Shown: positions 1 to 64,000 of the stretch, piece after piece
Layout: every line of letters starts with the position of its first letter
How positions within the stretch are numbered: position 1 is the first letter of the stretch
Source: Tabrizicola thermarum
Lineage (GTDB): Bacteria > Pseudomonadota > Alphaproteobacteria > Rhodobacterales > Rhodobacteraceae
Assembly (NCBI RefSeq): GCF_003574395.1
Contig: NZ_QMJY01000010.1
Span: forward strand, 1-64,000
Reading direction: 5' to 3'
Length of the DNA stretch: 64,000 nucleotides
The notes under the pieces: model-generated
The model's input: only the letters and a program-made list of their open reading frames with translations
What the model was told of the DNA's origin: nothing
Databases searched by the model: none
Program-made: the position numbers and the translations under genes

Positions 1-270
1 TTCATCGCCAAGCGCGCGACCAGCGTGGAAGAGGTGAACGCGGCGATCAAGGCGGCTGCCGATGGTCCGCTGAAGGGGATCTTGGGCTATACCAACGAGA
101 AGCTGGTGAGCAGCGACTTCAACCACGACCCGCATTCCAGCGTCTTCCACATGGACCAGACCAAGGTCATGGACGGGACCTTCGTGTCGATCCTGTCCTG
201 GTATGACAACGAATGGGGCTTCTCCAACCGCATGGCTGATACGGCCGTGGCGATGGGCAAGCTGATCTGA
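1..270 (+). CDS. gap: Glyceraldehyde-3-phosphate dehydrogenase, C-terminal part (5' end outside window)
   Basis: The reading frame is open from base 1 and encodes the last 89 residues of a type I GAPDH, the cytoplasmic NAD-dependent enzyme that oxidises and phosphorylates glyceraldehyde 3-phosphate in glycolysis and gluconeogenesis. The catalytic Cys lies upstream of the window. What is visible is the conserved C-terminal part: [15 protein letters not shown], the [17 protein letters not shown] stretch and the hallmark [13 protein letters not shown], which contributes to NAD binding and the tetramer interface. A strong intrinsic terminator follows 18 bases after the stop, so this is the last gene of its unit. 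Alphaproteobacteria often carry gap paralogues, so gapA versus gapB cannot be decided from this fragment. Confidence 0.96.
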
Positions 271-287
271 ACCCATTGAAATCACGA

Positions 288-316
288 AAGAAAGGCGCCT
301 GCGGGCGCCTTTCTTC
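288..316 (+). terminator. Rho-independent terminator of gap
   Basis: A 12-bp perfect stem (288-299 with 304-315; core AAAGGCGCC / GGCGCCTTT) closes a 4-base loop, and the descending arm ends in a T-rich TTTCTTC. It begins 18 bases after the gap stop codon. Confidence 0.85.
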
Positions 317-445
317 ATGCGCCAAGACATGCGTCGGGCGCATAGCTGCACCGCAGCATTGGGCATTGTTGGCGCTAACAGAGAGCCTATGTTCCGGTCA
401 TGCGAAAAGGAAAAGCAGACCTTTCGCCGATGAAAGGAAAAGACC

Positions 446-616
446 ATGACCTCTGTCTATGAAATGCTGAAAACCGCTGCGGCGAATTACGCGCTCTACC
501 GCCAGACCCGCAACGAGATCGCCAACCTGCCCGCCGACATTGCGCTGGACCTTGGGATCTACCCGGGCGACGCCGAACGGATCGCGCGCGAAGCGGTGTA
601 CGGCAAGGCCGCCTGA
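446..616 (+). CDS. DUF1127 family microprotein, 56 aa
   Basis: A 57-codon frame starts with ATG 6 bases after a GAAAGGA Shine-Dalgarno sequence. The product begins MTSVYEMLKTAAANYALYRQ and ends in the DUF1127-like signature NEIANLPADIALDLGIYPGD, with an arginine-containing helix before it. DUF1127 proteins are small, basic, usually stress- or small-RNA-linked proteins; some in Rhodobacter act in RNA metabolism, but the role of this one is not shown by sequence. The gene sits alone between the gap terminator and the convergent histidine kinase gene, whose stop is 5 bases away. The promoter should lie in 317-440; I could not assign -35/-10 boxes with confidence. Confidence 0.75.
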   Translation: MTSVYEMLKTAAANYALYRQTRNEIANLPADIALDLGIYPGDAERIAREAVYGKAA

Positions 617-621
617 AGCGG

Positions 622-1644
622 CTAATAGCTGAATTCCAGGCGGGCTTCGGTCCCGCCTTCCGGGCGGCGCTCCATCACCAGGGTGCCGCCCAATTGTCTG
701 GCGAATTGCCGCGCGATGGACAGGCCCAGGCTGCGGGCCGTCTCGATGTCGAAACCCTCGGGCAGGCCGCGGCCATTGTCGCGGATCTGCAAGAGCGCCC
801 TGCCCTCTGCCCCCCTGGCGCCAAGCGACACCCCGATCTTCCCGGCGATTTCTCCGGGAAAGCCGTGTTCGAGCGTGTTTGCCAGCAGCTCTGTCGCGAT
901 CAGCCCCAGCGGCACCGAGACCTCGGGGCCGACCAGAAGCGGATCCGCCTCGACCGTCAGCGTGATGCGATCCGCGGCGCCGGTGCTTTCCAGGATGTCG
1001 CGGCCGGTATCGTGCAGGAACCGCGCCATGTCGACCGACTGGCCCGAAGGGTCATGCAGGTTGCGCATGATCCGTGAGACGACGTCGATCCGGCGCACGG
1101 AATCGTCCAGCGCCAGCTGCGCGGCCTCATCCGTCACCATCCGGCGTTGCAGCTTCATCAGGCCCGACACGGTGGCGAGATTGTTCGACACCCGGTGCTG
1201 GAGTTCATGGAACATCAGCCGCCGCTGCTCGGCCAGTCGCGCGTTTGCCTGCCGTTCGGCGCTCAAGGCGCGGCGGGCATGTTGGGCAAGGCTGGTGAGG
1301 CCGATTTCGGTCGCCACGACGAAGGCGAAGAAGAAAAGCGCGACCAGCGTGGCCCCGGTGACGTCAAAGCTGTGGAACGGCGCGATGAAGTAGTACCAGG
1401 CCGCGAGGCCGGATGCGACGGCGACAGCAATCCCCTGCGCCGTGCCCAGGAAATAGGCGCTGATGAGAACCGCGGGGAAGAAGGTCAGGTAGGGGAAGCC
1501 GGGCGGCAGAAGGCCATCCAGCTCGTGACGCAAGGCCAGGGCGACGCCCCAGGCCAGCACGGCCAGCCCCCAGCGCAGACCGGGTGAAAGATCGTTGGGC
1601 TCCCACCGGCCGATGGTTTCCACAAGTTTCGACAGTGCCGACAT
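622..1644 (-). CDS. Membrane-bound HisKA_2-type sensor histidine kinase, 340 aa
   Basis: The protein has two or three hydrophobic segments (about residues 22-38, 52-88 and 97-120), in the position of a DUF4118/KdpD-like membrane sensor. A short coiled linker follows, then a HisKA_2 dimerisation domain with phospho-acceptor His150 in ELQHRVSNNL. The HATPase domain shows the N box TELLANTLEHGF (251-262), DNGRGLP (289-295) and SLGLSIA (305-311). Kinases of this class phosphorylate a partner response regulator; in alphaproteobacteria HisKA_2/HWE kinases often feed the general stress response. No response regulator gene is nearby, so partner and signal are unknown. The ATG at 1644 was chosen because codons further upstream only overlap coaD. 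The gene follows coaD after 8 bases, so the two are probably cotranscribed. Confidence 0.9.
   Translation of the reverse strand: MSALSKLVETIGRWEPNDLSPGLRWGLAVLAWGVALALRHELDGLLPPGFPYLTFFPAVLISAYFLGTAQGIAVAVASGLAAWYYFIAPFHSFDVTGATLVALFFFAFVVATEIGLTSLAQHARRALSAERQANARLAEQRRLMFHELQHRVSNNLATVSGLMKLQRRMVTDEAAQLALDDSVRRIDVVSRIMRNLHDPSGQSVDMARFLHDTGRDILESTGAADRITLTVEADPLLVGPEVSVPLGLIATELLANTLEHGFPGEIAGKIGVSLGARGAEGRALLQIRDNGRGLPEGFDIETARSLGLSIARQFARQLGGTLVMERRPEGGTEARLEFSY
638..658 (+). terminator. Possible terminator hairpin for the DUF1127 gene
   Basis: A 7-bp stem AGGCGGG / CCCGCCT with a 7-base loop begins 22 bases after the DUF1127 stop. It lies inside the 3' end of the convergent kinase gene and lacks a true T-run, so it is only a candidate. 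Confidence 0.3.
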
Positions 1645-1652
1645 TCCCGTGC

Positions 1653-2147
1653 CTAGCGTTTCAGGTGCGACCGAAGCGCAGCCTGCACCGGCGGCGTGAC
1701 GAATTTCGACACATCGCCGCCCAGCCGGGCGATCTCCTTGACCAGCTTCGAGGCAATCGCCTGGCGCCGGGCATCGGCCATCATGAACACGGTCTCGATC
1801 GAGGCATCCAGCGCCCGGTTCATGCCGACCATCTGGAATTCGTATTCGAAATCCGCCACCGCCCTGAGGCCGCGGACGATGATCCCCGCGCCGACATCGC
1901 GGGCGCAGTCGATGAGCAGGTTCTCGAACGGGTGGACGACGATCTCGCCCCCGGTCCTGGCCTGAATCGCGGCGCATTCCGCCTCGACCATGGCCACCCG
2001 TTCCTCAAGGCTGAACATCGGGCCCTTGTCGCGGTTGATCGCCACGCCGATCACCAGACGGTCGACCAGCGCCATCGCGCGCTGGATGATGTCGATATGA
2101 CCCAGGGTGATCGGATCGAAGGTCCCCGGATAAAGCCCGATGCGCAT
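1653..2147 (-). CDS. coaD: Pantetheine-phosphate adenylyltransferase
   Basis: This 164-residue protein has the usual CoaD length. The enzyme transfers AMP from ATP to 4'-phosphopantetheine to give dephospho-CoA, the penultimate step of coenzyme A synthesis. The N-terminus MRIGLYPGTFDPITLGHIDI contains the nucleotidyltransferase TxGH motif (residues 14-17). Further on are the conserved IVRGLRAVADFEYEFQM and the C-terminal KLVKEIARLGGDVSKFV region. The ATG at 2147 is preceded by a good GGAGG site; a longer in-frame start lacks one. It is the first gene of a likely two-gene unit with the histidine kinase gene downstream. Confidence 0.97.
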   Translation of the reverse strand: MRIGLYPGTFDPITLGHIDIIQRAMALVDRLVIGVAINRDKGPMFSLEERVAMVEAECAAIQARTGGEIVVHPFENLLIDCARDVGAGIIVRGLRAVADFEYEFQMVGMNRALDASIETVFMMADARRQAIASKLVKEIARLGGDVSKFVTPPVQAALRSHLKR

Positions 2148-2220
2148 GGATCCCCTCCGAAGCCAGACTGCTTGCGCACGCAACAATATTGCGCGCGTCG
2201 GCGCAAGCGGTTTCCCGACG

Positions 2221-2655
2221 TCAGAAGCCCTTGATCATGCCTTCCAGCGCATCCTTTTCCGCCGCCAGTTCCATCAGCCGCGCCTTGACCACGTCGCCGA
2301 TCGAGATGAGGCCGACCATCTGGCCGTCCTCGATCACCGGCATGTGGCGAAAGCGGCCGTCGGTCATCCGGCCCAGCACGGCATCGGTGCCTTCGGACCG
2401 GGTGCAGGAGACGATATTTGCCGTCATCAGGCTTTCGACCTTGTCGTTCAGGCAGGCCGAGCCGCGCTTGCCCAGCTCGCGCACGATGTCGCGTTCCGAG
2501 ACGATGCCCTTCGCGGTCTTGCCGTCGGCCGAGACGACCACCGCCCCGATCCGTCTGGAGGACAGCAGTTCGGCAACCTTCTGGACCGACGTGCCGGGCG
2601 CGACCGTAACCACGCCATGGTCGCCTTTGGACGCAAGGATTTGCTGTACGAGCAT
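2221..2655 (-). CDS. CBS-domain pair protein, 144 aa
   Basis: The whole protein is two tandem CBS domains, about residues 8-60 and 75-132, with no attached enzyme or transporter domain. Typical motifs are GAVVVSADGKTAKGIVSERDI in the first repeat (here cited only as its family pattern) and RHMPVIEDGQMVGLISIGDV in the second. Such CBS pairs bind adenosyl ligands (AMP, ATP, NADH or SAM) and act as energy or redox sensors that adjust partner enzymes; no partner is identifiable here. The gene stands between coaD and a LysR regulator, all on the minus strand, with 56-74-base gaps, so it may have its own promoter. Confidence 0.9.
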   Translation of the reverse strand: MLVQQILASKGDHGVVTVAPGTSVQKVAELLSSRRIGAVVVSADGKTAKGIVSERDIVRELGKRGSACLNDKVESLMTANIVSCTRSEGTDAVLGRMTDGRFRHMPVIEDGQMVGLISIGDVVKARLMELAAEKDALEGMIKGF

Positions 2656-2711
2656 GGGACGGCCCCTCCCTCTGACCGGAGGTCAAGCGTCGGGCCGGAA
2701 AGGGGATTCTG

Positions 2712-3620
2712 TCAAGCGCGGCTTTCGTCGCCTGCCAGCGCGGCCTCCAGACGGCCCATTTCGGCCCTCGCCTCGCGGGTCAGCTGGTCGGCAAAGCGGT
2801 TCAGCCGGTCCAGCCGCGCGTCGCTTTCGTGCCGGATCAGCCAGAAGGACCGGGTGAGGCTGACGCGGTCGGTCAGCAGGCGGACGAGGTTCGGCGCGGC
2901 GGGCAGCGCGAAGTCATGGACAACGCCGACCCCCGCCCCGTGCCGCAGCCAGTTCAACTGCACCGAGACGGAGTTCGAGGTCAGCACCGCCGGGCCGACC
3001 CCGATCTCGGCCAGATAGTCCAGTTCCTTGTCGAAGATCATGTCGGGGATATAGCCGACGATCCGGTGCGCCTTCAGGTCCTGCGTCCCGCGGATCGGCG
3101 GTGCCTTGGCCAGATAGTCGCGGCTGGCCGCCAGATGCAGGCGGTAGTCGGTCAGCTTCTGCACGGTCAGCCGACCCGCCTCGGGGCGCGAAACGGCGAT
3201 GGCCATGTCCGCCTCGCGCTTTGACAGGTTGAACACGCGGGGCAGCGCCACGATCTGCACCTCGAGCCCCGGATTCGCATCGCAGATCCGGGCAAGGATC
3301 TGCGGCAAGAGGTAGTTCGCGCAGCCGTCGGGTGCGCCAAGGCGGATCAGGCCGGTAAGGCCCCCGGGGCCGGACAGGCTTTCCTCGGCGCCAAGCGCCG
3401 CGCGTTCGGCCGCTTCCGCATGGGGGATCAGCCGGGCGCCTTCGTCGGTCAGCGCATAGCCCTGCGGAGACTTGGAGAACAGCCGGGCCCTTGTCGCCTC
3501 TTCCAGCCGGGCGATACGGCGGCCCACGGTGGCCGGGTCGATCTTCAGCCGCTTGCCCGCCGCCGAGAGGCTTTCGGTCCTCGCCACCGCCAGGAACACG
3601 CGCAGGTCGTCCCAGTCCAT
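2712..3620 (-). CDS. LysR family transcriptional regulator divergent from mmsA
   Basis: The 302-residue protein has the normal LysR length. An N-terminal winged helix-turn-helix begins MDWDDLRVFLAVARTESLSA, followed by LKIDPATVGRRIARLEE, and a periplasmic-binding-protein-like effector domain covers about residues 90-290. The ATG at 3620 is preceded by GAGGAG and fits the family start; the frame is open further upstream but that part is not LysR-like. The gene is divergent from mmsA across a 129-base gap that holds a near-perfect dyad. The common LysR arrangement therefore predicts control of mmsA and autoregulation. The effector is unknown; a valine or propionate catabolite would suit the target. 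Confidence 0.92.
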   Translation of the reverse strand: MDWDDLRVFLAVARTESLSAAGKRLKIDPATVGRRIARLEEATRARLFSKSPQGYALTDEGARLIPHAEAAERAALGAEESLSGPGGLTGLIRLGAPDGCANYLLPQILARICDANPGLEVQIVALPRVFNLSKREADMAIAVSRPEAGRLTVQKLTDYRLHLAASRDYLAKAPPIRGTQDLKAHRIVGYIPDMIFDKELDYLAEIGVGPAVLTSNSVSVQLNWLRHGAGVGVVHDFALPAAPNLVRLLTDRVSLTRSFWLIRHESDARLDRLNRFADQLTREARAEMGRLEAALAGDESRA

Positions 3621-3634
3621 CCGAGCTCCTCGCA

Positions 3635-3656
3635 GGGTGGGAAATATTGCCCACCC
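3635..3656. promoter_or_regulatory. 22-bp near-perfect dyad in the LysR/mmsA divergent promoter
   Basis: GGGTGGG (3635-3641) and CCCACCC (3650-3656) are perfect inverted arms around the 8-base spacer AAATATTG. That spacer is itself palindromic apart from its outermost pair, so 10 of 11 base pairs of the dyad match. It ends 15 bases before the LysR start and 94 bases before the mmsA start. The position suits an autoregulatory and activating LysR site, although the arms do not follow the simple T-N11-A pattern. Confidence 0.5.
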
Positions 3657-3749
3657 TATCATGCATTCCTGCAAAACCTTTTTGGCAGATTGCCGCTTTG
3701 TCTGGCGTTTGTGCAAGAGTAAACAGGGTCCAACTCAAGGGAGGATTCC

Positions 3750-5249
3750 ATGCAAGAGATCGGACACTGGATCAACGGCAAGATCGTGAAGGGCACCTCG
3801 GGCCGTTTCGCGGATGTCATGAACCCCGCCACGGGCGAAGTGCAGGCAAAGGTTGCGCTGGCCACGCTTGGGGAACTCGACCATGCGATCCAGGAGGCCG
3901 CCAAGGCCCAGGTCGGCTGGGCCGCGACCAACCCGCAGCGCCGGGCGCGGGTGATGATGGCCTTCGGGGCTCTCATCAACCAGAACATGGACAAGCTGGC
4001 CGAGATGGTGGCGCGCGAACACGGCAAGACCATCCCCGACGCCAGGGGCGACGTGCAGCGCGGGCTTGAGGTGATCGAGGTCTGCATGGGCGCGCCGGCG
4101 ATGTTGAAGGGCGAGATGATGGATAGCGCCGGCCCCGGCATCGACCTTTACGCCATGCGCCAACCCCTTGGCGTCGTTGCCGGAATCACTCCGTTCAACT
4201 TCCCCGCGATGATCCCCCTGTGGAAGATCGGGCCTGCCCTGTCCTCGGGCAACGCGATGATCCTGAAGCCCTCGGAACGCGTGCCCTCGACCTCGCTGTT
4301 CCTGGCCGAGCTTCTGCAACAGGCAGGCCTGCCGGATGGCGTGTTGCAGGTGGTGAACGGCGACAAGGAGGTGGTGGACGGCATCCTCGACCATCCGGTG
4401 ATCCAGGGCGTGGGCTTCGTGGGATCGACCCCGATCGCGCAGTACATCTATGGCCGGGCGGCCTCGAACGGCAAGCGCGCGCAGTGCTTCGGCGGGGCGA
4501 AGAACCACATGGTCATCATGCCGGATGCCGATCTGGACAAGGCCGCCGACGCTCTGGTCGGCGCGGGCTATGGCGCGGCGGGCGAGCGTTGCATGGCGAT
4601 TTCGGTGGCAGTCCCGGTCGGCGAAAAGACGGCCGATGCGCTGATCGAACGGCTGATCCCGCGGATCGAGAAGTTGAAGGTCGGCCCCTATACCGCTGGA
4701 AACGATGTGGATTTCGGCCCCGTCATCACCAAGGCGTCGAAGGACCGTATCCTCGGCCTCATCAATTCCGGCGTCGAACAGGGCGCGAAACTGGTGGTCG
4801 ATGGCCGCGGCTTCACGCTGCAGGGCTATGAAAACGGCTTCTTCGTCGGCCCGTCGCTCTTCGACCACGTCACCCCGGACATGGAGATCTACAAGCAGGA
4901 GATCTTCGGCCCGGTCCTGTCCACCGTGCGCGCCCGGTCCTATGACGAGGCGCTGAAGCTGGTGATGGACAACGAATACGGCAACGGCACCGCGATCTTC
5001 ACCGCCGACGGCGACACGGCGCGCGATTTCGCAAGCCGGGTCAACGTGGGCATGGTCGGGATCAACTTCCCGATCCCGGTGCCGCTGTCCTATTTCAGCT
5101 TCGGCGGCTGGAAGAAATCGGCCTTCGGCGACCTGAACCAGTACGGGCCCGATGCGTTCCGGTTCTACACCAAGACCAAGACCGTCACCGCGCGCTGGTT
5201 CAGCGGCATCAAGGAAGGCGCGAGCCTGAACTTCAAGGCGCTGGACTGA
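3750..5249 (+). CDS. mmsA: Methylmalonate-semialdehyde dehydrogenase (CoA-acylating)
   Basis: The 499-residue protein is a full-length aldehyde dehydrogenase of the CoA-acylating MMSDH type. It converts methylmalonate semialdehyde (from valine) to propionyl-CoA, or malonate semialdehyde to acetyl-CoA, with NAD. Visible are the N-terminal HWINGKIVKGTSGRF, the oxyanion Asn in TPFNFP (Asn150), the cofactor-binding GFVGSTPIA (223-231) and the catalytic Cys281 in AAGERCMAIS. The start follows GGGAGG at good spacing. Other valine-degradation genes are not in the window, so mmsA is a single-gene unit here, closed by an intrinsic terminator and facing its likely LysR regulator. Inositol catabolic IolA is the main alternative name, but no iol genes are present. 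Confidence 0.95.
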   Translation: MQEIGHWINGKIVKGTSGRFADVMNPATGEVQAKVALATLGELDHAIQEAAKAQVGWAATNPQRRARVMMAFGALINQNMDKLAEMVAREHGKTIPDARGDVQRGLEVIEVCMGAPAMLKGEMMDSAGPGIDLYAMRQPLGVVAGITPFNFPAMIPLWKIGPALSSGNAMILKPSERVPSTSLFLAELLQQAGLPDGVLQVVNGDKEVVDGILDHPVIQGVGFVGSTPIAQYIYGRAASNGKRAQCFGGAKNHMVIMPDADLDKAADALVGAGYGAAGERCMAISVAVPVGEKTADALIERLIPRIEKLKVGPYTAGNDVDFGPVITKASKDRILGLINSGVEQGAKLVVDGRGFTLQGYENGFFVGPSLFDHVTPDMEIYKQEIFGPVLSTVRARSYDEALKLVMDNEYGNGTAIFTADGDTARDFASRVNVGMVGINFPIPVPLSYFSFGGWKKSAFGDLNQYGPDAFRFYTKTKTVTARWFSGIKEGASLNFKALD

Positions 5250-5268
5250 TCCGCGTCACCACACCGGG

Positions 5269-5295
5269 AAAGGGGGGCCTCGGGCCCCCCTTTTC
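5269..5295 (+). terminator. Rho-independent terminator of mmsA
   Basis: An 11-bp stem (AAAGGGGGGCC at 5269-5279 with GGCCCCCCTTT at 5283-5293) with a 3-base loop ends in TTTTC. It lies 19 bases after the mmsA stop. Confidence 0.85.
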
Positions 5296-5331
5296 GCTTG
5301 CGCCCCGGCCGGCCTTCGGCATGATCGCGGC

Positions 5332-5970
5332 ATGTGGTTCGACGATCTCGGCCTTCTGCCCGAAAGCTGCCGCCTGCTGGCCGACCTGCCCGCACGGCAG
5401 CTTGCCAAGGGTCAGGTGCTGTTCCGCCCCGGCGATGCGGCGCAAGGCTTCGTCGTGGTGCTGGAGGGTCGGATCGAAGTGCGCCTGACCGCCGCTTCGG
5501 GCCGCGAGATCCTGCTTTACGCAGTCGAACCCGGCGAAAGCTGCGTGCAGACCACGCTGGGCCTGATGGGGGACGAACCCTATTCGGGCGAGGCGATCGC
5601 GGCCTCGGACATCCGGGTGGTGGTCATCCCGCGCGCGCTGTTCCGCCGCCTGATCGACGGCGACCCCGGCTTTCGCGGCTTTGTCCTGCGCGCCTTCGGG
5701 CAGCGGATGGCCGAACTGACCCAATTACTGGAACGGGTCGCCTTCGAGCGGATCGAGGTGCGTCTGGCCGGGGCCCTGCTCGACCTGGCCGAGGGGGACG
5801 CGGTTGCCGCCACCCAGGCCGAGCTGGCCGCCCGCATCGGCTCGGCGCGCGAAGTGGTGTCGCGGCGGCTGGAAGCCTTCGAGCGTCAGGGCTGGGTCAC
5901 GGTCGAGCGTGGCCATGTCCGGTTGCGCGACCTGCCCGAATTGAAGCGCCTGGCCGATCAGGCTGTGTGA
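5332..5970 (+). CDS. Crp/Fnr family transcriptional regulator
   Basis: The 212-residue protein has an N-terminal cyclic-nucleotide-type beta-roll (about 15-120, with LFRPGDAAQGFVVVLEGRIE and QTTLGLMGDEPYSGEAIA). A dimer helix follows, then a C-terminal winged helix (about 140-205) with ATQAELAARIGSAREVVSRR as recognition region. It lacks the N-terminal cysteine cluster of FNR, so it is not a classical [4Fe-4S] oxygen sensor; cNMP-binding residues are also not clearly kept. The next gene, 68 bases downstream on the same strand, encodes a small DUF2892 membrane protein. Regulators of this group next to DUF2892 and rhodanese genes often handle sulfur or redox stress, which is an inference here. 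Confidence 0.9.
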   Translation: MWFDDLGLLPESCRLLADLPARQLAKGQVLFRPGDAAQGFVVVLEGRIEVRLTAASGREILLYAVEPGESCVQTTLGLMGDEPYSGEAIAASDIRVVVIPRALFRRLIDGDPGFRGFVLRAFGQRMAELTQLLERVAFERIEVRLAGALLDLAEGDAVAATQAELAARIGSAREVVSRRLEAFERQGWVTVERGHVRLRDLPELKRLADQAV

Positions 5971-6038
5971 CGAGGTCACAGACAATTCCTGCCCGACTCG
6001 CCAGAATGGGCACATTCGGTCAACCAAGGAGAACGGAC

Positions 6039-6248
6039 ATGTTCAAGACCAACGTCGGCGGTATCGACCGCGTGCTGCGGATCGTGGTGGGGCTTGCCCT
6101 TCTGGTGTGGTTCTTCGTCGATCAGGGCCAGGGCTTCTGGCACTTTGCCAAGCTGATCGGGATCGTGCCGCTTGCCACGGGGCTGTTCGGCACCTGCCCG
6201 CTGTATTCGATCCTCGGCATCTCGACCTGCCCGATGAAGAAGGCCTGA
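6039..6248 (+). CDS. DUF2892 (YgaP-like) small membrane protein, 69 aa
   Basis: A 70-codon frame with AAGGAG before the ATG encodes MFKTNVGGIDRVLRIVVGLA and continues as two hydrophobic helices (about 12-29 and 35-53). It ends in the Cys-containing GTCPLYSILGISTCPMKK that is typical of DUF2892. In E. coli YgaP this module is fused to a rhodanese and forms the membrane part. Here the only rhodanese gene is 3 kb away, beyond uvrA. The gene follows the Crp/Fnr regulator and is closed by an intrinsic terminator, so they may be a two-gene unit. Its exact role is unknown. Confidence 0.9.
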   Translation: MFKTNVGGIDRVLRIVVGLALLVWFFVDQGQGFWHFAKLIGIVPLATGLFGTCPLYSILGISTCPMKKA

Positions 6249-6273
6249 GCGGGTTAACCGGTGCGGCGGCGGA

Positions 6274-9138
<2,865 letters not shown>

Positions 9139-9204
9139 GACCGACCCCAAAGGTGCAGGCGCTAGACATAGGACGGTTTTGCCGAGTCTCCAATCGGAAA
9201 AAGT

Positions 9205-9219
9205 GAACGGACCATGAAC
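9205..9219 (-). promoter_or_regulatory. LexA (SOS) box of uvrA, alphaproteobacterial type
   Basis: On the minus strand the sequence is GTTC-N7-GTTC (plus strand GAAC at 9205-9208 and 9216-9219, exactly 7 bases apart). This direct repeat is the known LexA operator of Rhodobacter and other alphaproteobacteria. It lies upstream of uvrA, a classical SOS gene. Confidence 0.8.
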
Positions 9220-9239
9220 ACAAAAATCGTCGACGGGGG

Positions 9240-9299
9240 CTTTACTTTATCACCTTCAAATCTGTATATATATTTCTGAAAAACAAACCGAGGTGCCCC
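9240..9299 (+). promoter_or_regulatory. AT-rich promoter region of the rhodanese gene
   Basis: This is the most AT-rich patch of the area. It contains TATATATA (9265-9272) flanked by TTCAAAT and ATTTCTGAA, an imperfect dyad, followed by a GAGGTG ribosome-binding site. The region suits a -10 element and possibly a repressor of the ArsR/BigR type. No exact consensus could be matched. Confidence 0.35.
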
Positions 9300-9662
9300 A
9301 TGTTCTCTGCTTTCCGCAAAGCCCCCGCTCCGCCCCTGACCGTGGCCGAGGTCGCCGACCAGGTGGCCCAGGGCAAGATGCTGCTGCTGGACGTCCGTGA
9401 AGTGGCCGAGGCAAAGGCGTCCGGCGTGGCCAAGGGGGCGAAACTGATCCCTCTGTCGATTCTTGGCCTGAAATGCGACCCGAACCAGCCGAACTGTGAA
9501 CTTCCGCAAGGCTTGCCGATCGCGGTCTACTGCGCATCGGGTGGGCGGTCGGGGATGGCCGCCGATGCTCTGGCCCGGCTGGGCTATGGCCCGATCACCA
9601 ACCTTGGGGGCCTGCGCGACTGGGTGGCGGGCGGCGGTGCGGTCGTGCCCTACGCGGCCTGA
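9300..9662 (+). CDS. Rhodanese-like sulfurtransferase, 120 aa
   Basis: A single rhodanese domain fills the protein. The active-site loop is YCASGGRSG with catalytic Cys78, and the preceding LLLDVREVAEAKASG and following NLGGLRDWVAGGG are typical. Such proteins carry persulfide sulfur on the Cys and transfer it to acceptors such as thiols or cyanide. An additional Cys pair in LKCDPNQPNCELPQG is common in the CstA/YgaP-like group. There is no signal peptide, so it acts in the cytoplasm. The gene has its own AT-rich promoter and overlaps the 3' end of the convergent MFS gene by 13 bases. Its usual DUF2892 partner is on the other side of uvrA. Confidence 0.9.
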   Translation: MFSAFRKAPAPPLTVAEVADQVAQGKMLLLDVREVAEAKASGVAKGAKLIPLSILGLKCDPNQPNCELPQGLPIAVYCASGGRSGMAADALARLGYGPITNLGGLRDWVAGGGAVVPYAA

Positions 9663-10810
9663 CGCGCGCGGCGGGCCTTTTGCAGGGCGTGCACCGCAAT
9701 GCCGAAGGCACATAGAACGACGGCGGCGACCGTAAGTCCCGCCGGACCGGCGCTGGCCAGCAGGGCTGCCAGCACCGGCGTGCCGGTGGTGGTGCCCAGG
9801 TTCCCCAGCTGGGCCACCGCCCCGGCGGCGCGGGCGCGATCCTCGGCCGTGGCATTGAGCTCGGGGATCGCGGCGAAGCTCGCCCCCTGAACGATGCCGA
9901 GCGCAGCGGACAGCAGGAACCCTCCCGCCACCATCCCGGCCCCCTGCCCCCAGAACAGCCACAGGATCAGGAACCCCGGGACGGCCAGCGCATAGCCGAT
10001 CTGGACGATGCGGACGGCTGACATCCGTTTCAGCAGCCTGACGCCCAGGGTCAGCGACACGGCGATGGAGACGAGCGGCATCCCGGCGGCGATGAGGGCG
10101 CGGTGGGTCTCGGGCGTCGCGGGCGGCAGCAGGGTCAGGACTGCGACATACAGGAAAGTATAGCAGCAGAACCCCATCGCCGGGGCAGAGAGGCGGGGGG
10201 AGAGGTAGATCTGCGCGTGCTGTCGCAGCAGGTTGCCCATCGGCAAGGCTGTCCCGCGCGGGTCGGGCGGCAGGGTCAGCGCGAGGATCGCGGCGAGGGC
10301 CGCCATATAGGCGGCGTGGCCGAGAAAGAGGCTTGTGGGGCCCAGGTGGGGGCCGATCAGGGCGAGGATCGTGTAGGTCACGCCGAAGAAGCTGGACCAG
10401 AGGGTCATGGCAAGGGGGCGGCGCGCCTCGGGGGCGAGGGCCGCGATCATCGTGGGGCCGACGACGACGATGGCGAGGTGGGAGGCGCCCTCGACGATGC
10501 GGGAGGCCAGCATCAGGGGGTAGGCGGGCAGCAGCGACTGAAGGGCGGACATGGCGGCCCCGGCAACCAGCGCGGCGACGATGGCGCGGCGGGGGCCGAT
10601 GCGGGCGACGAGGAGGCCGGCGGTCGTGCCGAAGATCAGGCCGACCATGCCGACGATCGAGACGACGAGGCCGAGGGCGACCTCGCCGTTCCCGCCATAG
10701 GTCGCCCGTAGGGAGTCGTACAGGATCGAGATCTTGCCGAACTGGGCGGCCGCACCAAGGCCGGCGGCCCAGAGGAGGAGGACGAGCAGCATGGGGGGAA
10801 GCGGGCGCAT
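9650..10810 (-). CDS. MFS transporter, 386 aa
   Basis: About 12 hydrophobic helices are spread over the whole protein. A family-typical loop after helix 2, GLLVARIGPRRAIVAA, corresponds to the MFS motif GxLaDrxGrr, and SRIVEGASHLAIVVVGPTM resembles motif B of drug/sugar exporters. The start at 10810 gives MRPLPPMLLVLLLWAAGL, directly entering helix 1. Substrate cannot be read from sequence; the helix-4 and helix-5 pattern resembles the CynX/drug-efflux side of the superfamily. The gene is monocistronic, convergent with the rhodanese gene and divergent from the HExxH secreted protein across 208 bases. Confidence 0.85.
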   Translation of the reverse strand: MRPLPPMLLVLLLWAAGLGAAAQFGKISILYDSLRATYGGNGEVALGLVVSIVGMVGLIFGTTAGLLVARIGPRRAIVAALVAGAAMSALQSLLPAYPLMLASRIVEGASHLAIVVVGPTMIAALAPEARRPLAMTLWSSFFGVTYTILALIGPHLGPTSLFLGHAAYMAALAAILALTLPPDPRGTALPMGNLLRQHAQIYLSPRLSAPAMGFCCYTFLYVAVLTLLPPATPETHRALIAAGMPLVSIAVSLTLGVRLLKRMSAVRIVQIGYALAVPGFLILWLFWGQGAGMVAGGFLLSAALGIVQGASFAAIPELNATAEDRARAAGAVAQLGNLGTTTGTPVLAALLASAGPAGLTVAAVVLCAFGIAVHALQKARRARQAA

Positions 10811-11018
10811 GGGGAAGTGGTAGCGGGAAGGGCGGCGGGATGCCAGAGGGGCGCCGCGCGTGGCGCGTTTTGCGGGGCGTTTGTTTTCAAGGGCTTGGCT
10901 GCGGGCGTTCAGGATTTCTTAACCTCTCGCGTCTTCCGATTCGCGAAGGAGCAGAGGGCGATTTCTCTTTCAGTCACAGGTGCATGACGCTCTTGCAAAT
11001 TTTCCGTGACAGTTCAGC

Positions 11019-11495
11019 ATGGGTTTCATGAAAGCCCTGTGCGCCGCCCTGCCCCTTGCCGCCTTTGTCGGTGCCCTCCCGGCGCAGGCCGGGGACCTGT
11101 GTCCGCTGGTGGCCGACCTCAATGCGGCCCTGGTCAGGACCACCGATCATGCGCCCGTCGCCTGCCCCGAGATCGGCTTTGCGCTGCTGGATGACCAGCC
11201 GGGGCTGCGGTCGCAGGCGGGGGCCTATTTCCCCGACAGCGGCCGGATCGAGCTGGCCCCGGACCTCGACCTGACCACGGCCTATGGGCAGAGCTTCCTG
11301 CTGCACGAAATGGTCCATGCCGCACAGTTCGCCGAAGGTGCGGACCGGGTGGCGCGCTGTCCGGCGGCGCTGGAGGCCGAAGCCTATCGGGTGCAGGCCG
11401 ACTTCCTTCAAGCTGCCGGACTGTCGCGCGATGCCCTGTTCACACGGATGCTGGGCGAGCAGTTGGGGCGTTGCGGCGCGGCGTCCGACTACTGA
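11019..11495 (+). CDS. Secreted DUF6647-like protein with HExxH motif, 158 aa
   Basis: A Sec signal peptide covers residues 1-24 (hydrophobic LCAALPLAAFVGALPAQA, cleavage before GDLC). The mature domain carries HEMVH (96-100) inside SFLLHEMVHAAQF, and EAEAY some 20 residues later could give the third zinc ligand, as in gluzincin-like metallopeptidases. Four Cys (28, 49, 114, 152) could form two disulfides. The resemblance to DUF6647 is from memory; protease activity is unproven. ATG 11019 is used, but an ATG three codons later is equally possible because neither has a clear ribosome-binding site. It overlaps the end of the convergent methyltransferase gene by 7 bases. Confidence 0.75.
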   Translation: MGFMKALCAALPLAAFVGALPAQAGDLCPLVADLNAALVRTTDHAPVACPEIGFALLDDQPGLRSQAGAYFPDSGRIELAPDLDLTTAYGQSFLLHEMVHAAQFAEGADRVARCPAALEAEAYRVQADFLQAAGLSRDALFTRMLGEQLGRCGAASDY

Positions 11496-12055
11496 GAGCC
11501 ATCCTTCTGCGCCATGGCCCAGGCGACCACCGGAAAGTCCGGGTCGTTGCTCAGATCGTCGTCCTCGCGCAATTCGGGCGGCCAGGGCAGCTCGAGGTTG
11601 CGCGCCGCGACATGGCGGTTGCCCCATTGGTGGCCTTGCACGCGGTCGGGGTCGAACCCGGCCTCGACCAGCAGGTTCCTCAGGCCCCGCGCGGTCCAGC
11701 GCGAGCAGTCCACCGGCGCGCCGTGGAAGGGCGCAAGGAACGGCACCGCGACCCAAAACCAGCCGCCCGGACGCAGCATCCGGTAGATGTTGCGGGTGGC
11801 GGCATAGGGGCGGTCCAGATGCTCCCACACCTGGTTGGCCAGGATGAGGTCGAAGCGGACGACCTTGCCGCGGTCATCCAGCATCGGGCCCTTGCAGGGG
11901 TCGAATTTCCAGCGGTTCAGCGCAAGGTAGCTGCGGAAGGGAAAGCCCTGCCCCCATTTTCCCGACAGTTCCAGCACATCCAGCCTGTCGGGGCCAAGAC
12001 TGGTGATCCAGTCCCGGCTTTCGCGCTGCATGACGACCCGGTTGAGGGAGGCCAT
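11489..12055 (-). CDS. Class I SAM-dependent methyltransferase, 188 aa
   Basis: The start ATG at 12055 overlaps the lpd stop (TGATG), which implies translational coupling. The 188-residue product has a reduced Rossmann core: LDVLELSGKWGQGFPF in the position of motif I, FDLILANQVWEHLDRPYAA for motifs II/III, and NIYRMLRPGGWFWVAVPF for post-motif strands of the Methyltransf_11 type. The usual GxGxG is replaced by SGKWG. The substrate is unknown. The reading frame continues open upstream, but that part is in the lpd gene and not methyltransferase-like. Confidence 0.82.
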   Translation of the reverse strand: MASLNRVVMQRESRDWITSLGPDRLDVLELSGKWGQGFPFRSYLALNRWKFDPCKGPMLDDRGKVVRFDLILANQVWEHLDRPYAATRNIYRMLRPGGWFWVAVPFLAPFHGAPVDCSRWTARGLRNLLVEAGFDPDRVQGHQWGNRHVAARNLELPWPPELREDDDLSNDPDFPVVAWAMAQKDGSQ

Positions 12056-13452
12056 CAGATGTGGAGTGCCCGCCCATAGGCGTCGAGCACGGCTTCGTGC
12101 ATCATCTCGGACAGGGTCGGATGCGGGAAGACGGTGTTCATCAGGTCTTCCTCGGTCGTCTCGAGCGTGCGGCCGACGACATAGCCCTGGATCAGTTCGG
12201 TCACTTCCGCGCCGACCATATGGGCGCCCAGAAGCTCTCCCGTCCGCGCGTCGAAAACGGTTTTCACCATGCCTTCCGGTTCGCCAAGCGCGATGGCCTT
12301 GCCGTTGCCGATGAAGGGGAAACGGCCGACCTTCACCTGATAGCCTGCGTCCTTGGCCTTCTGTTCGGTCAGGCCGACAGAGGCGACCTGCGGGTGGCAA
12401 TAGGTGCAGCCCGCGATGGAGCTCGGCTTGATCGGATGCGGATGCCCGCCCGCGATCAGTTCGGCCACCATCACGCCTTCGTGGCTGGCCTTGTGCGCCA
12501 GCCAGGGGGCGCCTGCGATGTCGCCGATGGCATAAAGCCCCTCGACCCCGGTGCGGCAGTATTCGTCGGTCACGACATGGGTGCGGTCGATCTTCACGCC
12601 CAGAGCCTCCAGCCCGAGGTTTTCCACGTTGCCGACGATCCCCACGGCAGAGATGACGGTGTCGAAGTCCTGCGTGGTGATCTTCCCGTCCTGCTCGATA
12701 TGGGCGGTGACGCCCTGCCCCGGCTTGCGGTCCAGCTTCTTCACCGCGGCCTTTTCCAGGATCTTCATGCCCTGCTTGACGAATTGCTTCTTCGCGAAGG
12801 CGCTGATCTCGGCGTCTTCGACCGGCAGAATGCGGTCCATCACTTCAACAACCGTCGTGTCTGCGCCGAGGGTGTTGAAGAAACTGGCGAATTCGATGCC
12901 GATGGCGCCCGAGCCGATGACGAGCAGTTTCCTGGGCATACGGCTGGCGACAAGGGCGTGCTTGTAGGACCAGACCAGATCGCCGTCGGCCTCCAGCCCC
13001 GGCAGTTCCCGCGCGCGGGCGCCGGTGGCGAGGATGATCGATTTCGCGGTGAGCTCTTCCGTGCCCTTGTCGGTTTTCACCGAAACGGTGCCCTTCTTCG
13101 GCAGGGTCGCCGTGCCCATGAACACCGTGACCTTGTTCTTCTTCATCAGATGGCCGATGCCGCCGGAAAGCTGTTTCGCCACCGCGCGGGACCGGGCGAC
13201 GACAGCGGGCAGGTCATAGCCGATGCCGTCCGCTTTCAGGCCGAATTCCTTGGCGCGGTGCATCAGGTGGAAGACCTCGGCACTGCGCAGAAGCGCCTTC
13301 GTGGGAATGCAGCCCCAGTTCAGGCAGATGCCGCCCAGATGTTCGCGCTCGACGATGGCGACCTTGAGGCCCAGCTGGCTGGCCCGGATGGCGGCGACAT
13401 AGCCCCCCGGTCCGGCACCGATCACGATCACGTCGAAGTTCTGGGCAGCCAT
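12055..13452 (-). CDS. lpd: Dihydrolipoyl dehydrogenase (E3)
   Basis: The 465-residue flavoprotein reoxidises dihydrolipoamide of 2-oxoacid dehydrogenase complexes with NAD. The FAD-binding VIVIGAGPGGYVAAIRASQL leads to the redox disulfide in GGICLNWGCIPTKALL. An NAD-binding VIGSGAIGIEFASFF follows in the middle, and the dimer-domain catalytic pair lies in HPHPTLSEMMHEAV. The NWGCIPTK variant is typical of the E3 that accompanies pyruvate dehydrogenase in alphaproteobacteria. A GGAGGG site precedes the ATG. E1 and E2 genes are not in the window; the coupled downstream gene is a methyltransferase. Confidence 0.96.
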   Translation of the reverse strand: MAAQNFDVIVIGAGPGGYVAAIRASQLGLKVAIVEREHLGGICLNWGCIPTKALLRSAEVFHLMHRAKEFGLKADGIGYDLPAVVARSRAVAKQLSGGIGHLMKKNKVTVFMGTATLPKKGTVSVKTDKGTEELTAKSIILATGARARELPGLEADGDLVWSYKHALVASRMPRKLLVIGSGAIGIEFASFFNTLGADTTVVEVMDRILPVEDAEISAFAKKQFVKQGMKILEKAAVKKLDRKPGQGVTAHIEQDGKITTQDFDTVISAVGIVGNVENLGLEALGVKIDRTHVVTDEYCRTGVEGLYAIGDIAGAPWLAHKASHEGVMVAELIAGGHPHPIKPSSIAGCTYCHPQVASVGLTEQKAKDAGYQVKVGRFPFIGNGKAIALGEPEGMVKTVFDARTGELLGAHMVGAEVTELIQGYVVGRTLETTEEDLMNTVFPHPTLSEMMHEAVLDAYGRALHI

Positions 13453-13527
13453 TCTTCCCTCCCTGGAAAAAGTAGTTTGCCATTAAACTATCCGGAAACC
13501 CCAGGCAACGCCGGGGCTGCCTTGGCC

Positions 13528-14112
13528 CTATGCATCCGGCGCATGGCTTTTCAGCCGGTTCACCACTGCCGCATAACCGCCTTCGTCAAGCCAGGCCTGC
13601 TCTTCCGGGCTGCTGGTGCGCCCCAGCGCCGCGTTGCGGGTCGGGAAGCGGCCGAAGCGGGCGATCACCCAGTGATGCGCGCGGGCGTGCAGCGCCATGT
13701 CGGGGTCGGAGGCCAGACGCTCGGTCATCAGCTGCACCGACAGGGCCTGATCGGCGGGGTCCTCGGAATGTTCGAAGGGCATGTAGAAGAACTGGCGTTC
13801 GGGTTCCGGCGCGCCCATGTCCCAGCCGGCCTCGAGCGCCCTGCGGGCGGCGGCGCGGGCGCGGGCATCGGTGGCGAAGGCAAGCGCGGTGCCGCGGTGG
13901 ATGTTGCGCGGGATCTGGTCGGTCAGGATCAGATAGGCCAGCGTGCCGACCGTGCCCTCGGCCCAATGATCCAGCCCGCCGTCCTGCGCGGCCTGCCAGA
14001 GATCGGCGAACCGGTCGCGGCAGAGCGTGTCGATCTCTTCCCCGCCCGCATACCAGCCTTTCGGGCCGATCTCGTGCAGCCAGAAGTCCAGAAGCTCGAT
14101 CGGATCGGACAT
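13528..14112 (-). CDS. DUF924 family protein, 194 aa
   Basis: The protein matches the DUF924 pattern. It begins with IELLDFWLHEIGPKGWYAGG and a helical RFADLWQAAQDG. The hallmark LAYLILTDQIPRNIHRGTA then follows, with MPFEHSEDPADQALSV and HHWVIARFGRFPTRNAALGR towards the C-terminus. Predicted fully helical and TPR-like, cytoplasmic, without assigned biochemical function; family members occur widely in Proteobacteria and in plants. It lies between the lpd promoter and a divergently ending MFS gene on the same strand, 61 bases after the latter's stop. No co-operonic link is evident. Confidence 0.88.
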   Translation of the reverse strand: MSDPIELLDFWLHEIGPKGWYAGGEEIDTLCRDRFADLWQAAQDGGLDHWAEGTVGTLAYLILTDQIPRNIHRGTALAFATDARARAAARRALEAGWDMGAPEPERQFFYMPFEHSEDPADQALSVQLMTERLASDPDMALHARAHHWVIARFGRFPTRNAALGRTSSPEEQAWLDEGGYAAVVNRLKSHAPDA

Positions 14113-14173
14113 GGCGGCCTCCCTGCTGGGTCAAAGACTTGCAGGGATCGGCGGATATCGCAACCGCTGATCG

Positions 14174-15400
14174 TCAGTCCCTGGCGGCCTCGTCCAGCAC
14201 TGCCTCGACGGCCAGGGGCGAGGCGGTCGGCGTGACCGAACGGTAGGCGCCGGTGACGGCGGGGGCGGCGCGGCGGGTCATGCGGAAGACGGCATAGCCG
14301 ACAAGGGCGACATAGAGCAGGCCGATGAACAGGAAGAAGCCCGAGGGGCCGGTCGTCTCCATCATCCAGCCGGTCGCGGTGGGGCCGAAGATCGCGCCGA
14401 AGCCGTTCAGGAAGATCAGCCCCGCCGAAGCGCCGGCCATCTGGTCGCGGGGCAGGAAGTCGTTCGTGTAGGCGATGAGGAGCGCATAGACCGGGTTGGT
14501 GATGCCGCCCAGCACCATGGCGATGCCGACAAGGGCGGGGAAGGGCAGCGGCAGGAAGGCGGCCAGCGCCATGGCGGCGGCGGCCACGGCCGACAGGCCC
14601 ATGATCAGCGTCCGCCGGTCCATCCGGTCCGAGACCCAGCCCACGGGGTATTGCAGCAGCAACCCGCCGACATAAAGCGCGCCGACGAAGATCGAGATCT
14701 GGCTGACCGACAGCCCCTCTTGCGCGCCCCAGACGGCGGCCATGCCGAACATGGCCGAAAAGATGCCCCCCGTCAGCAGCATCCCGACGCAGCCCAGGGG
14801 CGAGATCTGGAAGAGCCGCGCAAAGGAGACGCGGCGCGAACCGTCGAAGGCGGGCGCAGGGGTGGGGGCAAGCAGGATCGGCATGAAGGCCAGCGAGACC
14901 AGCACCGAGGGCAGGATGAACAGCGCAAAGCCCGAAGGGTCGGGAAGGTTCAGCAGGACCTGGGAGGCGATGATGCCGATCATCTGCACGATCATGTAGG
15001 CCGACAGCGCCTGGCCCCGCGTCTCGTTCGAGGCGGTGTTGTTGATCCAGCTTTCGGCGGTGATGTAGATGCCCGAAAAGCAGAACCCCGCCAGCACGCG
15101 CAGGCCTGTCCAGACCATCCAGTCGGGATAGACCGGATAGATCACCAGCACCGCCGAGATCAGCGAGCCGAGCGCGGCAAAGACCCGCACATGCCCGACC
15201 CGCCGGATCATCCGGGGCGCGGCCCAGGAGCCGAACAGGAAGCCCAGGAAATAGGCTGCCATCACATAGGACAGCTGATAGGTCGAGAAGCCCTCGATAT
15301 TGCCGCGGATGCCCAGAAGCGTGCCCTGGACGCCGTTGCCGACCATCAGGAGCATCACCCCCATCAGAAGCGGCCAGGAATGGGTAAGGACCTTCAGCAT
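14174..15400 (-). CDS. MFS transporter, 408 aa
   Basis: The protein has 12 predicted helices. The GSWAAPRMIRRVGHVRVFAA loop after helix 2 and GWVSDRMDRRTLIMGL in the second half are the two MFS motif-A copies. SGIYITAESWINNTASNETR resembles the YcaD/UMF-type transporters of Proteobacteria. The start at 15400 follows an adequate ribosome-binding site and enters helix 1 within 10 residues. It is 12 bases after the DUF3147 gene, so it is probably the last gene of the AsmA-queA-DUF3147-MFS run. The substrate is unknown; a role in solute export is likely from the family. Confidence 0.85.
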   Translation of the reverse strand: MLKVLTHSWPLLMGVMLLMVGNGVQGTLLGIRGNIEGFSTYQLSYVMAAYFLGFLFGSWAAPRMIRRVGHVRVFAALGSLISAVLVIYPVYPDWMVWTGLRVLAGFCFSGIYITAESWINNTASNETRGQALSAYMIVQMIGIIASQVLLNLPDPSGFALFILPSVLVSLAFMPILLAPTPAPAFDGSRRVSFARLFQISPLGCVGMLLTGGIFSAMFGMAAVWGAQEGLSVSQISIFVGALYVGGLLLQYPVGWVSDRMDRRTLIMGLSAVAAAAMALAAFLPLPFPALVGIAMVLGGITNPVYALLIAYTNDFLPRDQMAGASAGLIFLNGFGAIFGPTATGWMMETTGPSGFFLFIGLLYVALVGYAVFRMTRRAAPAVTGAYRSVTPTASPLAVEAVLDEAARD

Positions 15401-15412
15401 CGCCGCCTGTCG

Positions 15413-15766
15413 TCAGATCGGAAGATTGAAGCGCGGCGCGAGCCACACCAGAAGCATGTAGAGGCCGAAGGTCACGGCGCAGCCGACCGCCAGCGACAGC
15501 CAGAAGCCCAGACCCGACCGGATCATCCAGGGCATGATAAGAAACATCGGCAGCGAGGGCAGGACATACCAGAACGTCGCCTCGGCATGGGTGGCGATCC
15601 GCGCGCTGTCGCCGGTGTCGCGCCACAGCCAGATCATGCCCAGGATCGAGATCAGCGGCAGCGAGGCGACAAGGGCAGCCACGCCGGGACTGCGGCGGGC
15701 GATTTCGGAAATGGCGGCGATCAGAAGCCCCGAAAGCGCGGCCTTGAGGACGAAGTAGCTCATCAT
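15413..15766 (-). CDS. DUF3147 family membrane protein, 117 aa
   Basis: A small protein with four hydrophobic helices, beginning [20 protein letters not shown] and containing [20 protein letters not shown], then [19 protein letters not shown]. This pattern fits DUF3147, a family of four-helix inner-membrane proteins with no known function. The ATG at 15766 overlaps the queA stop as ATGA, so it is translationally coupled; a second ATG directly follows. The MFS gene begins 12 bases after its stop. Confidence 0.82.
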
Positions 15767-16806
15767 GCGTCACCCGGAATCAGCAGCGAACTGTCGCCGT
15801 AAGAGAAGAACCTATAGCCTTCCCGGATGGCGTGGGCATAAATGTCGCGGATGCGCGCTTCGCCCATCAGGGCCGAGACGAGCATCACCAGCGTCGATTT
15901 CGGCAGGTGGAAGTTGGTCATCAGCGCGTCGGTCACGCGAAAGCGGTAGCCGGGGTAGATGAAGATGTCGGTCTCGGCCTCGAAGGGGTGCAGGACGCCC
16001 GCCTCGTCTGCCGCGCTTTCGATCAGCCGCAGCGCGGTGGTGCCCACGGGGATGACCCGGCCCCCTGCCCGTCTGGTCGCGTTGATCTCTGCCGCCGCCG
16101 CCGCCGAGACGCGGCCCCATTCGGCGTGCATCCGGTGCGTGGTCACGTCCTGAACCTTGACCGGCAGGAAGGTGCCCGCGCCGACATGCAGGGTGACTTC
16201 GGTGAAGTCCACGCCCTTGGCGGCCAGCCGCTGCAAGAGGTCTTCGTCGAAATGCAGCGAGGCGGTGGGGGCGGCCACCGCGCCGGTGTGGCGGGCAAAG
16301 ACGGTCTGGTAATCGGTGCGGTCCTGATCGTCCGCCGCGCGCTTCGCCGCGATGTAGGGCGGAAGCGGCATCACCCCCGCTTCGGCCAGGGCGGCGTCGA
16401 AATCCTCTCCCGTCAGGTCGAAGGCCAGGGTCAGGTCGGTGTCGGACTTGTCTGCCACCGTCGCGGAGAGGCGGTCGGAAAAGCGGATCACCTCGCCCGG
16501 CTTCACCTTGCGCAGGGGCTTGGCCAGCGCGCGCCAGCCGGTCGGGCGGGGTTCCAACAGGGTGATCTCGACCTTGGCCACCGCGTCCCCCCGCTGGCGG
16601 GTGCCGAAGAGGCGCGCGGGCAGGACCCTGGTGTTGTTCAGCACCAGCCGGTCGCCGGGGCGGAGGATGTCCACCAGGTCCGACACCCGCCGGTCGCTGA
16701 TCCGGTCGCCCTCGGCCAGCAGCAGCCGCGCCGAGGTGCGGGGCCGGGCGGGCCGGGTCGCGATCAGGCTCTCCGGCAGGTCGAAATCGAAATCGGAGAG
16801 TTTCAT
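15763..16806 (-). CDS. queA: tRNA preQ1(34) S-adenosylmethionine ribosyltransferase-isomerase
   Basis: The 347-residue protein is full-length QueA. It uses the ribosyl group of SAM to convert preQ1 at wobble position 34 into epoxyqueuosine in tRNAs with GUN anticodons (His, Asp, Tyr, Asn). Family motifs are the N-terminal [66 protein letters not shown] and [17 protein letters not shown]. Its start overlaps the stop of the large AsmA-type gene by 4 bases (ATGA) and its stop overlaps DUF3147 likewise, so the three are coupled. The two tRNA-Asp(GTC) genes elsewhere in the window would be substrates. Confidence 0.96.
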
Positions 16807-19800
16807 TGCCCCTCGGCGTCCTTCAGGTTCGCCGGGCGCTGGCGGAACAGCTCGCGGAACATGCCGGGGGTCAGGACCGACAAGGGGTTGACCGACACGT
16901 CCGGCGCGCTGGCGGTTCCGGTCAGCCGGTAGTTGAAGCCGAAAAGCCCCTCGCCGCGCCGTGTCAGGATCTGTCCCACCCCGTTGACCAGATAGATCGG
17001 CGAGATCACGCCCTGAAGGTCGATCGCGCCGCTGCCGGTCAGATAGAGGCCCGCGAAGGAAATGCCAAGCGAGGCGCCGACGGCCGAGCCTTGCGTGATC
17101 TCGACCGCGCGGGGGGTCAGGACGAAGGCCACTTCGCCGTTGTTGAAGGCCAGCCCCTCGCCGTTCATCTGCTCCAGCAGCCCCACGACCGAGACGGCCG
17201 ACAGAAGCTCGGCCAGCGCGGGGGCGCCCTGCACGCGCATCCGGCTGAAGCTGGCCTTGCCGCTGTATTCGCCCTTGGGTCCGCGCGGGACCAGCGTCAT
17301 GTCCAGCGTCCCGCCGCGCCCCTTGTCGAAGATGCCCGCCGCCGCCATCACCGCGCCCGCGTTTTCAGAGGTGATGCGGACGGCGGTGCCGTTCTTCGCC
17401 GGGGCGACAACGCCCGCGATCCGGGCGCTGCCGTTGACCCCGGCGGTGAAGGTGCCGTTGAAGCCCCCCCTGGAGCCGAAATCACCGCGGAAATCGGTCA
17501 GGCGGATGCCTTCCGAGAGGCGAAGCGCGTCGAGGCGGACCCTGATCGGACCGCCCCCGCCCGCGGCTTTGCCCATGTCCGGCATCCGCCGCATGTCCAG
17601 CGTGCCGCCGGTCAGCGCGACATCGACGGCGGCGCCCTTGCCGCGTCCGGTCAGGGTGACGGCGGCGTCCAGCCAGTCCCCCGCCTTGACCTGGGAGAAC
17701 ACCGCCTTGTCGAGCCCGCCGCTTTCCCGCGTGGTCACGGTCCCGCGCGCCGTGAGGCCAGGGGCAGAGAGCGAGAGCCGCTCCACCACCGGCTGGCGCG
17801 AGAGCGTGGCTTCAAGGTCCAGCGCGGCGCGTGTCCCGGCCGGTTTCGACCAGCCAAGCGCGTCAAGCCGCAGCGCAAGCCCGGTGAGGGTCGAGGTCAG
17901 CGTCAGTTGCGGCGGCTGGTCCTTGACGAGGGCCACGTCGATGGCAGCGGGCCCCTCGCCCTTGACGGACCCCGCGGGCAGCTCCACCCCGAAATCGCGC
18001 AGCACCGCGTCGGACAGCATGACCGTGCCGTTGACCCGCGCGCGGCCCTTCTGTTCGGGACCGAAGCCCTGAAGGTAGGTCAGGTCGATGGGCATCCGGT
18101 CAAGCCTGCCCTTCCCGCTCAGCTGCAACCCGTCGGTGTTCACCGCCACGGCAACCTCGGGCGCGGTCAGGATGCGGCCGGGCACCAGAGCGGGCGAGGT
18201 GAAGTTGCGGATCGTGCCCGCGACGGTGAAATTCACCTCTTCGAAGGGGATCTTCGGCTTCATCGGCATCAGGATCGTCGCCGTGAGGTCCGCCCGCCCG
18301 TCGCCCAGGTTGTAGGGCTGCCCGGCCTTGGAGAAGAAGCTGAACGGTTCCTGGTCCAGAAGCGACAGCGTGGCGGTCAGGCTGGCCGAGGTGACAAGAT
18401 CGACCTTGGCCGTCGCCGGGCGCTGGGTGATGTCGAGGATCTGGAAGACGGTCCCGTCCGCCTCGATCCGGCCGCCCTCGGGGGCGATGACATGGCCCCG
18501 GTCCAGCGCGACGATGTAGGTCTTGTTGTCCAGCGTGGCGTGGCCGCGGCCGTCCAGGATCGGCGGCAGGGTGCGGACGAAACGGACCTCGGTGTCGAGG
18601 AATTCGTAGGACAGGTTGAACAGCGGCTGCCCGCCCGGTTCCAGCCGCAGCGCCGCCTGCACGTCGGTCAGCTGACCCTGGCCCACATTGTCGGCGAACC
18701 AGTCGCGGGTCTTCGGCACGACCGAAACCGGCCAGAGCTTCAACAGCCGGTCGGCCGCGATCCGGTTCAGCGTCAGATCCAGCGCCCCGCCCCAGCCCGC
18801 CTCCTCGGCCGCGACCTGGCCCGACAAGAGCAGCCTTTCGTCGCCTTCGACCAGCGACAGCTGGCCGATGTCCACCCGGAAGGGCGCCAGCTTCAGGCGC
18901 AGGTCCAGCGCGCCCTGGCCAAAGCGCACGGGTGCCTCGAACAGGCCCTCGGGGTCCAGCGTCACCTGTTCGAAGGCGATCTGCGTCTGGATGCTGGCAG
19001 GCAGCGCGCCCGGCGCGAGGGGCTGGCCCGTCGGCCCTAGAAGGTCGCCATGCCCGTGCGCGGTCAGCCGCAGCGAGGCGCTTTCGACGGACAGGTTGGT
19101 CAGCTCGATCCGCGCCGCCACCGGGTCATAGCCAAGCGACAGCGCAGCCCGGTCGAAGGCGATGGGACGGGCGCCGCGCCCGGGGGCAAGGCTGCCCGAG
19201 GAAAGGCCAAGCGACCCCGTCAGGCTGGAAAAGCTGCCGGTCTCGTCCAGCCGGGCCTCGAGATTGCCCGAGATCGGGGCGTTGACAAAGCCAAGGAAGG
19301 CCAGCGGCGGGGCCATCGCGGCAAGGTCGGTCGCGGCGATGTTGTCGACCCTTGCGCTGAGGCGCGCGGTTTCGGCGGTCTTGTCGGACACCACCGTCAG
19401 CAAGGCCTGCGCCGGGTCCGTCCCGTCCAGAAGCGTCAGCCCCAGTTGCGCCGAGATCGCCTCGGCGCCGTTCTCGATCACCAGCCGGCCGTCGCCGACC
19501 TCCCAGCTGCGCCCGGCGCGGTCATCTGTCAGCCGCAGGGTCAGGCCCTCGGCCTCGATCGTTTCCAGGGCGGCGAACGAGGGGCTGGCAAACAGCCGCT
19601 CGACCGCGGCGAGCGCGCCCGAGACATCCGTCGGGCCGGTCCCGGTGTCGCGGTCGTCCAGTTGCAGGTCGATCAGCCCGTTGGCATCGCGCCGCACGGC
19701 GATCCGCGCCCCGGTCAGGCGAATCCGGCTGGGCCGCACCTTGCCGGACAGAAGCGCCCGGGGGTCGAAGGAAAGCGCCGCCTCGGGCAGGGTCAGCAGC

Positions 19801-20219
19801 GACCGGCCACTGCCGCCCAGAAGGCGGATGTCCTCAAGCCGGAAGCGCGGGACGAAATCGCCGTCGACCGCCAGCTCGACGCCCCCCAGCGACAGGGCCG
19901 AGCCCCGGGGCAGGCGCGCCCCGGCAAGCGCCCCGTTCAGGCGCGCCTCGATCTCGGCCACGCCCCAGGTCGGAATGCGCAGGCTCTTGCCGGTATAGGC
20001 CATGGTCAGATAGCCGAAGGCCGCCGCCAGAAGGATCAGGGTGACGATCACCGTCAGGCTCAGCCGCCCCCGCCGCGCGGGCCGCCGCAGGCCGGGCGCC
20101 GGATCGGGACGGGCGGCCACGCGGTCGGACCGGGTCAGCCGCAACGGCGGCAGCCGCATGCGCGAGGGCACGGCAACCGGGTCAGCCCCGCCTTCCACGC
20201 CCGCCGACTGGTCCCGCAT
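16803..20219 (-). CDS. AsmA/YhdP-like (DUF3971) envelope protein, 1138 aa
   Basis: A basic N-terminus is followed by one membrane anchor (about residues 54-74, [20 protein letters not shown]). More than 1,000 residues of beta-rich periplasmic sequence follow, with DUF3971-like repeats and the C-terminal region [20 protein letters not shown]...[14 protein letters not shown], typical of YhdP/AsmA_2. Large AsmA-family proteins form hydrophobic grooves bridging inner and outer membrane and are implicated in phospholipid transport; that function is inferred from E. coli YhdP, TamB and relatives. The length is normal for the alphaproteobacterial form. The first ATG is used, but an ATG at residue 21 is possible. 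Overlap with queA implies cotranscription. Confidence 0.88.
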
Positions 20220-20374
20220 CTTCTGACTTCAGCCCCGCTGCCCGGCCTGCCCTGCGGCATGTTCTTCGCCCATCGCGGACCCGGGGCCCGCGACGCGTCT
20301 TTATCTTTGCGGATCGTCCGCTAGATGGAAAGACACAATCCCTGACAGGCCCGCGACCGGGCAAGGAGCCGCGC

Positions 20375-20836
20375 ATGATTTCCCAAGGACAGATCGCCCC
20401 CGATTTCACCCTGCCCCGCAACGGCGGCGGCACCGTGACGCTCTCGGCCTTCCGGCCCGGAAAGGTGGTGCTGTACTTCTACCCCAAGGACGACACGCCG
20501 GGCTGCACGCTGGAGGCGCAGGATTTCACCGCGCGCCTCGACGCCTTCACCGCCGCGAACACCACGGTCATCGGTATCTCGAAGGACAGCGTGAAGGCGC
20601 ATGACAAGTTCTGCACCAAGCACGGGCTGGGCGTCATTCTTGCTTCGGACGAGACGGGCCATACCTGTGAGGATTACGGCGTCTGGCTGGAGAAAAGCAT
20701 GTATGGCAAGACCTACATGGGCATCGAGCGGACGACCGTGCTGATCGACGGCGAGGGCAAGGTGGCGCGGGTCTGGCCCAAGGTCAGCGTCAAGGGCCAT
20801 GCCGACGAGGTGCTGGCGGCGGCACAGGCGCTGTGA
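20375..20836 (+). CDS. bcp: Thioredoxin-dependent peroxiredoxin, Bcp/PrxQ type
   Basis: The 153-residue protein reduces hydrogen peroxide and alkyl hydroperoxides in the cytoplasm. It begins MISQGQIAPDFTLPRNGGG and has the peroxidatic Cys44 in PKDDTPGCTLEAQDF, then VIGISKDSVKAHDKFCTKH. In E. coli Bcp a resolving Cys sits five residues after the peroxidatic one; here that position is Gln49, so the protein looks like a 1-Cys variant unless Cys80 or Cys98 resolves it. Start follows AAGGAG. It is divergent from the AsmA-type gene and followed by a double palindrome before the DUF455 gene. Confidence 0.93.
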   Translation: MISQGQIAPDFTLPRNGGGTVTLSAFRPGKVVLYFYPKDDTPGCTLEAQDFTARLDAFTAANTTVIGISKDSVKAHDKFCTKHGLGVILASDETGHTCEDYGVWLEKSMYGKTYMGIERTTVLIDGEGKVARVWPKVSVKGHADEVLAAAQAL

Positions 20837-20849
20837 CATAAGTCCGGGC

Positions 20850-20895
20850 GCAAATTCCTTCGAAGGAATTTGCAAATCTTTTCGAAAAGATTTGC
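20850..20895. repeat. Two abutting perfect 24-bp palindromes (REP-like)
   Basis: Palindrome A is 20850-20873 (half GCAAATTCCTTC) and palindrome B is 20872-20895 (half GCAAATCTTTTC); they share the GC at 20872-20873. Both are perfect over all 12 base pairs, have the centre TTCGAA and the outer arm GCAAAT, and differ only between these. Located 14 bases after the bcp stop and 12 bases before the DUF455 start. They could act as transcript hairpins or as protein-binding repeats. A related element is at 47692-47713. Confidence 0.9.
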
Positions 20896-20907
20896 GGGAG
20901 CCTCCTG

Positions 20908-21723
20908 ATGCCCCTGTCCCTTGCCGAAATGGCCGTCGAGGTGCTGACCACCGCCGACGGCCGCGCCAAGAGCGCGCTGGGTCGCGCCCATGCCGCACGC
21001 TGGTTTGCGGCGCGCGAGGCGGGTCAGCCCCTGCCCATCGGCCGGGCCGAGCCTCCCCCGCGCCCGGCCCGCCCCGCAAGGCCCGAGCTTCTGGCGCCGA
21101 GGGACGTCCCCCGCCGCCGCCCCGGCACGCCCGAGGGACGCATCGCTCTTCTCCATGCCGTGGCGCATATCGAACTGAACGCGGTGGACCTGCACTGGGA
21201 CATCATCGCCCGCTTCGCCGACCAGCCGATGCCCCTGGGCTTCTACGACGACTGGGTGAAGGCGGCGGACGAGGAAGCCAAGCATTTCAACCTGATCTGC
21301 GATTGCCTGGAGGCGATGGGCAGCCATTACGGCGCCCTGCCGGCCCATGCGGGCATGTGGCGCGCGGCCGAGGATACGGCAGGCGATCTTCTGGGGCGGC
21401 TGGCCGTGGTGCCGATGGTGCTGGAGGCGCGCGGGCTCGACGTCACCCCCGGCATGATCGAGGTCTTTGCCAGGCATGGCGAGACGCAGGCGCTGGCCGC
21501 GCTGGAGGTGATCCATGCCGAGGAAGTGGCCCATGTGGCCTATGGGTCGAAGTGGTTCAACTGGCTGTGCGGGCGCGACGGGCTGGACCCCAAGGATGTG
21601 TTCCACGCCCTGGTGCGGCGCTATTTCCACAGCCCCTTGAAGCCCCCCTTCAACGAGGCCAGACGCGCCGATGCGGGCCTGCCGCCCGACTTCTATTGGC
21701 CGCTTGCCGAAAGCGCGGAGTGA
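20908..21723 (+). CDS. DUF455 ferritin-like diiron protein, 271 aa
   Basis: The first 75 residues are helical and then Pro/Arg-rich. A ferritin-like four-helix domain follows. Candidate metal ligands are E and H in AVAHIELNAVDLHWD, in KAADEEAKHFNLICD, in MVLEARGLDVTP and in LEVIHAEEVAHVAYG, the ExxH pairs expected of a diiron site. DUF455 proteins resemble the tRNA hydroxylase MiaE, but their substrates are unknown, so hydroxylase function is an inference. The ATG follows GGGAG within the palindrome-bearing gap after bcp; both genes concern redox or iron chemistry, but the hairpins may separate their transcripts. Confidence 0.85.
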   Translation: MPLSLAEMAVEVLTTADGRAKSALGRAHAARWFAAREAGQPLPIGRAEPPPRPARPARPELLAPRDVPRRRPGTPEGRIALLHAVAHIELNAVDLHWDIIARFADQPMPLGFYDDWVKAADEEAKHFNLICDCLEAMGSHYGALPAHAGMWRAAEDTAGDLLGRLAVVPMVLEARGLDVTPGMIEVFARHGETQALAALEVIHAEEVAHVAYGSKWFNWLCGRDGLDPKDVFHALVRRYFHSPLKPPFNEARRADAGLPPDFYWPLAESAE

Positions 21724-21891
21724 TCGGCGGTTTCTTGCCGATGAAATGCCTGTCCCGCGCGGAAAAACCCTGGATATGGTCAAAATCGTTGCGACCCTGA
21801 AACAGGGCCGATAATCAGGGCGAGCCCGAGGCCAAGGCCTTGGGGTAACGTGGCGAAGCCTCTGCCAGGGCTATGAACGGATGACCCCAAC

Positions 21892-23229
21892 GTGCTGAAT
21901 CGACTTGCCTATCGGATGCATCAAAGCCTTGAGCGGCATTTTCCCGAACAACGGCTGTTCCTGAAGTCCGACACCGAGACCCGGTTCATCCGCCTGCGCC
22001 CGGCCACTCAGATCATCGCGATGGTCGGCGGCACGCTGGCGCTGGCCTGGACCATCGTGGCCACGGCGCTGATCATGATGGACAGTATCGGGGCCGGATC
22101 GGCGCGTGAACAGTCGGTGCGCCAGCAGGCCCTGTACGAACAGCGGCTGAACGCCCTGTCCGCCGACCGCGACCTGCGCGCCGAAGAGGCGGCGCGGGCG
22201 CAGGAGCGGTTCAACATCGCCCTGACCCAGGTCTCGGAGATGCAGGAGCGGCTTCTTGCCTCGGAAGACCGGCGGCGCGAGCTGGAGACCGGGATCGAGG
22301 CGATCCAGAACACCCTGCGCGAAGTCATCAAGGAACGCGACGCCGCGCGTGCCGAGGCAGAGCGTGTGACGCTGGCGCTGAACGAGCAAAGCGGCGGCAC
22401 GACCGAGGCGGGACGCGCCGCGGATACGGTCGCCACGCTGGAGTTCCTGACCGGCGCCCTGGGCGAGGTGGCCGAGGAGCGCAACGAAACCATCGCCGAG
22501 GCCGAGGCCGCGCGCGAGGAAGCCCGCCTGATCGCCGACGCCAAGGAAGCTCTGGAACAGCGCAACGACGCCATCTTCTCCAAGCTGGAAGAGGCGCTGA
22601 CCGTGTCGGTCGAACCGCTGGACAAGATGTTCCGCGAGGCCGGGATGTCGCCCGACGACCTGATCGGCGCGGTGCGGCAGGGCTATTCCGGCCAGGGCGG
22701 CCCGCTGACCCCGATCACCTTCTCGACCTCGGGATCGGTGCCCTCGCCCGAGGAGTTGCGCGCGAACGCGATCCTGAACGGGCTGGACAAGATGAACATG
22801 TACCGGATCGCCGCCTTCAAGCTGCCCTTCGCGATGCCGCTGAAGGACAGTTTCCGCTGGACCAGCGGTTTCGGCTATCGCCGCGACCCCAAGGGCGCGG
22901 GCACCCGGATGCATGAGGGCACCGACATGGCGGGCAGCTACGGCACCCCGGTCTATGCCACCGCCGATGGCGTGGTGACCCATGCCGGCTGGGACAACGG
23001 CTATGGCCGGCTGGTCACGATCCGCCATGACTTCGGCGTCGAGACGCGCTATGCGCATCTCAGCCAGGTGCGCGTCGAGGTGGGCCAAAGGGTCTCGCGC
23101 GGCGACCGGATCGGTGATATGGGCAATTCAGGCCGGTCCACCGGCACCCACCTTCACTACGAGGTCCGCCTTGGCGGCACCCCCGTAAACCCGATGACCT
23201 TCATAAAGGCAGCGAAGAATGTTTTCTAA
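21892..23229 (+). CDS. Membrane-anchored M23 (LytM) peptidoglycan endopeptidase, bactofilin partner
   Basis: The protein has a short cytoplasmic N-terminus, one membrane segment (about 40-64, TQIIAMVGGTLALAWTIVAT), a long periplasmic coiled coil (about 75-245, rich in EAE/RAR heptads) and a C-terminal M23 domain (about 310-440). All zinc-site residues are present: H and D in MHEGTDMAGSYG, then H in RYAHLSQ and HLH in STGTHLHYEVR, so the enzyme should be active. It cleaves peptide cross-links in peptidoglycan. The start is GTG at 21892; an ATG at 21916 is an alternative. Its 3' end overlaps the bactofilin gene by 11 bases, the same pairing known for BacA with LmdC-type peptidases in stalked alphaproteobacteria. 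Confidence 0.93.
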   Translation: MLNRLAYRMHQSLERHFPEQRLFLKSDTETRFIRLRPATQIIAMVGGTLALAWTIVATALIMMDSIGAGSAREQSVRQQALYEQRLNALSADRDLRAEEAARAQERFNIALTQVSEMQERLLASEDRRRELETGIEAIQNTLREVIKERDAARAEAERVTLALNEQSGGTTEAGRAADTVATLEFLTGALGEVAEERNETIAEAEAAREEARLIADAKEALEQRNDAIFSKLEEALTVSVEPLDKMFREAGMSPDDLIGAVRQGYSGQGGPLTPITFSTSGSVPSPEELRANAILNGLDKMNMYRIAAFKLPFAMPLKDSFRWTSGFGYRRDPKGAGTRMHEGTDMAGSYGTPVYATADGVVTHAGWDNGYGRLVTIRHDFGVETRYAHLSQVRVEVGQRVSRGDRIGDMGNSGRSTGTHLHYEVRLGGTPVNPMTFIKAAKNVF

Positions 23230-23719
23230 GAGCCGCATCAACGAGCCGGGCCCCAAGGCCGAGGCCGAGAAGCCCAAAGCCCCGGAGACCCCGATGACCA
23301 AGCCGTCCATGGATTTCACGCCTTCCGCGCCGAAGGGCAAGGCAAGCGCCTCGGTCCTGTCCTCGGACCTCACGGTCGTGGGCAACCTGCGGACCACGGG
23401 CGACATCCAGGTCGAGGGCACCGTTGAGGGCGACATCCGCGCGCATCTTCTGACCGTGGGCGAAAGCGCCACGATCCGCGGCGAGATCGTGGCCGACGAC
23501 ATCGTCGTCAACGGCCGGGTGATCGGTCGCGTGCGCGGCCTGAAGGTCCGCCTCACCTCCACCGCGCGGGTCGAGGGCGACATCATCCACAAGACCATCG
23601 CCATCGAAAGCGGCGCGCATTTCGAAGGCTCGGTCCAGCGGCAGGAAGACCCGCTGGCCAACGGTCGTCCCGGCACCACCGCGCGGCTTGACACGCCCGC
23701 CGCGGGCGACGCCGAATAG
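23219..23719 (+). CDS. Bactofilin
   Basis: The 166-residue protein has a charged, disordered N-terminal tail (1-42) and a single bactofilin beta-helix domain (about 45-140). The characteristic repeats are SDLTVVGNLRTTGDIQVEGT, VEGDIRAHLLTVGESATIRG and IVVNGRVIGRVRGLKVRLTS. A short disordered C-terminal tail ends in AAGDAE. Bactofilins polymerise without nucleotide at the inner membrane and recruit peptidoglycan enzymes to sites of local growth. The gene overlaps the upstream M23 peptidase gene, which strongly suggests they work as a pair in shaping the cell wall. The start ATG lies inside the peptidase codons AAGAATGTT. Confidence 0.95.
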   Translation: MFSKSRINEPGPKAEAEKPKAPETPMTKPSMDFTPSAPKGKASASVLSSDLTVVGNLRTTGDIQVEGTVEGDIRAHLLTVGESATIRGEIVADDIVVNGRVIGRVRGLKVRLTSTARVEGDIIHKTIAIESGAHFEGSVQRQEDPLANGRPGTTARLDTPAAGDAE

Positions 23720-23731
23720 GCCTTGCCACAT

Positions 23732-25171
23732 ATGACCGTCTTGCGGGCATCGGAGGGCACTCCGGTGCCCGTTTCCTTCTGTGCCGAGGGGGACCGGAGG
23801 GTCATCCTCTGGGCCGCGATCCTGGCCTCGTCGATGGGCTTCATCGACAGTTCCGTGACCTCGATCGCCATGCCCGCGATGCGCGCCGCGCTGGGGGCCA
23901 GCCTGGCGCAGGCTCAGTGGATGAACGCAGGCTACCTGCTGACCCTGTCGGCGCTGGTGCTGGTCGGCGGCGCGATGGGCGACCGCTTCGGGATCGCGCG
24001 GGTGTTCTCGCTGGGGATTGTCGTCTTCGTGGCGGGGTCGCTGGCCTGTGCGGCCGCGATGACGCCGGACCAGATGATCGCCGCCCGCGCCGTGAAGGGG
24101 GTGGGTGCTGCGCTGATGGTGCCGGGGTCGATGGCCATGGTCTCGCGCGCCTATCCACGCGAGGAGCGGGGCCGGGCGCTTGGCCTCTGGGCGGCGGCCT
24201 CGACGCTGACGACGGCGATGGGGCCGGTGCTGGGCGGCATGTTCGTCACCTGGGGCGGCGAGATCGGCTGGCGGCTGATCTTCGCGTTGAACCTGCCGCT
24301 CGGCCTTGCCGCGCTTTGGCTGGTGCAGGGCCGCACGCCGGGCGATGTCGGCAGGCCGGGGGTGCGCGTCGATCTGGTCGGAGCGGGTCTGGCCACGCTC
24401 GGCCTTGGCCTGATGGCCTGGGCGCTGACCGATGCCACGGCTCCGGTCCGGGTGGCGCTGGCCTCCCTGGCCAGCCTTGCGGCCTTCGTGGCCTGGGAGG
24501 CCGTATCCCCTGCCCCGATGCTGCGGCTGGGCCTGTTTCGCAACCGCACGCTTGCGGTGACGAATGTCGTGACCTTCGCGCTTTATTTCGCGCTGAACGG
24601 GGTGATGTTCTACCTGCCGATGACCGCCGTTTCGGCCTGGGGCGTGACGGCGCTGGAGGTCACGGCGGCCTTTCTGCCGATCTCGGTGCTGATCGGGGTG
24701 ATGTCGGCGCCTGCGGGGCGGATGGCCGACCGCTGGGGCGCGGGGCCGCTGATGGCGGCAGGGTCCGCGCTGGTAGCTCTGGCCTATGCGGGGCTGTGGC
24801 ACTTTGCGCCGGACGGGCAGTTCTGGGCCCATGTCGTGCCCTTCACGGCGCTGGCGGGCTTCGGTCTGGGTCTGGTCGTGGCCCCCCTGACGGCGGCAGC
24901 GATGCAGGGGGCCGAGGATGGCGAACAGGGCGCGGCCTCGGGCGTGAACAACGCGGTGGCGCGGGTCGCGGGGCTGATCGCGGTGGCTCTGCTGGGCAGG
25001 ATGGCGGCGGCGGCCTATGGGCCGGGTGCACCGGGGTTCGGCGTCACGGGCGACACACCCGCGCATCTGGCCGCTACCGGGGCGGCCTTCGGCACGGTTG
25101 CGCTGACGGCCAGCGGGATGGCCGCGCTGGCGTCGGCGCTGGCGCTGCTGGTCAGGCGTCCGGTCAGGTGA
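23732..25171 (+). CDS. DHA2-family MFS drug exporter (EmrB/QacA type), 479 aa
   Basis: Fourteen helices are predicted, the hallmark of the DHA2 group. Motif A is GGAMGDRFGIARVFSLGI. Motif C-like signals are in AASTLTTAMGPVLGGMFVTW, and the helix 1 pattern SMGFIDSSVTSIAMPAMRAA fits EmrB/QacA pumps, which exchange protons for lipophilic cations or drugs. The ATG at 23732 (MTVLRASEGTPVPVS) is used; a TTG nine bases upstream is poor. No EmrA membrane-fusion partner or TetR repressor accompanies it. It follows the bactofilin gene by 12 bases and may be cotranscribed by position alone. Its end overlaps the convergent DUF2189 gene by 8 bases. Confidence 0.9.
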   Translation: MTVLRASEGTPVPVSFCAEGDRRVILWAAILASSMGFIDSSVTSIAMPAMRAALGASLAQAQWMNAGYLLTLSALVLVGGAMGDRFGIARVFSLGIVVFVAGSLACAAAMTPDQMIAARAVKGVGAALMVPGSMAMVSRAYPREERGRALGLWAAASTLTTAMGPVLGGMFVTWGGEIGWRLIFALNLPLGLAALWLVQGRTPGDVGRPGVRVDLVGAGLATLGLGLMAWALTDATAPVRVALASLASLAAFVAWEAVSPAPMLRLGLFRNRTLAVTNVVTFALYFALNGVMFYLPMTAVSAWGVTALEVTAAFLPISVLIGVMSAPAGRMADRWGAGPLMAAGSALVALAYAGLWHFAPDGQFWAHVVPFTALAGFGLGLVVAPLTAAAMQGAEDGEQGAASGVNNAVARVAGLIAVALLGRMAAAAYGPGAPGFGVTGDTPAHLAATGAAFGTVALTASGMAALASALALLVRRPVR

Positions 25172-25931
25172 TCGCGCGGCGGTAGAGGTGCCAGCTGGCA
25201 TGCCCGAACAGGGGCAGGACCAGGAAGAGCCCGAGGAAGCCCGGAAGCATCCCCAGGAAGATGCACACCGCGATCAGCGCGCCCCAGGACAGCAGCACGC
25301 GCGGATTTTCCCGGACCAGCGCGAAACTGGTCAGCATCGCGGTGACGAAATCCACCTCGCGGTCCAAGAGCATCGGCAGGCTGACAACGGTCAGGCAGAA
25401 CAGCAGCGTCGCGAAGGCCGCACCGACCAGCGTGCCGAAGGCCAGCATCATCAGCCCCGGCGGCGTCAGGAACACCGCCAGCGAGGAGGACACGTTGGTC
25501 ATCGTGGCATTCCCCAGAAACAGCGCGAAGATCATGTGCGCAAGGAAGTTCCAGAACAGGAAATAGACCACGATCACCGCCGCCATGGCCGGGATCTGCC
25601 GGTCCTTCTGGCGGAAGATCACGCCGAAGATTTCGCGCGCGACCAGCGGCTCCCCTGCCTCCAGCCGGCGGGAGATTTCATAGAACCCGCAGGCGATGAA
25701 GGGGCCGAGGATCGGGAAACCGGCGCCGGCAGGCAGCGTCCACCAGAGCTGGCCCTTGGCCGTCATCGCCCAGAGGATCAGCCAGCCGCCCAGCACATAG
25801 ACCGCCGAGAAGGCAAGCCCCAGAAGCGGCGCGCGCCGGAAATCCTGCCATCCGGCCGCAAGGCTGGCCCGGAGGTCGGAGACATCGACCTCGTTCACTT
25901 CGGGCACGGCGGGCGGAAGCGTGACGCTCAT
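25164..25931 (-). CDS. DUF2189 family integral membrane protein, 255 aa
   Basis: A soluble N-terminus of about 30 residues (SVTLPPAVPEVNEVDVSDLR) is followed by six predicted helices. The signature ILGPFIACGFYEISRRLEAG and later LLDREVDFVTAMLTSFALVR are typical of DUF2189, an uncharacterised alphaproteobacterial inner-membrane family. In some relatives the gene sits near cytochrome oxidase genes, but nothing here supports that. It is transcribed alone, with 100 bases to prfB upstream on the same strand and convergent overlap with the drug exporter. Confidence 0.85.
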   Translation of the reverse strand: MSVTLPPAVPEVNEVDVSDLRASLAAGWQDFRRAPLLGLAFSAVYVLGGWLILWAMTAKGQLWWTLPAGAGFPILGPFIACGFYEISRRLEAGEPLVAREIFGVIFRQKDRQIPAMAAVIVVYFLFWNFLAHMIFALFLGNATMTNVSSSLAVFLTPPGLMMLAFGTLVGAAFATLLFCLTVVSLPMLLDREVDFVTAMLTSFALVRENPRVLLSWGALIAVCIFLGMLPGFLGLFLVLPLFGHASWHLYRRAIT

Positions 25932-26031
25932 GCCCGAAGATTAAGCGCGAGGCGAAGCGTCAGGCAAGGATTTTGCGGCAGGACAGCCGGATCAGGTCCG
26001 GGGCGGGCATTCCCTCACGACCGGGGGCCGA

Positions 26032-27159
26032 TCAGTCGACATCCTCGATGTCGCCGCGCTTCTTGCCCGAGGCCTTCAGGGCCAGCGTGGCCTGCATGAA
26101 CCCGTCCAGGTCCCCGTCCAGCACGCCCTGCGTGTCGCTGGTCTCATACCCTGTGCGCAGGTCCTTCACCATCTGGTAGGGTTGCAGCACATAGGACCGG
26201 ATCTGGTTGCCCCAGCCCGCGTCGCCCTTGTTCTCGTAGGCCTCGTTGATCGCGGCGTTCCGCTTGTCCAGTTCCATCTGATACAGGCGGCTTTTCAGCG
26301 CCTTCATCGCGATGTCGCGGTTCTGGTGCTGCGACTTCAGGGACGAGGTGACGACGATCCCGGTCGGGAAGTGGGTGATCCGCACGGCAGAGTCGGTCTT
26401 GTTGACGTGCTGCCCACCCGCGCCCGAGGACCGGAAGGTGTCGATGCGGATGTCCTTGTCCAGCACCTCGATCTCGATGTTGTCGTCCACCACCGGATAG
26501 ACCCAGACCGAGCAGAACGAGGTATGCCGCCGCGCCGCGCTGTCATAGGGCGAGATGCGGACCAGCCGGTGCACCCCGGCCTCGGTCTTCAGCCAGCCAT
26601 AGGCGTTCTTGCCGCTGATCTTGTAGCTGGCTGACTTGATCCCCGCGCCGTCGCCCTCGCTTTCCGACTGGAGTTCGACGGTGAACCCGCGCTTTTCCGC
26701 CCAGCGGACATACATCCGCGCCAGCATCGCGGCCCAATCGCAGCTTTCGGTGCCACCCGCGCCCGCGTTGATTTCCAGGAACGTGTCGTTGCCGTCCGCC
26801 TCGCCGTCAAGCAGCGCCTCAAGTTCCTTCGCCTCGGCGACCTTGACCAGATCGGCAAGGGCTGCCTCGGCCTCCTTGACGATCTCGGCGTCGCCTTCGG
26901 CCTCGCCCAGTTCGATCAGCTCGACATTCTCCTTCAGCCCGCTGTCGATCAGCTTGTAGGCGTTGACCGCATCCAGCAGCGCCTGGCGGTCGCGCATCAG
27001 CTTTTGCGCCTTGGCCGGATCGTTCCAGAGGTCGGGCGATTCGATCATCGCGTCGAATTCCTCAAGCCGGTGCGGAGCGGTTTCCCAGTCCATCCGCTGG
27101 GCCAGAAGCTTCAGCGTCTTTTCGACGGCTTCGATATTGGCTTGGGTTTCGGCGCGCAT
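26032..27159 (-). CDS. prfB: Peptide chain release factor 2
   Basis: The 375-residue protein recognises UGA and UAA stop codons and triggers peptide release. The catalytic GGQ is at 248-250 in FRSSGAGGQHVNKTD. The anticodon-mimic tripeptide, SPF in E. coli, reads SPY here (203-205, in RLVRISPYDSAARRHTSF), which I believe is a common alphaproteobacterial form. The N-terminal coiled coil with LEEFDAMIESPDLWNDP is normal. The frame is continuous: the programmed +1 frameshift near codon 26 known in E. coli prfB is absent, so autoregulation of that kind is not expected. It lies downstream of mrcA, 89 bases after its stop. Confidence 0.96.
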   Translation of the reverse strand: MRAETQANIEAVEKTLKLLAQRMDWETAPHRLEEFDAMIESPDLWNDPAKAQKLMRDRQALLDAVNAYKLIDSGLKENVELIELGEAEGDAEIVKEAEAALADLVKVAEAKELEALLDGEADGNDTFLEINAGAGGTESCDWAAMLARMYVRWAEKRGFTVELQSESEGDGAGIKSASYKISGKNAYGWLKTEAGVHRLVRISPYDSAARRHTSFCSVWVYPVVDDNIEIEVLDKDIRIDTFRSSGAGGQHVNKTDSAVRITHFPTGIVVTSSLKSQHQNRDIAMKALKSRLYQMELDKRNAAINEAYENKGDAGWGNQIRSYVLQPYQMVKDLRTGYETSDTQGVLDGDLDGFMQATLALKASGKKRGDIEDVD

Positions 27160-27206
27160 GGGTCGGGTCCACCTTTGGTCTTGCGGAGGCGGTCATAAGG
27201 GTTTGA

Positions 27207-27228
27207 CCGCGCCCGGGCAAGGGCGCGG
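27207..27228 (-). terminator. Possible terminator hairpin of mrcA
   Basis: CCGCGCCC and GGGCGCGG form an 8-bp perfect stem with a 6-base loop in the mrcA-prfB gap. No T-run follows on the minus strand, so it may only be a partial terminator before prfB. Confidence 0.35.
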
Positions 27229-27248
27229 GGCCGGATCGGACAATGCGG

Positions 27249-29807
27249 TCAGTAAAGCCCGCCCGAGGACACGGTGCCGAAATCGGCCTTCTTCGGCACG
27301 ACCACGGACTTGCCTTGCGAGTTGGTCACCGTCTTGCCCTGGTCGCCACCCTCATCGCCCTCGCCATAGGCGAAGAGCGGCAGGTTTTCGCCCATCGCAA
27401 AGCCGCCGTCGACGACCAAGCCCAGACCGATCAGCGCATCCTCGCCCTCGCGGAAATATTCGGACACGACATTGTCGCCGGTGGCGTCATCCGGCAGCGG
27501 CTGGCCGGTGAAGCGGTCGATCTTGCGGAAATAGCCGCCCGGCGGAACCTTGAACGCGCCGCCGCCGTATTTCCGGATCGCGTCCTCCATGAAGTCCTGG
27601 AAGACGGGGACGCAGAGCGTGCCGCCAAAGGCGCTTTCGCCCAGCGTGCGGGGCTGGTCAAAGCCCATGTAGCAGCCCGCGACGATGTTCGAGGAATAGC
27701 CGATGAACCAGACGTCCTTGGCGTCGTTCGTCGTGCCGGTCTTGCCGGCGATCGGCACAGGCAGGTTCAGCCGGCTGGCCGAGCCGCGCTTGACCACGCC
27801 CTCCATCATGCTGGTCAGCTGATAGGCGGTGATCGCGTTCATCACGCGCTCGCGGTTGCTGTCGATGGTCACCCCCCGCCCCGGCGGCAGGGTCGGATCG
27901 GCGCAGTCTTCGCAGACGCGCTGGTCGTGGCGGTAGATCGTCTTGCCGAAGCGGTCCTGCACCCGGTCGACCAGCGTCGGTTCCACCCTTTCGCCGCCGT
28001 TGGCGAACATCGCGTAGGCCGCGACCATCTTGAACAGCGTCGTCTCCTGCGCGCCAAGGGCGTTGGCTAGATACGGGCCCAGCCGGTCATAGACCCCGAA
28101 CCGCTCGGCATAGGCGGCCACGGTCTGCATCCCGATTTCCTGCGCGACGCGGATCGTCATCAGGTTACGCGACTGTTCGATCCCGGTGCGCAGCGGCGTG
28201 GGGCCGTAGTATTTCCCCGAGGCGTTCTTGGGCGTCCAGAGGCCCTGCGGCGTGTCGATCTCGATCGGGGCGTCGACGACGATGGTGGCGGGGGTGAAGC
28301 CGGAATCCAGCGCCGCAGCATAGACGAAGGGTTTGAAGCTGGACCCCGGCTGTCGCGTGGCCTGGGTGGTGCGGTTGAACACCGAATCCTGGTAGGAGAA
28401 CCCGCCCTGCATCGCGAGGACCCGGCCGGTGTTCACGTCCATCGCCATGAAGGCGCCCTGCACCTCTGGCACCTGGCGCAGCGACCAGCGCTTGAAGGTG
28501 CCGTCGTCGTTGGTCACCGCGCGGACCAGCACGACATCGCCGACCGAGACCAGATCGCCCGGGACCTTGGCCTTCTTCGCCAGCGTCCCGTCCGGCAGCC
28601 GCTTCCTCGCCCAGGTCACGTCCTCGGCCGGGATGAAGTGGCCGTCCCCGTCGTCCATCACGCCTTCGATGCCGATGCGGGCCGAGCTTTCGCCGACCTC
28701 GAGCACCACTGCGGGGAACCAGGCGTCGATGTCGCGCGGCACATCGACCTTCGACAGCGCCTCGCGCCAGCTTGCCTCGGAGCCCAGCACTTCGGGCGGC
28801 AGGGTCTTGCCGGTGCCGCGCCAGACGCCCTGATTGCGGTCGTAACTCTCAAGCCCCTTGCGCAGCGCCTCGGCGGCGGCCCTTTGCAGTTCGGGATCGA
28901 CCGTGGCCCGGATCGTCAGGCCGCCGGTGAAGAACTCCTGCTCGCCGAAGACCCCCGACAGCTGGCGCCGGATTTCGTCGGTGAAATAGTCGCGCGGCGG
29001 CAGCGCATCGCGGAAGGCCTCGAAATCGCCGTTCTGCACGGAGCGCAGAGGCTGTTCCTTTTCCGACAGATAGGTCGCCTCGTCGATATAGCCGTTCTGC
29101 CACATCTCGCGCAGGACGTAGTTGCGCCGTTCCGTCACGCGTTCCTTGTTGGTCACCGGGTCATACTTGCCCGGCGCCTGCGGCATCGCGGCCAGCATCG
29201 CGGCCTCGTGCGGGGCGAGTTCCGACAGCGACTTGTTGAAATAGGTCTGCGCCGCCGCGGCCACCCCGTAGGAGTTCTTTCCCAGGAAGATCTCGTTCAG
29301 ATAGAGTTCCAGGATCTTGTCCTTGGACAGGGTCTGCTCCAGTCGGGTGGCAAGGATGATCTCCTTGATCTTGCGTTCCACCGACCGCGAGCCGTCCAGC
29401 AGGAAGTTCTTCGTCACCTGCTGGGTGATCGTGGAGGCCCCGCGCGCGTTCTTGCCGCGGCTTTTCACCGCCTCGATCAGCGCGGCCAGCATCCCCCGGG
29501 TGTCATACCCGTGATGCTTGTAGAAATTCTTGTCCTCGGCGCTGATGAAGGCCTGTTTCACCAGATCGGGGATATCTTCCGAGGCGACGAACAACCGCCG
29601 CTCCTGCGCGAATTCGTCGATGATCCGGCCTTCGCCCGAATAGATCCGGCTGATCGTGGCAGGGGTGTACTGCGCCAGATTCTCATGGCTCGGCAGGTCG
29701 CGGGAATACATGTAGAAGATCCCGCCCAGCGTCAGCGCGCCGAAGATCAGCCCCAGAGTGACCAGGGAAAAGAGACCGCCCAAGACATTGCCGATGAACC
29801 GAAGCAC
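27249..29807 (-). CDS. mrcA: Penicillin-binding protein 1A (bifunctional transglycosylase/transpeptidase)
   Basis: The 852-residue protein polymerises and cross-links peptidoglycan. One N-terminal membrane anchor (about 10-30) precedes the GT51 glycosyltransferase domain with catalytic Glu in ISAEDKNFYKHHG and the ARGASTITQQVTKNFLL signature. An OB-like insert (PCB_OB) comes next. The transpeptidase domain has SxxK in QPGSSFKPF, SxN in EQSRNLM and KTG in GKTGTTNDAKDVW. The C-terminus is a charged tail ending in VSSGGLY. GTG at 29807 is preferred because GAGGGGAT lies just upstream and VLRFIGNVLGGLFSL starts the family N-terminus. Neighbouring amidase, RodZ-like and M23 genes make this a cell-wall-rich region. 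Confidence 0.96.
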   Translation of the reverse strand: MLRFIGNVLGGLFSLVTLGLIFGALTLGGIFYMYSRDLPSHENLAQYTPATISRIYSGEGRIIDEFAQERRLFVASEDIPDLVKQAFISAEDKNFYKHHGYDTRGMLAALIEAVKSRGKNARGASTITQQVTKNFLLDGSRSVERKIKEIILATRLEQTLSKDKILELYLNEIFLGKNSYGVAAAAQTYFNKSLSELAPHEAAMLAAMPQAPGKYDPVTNKERVTERRNYVLREMWQNGYIDEATYLSEKEQPLRSVQNGDFEAFRDALPPRDYFTDEIRRQLSGVFGEQEFFTGGLTIRATVDPELQRAAAEALRKGLESYDRNQGVWRGTGKTLPPEVLGSEASWREALSKVDVPRDIDAWFPAVVLEVGESSARIGIEGVMDDGDGHFIPAEDVTWARKRLPDGTLAKKAKVPGDLVSVGDVVLVRAVTNDDGTFKRWSLRQVPEVQGAFMAMDVNTGRVLAMQGGFSYQDSVFNRTTQATRQPGSSFKPFVYAAALDSGFTPATIVVDAPIEIDTPQGLWTPKNASGKYYGPTPLRTGIEQSRNLMTIRVAQEIGMQTVAAYAERFGVYDRLGPYLANALGAQETTLFKMVAAYAMFANGGERVEPTLVDRVQDRFGKTIYRHDQRVCEDCADPTLPPGRGVTIDSNRERVMNAITAYQLTSMMEGVVKRGSASRLNLPVPIAGKTGTTNDAKDVWFIGYSSNIVAGCYMGFDQPRTLGESAFGGTLCVPVFQDFMEDAIRKYGGGAFKVPPGGYFRKIDRFTGQPLPDDATGDNVVSEYFREGEDALIGLGLVVDGGFAMGENLPLFAYGEGDEGGDQGKTVTNSQGKSVVVPKKADFGTVSSGGLY

Positions 29808-29908
29808 CCTATCCCCTCGCTGCCGTCGCACCGCAGTATAGCAGACGCGCGTCCGCGTCAAAACCTTGGCCGGTCACAAGTTTCGGCGCAGGCCGGCTTT
29901 CGCGCGAC

Positions 29909-31111
29909 CTAGGGGCCGGCCGTGGCCCGCAGCGCCGCATCCTCGACCGACCAGGCGATGATGCCCTGCACCACCGCCTCGGCCAGCCTTGCGCGCCAGG
30001 CCGGGTCGGAGAGCCGCTTGAAGTCGCGGTCCGAGGACAGGAACCCCACTTCCAGAAGCGCCGAGGGAATGTCAGGGGACTTCAGCACGGAAAATCCCCC
30101 CTGCTGCTGCGGGTGCCGGTGCATGCGCAACCCGGAGGCCCTGATCGCCGAGACAATTGCGGCGGCCAGGCGGTCGGTGCGCGGGCGGGTCCGGGTGCGT
30201 GCCATGTCCATCAGGACCTCGGCCACCACATCGTCCTGATCGGTCAGGTCCACCCCCGCCAGAAGGTCGTCGCGGTCGTGCCGTTCGGCCAGCGCCTCGG
30301 AGGCGGCGTCCGAGGCTTCGGCGGCCAGCGTGTAGATCGTGGCGCCCTGCGCGTCGCCTTCGGCCAGGGCGTCGGCATGCAGCGACAGGAACAGGTCCGC
30401 CCCCGCCTCGCGCGCGATCGAAGTGCGGGTCTCCAGCGGCACGAAGATGTCGTCGTCGCGGGTCAGCACCACCTGAAAGCGCCCATCGCGCAGCAGCGCC
30501 TCCTTCACCTCGCGCGCGAAGGTCAGCATCAACGCCGCCTCGGTCTGCCCCTCGCGTTCGGCACCGGGGTCGATGCCGCCATGGCCCGGGTCCAGCACCA
30601 CGACAATCGGGCCGCTTCCTTCGGGCACGGGGGCAACCAGCTCGGCTGCCTCGGGCAGGCCCCAGTCCGGCAGGTCGGGGCGCGCGGCCTCGGCGGCAAG
30701 GCTTGCGGCGTCGGTCGGCACCAGCACAAGGTCCAGCCGGGGGGCGGCACCGGTGGTCATCTCGGCCTTGGCCAGCCGGTGCGGCCCGTCCAGCTCCAGC
30801 ACCAGCCGCGACCAGCCGGGCCGGAACGACCCCGCCCGCATGGCCACCGCCGGGCGCACCATGGCCAGCACCTCGGCCCCCGCCCAGTCCACCTCGCGCG
30901 TGTCGATCACCATGCGCGGCGGGTTGTCCAGCATCCGCACCCGCCAGGGCACCGGCTGGCTCAGGGCCAGGCGCAGCTCCAGCCCCTCGCCCGTGGCCAC
31001 CAGCGCCGAGCGCATCGGATCGACCCGCGCCAGCGCCGACAGCCCCTCGGCCCGCAGCGGCAGGGCCAGAAGGATCAGAAGGACAGCACAAAGCGGGCGC
31101 AGAAGGCTCAT
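29909..31111 (-). CDS. N-acetylmuramoyl-L-alanine amidase, AmiC type (AMIN + Amidase_3)
   Basis: A signal peptide (about 1-22, LCAVLLILLALPLRA) leads to an AMIN domain (about 30-140) that targets the division site, containing RMVIDTREVDWAG. The zinc-dependent Amidase_3 domain (about 168-390) shows the ligands in VVLDPGHGGIDPGAER (His and later Glu), SLHADA and the catalytic Glu in SALLEVGFLSSDRD. It removes stem peptides from muramic acid during daughter-cell separation. Length (400) is normal. It is 47 bases upstream of the mrcA-type region on the same strand and divergent from the DsbA-like gene across 156 bases. Confidence 0.95.
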   Translation of the reverse strand: MSLLRPLCAVLLILLALPLRAEGLSALARVDPMRSALVATGEGLELRLALSQPVPWRVRMLDNPPRMVIDTREVDWAGAEVLAMVRPAVAMRAGSFRPGWSRLVLELDGPHRLAKAEMTTGAAPRLDLVLVPTDAASLAAEAARPDLPDWGLPEAAELVAPVPEGSGPIVVVLDPGHGGIDPGAEREGQTEAALMLTFAREVKEALLRDGRFQVVLTRDDDIFVPLETRTSIAREAGADLFLSLHADALAEGDAQGATIYTLAAEASDAASEALAERHDRDDLLAGVDLTDQDDVVAEVLMDMARTRTRPRTDRLAAAIVSAIRASGLRMHRHPQQQGGFSVLKSPDIPSALLEVGFLSSDRDFKRLSDPAWRARLAEAVVQGIIAWSVEDAALRATAGP

Positions 31112-31267
31112 CGCCGCCTTATCCCCGGTTGCCGCGCCGATGTAAATTCCGCCGCGCAGCCGCGCGCTGCCGTCGTGGCCGCCGGATCACAAAGCGGCGA
31201 GCGGCTTGTCACGCCCCGCCCCCGCCCCTATCCTGCGCCCCGCCAGATCCGGCCCGCAGGAGACCCC

Positions 31268-32017
31268 ATGAACCGCCTTGCCCTTGGCCTGATGATCGGC
31301 CTTGCCAGCCTTCCCGCCCGTGCCGAAGACCAGCCGTCCGCACCCGGGATGACAGAGGCCGAACGGGCGGCCTTCCGCGACGAAGTGCGGGCCTATCTGC
31401 TGGAAAACCCCGAGGTCCTGATCGAGGCGATGGACGTTCTTCAGGCCCGCGAGGAAAAGGCGGCGACCCTGCGCGACGTGCAGCTGGTCTCGACGTTCAA
31501 CGACGTGATCTTCAACAATCCCAACGACTGGGTCGGCGGCAATCCGGACGGCGACCTGACCCTGGTCGAGTTCATGGACTACCGCTGCGGCTATTGCCGC
31601 AAGGCCTATGCCGATGTGGCGGAACTGGTGAAGTCGGACGGCAATATCCGCTTTGTCGTCAAGGAGTTCCCGATCCTGGGCGAGGCGTCGCTGCTTTCCT
31701 CGCAATTCGCGATCGCGGTCCTGCAACTGCATGGCCCCGAGGCCTATGACAAGGTGCATGACGCGCTGATGACCCTGCGGGGCGAGCCTACGGCCGAAAC
31801 GCTTGGGCGGCTGGCCAGCGATCTGGGGCTGGAGCCGAAGCCGATCCTCGACCGAATGACCTCGGACGAGGTGATGCAGGTCATCAAGGACAACCATGAC
31901 CTGGCAACGAAGATGGAGATCACCGGGACCCCGGCCTTCGTCCTGAAGGACATGGTGATGCGCGGCTATGCGCCGCTGGACGTGATGCGCGACTTCGTCT
32001 CGGACGCGCGCAGCTGA
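31268..32017 (+). CDS. Periplasmic DsbA-family thiol:disulfide oxidoreductase (ScsC/Com1-like)
   Basis: The signal peptide (1-19, LALGLMIGLASLPARA) is followed by a helical N-terminal extension (about 28-75) of the type that drives oligomer formation in ScsC and Wolbachia DsbA2-like proteins. The thioredoxin-fold domain has the active site CGYC (107-110) in EFMDYRCGYCRKAY, with cis-Pro in ITGTPAFVLKD near residue 226. It probably forms or isomerises disulfides in periplasmic proteins. An intrinsic hairpin follows the stop. The ATG at 31268 was chosen for its signal peptide; the open frame further upstream is antisense to the amidase gene. Confidence 0.92.
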   Translation: MNRLALGLMIGLASLPARAEDQPSAPGMTEAERAAFRDEVRAYLLENPEVLIEAMDVLQAREEKAATLRDVQLVSTFNDVIFNNPNDWVGGNPDGDLTLVEFMDYRCGYCRKAYADVAELVKSDGNIRFVVKEFPILGEASLLSSQFAIAVLQLHGPEAYDKVHDALMTLRGEPTAETLGRLASDLGLEPKPILDRMTSDEVMQVIKDNHDLATKMEITGTPAFVLKDMVMRGYAPLDVMRDFVSDARS

Positions 32018-32041
32018 CGCCGACTGGCGCCGGATGACAGC

Positions 32042-32065
32042 GGGCGGCCCTGCGCAGGGCCGCCC
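32042..32065 (+). terminator. Terminator hairpin after the DsbA-family gene
   Basis: GGGCGGCCCT (32042-32051) pairs perfectly with AGGGCCGCCC (32056-32065) around a GCGC loop, 24 bases after the stop. The following GTCTGCGTC has only scattered T, so the efficiency is uncertain. Confidence 0.6.
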
Positions 32066-32078
32066 GTCTGCGTCAGGC

Positions 32079-32240
32079 CTACTGCGCGGTCGGCTCGGGG
32101 CGCAGCGTATTCGCCACCCACAGCCCGGCCCCCAGCGTGACCAGCGCCAGCCCCACGGCGGCAAAGGTCCCGGCCAGCCCGGACCAGGCCGCCAGCGGCG
32201 CCGAGACGAGGGGCGAGGCGATGGGCGAAGACTGACCGCA
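32079..32240 (-). other. Cryptic hydrophobic reading frame without a standard start
   Basis: The gap 32018-32284 has no clear gene. On the minus strand, a frame ending at 32079 encodes SPIASPLVSAPLAAWSGLAG followed by TFAAVGLALVTLGAGLWVAN and the tail TLRPEPTAQ, which looks like one membrane helix with a polar C-terminus. No ATG, GTG or TTG precedes the hydrophobic part in frame after the ispG stop, while a GTG in the neighbouring frame (near 32241) does. A frameshifted remnant, a non-canonical start or chance high-GC hydrophobicity are all possible. Confidence 0.25.
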
Positions 32241-32284
32241 CGCCCTTGGGGCCCTCGCGCCAGGACGGCGAAGCCGCAGCTCGG

Positions 32285-33409
32285 CTATTCCGCCGCGAGC
32301 TTCTCTGCCGCCTCGATCTCGGCGGCCTTCTTTTCCACCAGTTCCACGATGTGGTCGATCATCCGGTCGTTCGACAGCGTGTGGTCCTGCTTGCCGGCCA
32401 GATAGACCATGCCCTTGCCCGCGCCCCCTCCGGTGAATCCGATGTCGGTCATCAGCGCCTCGCCCGGGCCGTTCACCACGCAACCTATGATCGACAGGCT
32501 CATCGAGGTGGTGATATGCGCCAGCCGTTCCTCCAGCGCCGAGACGGTCCTGATGACATCGAACCCCTGCCGCGCGCAGGACGGGCACGAGATGATCGTC
32601 ACCCCCCGGTGCCGCAGACCCAGGGATTTCAGGATCTCGAAGCCGACCTTCACCTCTTCCACCGGGTCCGCCGACAGGCTGACGCGGATCGTGTCGCCGA
32701 TCCCCATCCACAACAGGTTGCCCAGCCCGATGGCCGATTTCACCGTGCCGGACACCAGCCCCCCGGCCTCGGTGATCCCCAGATGGATCGGGGCATCGGT
32801 GGCATCGGCCAGCTGCTGATAGGCCGCTGCGGCAAGGAAGACGTCGGAGGCCTTCACGCTGATCTTGAACTCGTGAAAGTCGTTGTCCTGCAACAGGCGG
32901 ATATGGTCGAGACCGCTTTCCACCATCGCCTCGGGACAGGGCTCGCCGTATTTCTCCAGAAGATGCTTTTCCAGGCTCCCCGCGTTCACGCCGATGCGGA
33001 TGCTGCACCCGTGATCCTTGGCCGCCCGCACCACCTCGGCCACGCGCGACGCGTCGCCGATGTTGCCGGGGTTGATGCGCAGACAGGCAGCCCCCGCTTC
33101 GGCCGCCTCGATCGCGCGCTTGTAATGGAAATGGATGTCCGCGACGATCGGCACCGGGCTTTCGGCCACGATCTCCTTCAGCGCGCGGGTGCTGGCCTCG
33201 TCCGGTGTCGAGACCCGCACGATATCCGCCCCGGCCACGGCGCAGCGCTGGATCTGCTCGATGGTCGCGGCGACATCCGTGGTCAGCGTGTTGGTCATCG
33301 TCTGGACCGAGATCGGCGCATCGCCCCCGACGAGAACCTTGCCCACGCGGATCTGCCGCGACGCCCGTCGCGCGATGTTGCGCCAGGGGCGAACGGGATT
33401 GTGAGTCAT
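32285..33409 (-). CDS. ispG: (E)-4-hydroxy-3-methylbut-2-enyl-diphosphate synthase
   Basis: The 374-residue [4Fe-4S] enzyme carries out the penultimate step of the non-mevalonate isoprenoid pathway, converting MEcPP to HMBPP. The N-terminal TIM-barrel part has [20 protein letters not shown] and [19 protein letters not shown] with LRINPGNIG. The C-terminal cluster ligands are in [12 protein letters not shown] and [10 protein letters not shown], then EKGMVYLAG-like [14 protein letters not shown]. All three expected Cys positions are present. It is 69 bases downstream of the RodZ-like gene on the same strand, the same rodZ-ispG order seen in enterobacteria. Confidence 0.96.
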
Positions 33410-33478
33410 CGGTCAGGCTCCGGTTTCGTGCCATCGCAGCATAGGCCGCGCAGCAGGCTCGGGCAATGGGCGGGACGC

Positions 33479-34702
33479 TTACTCGGACGCCGCCGGAGCC
33501 GGCAGGACATCCGCCGCATCCGCCGTGGCGAAATTGGCAAGGTCCTGATCCTTGGTCAGGTCGGCCTGGGCGAAGGTCTGGGTCAGCGCCTCGGGCGACA
33601 GCTTGATGTCCTTGACCACCTGGGCCCCCGGCGCCGCCGGGCCATAGGCCACGCCATCCACGACAAAGTAGATCGCGCCGGAGTTGCCGGTGCGGAACAC
33701 GGCGGCGGTTTCCAGCGGCGGAACCGCATAGCGTTCGCCCGCGTCGAGGATCTTTTCGAACAGCACCGTGCCGTCGGCGGCATTCACCCGCACCCAGGAG
33801 GGCCGGACCGCCAGCACTTCGACGCCTTCCTTGGCATCCGCAATCACCTGCACATCGCCGCCCACCGCTTCGTCGATGGCGGCATCCACGGCATCGGCTT
33901 CGGCCACGTCGGCCAGGACGCCGGTCTGGCGCGGGTTGATCGCGGCAATCGGGCCATCGCGCGCGGTCAGGACCGGCACATCCAGCGCCTTCGGGCGATA
34001 GAGGCGATCCATCACATCGACGGATGCCGTCCCCTCGGCGCTGGCAACGGTCTGGGCCGCAGGCTCGGCCGGGCGGGTAGCAACGACCTTCGGCGCTGCG
34101 GTCCCCACATTCGACAGCGGATCGATCTGCGCGACCACGGTCGGGGCCTCGTCGACCGGGGCAAGCTGCACGCGCTGGACTTCCTGCAGCACGGACCAGC
34201 CGCCATAGCCGATGGCACCGATCAGCGCGATCAGGACGGCGACGGACCCGATGGCACCCGGTTCGATCTGGCTCCAGATCGCCTCGCCGCGCGGGATGAA
34301 ACTGGCATTCGGATCGCCCAGCGGATCCGACACGGCCCGACGCGCGCGCGCCTTGACGATCTGCTGCGGCGCGGCAGCGGACGACAGCCCATGCGATACG
34401 GAATAGCCCGCCTCGGCGCAGAACCGCTCGAAGGCCCATTCCGGGTCCATTGCCAGGTAGCGCGCGTAAGAGCGGACATAGCCCGCGACGAAACCGGGGG
34501 TTTCAAAGGCCGACAGATCGGCGTTCTCGATGGCGGCGATGTAGGTGGCCTTGATCTTCAGTTCGCGCTGGACGTCAAGCAGGGACTTGCCAAGCGTGGC
34601 CCTCTCGCCGCGCATGAGATCGCCGAGCCGCAACTCGAAGTCGTCAAAGCCCTTTGGCTTGTCCTCTTCGGTCGTGGAAGGTTTGGACCTCCAACCGATC
34701 AT
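33479..34702 (-). CDS. RodZ-like protein: HTH_25 + membrane anchor + DUF4115
   Basis: An N-terminal Xre-type helix-turn-helix (about 22-95) contains LRGERATLGKSLLDVQ-like MRGERATLGKSLLDVQRELK and YIAAIENADLSAFETPGFVA, the HTH_25 signature. One membrane helix follows (about 155-178, AIGSVAVLIALIGAIGYGGW), a long Ala/Pro/Val-rich periplasmic linker, and a C-terminal DUF4115 beta domain (about 300-380) with PSWVRVNAADGTVLFEKIL and VFRTGNSGAIYFVVDG. RodZ links MreB to the elongasome and sets rod shape. The order next to ispG supports the name, but mreB is not in the window, so rodZ is not assigned as a symbol. Confidence 0.88.
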   Translation of the reverse strand: MIGWRSKPSTTEEDKPKGFDDFELRLGDLMRGERATLGKSLLDVQRELKIKATYIAAIENADLSAFETPGFVAGYVRSYARYLAMDPEWAFERFCAEAGYSVSHGLSSAAAPQQIVKARARRAVSDPLGDPNASFIPRGEAIWSQIEPGAIGSVAVLIALIGAIGYGGWSVLQEVQRVQLAPVDEAPTVVAQIDPLSNVGTAAPKVVATRPAEPAAQTVASAEGTASVDVMDRLYRPKALDVPVLTARDGPIAAINPRQTGVLADVAEADAVDAAIDEAVGGDVQVIADAKEGVEVLAVRPSWVRVNAADGTVLFEKILDAGERYAVPPLETAAVFRTGNSGAIYFVVDGVAYGPAAPGAQVVKDIKLSPEALTQTFAQADLTKDQDLANFATADAADVLPAPAASE

Positions 34703-34821
34703 ACGCCCGCTGTCCCCTTCGGTGCACCACTCTACGCGGTCGCCTTCCCCGGCGACTCACTGCACTGTTCTATTGGTCAAACCCTACCACAGGGCAAGGG
34801 GTTTTCCATGGGGCAAAGGCC

Positions 34822-36054
34822 CTAGGCAACCGCTTCGGCGCGATTCAGCGCACACTGCGCCCAAAGCGCATCCATGGCGCGCACAAGCCTGTCGATCTCT
34901 TGCGGGCCATGCACCGGCGAAGGAGTGAAGCGCAGCCGTTCCGTCCCGCGCGGGACGGTGGGGAAGTTGATCGGCTGGACGTAGATGCCGTGATCTTCCA
35001 GCAGCATGTCCGACAGCATCTTGCAATGCACGGGGTTGCCGACATGGACCGGCACGATGTGCGACCCGTGGTCGATGATCGGCAGGCCCATCCCCTTGAG
35101 CCGGGTCTTCAGGATACGGGCCTGGGTCTGGTGCTGCACGCGCAGCGCCTGGCCGCCCTCGCCCTTCAGGAAGCGGACCGAGGCGGCAGCACCCGCAGCA
35201 ACGGCCGGGGGCAGCGAGGTGGTGAAGATGAACCCCGGCGCATAGCTGCGCACAGCATCCACCATCCGGGCCGAGGCCGCGATATAGCCGCCGAACACGC
35301 CGTAGGCCTTGGCCAGGGTTCCGTTGATGATGTCGATCCGGTGCATCTGCCCGTCGCGTTCGGCAACCCCTGCCCCGCGCGGGCCATACATGCCGACGGC
35401 ATGGACCTCGTCGATATAGGTCAGCGCATCGAATTCCTCGGCCAGATCGCAGATGTCGCGGATCGGGCCGAAGTCGCCATCCATCGAGTAGATCGATTCG
35501 AAGGCGATCAGTTTCGGCGCCGCCGGATCGTCCCGGGACAGAAGCTCGCGAAGGTGGGCCACGTCGTTGTGCCGGAAGATCCGCTTCTCGCCCCCCCCGC
35601 GCCGGACGCCCTCGATCATGCTGGCATGGTTCAGCGCGTCGGAATAGATGATGAGACCGGGGAAGATGGTCCGCAGCGTCGACAGCGTCGCGTCGTTGGC
35701 GATGTAGGCGCTGGTGAAGACCAGGGCGGCCTCTTTGCGGTGCAGGTCCGCCAGCTCTGCCTCGAGCCGCCGGTGCCAGACCGTCGTGCCGCTGATGTTG
35801 CGCGTCCCGCCCGAGCCGGCACCGGTGGCGTCCAGCGCCTGATGCATCGCGGCCAGCACTTCGGGATGCTGCCCCATGCCCAGATAATCGTTGCCGCACC
35901 AGACGGTGATCTCTTTCCGGCTGCCATCGGGCCGCGTCCATTCGGCATGGGGGAACTGGCCCTGCCGCCGCTCGATGTCGATGAAGGTGCGATAGCGCCC
36001 CTCGTCGTGCAGGCGTTGCAGGCTCTGGTCGATTGCGTCGGTGTATCTGGTCAT
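34822..36054 (-). CDS. hemA: 5-aminolevulinate synthase (C4/Shemin pathway)
   Basis: The 410-residue PLP enzyme condenses glycine and succinyl-CoA to 5-aminolevulinate, the first step of haem and, where present, bacteriochlorophyll synthesis. Conserved signals are [52 protein letters not shown] (Asp and His contacting PLP) and the PLP Lys249 in [16 protein letters not shown]. The start at 36054 gives the usual N-terminus. An FNR-type box lies 51-64 bases upstream, fitting the known FnrL control of hemA in Rhodobacter. Whether this is HemA or a HemT-type isozyme cannot be settled by sequence; no photosynthesis genes are in the window. Confidence 0.96.
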
Positions 36055-36104
36055 GTGTCCGGTCCCTTGTGCGGCTGTCTTCGCAGTTCCCGCGCCGTGG
36101 TGCC

Positions 36105-36118
36105 TTGATTTCGGTCAA
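36105..36118. promoter_or_regulatory. FNR/FnrL-type box upstream of hemA
   Basis: TTGAT-TTCG-GTCAA differs from the consensus TTGAT-N4-ATCAA at one base. It is centred about 57 bases upstream of the hemA start codon and about 141 bases upstream of the divergent peptidase start. FnrL activates hemA at low oxygen in Rhodobacter, so assignment to hemA is most likely. Confidence 0.7.
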
Positions 36119-36252
36119 TCCGCAGTTAGCGACCAGAGGGCGAATTGTCACCCCCGGCCCTGGTCACTATCTCTTCTTACCGCGGACCGGCCGCTCTGGA
36201 CAGTGGCGAACCGGCTGATAGGCTGCCCGGCACTTACATCCCGGAGAGCCCG

Positions 36253-37638
36253 ATGTCCCCCACACCGTCCCTTGACGCCGTGCTTCAACGCATCGACGAC
36301 ACCCTGCCGCAGTCGCTGGACCGGCTGATGGACCTGCTGCGCATCCCCTCGATCTCGACCGACCCCGCCTACAAGGCCGATTGCGCCCGCGCGGCCGAGC
36401 TGATCGCCGCCGACCTTGCCGCGCTGGGTTTCGACGCCCGCGCGGCCCAGACCCCGGGCCATCCGATGGTCGTGGCCCATGGCGGAGAGGGCGCGCGCCA
36501 TCTTCTGTTCTACGGCCACTACGATGTGCAACCCGTTGATCCGCTAGACCTCTGGGACCGTCCCCCCTTCGACCCCGAAGTGCAGGACACCCCCAGGGGC
36601 AAGGTGATCCGCGCCCGGGGGGCATCCGACGACAAGGGCCAGCTCATGACTTTCATCGAGGCCTGCCGAGCCTGGAAGGACGTCCACGGCACCCTGCCCG
36701 GCAAGCTCACGATCTTCCTCGAGGGCGAGGAGGAGTCGGGGTCCCCCTCGCTGATCCCCTTCCTTGAAGCGCACCGGGACGAACTGTCCTGCGACCTCGC
36801 GCTGATCTGCGACACCGGGCTGTTCGAGGGCGCGACGCCAGCGATCACCACCATGCTGCGCGGGCTTTGCAAGGCGGAATTCACCATCCGCGCCGCCAGC
36901 CGCGACCTGCATTCCGGCATGTATGGCGGGCTGGCGCAGAACCCCTTGCACCTCATGGCGCGCCTTCTGGCCGGTCTGCACGACGCGCAGGGCCGCGTGC
37001 AGGTGCCGGGTTTCTATGACGACGTGGACGAATTGCCCGACACGCTACGCCAGCAATGGCAGGCGCTGGCCTTCGACCATGCCCGCTATCTTGGCGACGT
37101 GGGCCTCTCGGTCCCCGCGGGCGAACAGGACCGCACGCCTCTGGAGAAGATCTGGTCGCGCCCGACCGCCGAGGTGAACGGCATGTGGGGCGGCTACACC
37201 GGCGCCGGCTTCAAGACCGTGCTTCCGTCCGAGGCGCATGCGAAGGTCTCGTTCCGCCTCGTCTCGCGCCAGGACCCGGAGAAGATCATCACCTCCTTCA
37301 AACGCTGGGCCGAGGCGCAGATGCCCGCCGACTGCACGATCCACTGGCACGGCGGCAGCGACGGCGCCCCGGCTTCGGTGATGGAGATCTCCGACCCCGC
37401 CTTCGAGGCCGCCCGGCAGGCGCTGACCGAGGAATGGGGCCGCCCCGCCGCCTTCGTGGGGGCCGGAGGCTCGATCCCGGTGGCGGGATACTTCAAGTCG
37501 ATCCTCGGGATGGACGCGATGCTGATCGGCTTCGGCCGCGACGACGACCAGATCCATTCCCCGAACGAGAAATACGACCTGGAGTCGTTCCACAAGGGCA
37601 TCCGCTCCTGGGCGCGCATTCTGGCGCGCATCGCGTGA
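36253..37638 (+). CDS. M20 family metallopeptidase (dipeptidase-like), 461 aa
   Basis: The zinc-site motifs of the M20 family appear in order: LLFYGHYDVQPVDP (His and Asp), ARGASDDKGQLM (bridging Asp), FLEGEEESGSPS (catalytic Glu and ligand Glu), LICDTGLFEGATP (Asp) and the late DQIHSPNEKYDLESF (His). A lid/dimerisation domain lies between about residues 190 and 340. Family members of this ArgE/DapE-CNDP subgroup split dipeptides or acylated amino acids in the cytoplasm. The ATG at 36253 begins MSPTPSLDAVLQRID; the longer frame upstream reads into the hemA promoter and is rejected. A GNAT gene follows after 13 bases, probably cotranscribed. Confidence 0.92.
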   Translation: MSPTPSLDAVLQRIDDTLPQSLDRLMDLLRIPSISTDPAYKADCARAAELIAADLAALGFDARAAQTPGHPMVVAHGGEGARHLLFYGHYDVQPVDPLDLWDRPPFDPEVQDTPRGKVIRARGASDDKGQLMTFIEACRAWKDVHGTLPGKLTIFLEGEEESGSPSLIPFLEAHRDELSCDLALICDTGLFEGATPAITTMLRGLCKAEFTIRAASRDLHSGMYGGLAQNPLHLMARLLAGLHDAQGRVQVPGFYDDVDELPDTLRQQWQALAFDHARYLGDVGLSVPAGEQDRTPLEKIWSRPTAEVNGMWGGYTGAGFKTVLPSEAHAKVSFRLVSRQDPEKIITSFKRWAEAQMPADCTIHWHGGSDGAPASVMEISDPAFEAARQALTEEWGRPAAFVGAGGSIPVAGYFKSILGMDAMLIGFGRDDDQIHSPNEKYDLESFHKGIRSWARILARIA

Positions 37639-37651
37639 CGGGCTTCGCAAG

Positions 37652-38092
37652 ATGCTTGAACTGCGCAATGCAACCCACTCGGACGAAACGGATTTCCTGC
37701 GGCTGTGGCAGGGCTTCTGCGACGGCTACGGCATCGCTCTGCCCGCCGAAGTCACCGCCTTCACCTGGACCCGCCTGATGGACCCCGCCTGCCCGATGAC
37801 CGCCCGTCTGGCCGTGCTGGACGGGGTGCCGCAGGGCTTTGCGATCCACCAGCATCACCCCTCGACCTGGGTGATGGGCGATGACGGCTATCTGGAGGAC
37901 CTTTTCGTCGCCCCCGAAGCCCGCGGCCAGGGCCTGGGCCGCGCGCTGATCGAGGACCTGATCGCCATCGCCCGCGCGAACGGCTGGCGGCGGCTCTATT
38001 GGCTGACCGAGATCACCAACACCACCGCCCGCCGCCTGTATGACCAGTTCTGCGACAACGACGGCCACATCCGCTATCGCATGACGCTGTAG
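37652..38092 (+). CDS. GNAT family N-acetyltransferase, 146 aa
   Basis: A single GNAT domain covers the protein. The beta4-strand is GYLEDLFVAPEARGQGLGRA, with the acetyl-CoA-binding motif A (R/Q-x-x-G-x-G/A) as RGQGLG. LIEDLIAIARANGWRRLYWL is the following helix-strand pair, and NTTARRLYDQFC is motif B. The acceptor is unknown. The start 13 bases after the M20 peptidase stop suggests a two-gene unit, perhaps acting on amino acids or peptides released by the peptidase, which is speculative. Confidence 0.9.
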   Translation: MLELRNATHSDETDFLRLWQGFCDGYGIALPAEVTAFTWTRLMDPACPMTARLAVLDGVPQGFAIHQHHPSTWVMGDDGYLEDLFVAPEARGQGLGRALIEDLIAIARANGWRRLYWLTEITNTTARRLYDQFCDNDGHIRYRMTL

Positions 38093-38114
38093 GTCGGGGC
38101 TTGCCCCGACTCCG

Positions 38115-38336
38115 CTACCCCCGCGCCACCGCCATCCGCGCCAGCTTGGCCAGCAGCAGGACCCAGGGCGCGCCGTGCATCGCCAGATCGAAGATGTCCA
38201 CCGGCTTCACCAGTTGCCCGGCGACCAGCATCTTCAGCTTTTCCCAGATATGCGGCTCGGGGAAGAACGGCGCCAGGCCCAGCGTCAGCGCGGCGATCAC
38301 CAGAACCGACAGGGGCAGATTGTCCAGAAAGTGCAT
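38115..38336 (-). CDS. Small membrane protein of unknown function, 73 aa
   Basis: The product has two hydrophobic stretches: residues about 6-25 (LPLSVLVIAALTLGLAPFF) and about 50-70 (DLAMHGAPWVLLLAKLARMA). Between them is the conserved-looking PEPHIWEKLKMLVAGQLVKP. Similar 70-75-residue proteins occur in related genomes and are sometimes labelled as RND-transporter-like, a name not supported by any visible domain. The gene is convergent with the GNAT gene (22 bases) and lies 80 bases after the next minus-strand gene. Confidence 0.7.
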   Translation of the reverse strand: MHFLDNLPLSVLVIAALTLGLAPFFPEPHIWEKLKMLVAGQLVKPVDIFDLAMHGAPWVLLLAKLARMAVARG

Positions 38337-38416
38337 CCGTCAGCTCCGGTCGAACGTCACGCGCAGGCTTGATCCACCCCGCGGGCAAGGTCAAGCCTTG
38401 CCGATGCCGCAGGCGA

Positions 38417-38773
38417 TCACGGGCAGCGGCTCCAGACCACCGAGGTCCCGTCGGGATAGTCGAACCGCAGCGTCGTTCCGTCCGCGGACAGGGTCAGGAT
38501 TGCCGAATCCTCCCAGTCACCACCGCCGCCCTGGTTCAGCATCGTCGCCTCGACGCGGTTCGGCTCGCCGGGAAACTCGACAAGATCGGTGACGGTGATG
38601 GCGAACTCGCTGCCGGTCATGACCCCCGCCTCGACCGAAATGGCCGAGAAGCCGGTGCAGGCCATCCCTTCGGGCGCGTAAAGCCCGTCGAAGCCCGGCG
38701 GCAGCAGGATGCCTTCGGCGCACAAGGGGCTGGCAGCAAGCAGGAGGAGGACAACAAGGGCTGGTCGGGTCAT
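38417..38773 (-). CDS. Secreted hypothetical protein, 118 aa
   Basis: A signal peptide is clear (residues 1-19, LVVLLLLAASPLCA). The mature part of about 99 residues is rich in beta-prone segments and has two Cys (ACTGF and the C-terminal WSRCP) that could pair. Sequence such as AISVEAGVMTGSEFAITVTD and AILTLSADGTTLRFDYPDGT suggests a small beta-sandwich. No family recognised. It is transcribed alone between tRNA-Asp and the small membrane protein gene. Confidence 0.72.
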   Translation of the reverse strand: MTRPALVVLLLLAASPLCAEGILLPPGFDGLYAPEGMACTGFSAISVEAGVMTGSEFAITVTDLVEFPGEPNRVEATMLNQGGGGDWEDSAILTLSADGTTLRFDYPDGTSVVWSRCP

Positions 38774-38860
38774 GCGGGTCTCCTGGTCTGATGGGCCGAC
38801 CGATATCCCGGGGCCGCCTGTCTGGCGAGGCCGGGAAACATGACCTTTGGAAGGGGAAAC

Positions 38861-38937
38861 TGGCGCGGTGGACGGGGCTCGAACCCGCGACCCCCGGCGT
38901 GACAGGCCGGTACTCTAACCAACTGAGCTACCACCGC
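38861..38937 (-). tRNA. tRNA-Asp (anticodon GTC), copy 1
   Basis: Read on the minus strand, the 77-nt gene has acceptor arms GCGGTGG / CCACCGC and a D-arm in GTAGCTCAGTTGGTTAGAGT. The anticodon stem is CCGGC / GCCGG with loop CTGTCAC (anticodon GTC), the T-arm is GCGGGTTCGAGCCCCGT, and CCA is encoded. It is identical to the copy at 39195-39271. As a GUN anticodon it is a substrate of the queuosine pathway (queA in this window). Confidence 0.97.
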
Positions 38938-38950
38938 GCGCTGAGGGGCC

Positions 38951-38978
38951 AGATAAGGGGTTGGTCGGGGGGCGTCAA
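38951..38978 (-). promoter_or_regulatory. Promoter of tRNA-Asp copy 1
   Basis: On the minus strand, TTGACG (38978-38973) and TTATCT (38956-38951) are 16 bases apart and end 13 bases before the tRNA 5' end. The second tRNA-Asp copy has the same arrangement. Confidence 0.65.
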
Positions 38979-39194
38979 GCGGGAAAAGCGGCGGGGGCCG
39001 GTGCGCCCCCGCATTCCCGCGCAGGGGCGGTGCGTCCGGCGCGGGGCGCCCCGACCTTGCCCGTGCGATCGCGGCGGAAATGCCCCGGATCCGGTCAGCC
39101 GAAGCCACATGTCCGCGGGCAGGATGTTGATTTCCTTGTGTCAAAGCGGCTGCCCACGCGCGGGCACCTTGCCAGGCTTGTTTGGGGGAAATGC

Positions 39195-39271
39195 TGGCGC
39201 GGTGGACGGGGCTCGAACCCGCGACCCCCGGCGTGACAGGCCGGTACTCTAACCAACTGAGCTACCACCGC
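39195..39271 (-). tRNA. tRNA-Asp (anticodon GTC), copy 2
   Basis: Same 77-nt sequence as copy 1, including the encoded CCA, anticodon GTC and all arms. The two genes are 257 bases apart in the same direction. The spacer between them shows no gene and is not a duplicate of other flanks, apart from the promoter elements and a few adjoining bases. Confidence 0.97.
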
Positions 39272-39284
39272 GCGCTGCGGGGCG

Positions 39285-39312
39285 GGATAGACGGTCTGCC
39301 GAGGGGCGTCAA
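39285..39312 (-). promoter_or_regulatory. Promoter of tRNA-Asp copy 2
   Basis: On the minus strand, TTGACG (39312-39307) and CTATCC (39290-39285) are 16 bases apart and end 13 bases before the tRNA 5' end, the same geometry as copy 1. Confidence 0.65.
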
Positions 39313-39320
39313 TGGGGAGT

Positions 39321-40256
39321 TTATCGGTCCGGGGCCGGGATGAACTCGGCATCGTCGCCGGGGGGGAGGGAGAAGCGGCCGTGCATCCAGTCGCCCGCCC
39401 GCCAGGCTTCCTTGGCGGCGTCGATCTTCTCGCGGGAGGAGGCGACGAAGTTCCACCAGATGAAGCGGGGACCGTCCATCGTGGCTCCGCCCAGCAGCAT
39501 CACCCGCGCGCCCTGCGGGCCGGCCTGGACCGAGACCCTGTCGCCGGGGCGGAAGACGAGCATCCGGCCCGCCTCGAAGGTCTGCCCGGCGCAGGTGATC
39601 TCACCTTGCAGGACATAGACCCCCCGGTCCTCGTGGTCGTCGGGGAGCGGGATCGAGGCGCCGGGCCGGAGGATGGCGTCGGCGTAGAAGACCTCGGAGG
39701 GCATGTCGAGGCCGACCCGCGCGCCCCAGGCCCGGCCGAGGATCAGGCGAACCTGTTTGCCCTCGCCTTCCAGTTCCGGCAGCTGGGCCTTCCCGACATG
39801 GACGAACCCGGCCGGGTCCTCCTCGCGGTCCTTCGGCAGGGCGAGCCAGGTCTGGAGGCCGAACATCGAGAGGGGGGCCTGACGGGCCGCGCCGTCGGTC
39901 CGTTCGGAGTGGGTGATCCCCTGCCCGGCCAGCATCCAGTTGACCGCTCCCGGTTCGATCCAGGCGTCGGTGCCCAGGGAATCGCGGTGGTGGAGGCGGC
40001 CTTTCATCAGGTAGGTGACCGTCCCGAGCCCGATATGGGGGTGAGGGCGGACGTCGATGCCCTGCCCGGTCAGGAACTCGGCCGGGCCCATCTGGTCGAA
40101 GAAGATGAAGGGGCCGACCATCTGCCGCTGGGCGGAGGGAAGGGCGCGGCGGACCTCGAAGCCGCCGAGGTCGCGGGCGCGGGGGACGATCACGGTCTCG
40201 ATCTGGTCGACCTGGGTGCCGATCGGGATCGAGGGGTCGAGAAGCGGGTTCCACAT
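39321..40256 (-). CDS. Pirin family protein, 311 aa
   Basis: A bicupin of the pirin family. The N-terminal cupin has the metal-site motif RPHPHIGLGTVTYLMKG and HRDSLGTDAWIEPGAVNWM with AGQGITHSERTD, giving the three His and one Glu of the pirin iron site. The C-terminal cupin contains FRPGDRVSVQAGPQGARVML. The tail SREKIDAAKEAWRAGDW is typical. Bacterial pirins are quercetin dioxygenase-like or redox-sensing proteins; this one has all metal ligands. The ATG at 40256 follows AAGGAG; the longer frame upstream lacks homology. Confidence 0.93.
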   Translation of the reverse strand: MWNPLLDPSIPIGTQVDQIETVIVPRARDLGGFEVRRALPSAQRQMVGPFIFFDQMGPAEFLTGQGIDVRPHPHIGLGTVTYLMKGRLHHRDSLGTDAWIEPGAVNWMLAGQGITHSERTDGAARQAPLSMFGLQTWLALPKDREEDPAGFVHVGKAQLPELEGEGKQVRLILGRAWGARVGLDMPSEVFYADAILRPGASIPLPDDHEDRGVYVLQGEITCAGQTFEAGRMLVFRPGDRVSVQAGPQGARVMLLGGATMDGPRFIWWNFVASSREKIDAAKEAWRAGDWMHGRFSLPPGDDAEFIPAPDR

Positions 40257-40588
40257 GGGGCGTCTCCTTTGGAAGGGAAGGTAGACCCGAGGGGGCGGAA
40301 TTTCATCCCGATCAAGGCGCGCGGGGGCTGTGCGGGGGTGAACAGGCGGGTGCGCCGCGCGCGGCGGCTTTTTCGGGACCAAGGAAATCAATGGGTTGCG
40401 TGCGGGCATTTACGTTTGGTTAGGGCTTCTCTCGGGGCCGCTCGTCGGGGACTTCGTTCCTCCTCGCGGGGGAGGAGATCGCGCGTGGCGCTCCGACGAG
40501 AAGCCGAAGGCGCAGGAGAAGGCTCACGCGAGGCTTGAATTGTACGAACGGATAATATCGGATGGAGGCAGAGAATCGGAGGGGCCTC
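40257..40588. other. 332-base non-coding gap with divergent promoters
   Basis: No gene is seen between pirin and the CocE-type hydrolase. It must hold both promoters. A -10-like TAATAT lies at 40552-40557, too close to an ATG at 40562 for a normal leader, which favours the GTG start at 40589 for the hydrolase. A nested inverted repeat occupies 40424-40505. Confidence 0.5.
40424..40505. repeat. Nested inverted repeat, possible structured element
   Basis: Three stems are nested: GGCTTCT (40424-40430) with AGAAGCC (40499-40505), CGTCGG (40443-40448) with CCGACG (40493-40498), and CTCCTC (40460-40465) with GAGGAG (40472-40477). The 3' arms of the two outer stems abut directly. A single RNA or cruciform of about 80 bases could form. 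Its position upstream of the likely CocE promoter leaves its role open. Confidence 0.45.
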
Positions 40589-42577
40589 GTGACGATCCGC
40601 AGCAGTCTTCCCGAAACGGTCACCGAGATCGAGGACCTGGCCATCCCGATGCCCGATGGCACCCGCCTGTCGGCGCGGGTCTGGATGCCGCAGAGCGCCA
40701 AGGCGAAACCCGTCCCGGCAGTGCTGGAATACATCCCCTACCGCAAGCGTGACGGGACCCTGCCCCGGGATGAGCTGATGCACCCTTATGTCGCGGGTCA
40801 TGGCTATGCCTGTATCCGGGTGGACATCCGGGGCAACGGCGACAGCGACGGGCTGATGGAGGACGAATACTCGGCGCAGGAGTTGCAGGACGCCTGCGAT
40901 GTGATCGGCTGGCTGGCCAGGCAGGACTGGTGCAGCGGTGCGGTGGGAATGATGGGAAAGAGCTGGGGCGGGTTCAACTGCCTGCAGACGGCCTTCCTGC
41001 AACCGCCCGCGCTGAAGGCCGTGATCAGCGTCTATTCCACCACCGACCGCTTTGCCGATGACATCCACTTCAAGGGCGGCGCGCTGCTGGGCGAGAATTT
41101 CGGCTGGGGCTCGGTCATGCTGTCCTACTCCTCGCGTCCGGCCGATCCGTTGCTGCGGAACGGCTGGCGCGAAGACTGGCTGATGCGGCTTGTCGCAGAG
41201 CCCTTCCTTGCCCCGCGCTGGGCGGCGCACCAGACGCGGGACGCCTACTGGAAGCACGGCTCGATCTGCGAGGACTGGGACCGGGTGACGGTGCCGATCC
41301 TGTCCATCGGCGGCTGGAACGACAATTACATGAATACGGTCGTCAAGCTGCTGGAAGGCGCAAAGGGCCCGGTGAAGGGGATCATCGGCCCCTGGGTGCA
41401 CCAGTATCCGCATACGGCGGTGCCGGGGCCGCGGATCGGGTTTCTGCAACTGGCGATCCGCTGGTGGGACCGCTGGCTGAAGGGGATCCCGAATGGCGCA
41501 GAGGATGACCCTGCCCTGCGCGCCTACATGCTGCATTCCGCGCCCCCGGACCCGAGTGCTGCCCATCGGGACGGCCACTGGATCGCCGAGGCGGAATGGC
41601 CTTCGCGCCGCGTCAGTCGCCGGGTCTTGCCGGTGTCGGATGCGGGGCTGGGGGTGGCGGGGCCGCTGTCCTCCCGGGTCTGCACGCCGCAGCATCTGGG
41701 GATGGCGGCGGGCGAGTTCTTTCCGATGGGGCTGAATGCGGAAATGGCGGGCGACCAGCGGGCGGATGACGCGCTGTCGGTCTGTTTTGATGGCGCGACG
41801 TTGGCGGAACCGCTGGAGCTGCTGGGGGCGGCGCGGCTGACGCTGCGGCTGGCCTCGGACAAGCCTCTGGCCTTTGTCGTGGCCCGGCTGTGCGATGTGG
41901 CGCCGGACGGGTCCTCCACCAGGATCGCGCATGGCATCCTGAATCTCTGCCACCGCCACAGCGCGGAAAGCCCGCAGCCGATGCGTCCCGGCGTGGCGGA
42001 GGATGTGGTCGTGGTGCTGGACCAGATGGGCTATCGGCTGGCGGCGGGGCACCGGCTGCGGCTGGCCCTGTCCACGACCTACTGGCCCTTCGTCTGGCCC
42101 AGCCCCGAGGCGGCGGTGCTGACCCTCATGCAGGCGAGCCTGGATCTGCCGGTGCATCGGGGGACGGCTGCGGAATGGGAGCCTTTGCCCGCCGAGACCG
42201 CGCCGCCCTGGGCGCACCGGGTGCTGCGCGAGGGGAAATCCAGCCGCCGGATCGAGAGCGACCTGATCGCGGGGACCCATGCGCTGGTCGTCGAGGACGA
42301 TACGGGCGACACGGAGAACCTGGGCCACGGCCTGGTCACGGGCGAGACGACGACCGAGCGCTGGGAGATCGGCGCCGATCCCCTGTCGGCCCGGGCCGCG
42401 ATCACCTGGGAGCAGCGGCTGTCGCGCGGCGACTGGCGGGTGCGGACGCGGGCGGAGACGATGATGACGGCTTCGGCCACGCATTTTCGGATGCAGGCGA
42501 CGCTGACCGCCTGGGAGGGCGATCAGGTCGTTTTCCGGCGCGACTGGGATGAGGCGGTCGCACGAGACTTTGTGTGA
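40589..42577 (+). CDS. CocE/NonD family serine hydrolase (X-Pro dipeptidyl-peptidase type), 662 aa
   Basis: An alpha/beta-hydrolase domain is followed by a C-terminal jelly-roll domain (about 390-650, X-Pro_dipept_C). The nucleophile Ser sits in GMMGKSWGGFN, the catalytic Asp region in SIGGWNDNYMN, and the His in GPWVHQYPHTA. Family members hydrolyse esters (cocaine esterase), glutaryl-amides or X-Pro peptides. No signal peptide is visible, so it is cytoplasmic. GTG 40589 is preferred: CGGAGG lies at ideal spacing, whereas an in-frame ATG at 40562 has none. It precedes the peptide-type ABC transporter genes by 102 bases and may process what they import. Confidence 0.87.
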   Translation: MTIRSSLPETVTEIEDLAIPMPDGTRLSARVWMPQSAKAKPVPAVLEYIPYRKRDGTLPRDELMHPYVAGHGYACIRVDIRGNGDSDGLMEDEYSAQELQDACDVIGWLARQDWCSGAVGMMGKSWGGFNCLQTAFLQPPALKAVISVYSTTDRFADDIHFKGGALLGENFGWGSVMLSYSSRPADPLLRNGWREDWLMRLVAEPFLAPRWAAHQTRDAYWKHGSICEDWDRVTVPILSIGGWNDNYMNTVVKLLEGAKGPVKGIIGPWVHQYPHTAVPGPRIGFLQLAIRWWDRWLKGIPNGAEDDPALRAYMLHSAPPDPSAAHRDGHWIAEAEWPSRRVSRRVLPVSDAGLGVAGPLSSRVCTPQHLGMAAGEFFPMGLNAEMAGDQRADDALSVCFDGATLAEPLELLGAARLTLRLASDKPLAFVVARLCDVAPDGSSTRIAHGILNLCHRHSAESPQPMRPGVAEDVVVVLDQMGYRLAAGHRLRLALSTTYWPFVWPSPEAAVLTLMQASLDLPVHRGTAAEWEPLPAETAPPWAHRVLREGKSSRRIESDLIAGTHALVVEDDTGDTENLGHGLVTGETTTERWEIGADPLSARAAITWEQRLSRGDWRVRTRAETMMTASATHFRMQATLTAWEGDQVVFRRDWDEAVARDFV

Positions 42578-42679
42578 GCCGGGGCAAGAAAAGGTTTGTC
42601 GCACGGCGCGGTTCGCGGTTTATTGATTCTCAAGTCAACAAAAGACTCCCCGCAACGGGGGCCAAACAGGGAGACGACA

Positions 42680-44278
42680 ATGGACGACAAGCACAGACAG
42701 CTTGACTGGATGGTGGCGCAGGCGCAGGCCGGGCGGATGACGCGGCGCGAGTTCGTCGGACGGACGACGGCGCTGGGTGTGTCGGCGGGGCTGGCCTCGG
42801 CGCTGTTCGGCAAGGCGGCCCGGGCGGAGGAGCCGAAAAAGGGCGGTGTGATCCGCCTGGGGATGCAGGGCGGGGAATCGACGAACAGCCTGGACCCGGC
42901 GCTGGCGGCGTCCGAGGTGCCCTATCAGGTCAACATGACCTGGGGCGAGATGCTGTGCGACGTGAAGCCGGACGGCACCATCGACCCCCGGATCGCCGAA
43001 GAGATCTCGTCCAGCCCGGATGCGAAGGAATGGAAGTTCAAGATCCAGAAGGGCGTGGAGTATCACAACGGCGCCACGGTCACGGCCGAGGACGTGGTGG
43101 CGACGCTGAAACGGCACACCGACGAGAAGTCGCAGTCGGGGGCCCTGGGCATCGTGCAGGGCATCGCGGACATGAAGGCGGAGGGTGACATGGTCACGCT
43201 GACGCTGACTGCGGCCAACGCCGACCTGCCCTTCCTGATGGCGGACTATCACCTGATGATCCAGCCGGGCGGCGGCGTGGACAATCCGGCCGCCGGGATC
43301 GGCGCGGGGCCCTATGCGGTGGTGGTGAACGAGCCGGGCGTCCGGCACACCTTCAAGAAGCACGCGAACTATTTCGATTCCACCATCGGCCATGCCGACG
43401 AGGTCGAGATCCTGGTCATCAACGACAACACGGCGCGGACGGCGGCGTTGCAGTCGGGCCAGGTGCACATGATCAACCGGGTCGATCCGAAGATCGTGGA
43501 GCTGCTGAAGGGCGTGCCGGGCGTGCAGATCAAGGCCGTCGCGGGGCGCGGGCATTACGTCTTCATCATGCATTGCGACAAGGCGCCCTTCGACAACAAC
43601 GACCTGCGGATGGCGCTGAAATATGCGATCAACCGGCAGGAGATGGTTGACAAGATCCTCGGCGGGCTGGGCAGCCGGGGCAACGACTTCCCGATCAACG
43701 CGGCCTATCCCCTGTTCGAGGATAAGTTCGAGCAGCGCGAATACGATGCGGCCAAGGCGGCGGAGTATTACAAGAAGTCCGGCCACGACGGCAGCCCGAT
43801 CGTGCTGCGCACGGCTCCGGGCGCGTTTCCGGGGGCGGTCGATGCGGCCAACCTTTTCGCGGCATCCGCCAACGCGGCGGGCATCCCGCTGCAGGTGCAG
43901 CTGGAACCGGACGACGGCTACTGGTCGAACGTCTGGAACGTGCAGCCGTTCTGCGCCAGCTACTGGGGCGGGCGGCCGGTGCAGGACCAGATGTATTCCA
44001 CCGCCTATCTGTCCACGGCGGAATGGAACGACACCAAGTTCAGGAACGCGCGGTTCGACGAGCTGCTGCTGGCCGCGCGCGGCGAGCTGGACGAGGCCAA
44101 GCGCAAGGGCATGTATACGGAAATGGCGCAGATCCTGCGCGACGAGGGCGGGCTGATCCTGCCGATGTTCAACGACTTCGTCTCGGGCGTCAGCGACAAG
44201 ATCGGCGGCTGGGAGGACGACCCGAACGGCGAGCTGATGAACGGCCGCGCGCAGGTCCGCTGCTGGCTGAACGCCTGA
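42680..44278 (+). CDS. ABC transporter substrate-binding protein, family 5 (dipeptide/oligopeptide type), Tat-exported
   Basis: The 532-residue protein has a twin-arginine signal (MTRREFVGRTTALGVSAG, cleavage after KAARA near residue 49) and an SBP_bac_5 body. It starts KKGGVIRLGMQGGESTNSLD and contains EWKFKIQKGVEYHNGATVTA and MALKYAINRQEMVDKILGG. Such proteins capture di- or oligopeptides, nickel chelates, opines or glycosides for import. Tat export implies folding before secretion. The ribosome-binding site GGGAG precedes ATG 42680. The CCCCG/CGGGG inverted repeat in the upstream gap may weaken read-through from the CocE gene. Substrate is unknown. Confidence 0.93.
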   Translation: MDDKHRQLDWMVAQAQAGRMTRREFVGRTTALGVSAGLASALFGKAARAEEPKKGGVIRLGMQGGESTNSLDPALAASEVPYQVNMTWGEMLCDVKPDGTIDPRIAEEISSSPDAKEWKFKIQKGVEYHNGATVTAEDVVATLKRHTDEKSQSGALGIVQGIADMKAEGDMVTLTLTAANADLPFLMADYHLMIQPGGGVDNPAAGIGAGPYAVVVNEPGVRHTFKKHANYFDSTIGHADEVEILVINDNTARTAALQSGQVHMINRVDPKIVELLKGVPGVQIKAVAGRGHYVFIMHCDKAPFDNNDLRMALKYAINRQEMVDKILGGLGSRGNDFPINAAYPLFEDKFEQREYDAAKAAEYYKKSGHDGSPIVLRTAPGAFPGAVDAANLFAASANAAGIPLQVQLEPDDGYWSNVWNVQPFCASYWGGRPVQDQMYSTAYLSTAEWNDTKFRNARFDELLLAARGELDEAKRKGMYTEMAQILRDEGGLILPMFNDFVSGVSDKIGGWEDDPNGELMNGRAQVRCWLNA

Positions 44279-44288
44279 GGCCCGCGCG

Positions 44289-45245
44289 GTGCATCCGATC
44301 CTGAAACTGGTGGTCCAGCGCATTGCGCTGGGCCTCCTCCTGCTCTTGGCGGTCTCGGCGGTGATCTTCCTGGGCGTCGAGGCGCTGCCGGGCGATACCG
44401 CGCAGGCGATCCTGGGCCAGCAGGCGACGCCCGAGGCGCTGGCCAACCTGCGCGAGAAGATGGGGCTGAACCAGCCGCCCCTGACCCGCTATTTCCAGTG
44501 GCTGGGCGGCATCCTGACCGGAGACCTGGGCAAGGCGCTGACCAATGGCGCGGATATCGCCACATCCATCGGGCAGCGGCTGGGCAACACGCTGTTCCTG
44601 GCCGGTTGCGCCGCCGTCATCGCCGTGCCGCTGGCGATCATCCTTGGCCTTGTCGCGGCGCGCTATGCCGGGAAATGGCCGGACAAGGTGATCTCGGGCA
44701 TCACGCTGACCACGATCAGCCTGCCCGAGTTCGTCGCGGCCTATTTCGTGATCTACATCTTCACGCAGGCGATCCCGATCTTTCAGCCCGTGGCCATGGT
44801 CTTTCCGGGCATGAGCTTCTGGGCCAAGCTGCAGGCTGTCGCCCTGCCCGTGATCGTGCTGGTGCTGGTGGTCCTGGCCCACATGATGCGGATGACGCGG
44901 GCGGCGATCCTGAACGTGATGCAGTCGGCCTATATCGAGACCGCAGAACTCAAGGGCCTGTCGCCGATGACGGTGATCTGGAAGCACGCCTTCCCCAACG
45001 CCATCGCGCCCGTGGTCAGCGTGGTCATGCTGAACCTGGCCTATCTGGTCGTCGGCGTCGTCGTGGTCGAGGTGGTCTTCGGCTACAACGCCCTGGGGCA
45101 ATACCTTGTGGACCATGTGACCAAGCGCGACCTGCCGGTGGTGCAGGCGGTGGGGCTGATCTTTGCGGCCGTCTACATCTTTCTGAACATGGCGGCGGAC
45201 ATCATCGGCATCCTGGCCAATCCGCGTCTGAGGCATCCGAAATGA
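44289..45245 (+). CDS. ABC transporter permease, DppB-like
   Basis: Six helices are predicted over 318 residues. The N-terminal MHPILKLVVQRIALGLLLLL and EALPGDTAQAILGQQATPEA are typical of DppB-type permeases. The EAA loop is in YIETAELKGLSPMTVIWKHA with FPNAIAPVVSVVMLNLAYLV. The start codon is GTG at 44289, 10 bases after the binding-protein stop. The stop overlaps the next permease start as ATGA, so the two are coupled and probably form the heterodimeric membrane channel. Confidence 0.93.
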   Translation: MHPILKLVVQRIALGLLLLLAVSAVIFLGVEALPGDTAQAILGQQATPEALANLREKMGLNQPPLTRYFQWLGGILTGDLGKALTNGADIATSIGQRLGNTLFLAGCAAVIAVPLAIILGLVAARYAGKWPDKVISGITLTTISLPEFVAAYFVIYIFTQAIPIFQPVAMVFPGMSFWAKLQAVALPVIVLVLVVLAHMMRMTRAAILNVMQSAYIETAELKGLSPMTVIWKHAFPNAIAPVVSVVMLNLAYLVVGVVVVEVVFGYNALGQYLVDHVTKRDLPVVQAVGLIFAAVYIFLNMAADIIGILANPRLRHPK

Positions 45246-46057
45246 GGATACCCCTGTCCGCCCTGATCGGGCTGATCCTGACCGGGATCTTCCTGTTCGT
45301 CGCGATCTTCGCGCAATGGATCGCTCCCTATGCCATCAACGATGTCTCGGGCGGGCAATGGGAAGGCCCTTCGGCGAAGTTCTGGCTGGGCACCGACACC
45401 ATCGGGCGCGACATCCTGAGCCGGCTGATCTACGGCGCGCAGATCACCATCTTCGTGGCGCTGGCCTCGTCGCTGCTGGCCTTCTCGCTGGGGGCCTTCC
45501 TGGGATTCCTGGCGGCGGTGAAGGGCGGCTGGATCGATCAGGTCCTGTCGCGGACCGTGGACCTGGTGATGGCGGTCCCCTCGCTGATCGTGGCGCTGGT
45601 CATGCTGTCGGTGCTGCCCTTGAACCTGACGGTGCTGATCCTGGTGATGGGCATCCTGGACAGCACCCGCGTCTTTCGCCTGTCCCGCGCCGTCGCCGCC
45701 GACATCGCGGTGATGGACTTTGTCGAGGCCGCCCGGCTGCGGGGCGAGAAAGGCATCTGGGTCATCTTCCGCGAGATCCTGCCCAACGCCCTGTCGCCGC
45801 TGGTCGCCGAATTCGGCCTGCGGTTCATCTTCGCGGTCCTGTTCATCTCGACCCTGTCCTTCCTGGGCCTTGGCATCCAGCCGCCGCTGGCCGACTGGGG
45901 CGGGATGGTGAAAGAGAACAAGGACGGGCTGATCTACGGCAAGTCGGCCGCCCTGCTGCCCGCAGCCGCCATCGCGGCGCTGGCGATCAGCGTCAACCTG
46001 GTCGCGGACTGGATCCTGACCCGGACCTCCAGCCTGAAAGGAGGGCGCGGTGGCTGA
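45242..46057 (+). CDS. ABC transporter permease, DppC-like
   Basis: The 271-residue protein has six predicted helices and the DppC-type periplasmic segment AKFWLGTDTIGRDILSRLIY. The EAA loop is DFVEAARLRGEKGIWVIFRE with ILPNALSPLVAEFGLRF, and SLSFLGLGIQPPLADWGGMV-like TLSFLGLGIQPPLADWGGM is diagnostic. The ATG overlaps the stop of the DppB-like gene. Its end overlaps the GTG start of the ATPase gene by 8 bases. Confidence 0.93.
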   Translation: MRIPLSALIGLILTGIFLFVAIFAQWIAPYAINDVSGGQWEGPSAKFWLGTDTIGRDILSRLIYGAQITIFVALASSLLAFSLGAFLGFLAAVKGGWIDQVLSRTVDLVMAVPSLIVALVMLSVLPLNLTVLILVMGILDSTRVFRLSRAVAADIAVMDFVEAARLRGEKGIWVIFREILPNALSPLVAEFGLRFIFAVLFISTLSFLGLGIQPPLADWGGMVKENKDGLIYGKSAALLPAAAIAALAISVNLVADWILTRTSSLKGGRGG

Positions 46058-47684
46058 GCCGTTGTTGCAGATCAGGGGCCTGGTGATCGAGGCGACGTCC
46101 TATCCGCCGGGCGAGCCGCCGAGGGAGGTCACGCTGGTCCATGGCGTGGACCTGACGCTTGAGCGCGGCAAGGTGCTGGGGCTGATCGGGGAATCGGGTG
46201 CGGGGAAATCCACCATCGGTCTTAGCGCCATGGCCTATGGCCGCGGCGGCGTGCGGCTGACCGCGGGCACGATCCACCTGAACGGGCGTGAAATCCGGCT
46301 GGCCGATGCGAAGGCCCTGCGCAGCCTTCGGGGGCGCGAGGTGACTTACGTCTCGCAATCGGCGGCGGCGAGTTTCAACCCGGCCCGGCAGATCATGGAG
46401 CAGGTCATCGAGACCTGTCTGAGCCATGGGCTCTGCGGGAAGGCCGAGGCCGAGGCGCGCGCGGTGGGGCTGTTCCGCAAGCTGGGCCTGCCCAACCCCG
46501 AGACGATCGGGAACCGCTATCCGCATCAGGTCTCGGGCGGGCAGTTGCAGCGCTGCATGACGGCGATGGCGCTGTGTCCGAAGCCGGATCTGGTGATCTT
46601 CGACGAACCCACGACCGCGCTGGACGTGACGACGCAGATCGACGTGCTGGCGGCGATCAAGGAGGCGATCCGGGATACCGGGGTGGCGGCGCTGTACATC
46701 ACGCATGACCTGGCCGTGGTGGCGCAGGTTGCCGACGAGATCATGGTGCTGCGCCACGGCCGGATGGTCGAACTGGGCGAGACCGGGCAGATCATCCACG
46801 CCCCGCGCGAGGACTATACCCGGGCGCTGGTGTCGGTCCGCAGTCTGGAGCATCAGGAGAAGCCCCCTGCCCCGCCTGTCCTGCAGGTGCAGAACCTGAC
46901 GGCGCGGTATCGGGGGACGAATTTCGATGTGCTGAAGAACGTCTCGCTGGACCTGCCCGTGGGGCAGACGCTGGCGGTGGTGGGGGAATCGGGCTCGGGC
47001 AAGTCGACGCTGGCCCGCGCGATCACCGGGCTGTTGCCGCCCACCCAGGGCCGGATCACCTTTGCCGGGCGGCAGTTGTCGGCGGACCTGAAAGGCCGGA
47101 CCAAGGATGATCTGCGCGAGATCCAGATGATCTACCAGATGGCCGACACGGCGATGAACCCGCGCCAGACGGTCGGCACGATCATCGGGCGGCCGCTGGA
47201 GTTCTACTTCGGCCTGCGCGGGGCCGAGAGGGACCGCCGGGTGCAGGAGCTTCTGGACCAGATCGAGATGGGCAAGGGCTTTGCCGACCGCTATCCGGCG
47301 GAGCTGTCGGGGGGGCAGAAGCAGCGGGTCTGCATCGCCCGCGCGCTGGCGGCGAAGCCACGGCTCATCATCTGCGACGAGGTGACAAGCGCGCTGGATC
47401 CGCTGGTGGCGGACGGAATCCTGAAGCTTCTGCTGGCGTTGCAGGCCGAGGCCGGGGTGGCCTATCTGTTCATCACCCATGACCTGGCGACGGTGAAGGC
47501 GATTTCCGACAAGATCGCGGTGATGTTCAAGGGGGCGGTGGTGCGCTATGGGCAGAAGTCGGACGTGCTGACCCCTCCGTTCGACGATTACACCGACCTG
47601 CTCTTGAGTTCGGTGCCCGAGATGGAACAGGGCTGGCTGGAGCAGGTGATCGCGCACCGCCGGATGGAAAGCGCGGGGAATTGA
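46050..47684 (+). CDS. Fused double ABC ATPase, DppD-DppF type
   Basis: Two complete nucleotide-binding domains lie in one 544-residue chain. The first has Walker A GLIGESGAGKSTIGLS, signature VSGGQLQRCMTAMALCP and Walker B LVIFDEPTTALD. The second has Walker A VVGESGSGKSTLARAI, signature LSGGQKQRVCIARALAA and Walker B LIICDEVTSALD. Fusion of DppD and DppF halves is common in alphaproteobacterial peptide transporters. GTG 46050 follows AAGGAGG. Together with the two permeases and the binding protein it completes the importer. Confidence 0.95.
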   Translation: MAEPLLQIRGLVIEATSYPPGEPPREVTLVHGVDLTLERGKVLGLIGESGAGKSTIGLSAMAYGRGGVRLTAGTIHLNGREIRLADAKALRSLRGREVTYVSQSAAASFNPARQIMEQVIETCLSHGLCGKAEAEARAVGLFRKLGLPNPETIGNRYPHQVSGGQLQRCMTAMALCPKPDLVIFDEPTTALDVTTQIDVLAAIKEAIRDTGVAALYITHDLAVVAQVADEIMVLRHGRMVELGETGQIIHAPREDYTRALVSVRSLEHQEKPPAPPVLQVQNLTARYRGTNFDVLKNVSLDLPVGQTLAVVGESGSGKSTLARAITGLLPPTQGRITFAGRQLSADLKGRTKDDLREIQMIYQMADTAMNPRQTVGTIIGRPLEFYFGLRGAERDRRVQELLDQIEMGKGFADRYPAELSGGQKQRVCIARALAAKPRLIICDEVTSALDPLVADGILKLLLALQAEAGVAYLFITHDLATVKAISDKIAVMFKGAVVRYGQKSDVLTPPFDDYTDLLLSSVPEMEQGWLEQVIAHRRMESAGN

Positions 47685-47691
47685 CGGCGGG

Positions 47692-47713
47692 GCGATTCCT
47701 TCGAAGAAATCGC
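47692..47713. repeat. Single copy of the TTCGAA-centred palindrome
   Basis: GCGATTCCTTC pairs with GAAGAAATCGC with one mismatch in 11 pairs. The core ATTCCTTCGAA equals palindrome A at 20850-20873, but the outer arm is GCG instead of GCAA. It lies 7 bases after the ATPase stop and 36 bases before the phosphodiesterase start, again in an intergenic gap. Confidence 0.7.
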
Positions 47714-47749
47714 GGCGTGCGTCAGGGAGTTGCGGGGCGGACTTAACAT

Positions 47750-48583
47750 ATGACCAAGATTCTTCTGATCATCCTGGACGGGGTGCCTTACCGCAACTGG
47801 CGGCGGCTGTTCGGCAACCTCGAAGGCTGGGTCGAACAGGGCGAGGCGCGCGTCCGGCGGATGCGGTCGGTGCTGCCCTCGACCTCGGCCTCGTGCTATG
47901 CCTCGATCCACACGGGCCTGCCGCCGCAGGTGCACCGGATCTGGGACAATGCCGACATCCGGCGGCTGGAATTCCCCGATGTGTTCAGCGAGCTGACGAA
48001 GGCAGGCCGCAGGACCGGGGCGGTGACGCACAGCTACTGGTCGGAGTTCTTCAACCGCGCGCCCTTCGACGTGGTCCGCGACATCGAATATGATGAACCC
48101 GAGGGGCCGATCACTCATGGCCGGTTCCACACCATGCACGGCTATGGGCACGCGAACCAGATGACGCCGTCGGACTATGACCTTTTCGGCACGCTGACCC
48201 GCCTTTGCGAGGTCAAGGGCATCGACTATGGCATCCTGCACAGCTGCACGCTGGACAGCATGGGGCACCGCTTTTTCCACGACTGCGCCGAGATGGACCA
48301 TGCCTGCGCCCATCTCGATGCGATCCTGGCGCCATGGATCCATCGCTGGCGGCAGAACGGCTATGAGGTGATCGTCACCGCCGACCACGGTCAGGACGCG
48401 CGGGGGCATCATGGCGGCACGGGCGAGGATCAGCGCGACTTTGCGTTTTACTACTTTGGAACCAGCAGCTTGCCGCCCGAAGATCAGATTCTGGATCAAC
48501 TGGCGCTGGCGCCGTCGATCCTGACCCGGATGGGGGTTCCCGTGCCGGCCACGATGAAAGCCGCGCCCTTCCTGATCCGATAG
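47750..48583 (+). CDS. Alkaline-phosphatase-superfamily phosphodiesterase/nucleotide pyrophosphatase-like protein, 277 aa
   Basis: The metal-site pattern of the superfamily is present. The first Asp is in KILLIILDGVPYR, with a nucleophile Ser/Thr in VLPSTSASCYASIHTGLPP. Asp/His lie in TLDSMGHRFFHD, and Asp-His plus His in VTADHGQDARGHHGG. No signal peptide is present, so it works in the cytoplasm. The gene follows the ABC operon by 65 bases on the same strand, with a palindrome in the gap. It could split a phosphodiester or phosphonate-type bond of the imported solute; this is context-based inference, and the length is short for an ENPP enzyme. Confidence 0.85.
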   Translation: MTKILLIILDGVPYRNWRRLFGNLEGWVEQGEARVRRMRSVLPSTSASCYASIHTGLPPQVHRIWDNADIRRLEFPDVFSELTKAGRRTGAVTHSYWSEFFNRAPFDVVRDIEYDEPEGPITHGRFHTMHGYGHANQMTPSDYDLFGTLTRLCEVKGIDYGILHSCTLDSMGHRFFHDCAEMDHACAHLDAILAPWIHRWRQNGYEVIVTADHGQDARGHHGGTGEDQRDFAFYYFGTSSLPPEDQILDQLALAPSILTRMGVPVPATMKAAPFLIR

Positions 48584-48913
48584 GACGCGCCGGAGGAGGG
48601 CCTGTTTCCAGGCCGGACCCAGCGACTTTCGCGTCCGGGATGGGCAGGCCAGATGGCTTGCCCGGCTGCCGTGACCGTTCATCTGGCCGGTGACGCCGGT
48701 GCGTTCGACGCTGGCAAGGCGGCAATCGGACGTGCGAACAGGCGCAGGAATGGGGCCAGCTTGTCAGGCCTGCGTGGGTTCCGCGCGACAGCGGCGCAAG
48801 AACGCGACCACCATCGCGCAACCGGAAGGCAACAACCGGCGGTTTTGGGCGGACGTTTCGAGGCTGGGCGGTTGAAAGCTGCCTTTGGCCTGTGCCACGT
48901 TAACGCTTGAGGT
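48584..48913. other. 330-base gap upstream of the BTAD regulator
   Basis: No convincing gene is seen on either strand. A small hairpin (GGCCTG at 48599-48604 with CAGGCC at 48609-48614) follows the phosphodiesterase stop and may terminate that unit weakly, though it has no T-run. The promoter of the regulator gene must lie in the remainder; no boxes could be assigned. Confidence 0.45.
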
Positions 48914-50944
48914 ATGGGGGCCTCCGGCATGTTCCGGTTTCAAGTCGATCTTCTGGGATCCTGCCGGGTCGTCCGCATCGCTTCGGGCGAGGAGGTGGCC
49001 TTCAAGACCCGCAAGGCGCGCTGCCTGCTGGGCCTGTTGCTGCTGAGCCCGGGCTGCCGGATGAACCGGGAGCAGCTGGCCTCGCTGTTGTGGGACCCCG
49101 CCCCCGAGGCGCTGGCGCGGTCGAGCCTGCGGCAGGCGCTGCGCGAGTTGAAGGAGGTCCTTGGGCCGAACGGCGAGGATGTGGTCGAGGCAGACCGCTT
49201 TTCGGTGGGCCTGAAGGGCACGGCCTTCGATCTGGACGTGCGGCGGTTCCGCGACTTGATTGCCGCTTCGGCGCAGGACCAGAGCGCGCTTCTGGCGGCG
49301 GCGGCGCTGTGGCAGGGCGAGCTGTTCGGCCCGGCCCAGCCCAGCGCCCCGGTCTTCGAGGCCTGGTTGCAGATCGAGCGGTCGCAACTGCGGTCGGTGC
49401 TGACCACGGCGCTGGCCGATCAGCTGGAAAAGCTGATCGCCACGGGGGTTTTCACGGACACGCGGGTTGCCGAAGAGCTGGTCCGCATCGAGCCGAGCCA
49501 TGAATTGGCGCATCAGTTCATCATGCGCTTTCACGCGCAGAGGGGCGACCAGTCGGCGGCGCTGCGGCAGTATGCGATGCTGGAGCAGGCGCTGGCCGAC
49601 GAGCTGGACAGCGAGCCGAGCGAGGCGTCGAACGAGCTTCTGGTCGCGATCAAGAGCGGCGAAATATCGTTGCAGCGCGCGCCCGCGATGGCGTCGGCCC
49701 CTGCCCCGGCCCGAACGCGCAGCGGACCGCCACGGATCACCATTCGCCCGCCGCTGACGCGCTATGTCGACAGCAGCAAGGATTACCTGGGCGAGGGCTT
49801 TGCCTTTCTGGCCAAGTCCTGCCTGTCGCGCTTTCGCTGCTGGATCGTGATCCCCTGGCCGTCCAGCGGGTTCGACTCGACCACGGCGGTGGATTTCACC
49901 GCAGTCGGTCAGGTGATCGACGCGGATTATGCGGTGGACTGCGTGCTGGACTGGCGCACCGGCGAGGGCAAGCTGTTCGTGACGCTGATCGACTGCCGCG
50001 ACGGCAGCGAGGTCTGGTCGGCGCTCTACCCGGTGGCGGAGACCGAGTTGCAGGAGGTCAGCTCTTCGGTCGCGGGGGCGGTGGCGGCGCATCTCGCCAG
50101 CCAGGTCAACCACAGCACGCTTTTGCGTCACGCCCGCAGCACCCCGGGCAATCCGGTGGCCTATGACCTTTGGCTGAAGGGTCATCAGCTGTCGCGGCTG
50201 TGGACGGCCGAAGCCGATGCCGAGGCCGAGGAGATGTTCCTGAAAGCGATCGAGCTGGACCCCGGTCTTGCGGGCAGCCATGCGAGCCTGGCGCAGATCC
50301 TGTGCAGCCGGAGCCTGGTGCGACCGGGCTATCCGGGGCGCAAGGCCGATTGCGCGGCGGCCTTCCGTCATGCACGCGAGGCGATCGCGCTGGACCCCTA
50401 CGATCCGCGCTGCCACATCAGCATGGCCTGGAACTGGCTGATCGCCAAATCGGCCGAGCGGGCGAACACCCATTTCCGGATGGCGGTGGACCTGAACCCG
50501 AACGATGCCGAGGCGCTGATCGCCGCCGCCTGCGGCCTGGCGTTCCTGGGGCACATCGAGGACGCCAAGGGTCTGGCCGCGAAGGCGGTGCAGATGAACC
50601 CGGTCTATCCCGAGTATTACACCGACTATCTGTCCGCGATCCAGTTTCTGGACGGCGATTATGCGGCCACGATCGAGACGGTGGAGAAATGCTATGAGGG
50701 CTTCCCGGACCGCGCCGCCCTGGCTGCGGCCGCCTGGGCCCTGCAAGGCAACATCGAAAAGGCCGAGGCGGTCTATCGCTATTTCGCCGAGCTGACGGAA
50801 TCGAAATGGGAAGGCGCAGGGCGCGCGGACGACAACGACCTGGAAGGATGGATCATGGACGTCCTGCCGATCCACTGGCCGAAGGGTCGCCAGAGCCTGC
50901 TGAAGGGTCTGCGGCTTGCCCGCCAGATGGCCGAGCAAGCCTGA
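48914..50944 (+). CDS. BTAD/SARP-type transcriptional regulator with TolB-like and TPR regions, 676 aa
   Basis: The N-terminus (about 5-95) is a winged-helix DNA-binding domain with KTRKARCLLGLLLLSPGCRM and MNREQLASLLWDPAPEALAR. A BTAD domain follows (about 100-240; ALWQGELFGPAQPSAPVFEA, HELAHQFIMRFHAQRGDQSA). Residues about 270-390 resemble the TolB-like segment seen in CadC/adenylate-cyclase-linked regulators, and 400-660 are TPR-like helices with AEEMFLKAIELDPGLAGSHA. Such proteins activate nearby clusters. Here it is 12 bases from a convergent 125-residue gene and precedes the YcaO-peroxidase unit. No membrane segment is visible. An ATG five codons downstream is an alternative start. Confidence 0.85.
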   Translation: MGASGMFRFQVDLLGSCRVVRIASGEEVAFKTRKARCLLGLLLLSPGCRMNREQLASLLWDPAPEALARSSLRQALRELKEVLGPNGEDVVEADRFSVGLKGTAFDLDVRRFRDLIAASAQDQSALLAAAALWQGELFGPAQPSAPVFEAWLQIERSQLRSVLTTALADQLEKLIATGVFTDTRVAEELVRIEPSHELAHQFIMRFHAQRGDQSAALRQYAMLEQALADELDSEPSEASNELLVAIKSGEISLQRAPAMASAPAPARTRSGPPRITIRPPLTRYVDSSKDYLGEGFAFLAKSCLSRFRCWIVIPWPSSGFDSTTAVDFTAVGQVIDADYAVDCVLDWRTGEGKLFVTLIDCRDGSEVWSALYPVAETELQEVSSSVAGAVAAHLASQVNHSTLLRHARSTPGNPVAYDLWLKGHQLSRLWTAEADAEAEEMFLKAIELDPGLAGSHASLAQILCSRSLVRPGYPGRKADCAAAFRHAREAIALDPYDPRCHISMAWNWLIAKSAERANTHFRMAVDLNPNDAEALIAAACGLAFLGHIEDAKGLAAKAVQMNPVYPEYYTDYLSAIQFLDGDYAATIETVEKCYEGFPDRAALAAAAWALQGNIEKAEAVYRYFAELTESKWEGAGRADDNDLEGWIMDVLPIHWPKGRQSLLKGLRLARQMAEQA

Positions 50945-50956
50945 TCCGGGCCCTGC

Positions 50957-51334
50957 CTACCGGCACTTGCGCATGAAGTAGCGCGCCAGCACCACCCTGG
51001 AGCGGACCTTGTCGGTGTTGCCGTAGGTGGCTTCGTCCTTGACCTTGAAGGTCTTCAGATCGCCCGCCCAGGGCACCCTCACATGCATCCGGTTCGGCGT
51101 GTCATAGACCGGCACGATCTCGATGCTGTCCGGGATCTCGCCGTTCGGGCCGGCCCCCGGGCCTTCGTAGCGATAGCCGTTGTCGAAGAGCCATTTGCGG
51201 GTGTCGTCGTTGAACTTCTTCCATTCCGAATTCGGCGTGTCGCGGAAGGCGCTCTTGCTGACGCGGATGATCGCCTCGCCCGTCGCTTCCTGATCGGCAA
51301 TTGCGTCGCTTTTCAGTGTGAAGAACCCTGCCAT
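50957..51334 (-). CDS. Orphan 125-aa protein, possible partner or substrate of the YcaO unit
   Basis: I do not recognise a family. The protein starts MAGFFTLKSDAIADQEATGE, has a central KKFNDDTRKWLFDNGYRYEG and a Gly/Pro-rich turn GPGAGPNGEIPD, and ends in a basic tail with the only Cys, VLARYFMRKCR. It has neither signal peptide nor membrane helix. The ATG at 51334 is preceded by GGGAGA; the open frame upstream is antisense to the YcaO gene. It is divergent from YcaO across 145 bases and convergent with the BTAD regulator. A modified protein, an adaptor or an unrelated passenger are all possible. Confidence 0.68.
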   Translation of the reverse strand: MAGFFTLKSDAIADQEATGEAIIRVSKSAFRDTPNSEWKKFNDDTRKWLFDNGYRYEGPGAGPNGEIPDSIEIVPVYDTPNRMHVRVPWAGDLKTFKVKDEATYGNTDKVRSRVVLARYFMRKCR

Positions 51335-51479
51335 TGCTGTCTCCCTCTCCCGTATCGGGCTGCTTGTTGACGATTGCCTTGACCCACTCTTCCGACGGGT
51401 CGTGATGCCAGCGTGAAATGGGCCGAGGGTTTCTGATTCCGGCCTTGAACCTTGTCGGCATCCTGCCTTGAATGGCGGC

Positions 51480-52538
51480 ATGAAGCAAAACCCGGCCGAG
51501 ATGAATGCACGGGTATCGCGCGCCTTGAGCCAGGATTTCCGGGTCATGGCGCTGGATGCTCCCGAGGCGCCGTTGTTCCTGGCAATCGCCGTGCCGCTGG
51601 AGGACGGTGTCACGGGCCTCAAGCCGCGGCTGCCGGCCGGGCGGGGGATGACGTTGCAGCAGGCGCTTCTGTCGGCAGGGGCCGAGGCGCTGGAGCTGCG
51701 GGCGAGCCTTGCGCAGCAGCATCTGGCCGCGCTGCGCGCGCTGCCGCGGCGGGACGGGCTGGCCATGGTCGGGGCGACCGACATGGCGTCGGGCGCGGCG
51801 GTGGAGGTCGCGGCGCAAGGCGTCTACCTGGACTGCGCGGCGGTGCTGTCCGAACCTTTGCAGACCGACGCGGGGTCCACCGGCTGCGCGGCGGGGCCGG
51901 ATCGTGACAGCGCGCTGGCGCGGGCGCTGTGGGAATGTGTGGAGCGCGACGCAGTGGCCCTGTGGTGGCACGGCCACCGGCAGGGCGGCGCGGTCGCGAC
52001 CGAGATCATCGACGCGCAGCAGCCCCGGCTGTTCTGGTGGCTGCACCAGCGCAGCCGGGTGACGCGGCTGATCGAGGTGACGACCGATATCGGCCTGCCG
52101 GTGGTGGTCGCGGTGGCGGCAGAGCCGGACGGGACAAGGGTCGCGGTAGGCTCGGCGGCGCGGCCAAGGCTGGCGGATGCGGCGCTGGCGGCGGTGACCG
52201 AGATGGTGCAGACCGAAGTGAGCCTGGATCATGCCTCTGCCGCAGGCGATCCCGAGGCGCTGGCCTGGATCGCCAGGGCCTCAACGCTGGAGCAGCCGCA
52301 GTTCATCGCGGGGCCGGAGCGGCCCGGGGCGACGCTGGAGCTGCCCGCGCTTCTGGCCCGGCTGGCCGATCTGGGGCTTCGCGCCCTGGCGGTGGACCTG
52401 ACCCTGCCCGGAGATCCCTTGCCGACAGTGCGGGTTCTGGTCCCCGGCCTGTGCGCAATGGGCGAAGCGACCGACCTGCCCCGCTTTGCCCGGCTTTGTC
52501 CGGGTGTTCCGCGCCTGAGCCTGCCCGAACCCTACTGA
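51480..52538 (+). CDS. Stand-alone YcaO domain protein, 352 aa
   Basis: YcaO proteins use ATP to activate peptide-backbone amides, giving azolines, thioamides or amidines, and some modify ribosomal proteins. The ATP/Mg motifs are in the expected order: LLSAGAEALELRASL, the hallmark STGCAAGPDRDSALARALWE then CVERDAVALWW, and AALAAVTEMVQTEV for the ExxQ helix. The C-terminus LSLPEPY is a reduced version of the Pro-rich tail (PxPxP) that reaches the active site in azoline-forming enzymes. No TfuA, ThiF-like or RiPP-recognition partner is encoded nearby. The ATG at 51480 is used rather than a TTG four codons earlier. The peroxidase gene starts 22 bases downstream. Confidence 0.85.
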   Translation: MKQNPAEMNARVSRALSQDFRVMALDAPEAPLFLAIAVPLEDGVTGLKPRLPAGRGMTLQQALLSAGAEALELRASLAQQHLAALRALPRRDGLAMVGATDMASGAAVEVAAQGVYLDCAAVLSEPLQTDAGSTGCAAGPDRDSALARALWECVERDAVALWWHGHRQGGAVATEIIDAQQPRLFWWLHQRSRVTRLIEVTTDIGLPVVVAVAAEPDGTRVAVGSAARPRLADAALAAVTEMVQTEVSLDHASAAGDPEALAWIARASTLEQPQFIAGPERPGATLELPALLARLADLGLRALAVDLTLPGDPLPTVRVLVPGLCAMGEATDLPRFARLCPGVPRLSLPEPY

Positions 52539-52560
52539 CCCCAGAGCCGCGAGGCCACCC

Positions 52561-54222
52561 ATGCCGACCATCACCAGCCCGCACAGTCTTTTCCCCGAGG
52601 GTGTCCCCGAGGCCCGCGGCACCCGGAGCGCAAGGCCGTCGCAATCGGGCTACTGCTTTCTTTTCCCCGATCTGGCGCGCCGCGACGATGTGGGATGCTT
52701 TGCCGGAACCTCGGCCGCGCTGAGCTTTGCCCGGCTCGTCGCCTTCGAGAAGGCCAGCCGCGAGCCCTTGAGCGCGCCGGAAGTGCTGCCGATGCGGTTG
52801 CCGGCGGCCTACACCTATTTCGGGCAGTTCGTGAACCACGACATCTCGGCCCCGGTGGGGGATGTGGTCACGCTGGCCGAAATCCCGGCGGGGGTGGGCG
52901 TGATCGGCACCGCCTTGCCGGGCGGGCTGGACCGGGCGCAGCGTGCGCTGCCCGAGGTGATCCTGGACAATTTCGTCAACGAACAGGCCAATCCGCTTGC
53001 GCTGGACAGTCTGTACGGCGACGGGCCGGACAGCGCCGATCCGGCCATCCGGGCGCTCTATGCGGCGGATGGCAAGCGGTTCAGGCTGGGCGTCACGCGG
53101 ACCGAGGACCCGCAGGTGTTCATCGACAGCGGGAAGGATCCGGCGCGGGTCATCCATGACATCGGGGCACCCGACATCCTGCGGCGGAACGGCAAGCCGC
53201 TGATTGCCGACCACCGCAACGACGAGAACCTGATCATCAGCCAGCTGCATCTGGCGTTCCTCCTGTTTCACAACAAGGCCGTCGCGGTTCTGGAGCGGGA
53301 CCTCCCCGATCCGGCAGCATGCTTTGCCGCGGCCCGGCAGCTGGTGACGCTGCACTATCACTGGCTGATCCTGAACGATTTCCTGCCGAGCCTGCTGTCG
53401 CCCCAGGCCCTGCGGATCCCGCTGGCGCAGCGGCCGCAGAAACTGCCCGCCGCGCGGACCGTGCCGCTGGAGTTCACCACGGCCGCCTTCCGCTTTGGCC
53501 ATTCGATGGTCGGCGCCTTCTACGATTTCAACGCGAATTTCGGCCGCGGCGGGCGGATCGAACGTGACGGCGCCAGTCTGGCCGAGCTGTTCTCCTTCAC
53601 CACGCAGCGCAACATGGGCAGACCGGGGGCCGCGACCTTGCAGCTTCCCGACCACTGGGTGATCGACTGGGACCGGATGACCCGCCCGCCGCGCCGCACT
53701 CCCGGGCCGGGCGGGGCGGAACGGATCGACCTGACCTTCGCGCCGGACATGCTGAACGCGATGGGACATTCGAATGTGGCGGTGCACGGGTCGATCCTGT
53801 TCCGCAACCTGATGCGCGGGTTTCAGCGCCGGATCGCCTTTGGGCAAGAGCTGGCGCAGGCCTGCGGGCTGACGCCGATGTCGCCGGACGAAGTGCGCGC
53901 CGCCCTGCCGGACACCAACCCGGCCAAGCCCGGAGCGAAGAGCCTGCGCACCACCGCAGAGGAGCTGGGGATGCTGGACCAGACGCCGGCCTGGCTGTAT
54001 TTCCTGTGCGAGGCGCGGCACTACGAACAGGGCGAGCGGCTGGGGCCTGCGGCAAGTCTTGTCATCGCCGACACGATTTCCGGGCTGATGCAGTTCATGC
54101 CGACATCGGTGGTGAACCACGCCGGCGGCACCTGGCACCCGCGGCAGAGCCCGTTGCGGGGGCCGGGCGGGCGGGGGCTGACCACGCTGCGGTCGCTGCT
54201 GACCTTTGCTGTGGCCAGGTAG
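52561..54222 (+). CDS. Animal-type (peroxidase-cyclooxygenase) heme peroxidase, 553 aa
   Basis: The protein matches the animal heme peroxidase superfamily. The distal His93 with Asp94 is in TYFGQFVNHDIS, the catalytic Arg219 with Glu222 in LIADHRNDENLI, and the proximal His314 in AAFRFGHSMVGAFYDFN. The helix SQLHLAFLLFHNKAVAVLE and the HYHWLILNDFLPSLLS segment are also typical. The family oxidises halides, tyrosines or fatty acids with peroxide. No signal peptide is visible, unusual for this mostly exported group. It follows YcaO by 22 bases, so cotranscription and perhaps a common substrate are likely. Asp94 and Glu222 are in the positions that esterify haem in mammalian enzymes. Confidence 0.9.
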   Translation: MPTITSPHSLFPEGVPEARGTRSARPSQSGYCFLFPDLARRDDVGCFAGTSAALSFARLVAFEKASREPLSAPEVLPMRLPAAYTYFGQFVNHDISAPVGDVVTLAEIPAGVGVIGTALPGGLDRAQRALPEVILDNFVNEQANPLALDSLYGDGPDSADPAIRALYAADGKRFRLGVTRTEDPQVFIDSGKDPARVIHDIGAPDILRRNGKPLIADHRNDENLIISQLHLAFLLFHNKAVAVLERDLPDPAACFAAARQLVTLHYHWLILNDFLPSLLSPQALRIPLAQRPQKLPAARTVPLEFTTAAFRFGHSMVGAFYDFNANFGRGGRIERDGASLAELFSFTTQRNMGRPGAATLQLPDHWVIDWDRMTRPPRRTPGPGGAERIDLTFAPDMLNAMGHSNVAVHGSILFRNLMRGFQRRIAFGQELAQACGLTPMSPDEVRAALPDTNPAKPGAKSLRTTAEELGMLDQTPAWLYFLCEARHYEQGERLGPAASLVIADTISGLMQFMPTSVVNHAGGTWHPRQSPLRGPGGRGLTTLRSLLTFAVAR

Positions 54223-54374
54223 TCGCCCCTGCCTGCGCTGACGCGATCGTCAGGGGCACCGGGCTGGACAGTCGGGCGAATTCATCTCATAGACACGGCG
54301 TCGGGCAAGGCGCACCGCGCTGTCCGACATCGACCTTGCGCCCCCGTGACGTCCTGCCAGAGACAGCTTCACCC

Positions 54375-54869
54375 ATGACCGTTGACCCGACCCAGCCGTC
54401 CCCGCGCCATCCCCGCCTGCCCAGGTCCCGCCAGTTGGTCCTGGCGCTGATCCTGCCGCTGGCGGCCTGTGCCGATTCGACCAGCACGATGCAGCTGTAC
54501 CCGCTGTCGGGCGAGATCGCCGAAGCCAACCCGACCCTGGTGATCCGCGCCACCGCCCGGAACACCAGCGGCACCTCGGGCCCCCTTGCCTTCCGCATCC
54601 CCAAGCGCGGCAAGTGCACCGGCACCTGGACCTCGCTGACACCGCGCGTGGTGTCGAACTCGCAAGGACTGGCGCTGACCTGGAAGAAGACCGGCGGCGA
54701 GGTCGGCGTGAAGCGCGAGACGGTCGCGGGCGTCAACAACGGGGAAATCTACGCGGTCTGCGACGACGGCACCCGGGTGCAGGGCACCTTCGTGGTCGGA
54801 TCGGGCACGGCCAGCGGCACGGGACAGGCCACGGACACCAACGGCAACGTCTACAAGCTCTTGTTCTAG
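54375..54869 (+). CDS. Putative lipoprotein, 164 aa
   Basis: A basic stretch (RHPRLPRSR) and hydrophobic LVLALILPLAAC form a type II signal with lipobox LAAC near residue 32, followed by ADS, which fits outer-membrane sorting. The mature part repeats the style LVIRATARNTSGTSGPLAFR, with paired Cys in RGKCTGTW and YAVCDDGTR, and a Gly/Thr-rich beta end in GTASGTGQATDTNG. Family unknown. The ATG at 54375 is the only good start, though the pre-signal segment of about 19 residues is long. It is 152 bases after the peroxidase gene and overlaps the end of convergent aroB by 4 bases. Confidence 0.72.
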   Translation: MTVDPTQPSPRHPRLPRSRQLVLALILPLAACADSTSTMQLYPLSGEIAEANPTLVIRATARNTSGTSGPLAFRIPKRGKCTGTWTSLTPRVVSNSQGLALTWKKTGGEVGVKRETVAGVNNGEIYAVCDDGTRVQGTFVVGSGTASGTGQATDTNGNVYKLLF

Positions 54870-55972
54870 GCGCGAAGCGCGTCGTCCAGAACGGCGCGCA
54901 CCCTGTCGCCCGGCACGTCATCGGCCACGAAGGCCCGACCGATGCCGCGCGCGAGGATGAAGCGCAGGCGGCCGTCGACCACCTTCTTGTCCTGACCCAT
55001 CAGCGCGATCAGACCATCCGCGTCCGGCAGGTCGCCCGGAATGTCGCGGATGTCGACCTTCATCCCCATCGCGGCCAGATGCGCGCGGACGCGGCTGGGG
55101 TCTTCCTGGCTGCACAGGCCCAGCCGCGACGACAGATCGAACGCCAGCGCGCAACCGATGGCTACGCCTTCGCCATGCAGAAGCCGGTCGGAATATCCCG
55201 TCGCCTTTTCAAGCGCATGGCAGAAGGTGTGGCCCAGGTTCAAGAGCGCGCGTTCGCCTTCCTCTGTTTCGTCTCGGGAAACGATCCCGGCCTTCATCTC
55301 GACGGATCGCGTCACGGCCCTCAGGCGGGCAGCGGCGTCCCCGGCCCGCAGCGCGGGGCCGTCGCGTTCCAGCCAGTCGAAGAAGGCGGCATCACCCAGA
55401 AGGCCGTATTTCACCACCTCGCCATAGCCGGACAGGAAATCGCGGTCGGGCAGCGTGGAAAGCACGTCGATGTCGGCCAGCACCAGGCTGGGCTGGTGGA
55501 AGGCGCCGACCAGGTTCTTGCCCTGGGCGGTGTTGATCCCGGTCTTGCCGCCGACAGAGCTGTCCACCTGGGCCAGAAGCGTGGTGGGCAGTTGCACGAA
55601 GCGCACGCCGCGCCGGAGGATGGCGGCGGAAAAGCCCACGAGATCGCCGATCACCCCGCCGCCAAGGGCGAGGACCACATCCTTGCGTTCGACCTGCCTT
55701 TCCAGCAGCCATTCGGTGCAGCGGGCCAGGTTGTCCCAGTTCTTCGTCGCCTCGCCGGGCGGCAGGGCAAGCGCGGTGACGGCGATGCCTTCGGCTTCCA
55801 GTGCGGCCGTGAGAGCGGGAAGGTGCAGCGCGGCCACGGTTTCGTCCGTCACCACGGCCACGCGCTTGCGGCGGAGAAGCGGCGCGATCTCGGCGCCGGC
55901 GCGGGCGATCAGGCCGGGGCCGATCCGGACCTGATAGGACCGGGCGCCAAGATCGACGGCGACTGTGTTCAC
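54866..55972 (-). CDS. aroB: 3-dehydroquinate synthase
   Basis: The 368-residue enzyme cyclises DAHP to 3-dehydroquinate in the shikimate pathway, using NAD and zinc. Visible motifs are the NAD-binding DVVLALGGGVIGDLVGFSAA, LPTTLLAQVDSSVGGKTGIN, the zinc-ligand region SGYGEVVKYGLLGDAAFF, LNLGHTFCHALEKATGYS and LLHGEGVAIGCALA. The start is GTG at 55972, overlapping the aroK stop as GTGA; this fits the family N-terminus VNTVAVDLGARSYQVRIG. The longer frame upstream only overlaps aroK. Confidence 0.97.
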   Translation of the reverse strand: MNTVAVDLGARSYQVRIGPGLIARAGAEIAPLLRRKRVAVVTDETVAALHLPALTAALEAEGIAVTALALPPGEATKNWDNLARCTEWLLERQVERKDVVLALGGGVIGDLVGFSAAILRRGVRFVQLPTTLLAQVDSSVGGKTGINTAQGKNLVGAFHQPSLVLADIDVLSTLPDRDFLSGYGEVVKYGLLGDAAFFDWLERDGPALRAGDAAARLRAVTRSVEMKAGIVSRDETEEGERALLNLGHTFCHALEKATGYSDRLLHGEGVAIGCALAFDLSSRLGLCSQEDPSRVRAHLAAMGMKVDIRDIPGDLPDADGLIALMGQDKKVVDGRLRFILARGIGRAFVADDVPGDRVRAVLDDALRA

Positions 55973-56514
55973 GCCTTGTCCTCCAGCACGTCCGGCCGCG
56001 CCTTCAAGGCGTCGCGCACCCGCGCGGCCATATCCTCGATCGAGCGATCCGCCTCGCTTTCGACCACGATGTCGGCCTTCGCATAGAACGGCTGGCGTTT
56101 CTCGTAAAGCTCGCGCAGCGTCTCGCGCGGGTTCGGGGTGCGCAGAAGCGGGCGCGTCGTCTTGTGGCGGACGCGCTGCCACAGAAGGTCAAGCTCGGCG
56201 CGCAGCCAGACCGAGACGCCGACGTCGTGGATCAGGGTGCGGTTCGCCTCGGACAGGAAGGCGCCGCCGCCGGTGGACAGAATGCAGGGCGTGCCGCGCA
56301 ACAGCCGGCCGATCACCTCGGTCTCACGCGCGCGGAAGAAGGCCTCGCCGTCGCGTTCGAAGATTTCGGCGATGGAGCGGTTGGCGGCGCGGACGATCTC
56401 TTCGTCGGAATCGCGGAACTCGACCCCGAGTTGACGGGCAAGGGCCGTGCCGACGGCCGTCTTGCCCGCCCCCATCATTCCCACCAGCACCACCGTCTTC
56501 GCCAGCCTTGCCAT
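55969..56514 (-). CDS. aroK: Shikimate kinase
   Basis: The 181-residue enzyme phosphorylates shikimate at O3 with ATP. Walker A is VLVGMMGAGKTAVGTALAR. The shikimate-binding DSDEEIVRAANRSIAEIFE, REAFFR-like GEAFFRARETEVI and STGGGAFLSE follow, and the lid has KTTRPLL with the adenine-loop Arg. The ATG at 56514 is chosen; a TTG 12 codons upstream is weaker. It is the first gene of the aroK-aroB pair, coupled by GTGA, and divergent from the microprotein operon across 202 bases. Confidence 0.96.
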   Translation of the reverse strand: MARLAKTVVLVGMMGAGKTAVGTALARQLGVEFRDSDEEIVRAANRSIAEIFERDGEAFFRARETEVIGRLLRGTPCILSTGGGAFLSEANRTLIHDVGVSVWLRAELDLLWQRVRHKTTRPLLRTPNPRETLRELYEKRQPFYAKADIVVESEADRSIEDMAARVRDALKARPDVLEDKA

Positions 56515-56669
56515 GGCCCCCCGTTTCGCCGCGCCGCCTGTCCCGGGCAAGGACTTGCCGACGGGAAATCTTTCCCCCTCAATGGCGTGAACTTCCTCGG
56601 AATGCTATATACATTCGCACCAGACCACCGCAGGGACGGCCGACGAGGCGGTTTCAGGCGGCAACAATC

Positions 56670-56693
56670 GCCGGGCGGATGAAGCCGCCCGGC
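56670..56693 (+). other. Strong leader hairpin before the 44-aa microprotein
   Basis: GCCGGGCGG (56670-56678) pairs perfectly with CCGCCCGGC (56685-56693), 6-base loop, ending 23 bases before the ATG at 56717 and just upstream of the GGAAGGG ribosome-binding site. A -10-like TATATA lies further upstream, around 56605. No T-run follows, so it is more likely a leader or stability structure than a terminator. Confidence 0.5.
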
Positions 56694-56716
56694 AGAAGAC
56701 GAGGAAGGGCGAAACC

Positions 56717-56851
56717 ATGGGGCGGATCATCAAGGTCTTGCTGTTGCTGGTGATTCTTGGCTTTATCGGCCTGACCGTCTTTGCCTATCTGGGGGATCTC
56801 ACTCCGGTTCAGGGTGAGGTGAGGAAGCCAGTGGTGTTGAATGCGGACTAG
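56717..56851 (+). CDS. Single-span membrane microprotein, 44 aa
   Basis: The frame encodes MGRIIKVLLLLVILGFIGLT, then VFAYLGDLTPVQGEVRKPVV and LNAD. The first 25 residues form one membrane helix with a positive N-terminus, which suggests that the C-terminal acidic tail faces the periplasm. GAGGAAGGG precedes the ATG. Its stop overlaps the start of the 526-residue exported protein gene by 11 bases, so the two are probably translated together. The function is unknown; comparable tiny proteins often tune a membrane partner. Confidence 0.78.
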   Translation: MGRIIKVLLLLVILGFIGLTVFAYLGDLTPVQGEVRKPVVLNAD

Positions 56852-58421
56852 TGCGGCCGGTGTCCTGTCCCTGATCCTTGTATCGGCGGGTGTCGCGCCG
56901 CCGGCCTCGGCACAGGAGGCAGGGGCGGCGACCGGTCCCCTGTCGGCGATCGACTGGCTGTCGCAATCGGTGGCGACGCCTGCCGCGGCGGCGCACGGTG
57001 GCAGGCCCGAGGCCATCGACGAGCCGCCCGTTGCCGCGGCGGGGAGCGCCCTGCCCGCGACGGTGACGACCTCGTCGCTGGATGGCCCGTCGCCCGACGG
57101 GATCGGCCTGATCCCGGCCCCGGTTTCCGGCCTGCCGCGCGATCTTTGGGGCGCGGGGATGACGCGCGAGATCGCCGAAGCCCTGGTCAAGCATCCCGAC
57201 GACGACCTGCCCGCGCTGCGCCAGCTGTTCCTGACGCTGCTGTTGGCAGAGGTCAACGCGCCGGTGGATGCCGGGGGACGGGGTGAGCTGTTGCTGGTGC
57301 GGATCGACAAGCTGCTGGCGCTGGGGGCCCTGGAACAGGCGGCGGCGCTGATCGAGGCGGCCGGGTCGACGACGCCGGATCTGGTGCGGCGGGCCTTCGA
57401 CGTGGCGCTGCTGACGGGGGCCGAGGATCGGGCCTGCAGCTGGATGGCGAAAAGCCCGCATCTGGCGCCGACGGTCCCGGCGCGGATCTTCTGTCTGGCG
57501 CGGTCCGGCGACTGGGACACTGCGGCGCTGACGATCCGCACCTCCGAGGCGCTTGGCCAGATCAGCGCCGATCAGGCAACGCTCTTGTCGCGGTTTCTGG
57601 ACCCCGACCTTTATGAGGGCGAGCCGGTCCCGCCTGCGCCCGATCCGGTCACGCCGCTGGACTGGATGATCTATTCCGCGATCGGCGAGCCCTTGCCGAC
57701 CGAACGCCTGCCCATCGCCTTTTCCTATGCCGAACTGGGCCCCCGGTCGGGCTGGAAAGCGCGGATCGAGGCGGCGGAACGGCTGACGCGGGCGGGGACG
57801 ATCCCGCCGAACGTGATCCTCGGGCTTTACACCGAACATGACCCGGCGGCCTCGGGCGGGGTCTGGGATCGGGTGGCGGCCTTCCAGGCCTTCGAGGCGG
57901 CGATCCGGTCGCGCTATGCCGAGCGGGTGGCCAGGACGCTGCCGCCGGTCTGGAACCGGATGCAGGAGGTGGAGCTGGAAGTGCCCTTCGCCACGCTGTT
58001 CGGCAAGGCCTTGATGGACATGCCGCTGGAGGGCGAGGCAGGGCAGATCGCCTTCCGGATCGGGCTTCTGTCGCCCTTTGCCGAGACGGTGGCAAACCGG
58101 GCCAGTCCGGCCTCGGCAGAGGATGCGTTCCTGATCGCGATTGCGCAGGGCAAGGCGGCGACGGCGCTGCCGCCCGACAGTCTGGCGCGGGCGATCTCGG
58201 CCGCGTTCCGGGCGCCTGCGGTGTCGGCGGACAATCAGGCGCTGATCGACGGCAACCGCAAGGGCGAGGCGATCATCGCGGCGCTCGACTCCATCGGCCG
58301 AGGGGTCCACGGCGATCTGCGCGGCGTGACCGAGGGGTTGTCGCTGCTGCGGCTGGTCGGTCAGGAAAACGTGGCGCGGCGGACGGCGCTGGAGCTGATG
58401 ATCCTGGAACGGCGGGGCTAG
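56841..58421 (+). CDS. Exported all-helical protein of unknown function, 526 aa
   Basis: A signal peptide (1-24, AGVLSLILVSAGVAPPASA) is followed by a low-complexity linker (about 25-80, Ala/Pro-rich). About 440 helical residues remain, resembling solenoid repeats (LLVRIDKLLALGALEQAAAL, AFDVALLTGAEDRACSWMAK). Only two Cys are seen in the mature part (Cys in RACSW and IFCLARS), possibly one disulfide. No known domain is recognised. It overlaps the 44-residue microprotein gene and precedes xerD by 3 bases, so xerD may depend on the same transcript. A scaffold or assembly role in the periplasm is a guess. Confidence 0.8.
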   Translation: MRTSAAGVLSLILVSAGVAPPASAQEAGAATGPLSAIDWLSQSVATPAAAAHGGRPEAIDEPPVAAAGSALPATVTTSSLDGPSPDGIGLIPAPVSGLPRDLWGAGMTREIAEALVKHPDDDLPALRQLFLTLLLAEVNAPVDAGGRGELLLVRIDKLLALGALEQAAALIEAAGSTTPDLVRRAFDVALLTGAEDRACSWMAKSPHLAPTVPARIFCLARSGDWDTAALTIRTSEALGQISADQATLLSRFLDPDLYEGEPVPPAPDPVTPLDWMIYSAIGEPLPTERLPIAFSYAELGPRSGWKARIEAAERLTRAGTIPPNVILGLYTEHDPAASGGVWDRVAAFQAFEAAIRSRYAERVARTLPPVWNRMQEVELEVPFATLFGKALMDMPLEGEAGQIAFRIGLLSPFAETVANRASPASAEDAFLIAIAQGKAATALPPDSLARAISAAFRAPAVSADNQALIDGNRKGEAIIAALDSIGRGVHGDLRGVTEGLSLLRLVGQENVARRTALELMILERRG

Positions 58422-58424
58422 GCC

Positions 58425-59363
58425 ATGGCGGAGGCCGAGGCGAGCCGGTGGATCTCGACCTTCCTGGACGCCCGCGCGGCCGAGCTTGGCGCGGCGCGGA
58501 ACACGCAGCTGGCCTATGGCCGCGACCTGCTGGACTTTGCCGACTGGCTGGCGCGGCGCGGGCGGGGTCTGGCCACGGCGGACCGGGCGGCGGTCGAGGA
58601 TTATCTGGTGCATTGCGATGCGCAGGGCCTGTCCAGGGCAACCCGGGCGCGGCGGCTGTCGTCGATCCGGCAGCTGTACCGCTTTGCCGTCGAGGAAGGC
58701 TGGCGGGCGGACAATCCGGCGCTGCGGCTGACCGGCCCCGGCAAGGCGAAAAGCCTGCCGAAGACGCTGAGCGAGGCCGAGGTCACGCGGCTGATGGAGG
58801 CGGCCCGGACCAGGGGGCGCAACCCGACCGACCGGCTGCGCGACACGGCGCTGTTCGAGCTTCTGTATGCCACGGGCCTGCGGGTCAGCGAGCTGGTGGG
58901 CCTGCCGGTCGCGGCGGTCCGGGGCGATCCGCGGATGATCCTGGTGCGCGGCAAGGGCGACAAGGAGCGGATGGTGCCCCTGTCGGGTCCGGCGCGCGCG
59001 GCGCTGCGGGACTGGCTGGCGGTGCGCGATGCCGAGGAGGAGGCCGGGCGCAAGGCGGGGCGCGCGGTCTCGCGCTATCTCTTCCCCGGCGAGGGGCGCG
59101 AGGGGCATCTGACGCGGCAGTATTTCCACAGCTTGGTCAAGGACGTGGCTGTGCTGGCCGGACTTTCCCCGGCGCGGGTGACACCGCATGTGCTGCGCCA
59201 CGCCTTTGCCACGCATCTGCTGGCGCATGGCGCCGATCTGCGGGTGATCCAGACGCTTCTGGGCCATGCCGATGTTGCCACGACCGAAATCTACACGCAT
59301 GTGCTGGACGACCATCTGACGGACCTTGTCCTGAAAAGGCACCCCCTGGCCCGAAAGGGCTGA
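58425..59363 (+). CDS. xerD: Site-specific tyrosine recombinase XerD
   Basis: The 312-residue protein has an N-terminal SAM-like core-binding domain (about 5-95, ELGAARNTQLAYGRDLLDFA) and a C-terminal catalytic domain. The catalytic set is Arg in LYATGLRVSELVGLP, Lys in VRGKGDKERMVPL, His-x-x-Arg in TPHVLRHAFATHLLAHG, His in LLGHADVATTEIYTHV and the nucleophile Tyr in the same motif. XerC-XerD resolve chromosome dimers at dif during division. Its place beside aroK-aroB and a CNNM/CorC gene is conserved in related genomes, as far as I recall. It begins 3 bases after the preceding stop. Confidence 0.93.
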   Translation: MAEAEASRWISTFLDARAAELGAARNTQLAYGRDLLDFADWLARRGRGLATADRAAVEDYLVHCDAQGLSRATRARRLSSIRQLYRFAVEEGWRADNPALRLTGPGKAKSLPKTLSEAEVTRLMEAARTRGRNPTDRLRDTALFELLYATGLRVSELVGLPVAAVRGDPRMILVRGKGDKERMVPLSGPARAALRDWLAVRDAEEEAGRKAGRAVSRYLFPGEGREGHLTRQYFHSLVKDVAVLAGLSPARVTPHVLRHAFATHLLAHGADLRVIQTLLGHADVATTEIYTHVLDDHLTDLVLKRHPLARKG

Positions 59364-59379
59364 ACCCCGGAATGACCCG

Positions 59380-60678
59380 ATGACCTCCGAAATGCTTGAT
59401 ACCGCCTTCTGGCTGACCATTGCCGCGATCCTTGGCCTGCTGATCCTGTCTGCCTTCTTTTCCGGGTCCGAAACCGCGCTGACCGCGGCCTCGCGGGGCA
59501 AGCTGAAGGCGCAGGCCGACCGCGGCTCGCGCGGGGCGAAGGCCGCGATGCTGGTGACCGAGGACCGCGAGCGAATGATCGGCGCGCTGCTTCTGGGCAA
59601 CAACATCGTCAACATCCTGTCGGCCTCGCTGGCGACGGCGCTGCTGACGCGGCTGTTCGGCGACAGCGGGGTGGCGCTGGCGACGCTGGGCATGACGCTT
59701 CTGGTGCTGATCTTCGGCGAGGTCATGCCGAAGACGGTCGCCATCACCTTCCCCGAGGCGGTGGCGACGCGGGTGGCGCCGGTGATCGGGCTGCTGATCG
59801 TGGTCTTTTCCCCCGTCGTCGCCGTGGTCCGGGCGCTGGTGCGCGGCATCCTGCGGCTGTTCGGCCTGAAATCCGAGGAAGGCAGCGCGATGCTGGCCCT
59901 GCGCGACGAGATTGCCGGGGCCATCGCGCTGGGTCATTCGGAGGGCGCGGTGGAGAAGGAGGACCGCGACCGCCTGCTGGGGGCGCTGGACCTGTCGCAC
60001 CGCACGGTGGACGAGATCATGCGCCACCGCCGCCAGATCGAGATGATCGACGCCGACCTGCCGCCCGGCGAGATCATTACCCGCGTCCTCGCCTCGCCCC
60101 ATACCCGGCTGCCGATCTACCGCGACAGCGACGACAACATCCTGGGCGTGGTCCATGCCAAGGACCTTCTGCGCGAGGTGGACCGGCTGGTCCGCGGCCC
60201 GGACGCGCCGGGGATCGAGGCGCTGGACATCGTGAAGGTGGCGATGAAACCCTATTTCATCCCCGACACCACCACGCTGGACGAACAGATGCGCGAGTTC
60301 CTGGCCCGCCGCACGCATTTCGCGCTGGTCGTGGACGAATACGGCGCGTTGCAGGGGCTGATCACGCTGGAGGACATCCTGGAGGAAATCGTCGGCGACA
60401 TCACCGACGAATTCGACGTGGTGCGCAAGGATTCGGGTCTGACCCGGACCGAGGACGGGGCCTGGCTGGTCGATGGGTCGATGACGATCCGCGACCTGAA
60501 CCGGGCGATGGACTGGCGGCTGCCGGATGAGGAGGCGAACACGATCGCGGGTCTCGTGATCCACGAGGCGCAGATGATCCCGAACGAGGGACAGGTCTTC
60601 AGTTTCCACGGCTTCCGCTTCGAAGTCGTGGGCAAGCGCGAGAACCGGATCACGAAGCTGAAGCTGCGCCCGCTGTGA
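59380..60678 (+). CDS. CNNM/CorC-family membrane protein (DUF21 + CBS pair + CorC_HlyC), 432 aa
   Basis: Order of domains: DUF21/CNNM transmembrane region (about 5-190, LLILSAFFSGSETALTAASR), a CBS pair (about 215-340, TRLPIYRDSDDNILGVVHAK, HFALVVDEYGALQGLITLED) and a C-terminal CorC_HlyC domain (about 355-430). The CNNM family handles divalent cations, chiefly magnesium export or sensing, with CBS binding ATP-Mg. HlyC-type toxin function is a naming artefact. It starts 16 bases after xerD and is probably cotranscribed. The end overlaps the convergent flavodoxin-type gene by 29 bases. Confidence 0.92.
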   Translation: MTSEMLDTAFWLTIAAILGLLILSAFFSGSETALTAASRGKLKAQADRGSRGAKAAMLVTEDRERMIGALLLGNNIVNILSASLATALLTRLFGDSGVALATLGMTLLVLIFGEVMPKTVAITFPEAVATRVAPVIGLLIVVFSPVVAVVRALVRGILRLFGLKSEEGSAMLALRDEIAGAIALGHSEGAVEKEDRDRLLGALDLSHRTVDEIMRHRRQIEMIDADLPPGEIITRVLASPHTRLPIYRDSDDNILGVVHAKDLLREVDRLVRGPDAPGIEALDIVKVAMKPYFIPDTTTLDEQMREFLARRTHFALVVDEYGALQGLITLEDILEEIVGDITDEFDVVRKDSGLTRTEDGAWLVDGSMTIRDLNRAMDWRLPDEEANTIAGLVIHEAQMIPNEGQVFSFHGFRFEVVGKRENRITKLKLRPL

Positions 60679-61219
60679 CGCGGCGCGGGGTCAGGCCCGC
60701 GACCCAGTTGTCCAGCGTCTGACCAAGCGCCGCCCAGTCGGTGTATTCCTTGTCCTTTCCGGGCTCGACCTTTTCCCCCTTCTGGTCGGCGATCCGCCGC
60801 ATCGCCCAAGCGCGGAAGAAGTCGTATTCCGAGAACCTGAAGGCCCCCGCGACATGTTCGACGCGACCGGGGGTCCAGCCGGTCTCGGTCTCGAACTCGG
60901 CAAGGCACTTGCGCAGGCCGGCCCAGTCCTCGGCGTCGTTTCCGGCGGCCGAGAGCGACACGGCAAGGAACAGGGTCGGCAGGCCGGCAAGCGCGGCATG
61001 GTTGTCGCGGACATAGCGGACAAGCGACGTCTGGTAGCCCCCGACGTGCAGCGATCCGGCAAGGATCGCCCCGTCAAAGCGCGCGAGGTCAAGGTCAGCG
61101 GCATCCTCGACGTTCAGCAGTTCGACAGCATGGCCGGAACTGACAAGCCGGTCGGCGGCAAAGCGCGCGATCTTGCGGGTCTGGCCGTCGGTCGTGGCAT
61201 AAGCGATGACGAGATACAT
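60650..61219 (-). CDS. Flavodoxin-domain protein (HemG-like), 189 aa
   Basis: The N-terminal FMN-phosphate loop is AYATTDGQTRKIARFAADRL, followed by GAILAGSLHVGGYQTSLVRY and LPTLFLAVSLSAAGNDAEDW, typical of Flavodoxin_5 proteins. E. coli HemG of this group oxidises protoporphyrinogen IX with quinone. The longer alpha-helical insertion RFSEYDFFRAWAMRRIADQK after the third strand is a HemG trait. Members in Rhodobacter relatives are not proven haem enzymes, so this is a family-level name. The ATG at 61219 gives MYLVIAYATTDGQ. It is transcribed alone. Confidence 0.82.
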   Translation of the reverse strand: MYLVIAYATTDGQTRKIARFAADRLVSSGHAVELLNVEDAADLDLARFDGAILAGSLHVGGYQTSLVRYVRDNHAALAGLPTLFLAVSLSAAGNDAEDWAGLRKCLAEFETETGWTPGRVEHVAGAFRFSEYDFFRAWAMRRIADQKGEKVEPGKDKEYTDWAALGQTLDNWVAGLTPRRVTAGAASAS

Positions 61220-61287
61220 GGGCGCCTCCGTTCTGGATGGTGGCAGTATGGCGTCACGGGCAGCGGGTCGCCCTGATCCGGATCAAG

Positions 61288-62079
61288 TCAGGCCGAGCGC
61301 GCGGCGGCGGCGGGACGCCAGCCCCCAGCCCAGGCGGCGGCGGCCTGACCGAAGGCCTGGAACAGGGGGCGCGAGACGGGATCGTTGCCCGCGTTCCATT
61401 CGGGGTGCCATTGCACCGACAGGGTAAAGCCGGGCGCATCCTTGACATATATCGCCTCGGGCGTGCCGTCCGGGGCATGGCCCTCGATCACGATGCGACT
61501 GCCCGGACGGGCGATGCCCTGGCCGTGCAGGGTGTTCGTCATCACCTCGCGCGCGCCCAGCAGGCGGTGGAACACCCCGCCTTCGGTGAAGGTCACGCTG
61601 TGGCGGAGCGCGAAACATTCCTCCAGCGTGCCATCGGGCGGCATCCGGTGGTTCATTCGCCCCGGCAGATCGCGGATTTCCGGGTGCAGCGTGCCGCCCA
61701 TGGCCACGTTCACCTCCTGAAACCCCCGGCAGATGCCAAGGAAGGGCTGGCCGCGATCGACGCAGGCGCGGATCAGGGGCAGCGTGATCGCATCGCGGCC
61801 CCGGTCGAAGGCGCCATGGGCGGGGGTCTCTTCCTCGCCATACTCGCTGGGATGGACGTTCGGGCGCCCGCCGGTCAGCAGAAACCCGTCGCAGAGGTCA
61901 AGCAGTTCCTCGACACTGATGTAACGCGGGTCGGACGGGATGATGAGGGGCATGCAGCCCGCAACCTCGGCCACGGCGGCGGTGTTCATCGTTCCGGCGG
62001 AATGGGACGGATAACTGCCGTTGATGAGGTAGCTGTTGCCGATGATCCCGACGACGGGCCTCTGCCCCTTGCGCTTCAC
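61288..62079 (-). CDS. Peptidase C26 (gamma-glutamyl-gamma-aminobutyrate hydrolase-like)
   Basis: A class I glutamine-amidotransferase-like hydrolase. The nucleophile Cys is in PFLGICRGFQEVNVAMGG, and the His-Glu pair in SVQWHPEWNAG. The N-terminus RPVVGIIGNSYLINGSYPSH and DGFLLTGGRPNVHPSEYGEE are typical of PuuD-like C26 enzymes, which release glutamate from gamma-glutamyl compounds in polyamine breakdown. I place the start at GTG 62079 (263 aa, close to family length). GTG 62088 and ATG 62181 are alternatives; the 34 added residues of the latter are Cys-rich and unlike the family. No polyamine genes are adjacent. It is divergent from the DUF305 gene. Confidence 0.82.
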   Translation of the reverse strand: MKRKGQRPVVGIIGNSYLINGSYPSHSAGTMNTAAVAEVAGCMPLIIPSDPRYISVEELLDLCDGFLLTGGRPNVHPSEYGEEETPAHGAFDRGRDAITLPLIRACVDRGQPFLGICRGFQEVNVAMGGTLHPEIRDLPGRMNHRMPPDGTLEECFALRHSVTFTEGGVFHRLLGAREVMTNTLHGQGIARPGSRIVIEGHAPDGTPEAIYVKDAPGFTLSVQWHPEWNAGNDPVSRPLFQAFGQAAAAWAGGWRPAAAARSA

Positions 62080-62217
62080 CCTGGCCACCGCTTCGCTGCT
62101 TTCCACCAGAGGCAGGATAGACCCATGTCCCGGCAGCGGAAAGGGGGGCAACCTGCACAGATCGCCTTCGGTCGTGCACATCCGCTGCACAATCGCACAT
62201 CACGTCGAAATGAGTTT

Positions 62218-62235
62218 CCTTCCCATGCAGGAAGG
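62218..62235. promoter_or_regulatory. CueR-like dyad upstream of the DUF305 gene
   Basis: CCTTCC (62218-62223) and GGAAGG (62230-62235) are inverted arms separated by CATGCA. E. coli CueR boxes have the same arms with a 7-base spacer, so this is one base shorter. It lies 39-56 bases upstream of the DUF305 ATG. A copper-responsive MerR site is plausible; no cueR gene is in the window. Confidence 0.45.
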
Positions 62236-62273
62236 TCGGAAAAACGGCGGAACCGAAACGAAGGAGACCTGCC

Positions 62274-62642
62274 ATGCTGAAACCTTTGACCCTTGCCCTG
62301 GGTATCGCCGCCGCAGCCGTCGGAGTTGCGGCCCTGGCGCAAGAGAAGATGACCGGCCACGAAGGCCACGCGATGATGGGTGACATGGGACCGGCCTCGA
62401 TGGCGTTCATGGAGGCCAACACCCGCATGCACGAAGGGATGGCGATCGAGTTCACCGGCAATGCCGATCTGGACTTCGTCAAGGGCATGATCCCGCACCA
62501 TCAGGGCGCGGTGGACATGGCGAAGATCGTGCTGGAACACGGCAAGGACCCCGAGGTGCGCAAGTTCGCGGAAGGCATCATCGCGGCGCAGGAGGCCGAG
62601 ATCAAATGGATGGAGGAGTGGCTGGCCCGGAACGGCGGCTGA
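62274..62642 (+). CDS. DUF305 family exported protein, 122 aa
   Basis: An N-terminal signal (1-22, LTLALGIAAAAVGVAALA, with signal cleavage near AQE) is followed by a His/Met-rich segment, KMTGHEGHAMMGDMG. The DUF305 four-helix domain has the hallmark FVKGMIPHHQGAVDMAKIVL and IIAAQEAEIKWMEEWL. DUF305 proteins are ferritin-like and several are linked to copper or silver handling in the periplasm. The Met/His-rich N-part would suit copper binding. GAAGGAG precedes the ATG. A CueR-like dyad upstream supports a metal role, but no metal transporter is adjacent. Confidence 0.9.
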   Translation: MLKPLTLALGIAAAAVGVAALAQEKMTGHEGHAMMGDMGPASMAFMEANTRMHEGMAIEFTGNADLDFVKGMIPHHQGAVDMAKIVLEHGKDPEVRKFAEGIIAAQEAEIKWMEEWLARNGG

Positions 62643-62696
62643 TCCGCTTGGCTTGTCGCGGCTGATGTGGTCCCCTTCCGGCAAACGGAGGGGGCC

Positions 62697-63650
62697 ATGC
62701 ATATCCTGATCCTTGGTGCTGCGGGCATGCTGGGCCGCAAGCTGGCGGCCGCGATCACCGGCGGTGCCCTGCCCTTCTCGCGGCTGACGCTGGCCGATGT
62801 GGTGGCCCCGCCGCCGGTGGATGGGGCGGCCACTCTGGCGCTGAACCTGGCCGATCCGGGTGCAGCGGCGATCCTGGTCAAGGACCGGCCGGACCTGATC
62901 TTCCATCTGGCCGCCGTCGTCTCGGGCGAGGCGGAGGTGGACCTGGCCAGGGGCTATGCGGTCAACCTCGACGCCTCGCGCGCGCTGTTCGATGCGATTG
63001 CGGCGATCCCCGGCTATTGCCCGCGGCTGGTCTTCGCTTCCTCGCTGGCGGTCTTCGGCGCGCCCTTCCCGAAGGTCATTCCGGACGATTTCCACCTGAC
63101 CCCGCGCACGAGTTACGGGACGCAGAAGGCGATGACGGAGCTGCTGCTGTCCGACTATTCGCGCCGGGGGCTTCTGGACGGCATCGCGCTGCGGTTGCCC
63201 ACGATCTGCATCCGACCGGGGGCGCCGAACCGGGCGGCCTCGGGTTTCTATTCCTCGATCCTGCGCGAGCCGTTGAACGGGTTGCCCGCCGTGCTGCCCG
63301 TCCGCGACAGCCTGCGGCACTGGTTCGCCAGCCCGCGCGCCGCGACCGGCTTCTTCCTGCGGGCGGCCAGCCTCGATACCGCCACGCTGACGGCCAGCCG
63401 CGCGCTGACGATGCCTGGCCTGTCGGCGAGCATTGCCGAGATGATCGAGGCGCTGCGGCGCGTGGCAGGACAAGCGGCGGTGGACCTGATCCGCCACGAG
63501 CCGGACCCGGTGATCGAGGCCATCGTCACCCCCTGGGCCGAGGCCTGCGAGGCCGCGACCGCCCGGTCGCTGGGCTTCGTGGCCGAGACCAGCTTCGACG
63601 AGATCATCCGCATCTATCTGGAAGACGATCACCCGTCCCGAAGCATTTGA
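62697..63650 (+). CDS. NAD-dependent sugar-acid epimerase/dehydratase family protein, DenD-like
   Basis: An extended short-chain dehydrogenase (317 residues). The Rossmann motif is MHILILGAAGMLGRKLAAAI, and the catalytic Ser-Tyr-Lys set lies in FASSLAVFG and RTSYGTQKAMTELLL (YxxxK). The substrate-side pattern IALRLPTICIRPGAPNRAAS resembles D-erythronate dehydrogenase DenD, which oxidises four-carbon sugar acids. The partner genes of that pathway (kinase, DUF1537/OtnK, OtnC, OtnI) are absent here, so the substrate is a family-level inference. ATG 62697 follows GGAGGGGG; an upstream GTG is rejected. Confidence 0.85.
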   Translation: MHILILGAAGMLGRKLAAAITGGALPFSRLTLADVVAPPPVDGAATLALNLADPGAAAILVKDRPDLIFHLAAVVSGEAEVDLARGYAVNLDASRALFDAIAAIPGYCPRLVFASSLAVFGAPFPKVIPDDFHLTPRTSYGTQKAMTELLLSDYSRRGLLDGIALRLPTICIRPGAPNRAASGFYSSILREPLNGLPAVLPVRDSLRHWFASPRAATGFFLRAASLDTATLTASRALTMPGLSASIAEMIEALRRVAGQAAVDLIRHEPDPVIEAIVTPWAEACEAATARSLGFVAETSFDEIIRIYLEDDHPSRSI

Positions 63651-63691
63651 TTCAAAATGTCTTTCTCTTCTGAAAATATCCCACGGGAGGT

Positions 63692-63714
63692 CCGGAGGGT
63701 GTGAAACCCTCCGG
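63692..63714. terminator. Shared terminator-like hairpin between convergent genes
   Basis: CCGGAGGGT (63692-63700) pairs with ACCCTCCGG (63706-63714), loop GTGAA. It lies midway between the convergent ends of the DenD-like gene and the aminotransferase gene. Neither side has a strong T-run, but the position suits a bidirectional terminator. Confidence 0.5.
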
Positions 63715-63735
63715 GGCCAGCCAAGGGCGCGGCGG

Positions 63736-64000
63736 TCAGGCTGCGGTGCCGATGACCCGCGCGGCGGCGGCCAGCGCCCCTTCCCCGTGGGGAATGTCCA
63801 GCGCGATCATCCCGGCCTCCATCACCGCCAGCGCGCCAAGGGTCATGTGGGCGTTCACATGGCCCATGTGGCCCACCCGCAGAAAGCCGTGATAGGCCGG
63901 GTCGGTCGAGGGTGCCATGCCAAGGCCGATGCCCAGCGTGACGCCGGCCTGCTTCTCGCACCAGTCGCGCAGGCGCGTGGCGTGGGGCGCCCCCAACCGG
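63736..64000 (-). CDS. Class V aminotransferase (alanine/serine-glyoxylate aminotransferase-like), C-terminal part
   Basis: The frame runs off the window end at 64000; the last 87 residues are visible. They read LRDWCEKQAGVTLGIGLGMA, then FLRVGHMGHVNAHMTLGALA and the helix AGMIALDIPHGEGALAAAAR. The segment RVGHMGHVN is the conserved C-terminal motif of alanine-glyoxylate/serine-glyoxylate aminotransferases, which use PLP to convert glyoxylate to glycine. The catalytic Lys lies upstream, outside the window. The exact amino-group donor cannot be assigned. Confidence 0.85.
   Translation of the reverse strand, partial: RLGAPHATRLRDWCEKQAGVTLGIGLGMAPSTDPAYHGFLRVGHMGHVNAHMTLGALAVMEAGMIALDIPHGEGALAAAARVIGTAA

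Follow-up and report, generated by a model that had tools for sequence, protein, structure and literature searches.

Gene content of the locus

In the window, by which we mean the whole 64,000-nucleotide stretch analyzed (positions 1 to 64,000 of Tabrizicola thermarum contig NZ_QMJY01000010.1), a BTAD-TPR regulator gene, a small orphan gene, a stand-alone YcaO gene and an animal-type heme peroxidase gene are followed by a lipoprotein gene (Table 1). Sequence and profile searches placed all five genes where the original prediction had put them, and the YcaO stop indeed precedes the peroxidase start by 22 bases on the same strand. The lipoprotein, which had been counted as part of the cluster, is a real gene that belongs with aroB to the flank, outside the conserved unit. 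A genome-wide search returned one YcaO match and one animal peroxidase match, both within the cluster.

Table 1. Coordinates of features at the locus (window positions).
Feature	Position	Strand	Basis or remark
BTAD-TPR regulator gene	48914-50944	+	Pfam BTAD E 2.8e-15, TPR_17 8.1e-8
Orphan gene, 125 aa, candidate substrate/precursor	50957-51334	-	strand opposite to YcaO; no Pfam/NCBIfam family
C124 codon (penultimate Cys; candidate YcaO target)	50963-50965	-	alignment of orphans
Y119 codon (5 residues before C124; candidate peroxidase target)	50978-50980	-	alignment of orphans
Orphan-YcaO intergenic region	51335-51479		sequence
Stand-alone YcaO gene	51480-52538 (alternative start 51468 TTG)	+	PF02624 E 3.7e-35
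Animal-type heme peroxidase gene	52561-54222	+	PF03098 E 2e-12
N92 codon of peroxidase (replaces Asp before distal His)	52834-52836	+	comparison with non-cluster relatives
Lipoprotein gene	about 54375-54869	+	real; flank, with aroB

For YcaO, the start at 51480 is more likely than the alternative, and both promoters would be expected in the gap between the orphan and YcaO genes. The regulator combines the wHTH and BTAD domains of SARP/BTAD activators, its BTAD match lying above the Pfam cut-off and its wHTH match (Trans_reg_C, E 0.0019) below it; this wHTH-BTAD-TPR protein is probably the pathway regulator.

Conservation of the four-gene unit

Neighbourhood and co-occurrence analysis, of the kind proposed with the original prediction, revealed that YcaO, peroxidase and orphan are kept together in other genomes. 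With the BTAD-TPR gene they recur across Alphaproteobacteria and in one MAG labelled Nitrosovibrio. The best 80 of 140 confirmed BTAD relatives gave 79 named loci, and the BTAD score divides those holding the cluster from those lacking it. At scores of at least 488 (59 loci), the orphan is present in 58, YcaO in 53 and the peroxidase in 53, the last count being hand-set for two loci (L160 was given its second peroxidase and L170 none; the automatic count is 54). At scores of 376 or less, none of the 20 loci has any of the three, some of these loci lying on short contigs (e.g. L174, L197, L199); the class search left out one low-scoring region (G406). Within the genus, the same 13 of 32 genomes hold the orphan, a close YcaO (E <= 1e-80) and a close peroxidase, the peroxidase of one (G692) being cut by a contig end. 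The four genes thus form a conserved unit whose grouping exceeds chance, as the split by score and the shared set of 13 genomes demonstrate.

Incomplete versions of the unit were also observed. The genomes of three strong loci (L155, L162 and L180; two are MAGs) gave no match to a peroxidase of the cluster type; since the orphan keeps its Tyr/Cys tail there, the peroxidase is perhaps dispensable in them. In L155, an unassigned protein of 564 aa occupies the place of the peroxidase. Conversely, the L152 MAG has peroxidase and orphan with no YcaO match in the genome. Three further genomes encode a YcaO away from the locus, namely those of L146, L167 (where the gene has an internal stop) and L148 (where contig ends leave it fragmented); L173 and L176 are short contigs.

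On two plasmids, public annotation goes no further than "YcaO-like family protein", "peroxidase family protein" and "hypothetical protein". Literature searches turned up no account of the grouping, and no open-licence PMC paper mentions both "YcaO" and "heme peroxidase", in line with the original prediction, which knew of no described system with the pairing.

The small protein and its C-terminal tail

The orphan open frame spans 275 aa; we chose the ATG at 51334, which gives 125 aa, because a GGAGAC site precedes it and close relatives begin at the same place. Even with E values as high as 1 allowed, neither Pfam nor NCBIfam gave a family for the window protein; eight orphan relatives gave no NCBIfam match in hmmscan, and Foldseek found no PDB fold match for the window orphan model.

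Across an alignment of 52 orphans with 11-86% identity to the window protein (A5), the bodies diverge and the tail is conserved, only M1, Y119 and C124 being invariant; this invariance is partly circular, as is the count of Tyr five residues before the Cys in 68 of 75 tails of a wider set (four duplicate loci omitted, the window orphan and L111 added by hand), because the pattern used for the first collection required a near-terminal Cys, mostly with Tyr/Phe. Tail-free models, which omit the last 16 residues and were built from the same proteins as the first collection, recovered 60 proteins at 58 loci, all with a penultimate Cys (60/60) and all with Tyr at Cys-5 (60/60). A Belnapia relative, for example, ends in ...RIGDYSIANCQ. 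They identified the orphan in 58 of the 59 strong loci (none in L148), and the tail pattern in 57 (missing L138 and L148). Among 12,947 ORF frames the pattern matched 60, of which 59 were at the expected place. One clade (L037-L039, L108, L109) has Ile (four) or Phe (one) at Cys-5, and the tail differs in L089/L091; these exceptions weaken the case for Tyr as the target in every system.

The orphan is fused to the C-terminus of the peroxidase in two loci, L040 and L196, and occurs as tandem copies in two Bradyrhizobium loci. Its fixed C-terminal Tyr and Cys, together with the fusion, make the small protein look like the substrate, which favors this element of the two-step modification originally suggested.

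Several orphan clades appeared NHLP-like by eye (GxxLP...xLRLPP). This reading was dropped because TIGR03793, searched in eight genomes, gave sub-cut-off matches in five of them but none at an orphan locus, and because both the NCBIfam scan and, for the window model, the Foldseek search were empty.

The YcaO enzyme

The window YcaO resembles the SagD/LynD-kind domain of azoline-forming enzymes: its three best matches among solved structures are LynD, TruD and MusD, and the conserved Glu/Arg residues are retained, with E73, E76, E156, E159, R160 and E245 (numbered from 51468) invariant in nine aligned rows (A3). Against TIGR03604 it scores 107 bits, short of the 219 required. Similarity starts at LynD residue 396, and no leader-binding or E1-like N-terminal half was found on the protein. 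Neither an E1-like partner, among the flanking window genes scanned, nor an FMN-dependent dehydrogenase, among the window genes scanned, was detected.

An animal-type peroxidase lacking the Asp before the distal His

The window peroxidase carries the distal Gln/His, Arg and proximal His of animal heme peroxidases as Q89, H93, R208 and H314, all invariant in nine aligned rows (A2), and inspection revealed no signal peptide. Among 68 peroxidases near a YcaO, a set that includes three loci found twice (L035/L126, L036/L130, L085/L143) and near-copies, the distal Gln and both His are present in 68/68 and the Arg in 66/68.

In animal heme peroxidases, the Asp before the distal His has a heme-ester role. 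Of the 68 peroxidases, each lying no more than 6 kb from a YcaO, 66 lack this Asp; the window protein has N92, and across cluster peroxidases the position is taken by Asn, Ala, Val, Phe, Gly, Thr or Ser. The two Asp-bearing cases are L160, where the orphan-adjacent peroxidase is another one (QFAAHD), and L170, whose contig ends before that site. Among 20 rows called non-cluster, the Asp is kept in all 14 intact relatives, two of them (L084, L088) on contigs <10 kb. L090, also called non-cluster, has Ala at this position and no longer retains either the distal Gln or the proximal His, and five others so called (L146, L152, L167, L173, L176) lack the Asp and lie beside an orphan, with no YcaO in the locus.

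A quick tree of the peroxidases requires three changes for the Asp-less type, its starred branches forcing two, and the AU test leaves a single Asp-less clade unrejected (p 0.255; p 0.385 without L089/L091). The YcaO proteins of L089/L091 fall among non-cluster YcaOs in a tree that mislabels the window copy, L041, as non-cluster, and the Asp-less peroxidase may have undergone repeated recruitment. A fused relative gave fold hits to MPO, LPO and COX-2, none with an E value of 0.04 or lower.

Proposed function and alternative explanations

Judging from sequence and gene neighborhood, we put at roughly 0.5 the probability that the four genes encode a cytoplasmic RiPP-like system modifying the tail of the small protein. 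The 125-aa protein would be the substrate: the folded N-terminal part would do the work of a leader, and the core would be the helical tail at the C-terminus (Y119...C124-R125). With ATP, YcaO would activate the backbone amide before C124, yielding a thiazoline or some similar alteration of the backbone. The Asp-less peroxidase, encoded in the same direction, would then oxidize the same tail, converting thiazoline to thiazole or, alternatively, generating a Tyr119 radical and possibly a Tyr-Cys link. The BTAD-TPR protein would turn the cluster genes on. The product may remain attached to the protein, since no dedicated exporter or protease was recognized as recurring among the largest neighbour groups. 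The gene set, its co-inheritance, the conserved tail, the missing Asp, the retained predicted active-site residues and the orphan-peroxidase fusion are observations; substrate role, chemical steps, regulation and biological role are inferred.

More tentatively, the system could represent a new class of protein-bound modification, in which YcaO and a peroxidase devoid of the heme-ester Asp act in turn on a folded protein (or on the peroxidase itself, where fused) at its Tyr...Cys tail, leaving a Tyr/Cys-derived heterocycle or cross-link that would be retained and serve as a redox cofactor. We know of no earlier animal-type heme peroxidase acting as a RiPP-type tailoring enzyme, and this one would be the first.

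Alternatively, the orphan could partner the peroxidase or plug it (as a chaperone, inhibitor or electron-transfer subunit), its C-terminal Cys tail inserting into the heme pocket; YcaO would modify the tail into a protein-derived cofactor or ligand, and the peroxidase would be the final actor instead of a tailoring enzyme. The fusions in L040 and L196 agree with such a partnership, the missing Asp beside the orphan could reflect a remodelled pocket, and the neighbour groups read contain no dedicated exporter or protease. However, at three loci YcaO and orphan persist although their genomes gave no match to such a peroxidase, and the position of the tail is unreliable in the model of the fused L196 protein (mean pLDDT 66, pTM 0.52); we regard this explanation as unlikely. 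Still less probable is a released RiPP, its modified C-terminal peptide cut off by a general protease to act extracellularly, either as an antibiotic or as a signal. Patchy distribution (13/32 genomes of the genus), plasmid locations and tandem substrate copies are typical of RiPP clusters, but the tail is strongly conserved instead of being diversified as in competitive RiPP cores. When the neighbours of 70 cluster loci were grouped and the 25 largest groups read by eye, no exporter or peptidase was recognized, and the ABC-transporter-like group in 21 of the 70, about 6 kb away, was taken as superfamily background.

The same patchiness, and a nucleotide cyclase domain on some regulator relatives (L039, L091), would be compatible with the oxidative defence device that the original prediction had also envisaged, here aimed at phage or stress. 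PADLOC gave no match for the four window proteins and one orphan relative, and we consider this role very improbable. That the genes are chance neighbours, or an unrelated but syntenic block, might be argued from the flanks common to close relatives (ABC, PDE, lipoprotein and aroB). This explanation, to which we assign a negligible likelihood, is refuted by the split of loci by score, the all-or-none presence of close forms in the genus, the occurrence of the same set in differing genomic contexts and the distant families in which gene order has changed.

The tail-modifying RiPP-like reading equips this conserved four-gene unit with two enzymes, a named candidate for their substrate and two specific residues in it. 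If true, animal-type heme peroxidases would join the RiPP tailoring enzymes, and a stand-alone YcaO would act on a protein C-terminus.

Comparison with known systems

As in RiPP systems, an encoded protein, here the putative substrate, is kept with candidate modifying enzymes. The closest likeness is to azoline systems (LynD/TruD, linear azol(in)e peptides, MprC with NHLP precursors), which share the LynD/TruD/MusD-type YcaO domain with its Glu/Arg residues and a long, apparently folded precursor-like protein with a near-terminal Cys. The flavin oxidase MprD works with the YcaO MprC (PMC12455567), an arrangement that likewise sets an oxidoreductase beside YcaO. In contrast to azoline systems, the YcaO here is without the N-terminal leader-binding/E1-like half, a heme peroxidase stands in place of the FMN dehydrogenase, the single Cys lies at the very C-terminus of a protein with no NHLP match, and no dedicated exporter or protease was seen recurring among the neighbour groups.

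YcaO-TfuA thioamide systems share the stand-alone YcaO, but a search for TfuA (PF07812) gave 0 matches in this genome (control matches in 1 of 14), and the best solved matches of the YcaO are the azoline-type enzymes. The "peptide modification system cyclase" TIGR04510 shows weak likeness to the window regulator and to the L091 cyclase-TPR protein (24 and 38 of 400 bits, far under the cut-off), and the TOMM kinase-cyclase TIGR03903 to the latter (23 of 706 bits, likewise far under); the window protein, unlike these, has a wHTH-BTAD-TPR architecture.

With the peroxidase-cyclooxygenase superfamily, the window enzyme shares a PF03098 match above the cut-off and the distal Gln/His, Arg and proximal His. 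It differs in the replaced Asp, in having no signal peptide by inspection, and in the fusion to the orphan found in two genomes.

Conservation of the four-gene set

The original prediction described a regulator, an orphan small protein, a stand-alone YcaO, an animal-type heme peroxidase and a lipoprotein in series, and this order is present in the window (contig C6), with the BTAD, YcaO and An_peroxidase domains confirmed by Pfam. Across the 3.65-Mb genome, the single YcaO match and the single animal-peroxidase match both fall at this locus.

Features of the window and of divergent loci collected for comparison (L numbers)
Feature	Locus	Position	Strand	Remark
wHTH-BTAD-TPR gene	window	48914-50944	+	Pfam: BTAD
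Orphan, 125 aa	window	50957-51334	-	no Pfam or NCBIfam family
YcaO	window	51480 (or 51468)-52538	+	Pfam: YcaO
Animal-type heme peroxidase	window	52561-54222	+	Pfam: An_peroxidase
Lipoprotein gene	window			last in order, after peroxidase
Fused peroxidase-orphan	L040	12425-14413	-	single frame
Fused peroxidase-orphan	L196	11972-13840	-	single frame
Small protein	L089	2725-3252	-	end HHLIR[CS]CA[AS]C
Small protein	L091	7078-7485	-	end HHLIR[CS]CA[AS]C
564-aa protein at peroxidase position	L155	3766-5457	-	no Pfam match

Among 295 family genomes, the orphan occurs in three, adjoined in all three by BTAD, YcaO and peroxidase genes. YcaO matches were obtained in 28 of these genomes, and in at least 13 of the 28 an animal peroxidase accompanies YcaO; several of the remainder were examined over just 1.5 kb on each side. 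Within the genus (32 genomes), the orphan, a close YcaO and a close peroxidase (one cut at a contig end) are found in the identical 13 genomes, and the orphan is absent from the remaining 19. Orphan-lacking genomes of the genus include G678, with distant YcaO and peroxidase matches about 4 kb apart, G693, with such matches on separate contigs, and G688, with a distant peroxidase match. The four-gene set also resides, in differing gene order, on Mesorhizobium and Paroceanicella plasmids, annotated there as 'YcaO-like', 'peroxidase family' and 'hypothetical'.

A single scan of GTDB contigs with the BTAD alignment yielded 140 confirmed relatives, the best 80 giving 79 named loci; among these, the closest to the window protein come from Rhodobacter, Tabrizicola and Rhodobacteraceae MAGs. 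Scores split into two groups. The 59 strong loci (≥488) carry YcaO in 53, a peroxidase in 53 (excluding one unrelated neighbour) and the orphan in 58, several missing genes coinciding with contig ends; the 20 others (≤376) have no YcaO, peroxidase or orphan. YcaO, peroxidase and orphan are kept together in other genomes; the opposite would have refuted the original prediction. YcaO and BTAD genes facing orphan and peroxidase form the commonest layout (25 loci), and the window-type layout occurs in 16. Hosts are chiefly Rhodobacteraceae, Acetobacteraceae/Roseomonadaceae and Hyphomicrobiales, plus one MAG labelled Nitrosovibrio. Three Thiocapsa loci (L172, L177, L178) hold intermediate-score (365-376) BTAD-TPR relatives with YcaO, peroxidase and orphan absent nearby. 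In a MAG labelled Asaia (L148), a high-scoring BTAD-TPR gene lies on an 11.9-kb contig without the other three genes, and YcaO pieces occur at the ends of other contigs.

Class-wide, a peroxidase HMM matched 29 of 385 genomes and gave 19 high-scoring regions besides the window: in five the peroxidase is neighboured by YcaO and by a gene of the BTAD- or cyclase-TPR type, and in 14 by neither. Of 12 low-scoring regions, 11 were examined, and all 11 lack both.

The lipoprotein, which the prediction had counted in the cluster, is ruled out as a member: eight loci (L130, L132-L136, L138, L139) keep the cluster genes without lipoprotein or aroB. ABC, PDE, lipoprotein and aroB flanks are common to close relatives.

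The orphan tail

The orphan is the candidate substrate of the system. The invariant columns of a 52-orphan alignment (11-86% identity to the window orphan) are only Met1, Tyr119 and Cys124. Of 75 tails, 72 have the Cys as penultimate residue, two as the last and one as the third from last, and Tyr lies five residues before it in 68. Because both sets were gathered by a pattern requiring Cys near the C-terminus and, for the most part, Tyr or Phe, two controls were run. The pattern gave 60 matches in 12,947 ORF frames of the 79 loci, 59 adjoining a BTAD or peroxidase gene of strong loci and one elsewhere. Models without the last 16 residues, built from the same orphans with tails unused, recovered 60 orphans, spread over 58 of the 59 strong loci, and gave no match in the 20 low-scoring loci; all 60 have the penultimate Cys and the Tyr. 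In the structural model of the window orphan, which matched no known fold, the tail is predicted as a helix over residues 108-124 (mean pLDDT 85).

Variants occur. The L040 and L196 peroxidases carry the orphan as their C-terminal domain (end VGDYTIAQCK) and have Phe aligned at the relatives' conserved Arg position. Bradyrhizobium loci L158 and L168 each carry a tandem pair of orphans, every one with the ending RIGDYS[IV]RNCG. L117-L119 (G206, G099, G145) form a further clade in which YcaO and peroxidase are highly divergent and the small proteins, of 223-242 aa, end AVGIY[MI]TxMCx. At L089 and L091, a TPR gene (in L091, cyclase-TPR) and a small protein accompany another YcaO-peroxidase pair, distinct from that of the cluster; this may be a comparable system that was assembled independently. 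The L155 protein has, by eye, a start resembling a signal peptide, and no such peroxidase was found in that genome. At L138 (the place of G685:C6), YcaO is split in two by an internal stop, reflecting a decayed copy or an assembly error; the orphan (tail ARYFMRRCR) and peroxidase frames are open.

Enzymes and regulator

YcaO residues E73, E76, E156, E159, R160 and E245 (numbered from 51468) are kept in nine alignment rows. The window peroxidase keeps the distal Gln/His, the Arg and the proximal His, and its distal His is preceded by Asn92. An Asp at that position is present in 14 of 14 intact non-cluster relatives and absent from 66 of 68 peroxidases within 6 kb of YcaO (neither of the two exceptions, at L160 and at L170, where the contig ends, is the peroxidase adjoining the orphan), as from five further peroxidases adjoining the orphan at loci without YcaO. 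Glu at a second position is found in 14 of 14 versus 19 of 68 (window included). These would be the Asp and the Glu that form heme esters in mammalian peroxidases; cyclooxygenases are not known to have the Asp. The Asp may have been lost once or several times; the AU test did not reject a single clade (p 0.255).

BTAD-TPR relatives are present throughout the loci. Pfam places a nucleotide cyclase domain in the L039 and L091 regulators, and those of L037 and L038 are extended at the N-terminus in a similar way in the alignment. NCBIfam peptide-modification cyclase models matched weakly, far below cut-off.

Proposed mechanism and comparison with known systems

YcaO chemistry suits Cys and peroxidase chemistry suits Tyr or thiazoline; both enzymes are kept with an orphan whose terminal Tyr and Cys are nearly its only fixed residues. 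On these sequence patterns, the simplest reading is that YcaO probably acts first and the peroxidase second on the same tail: at C124, YcaO would introduce a thiazoline or a similar alteration of the backbone, and the peroxidase would then act on that tail. Against a fixed two-step scheme stand three strong loci that keep the tail, with such a peroxidase not found in their genomes, and the clade L037-L039, L108 and L109, in which Ile or Phe replaces the Tyr. The modified tail may instead be a ligand or cofactor of the peroxidase.

The four-gene system is real and widespread, and apparently undescribed so far. In line with the original prediction, no described pairing emerged: no paper in the open-licence PMC literature mentions both 'YcaO' and 'heme peroxidase', and none of the matches listed describes this gene grouping. 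PMC12455567 reports an NHLP leader with the YcaO MprC, PMC4603692 and PMC8120280 do not contain the term 'peroxidase', and PMC8776678 names a Roseomonas mucosa YcaO cluster and Dyp peroxidases in separate passages. The solved structures nearest to the window YcaO are LynD, TruD and MusD, but their N-terminal half is absent from it. By logic the system is RiPP-like, with a predicted chemistry, and it departs from known YcaO classes in several of their defining features.
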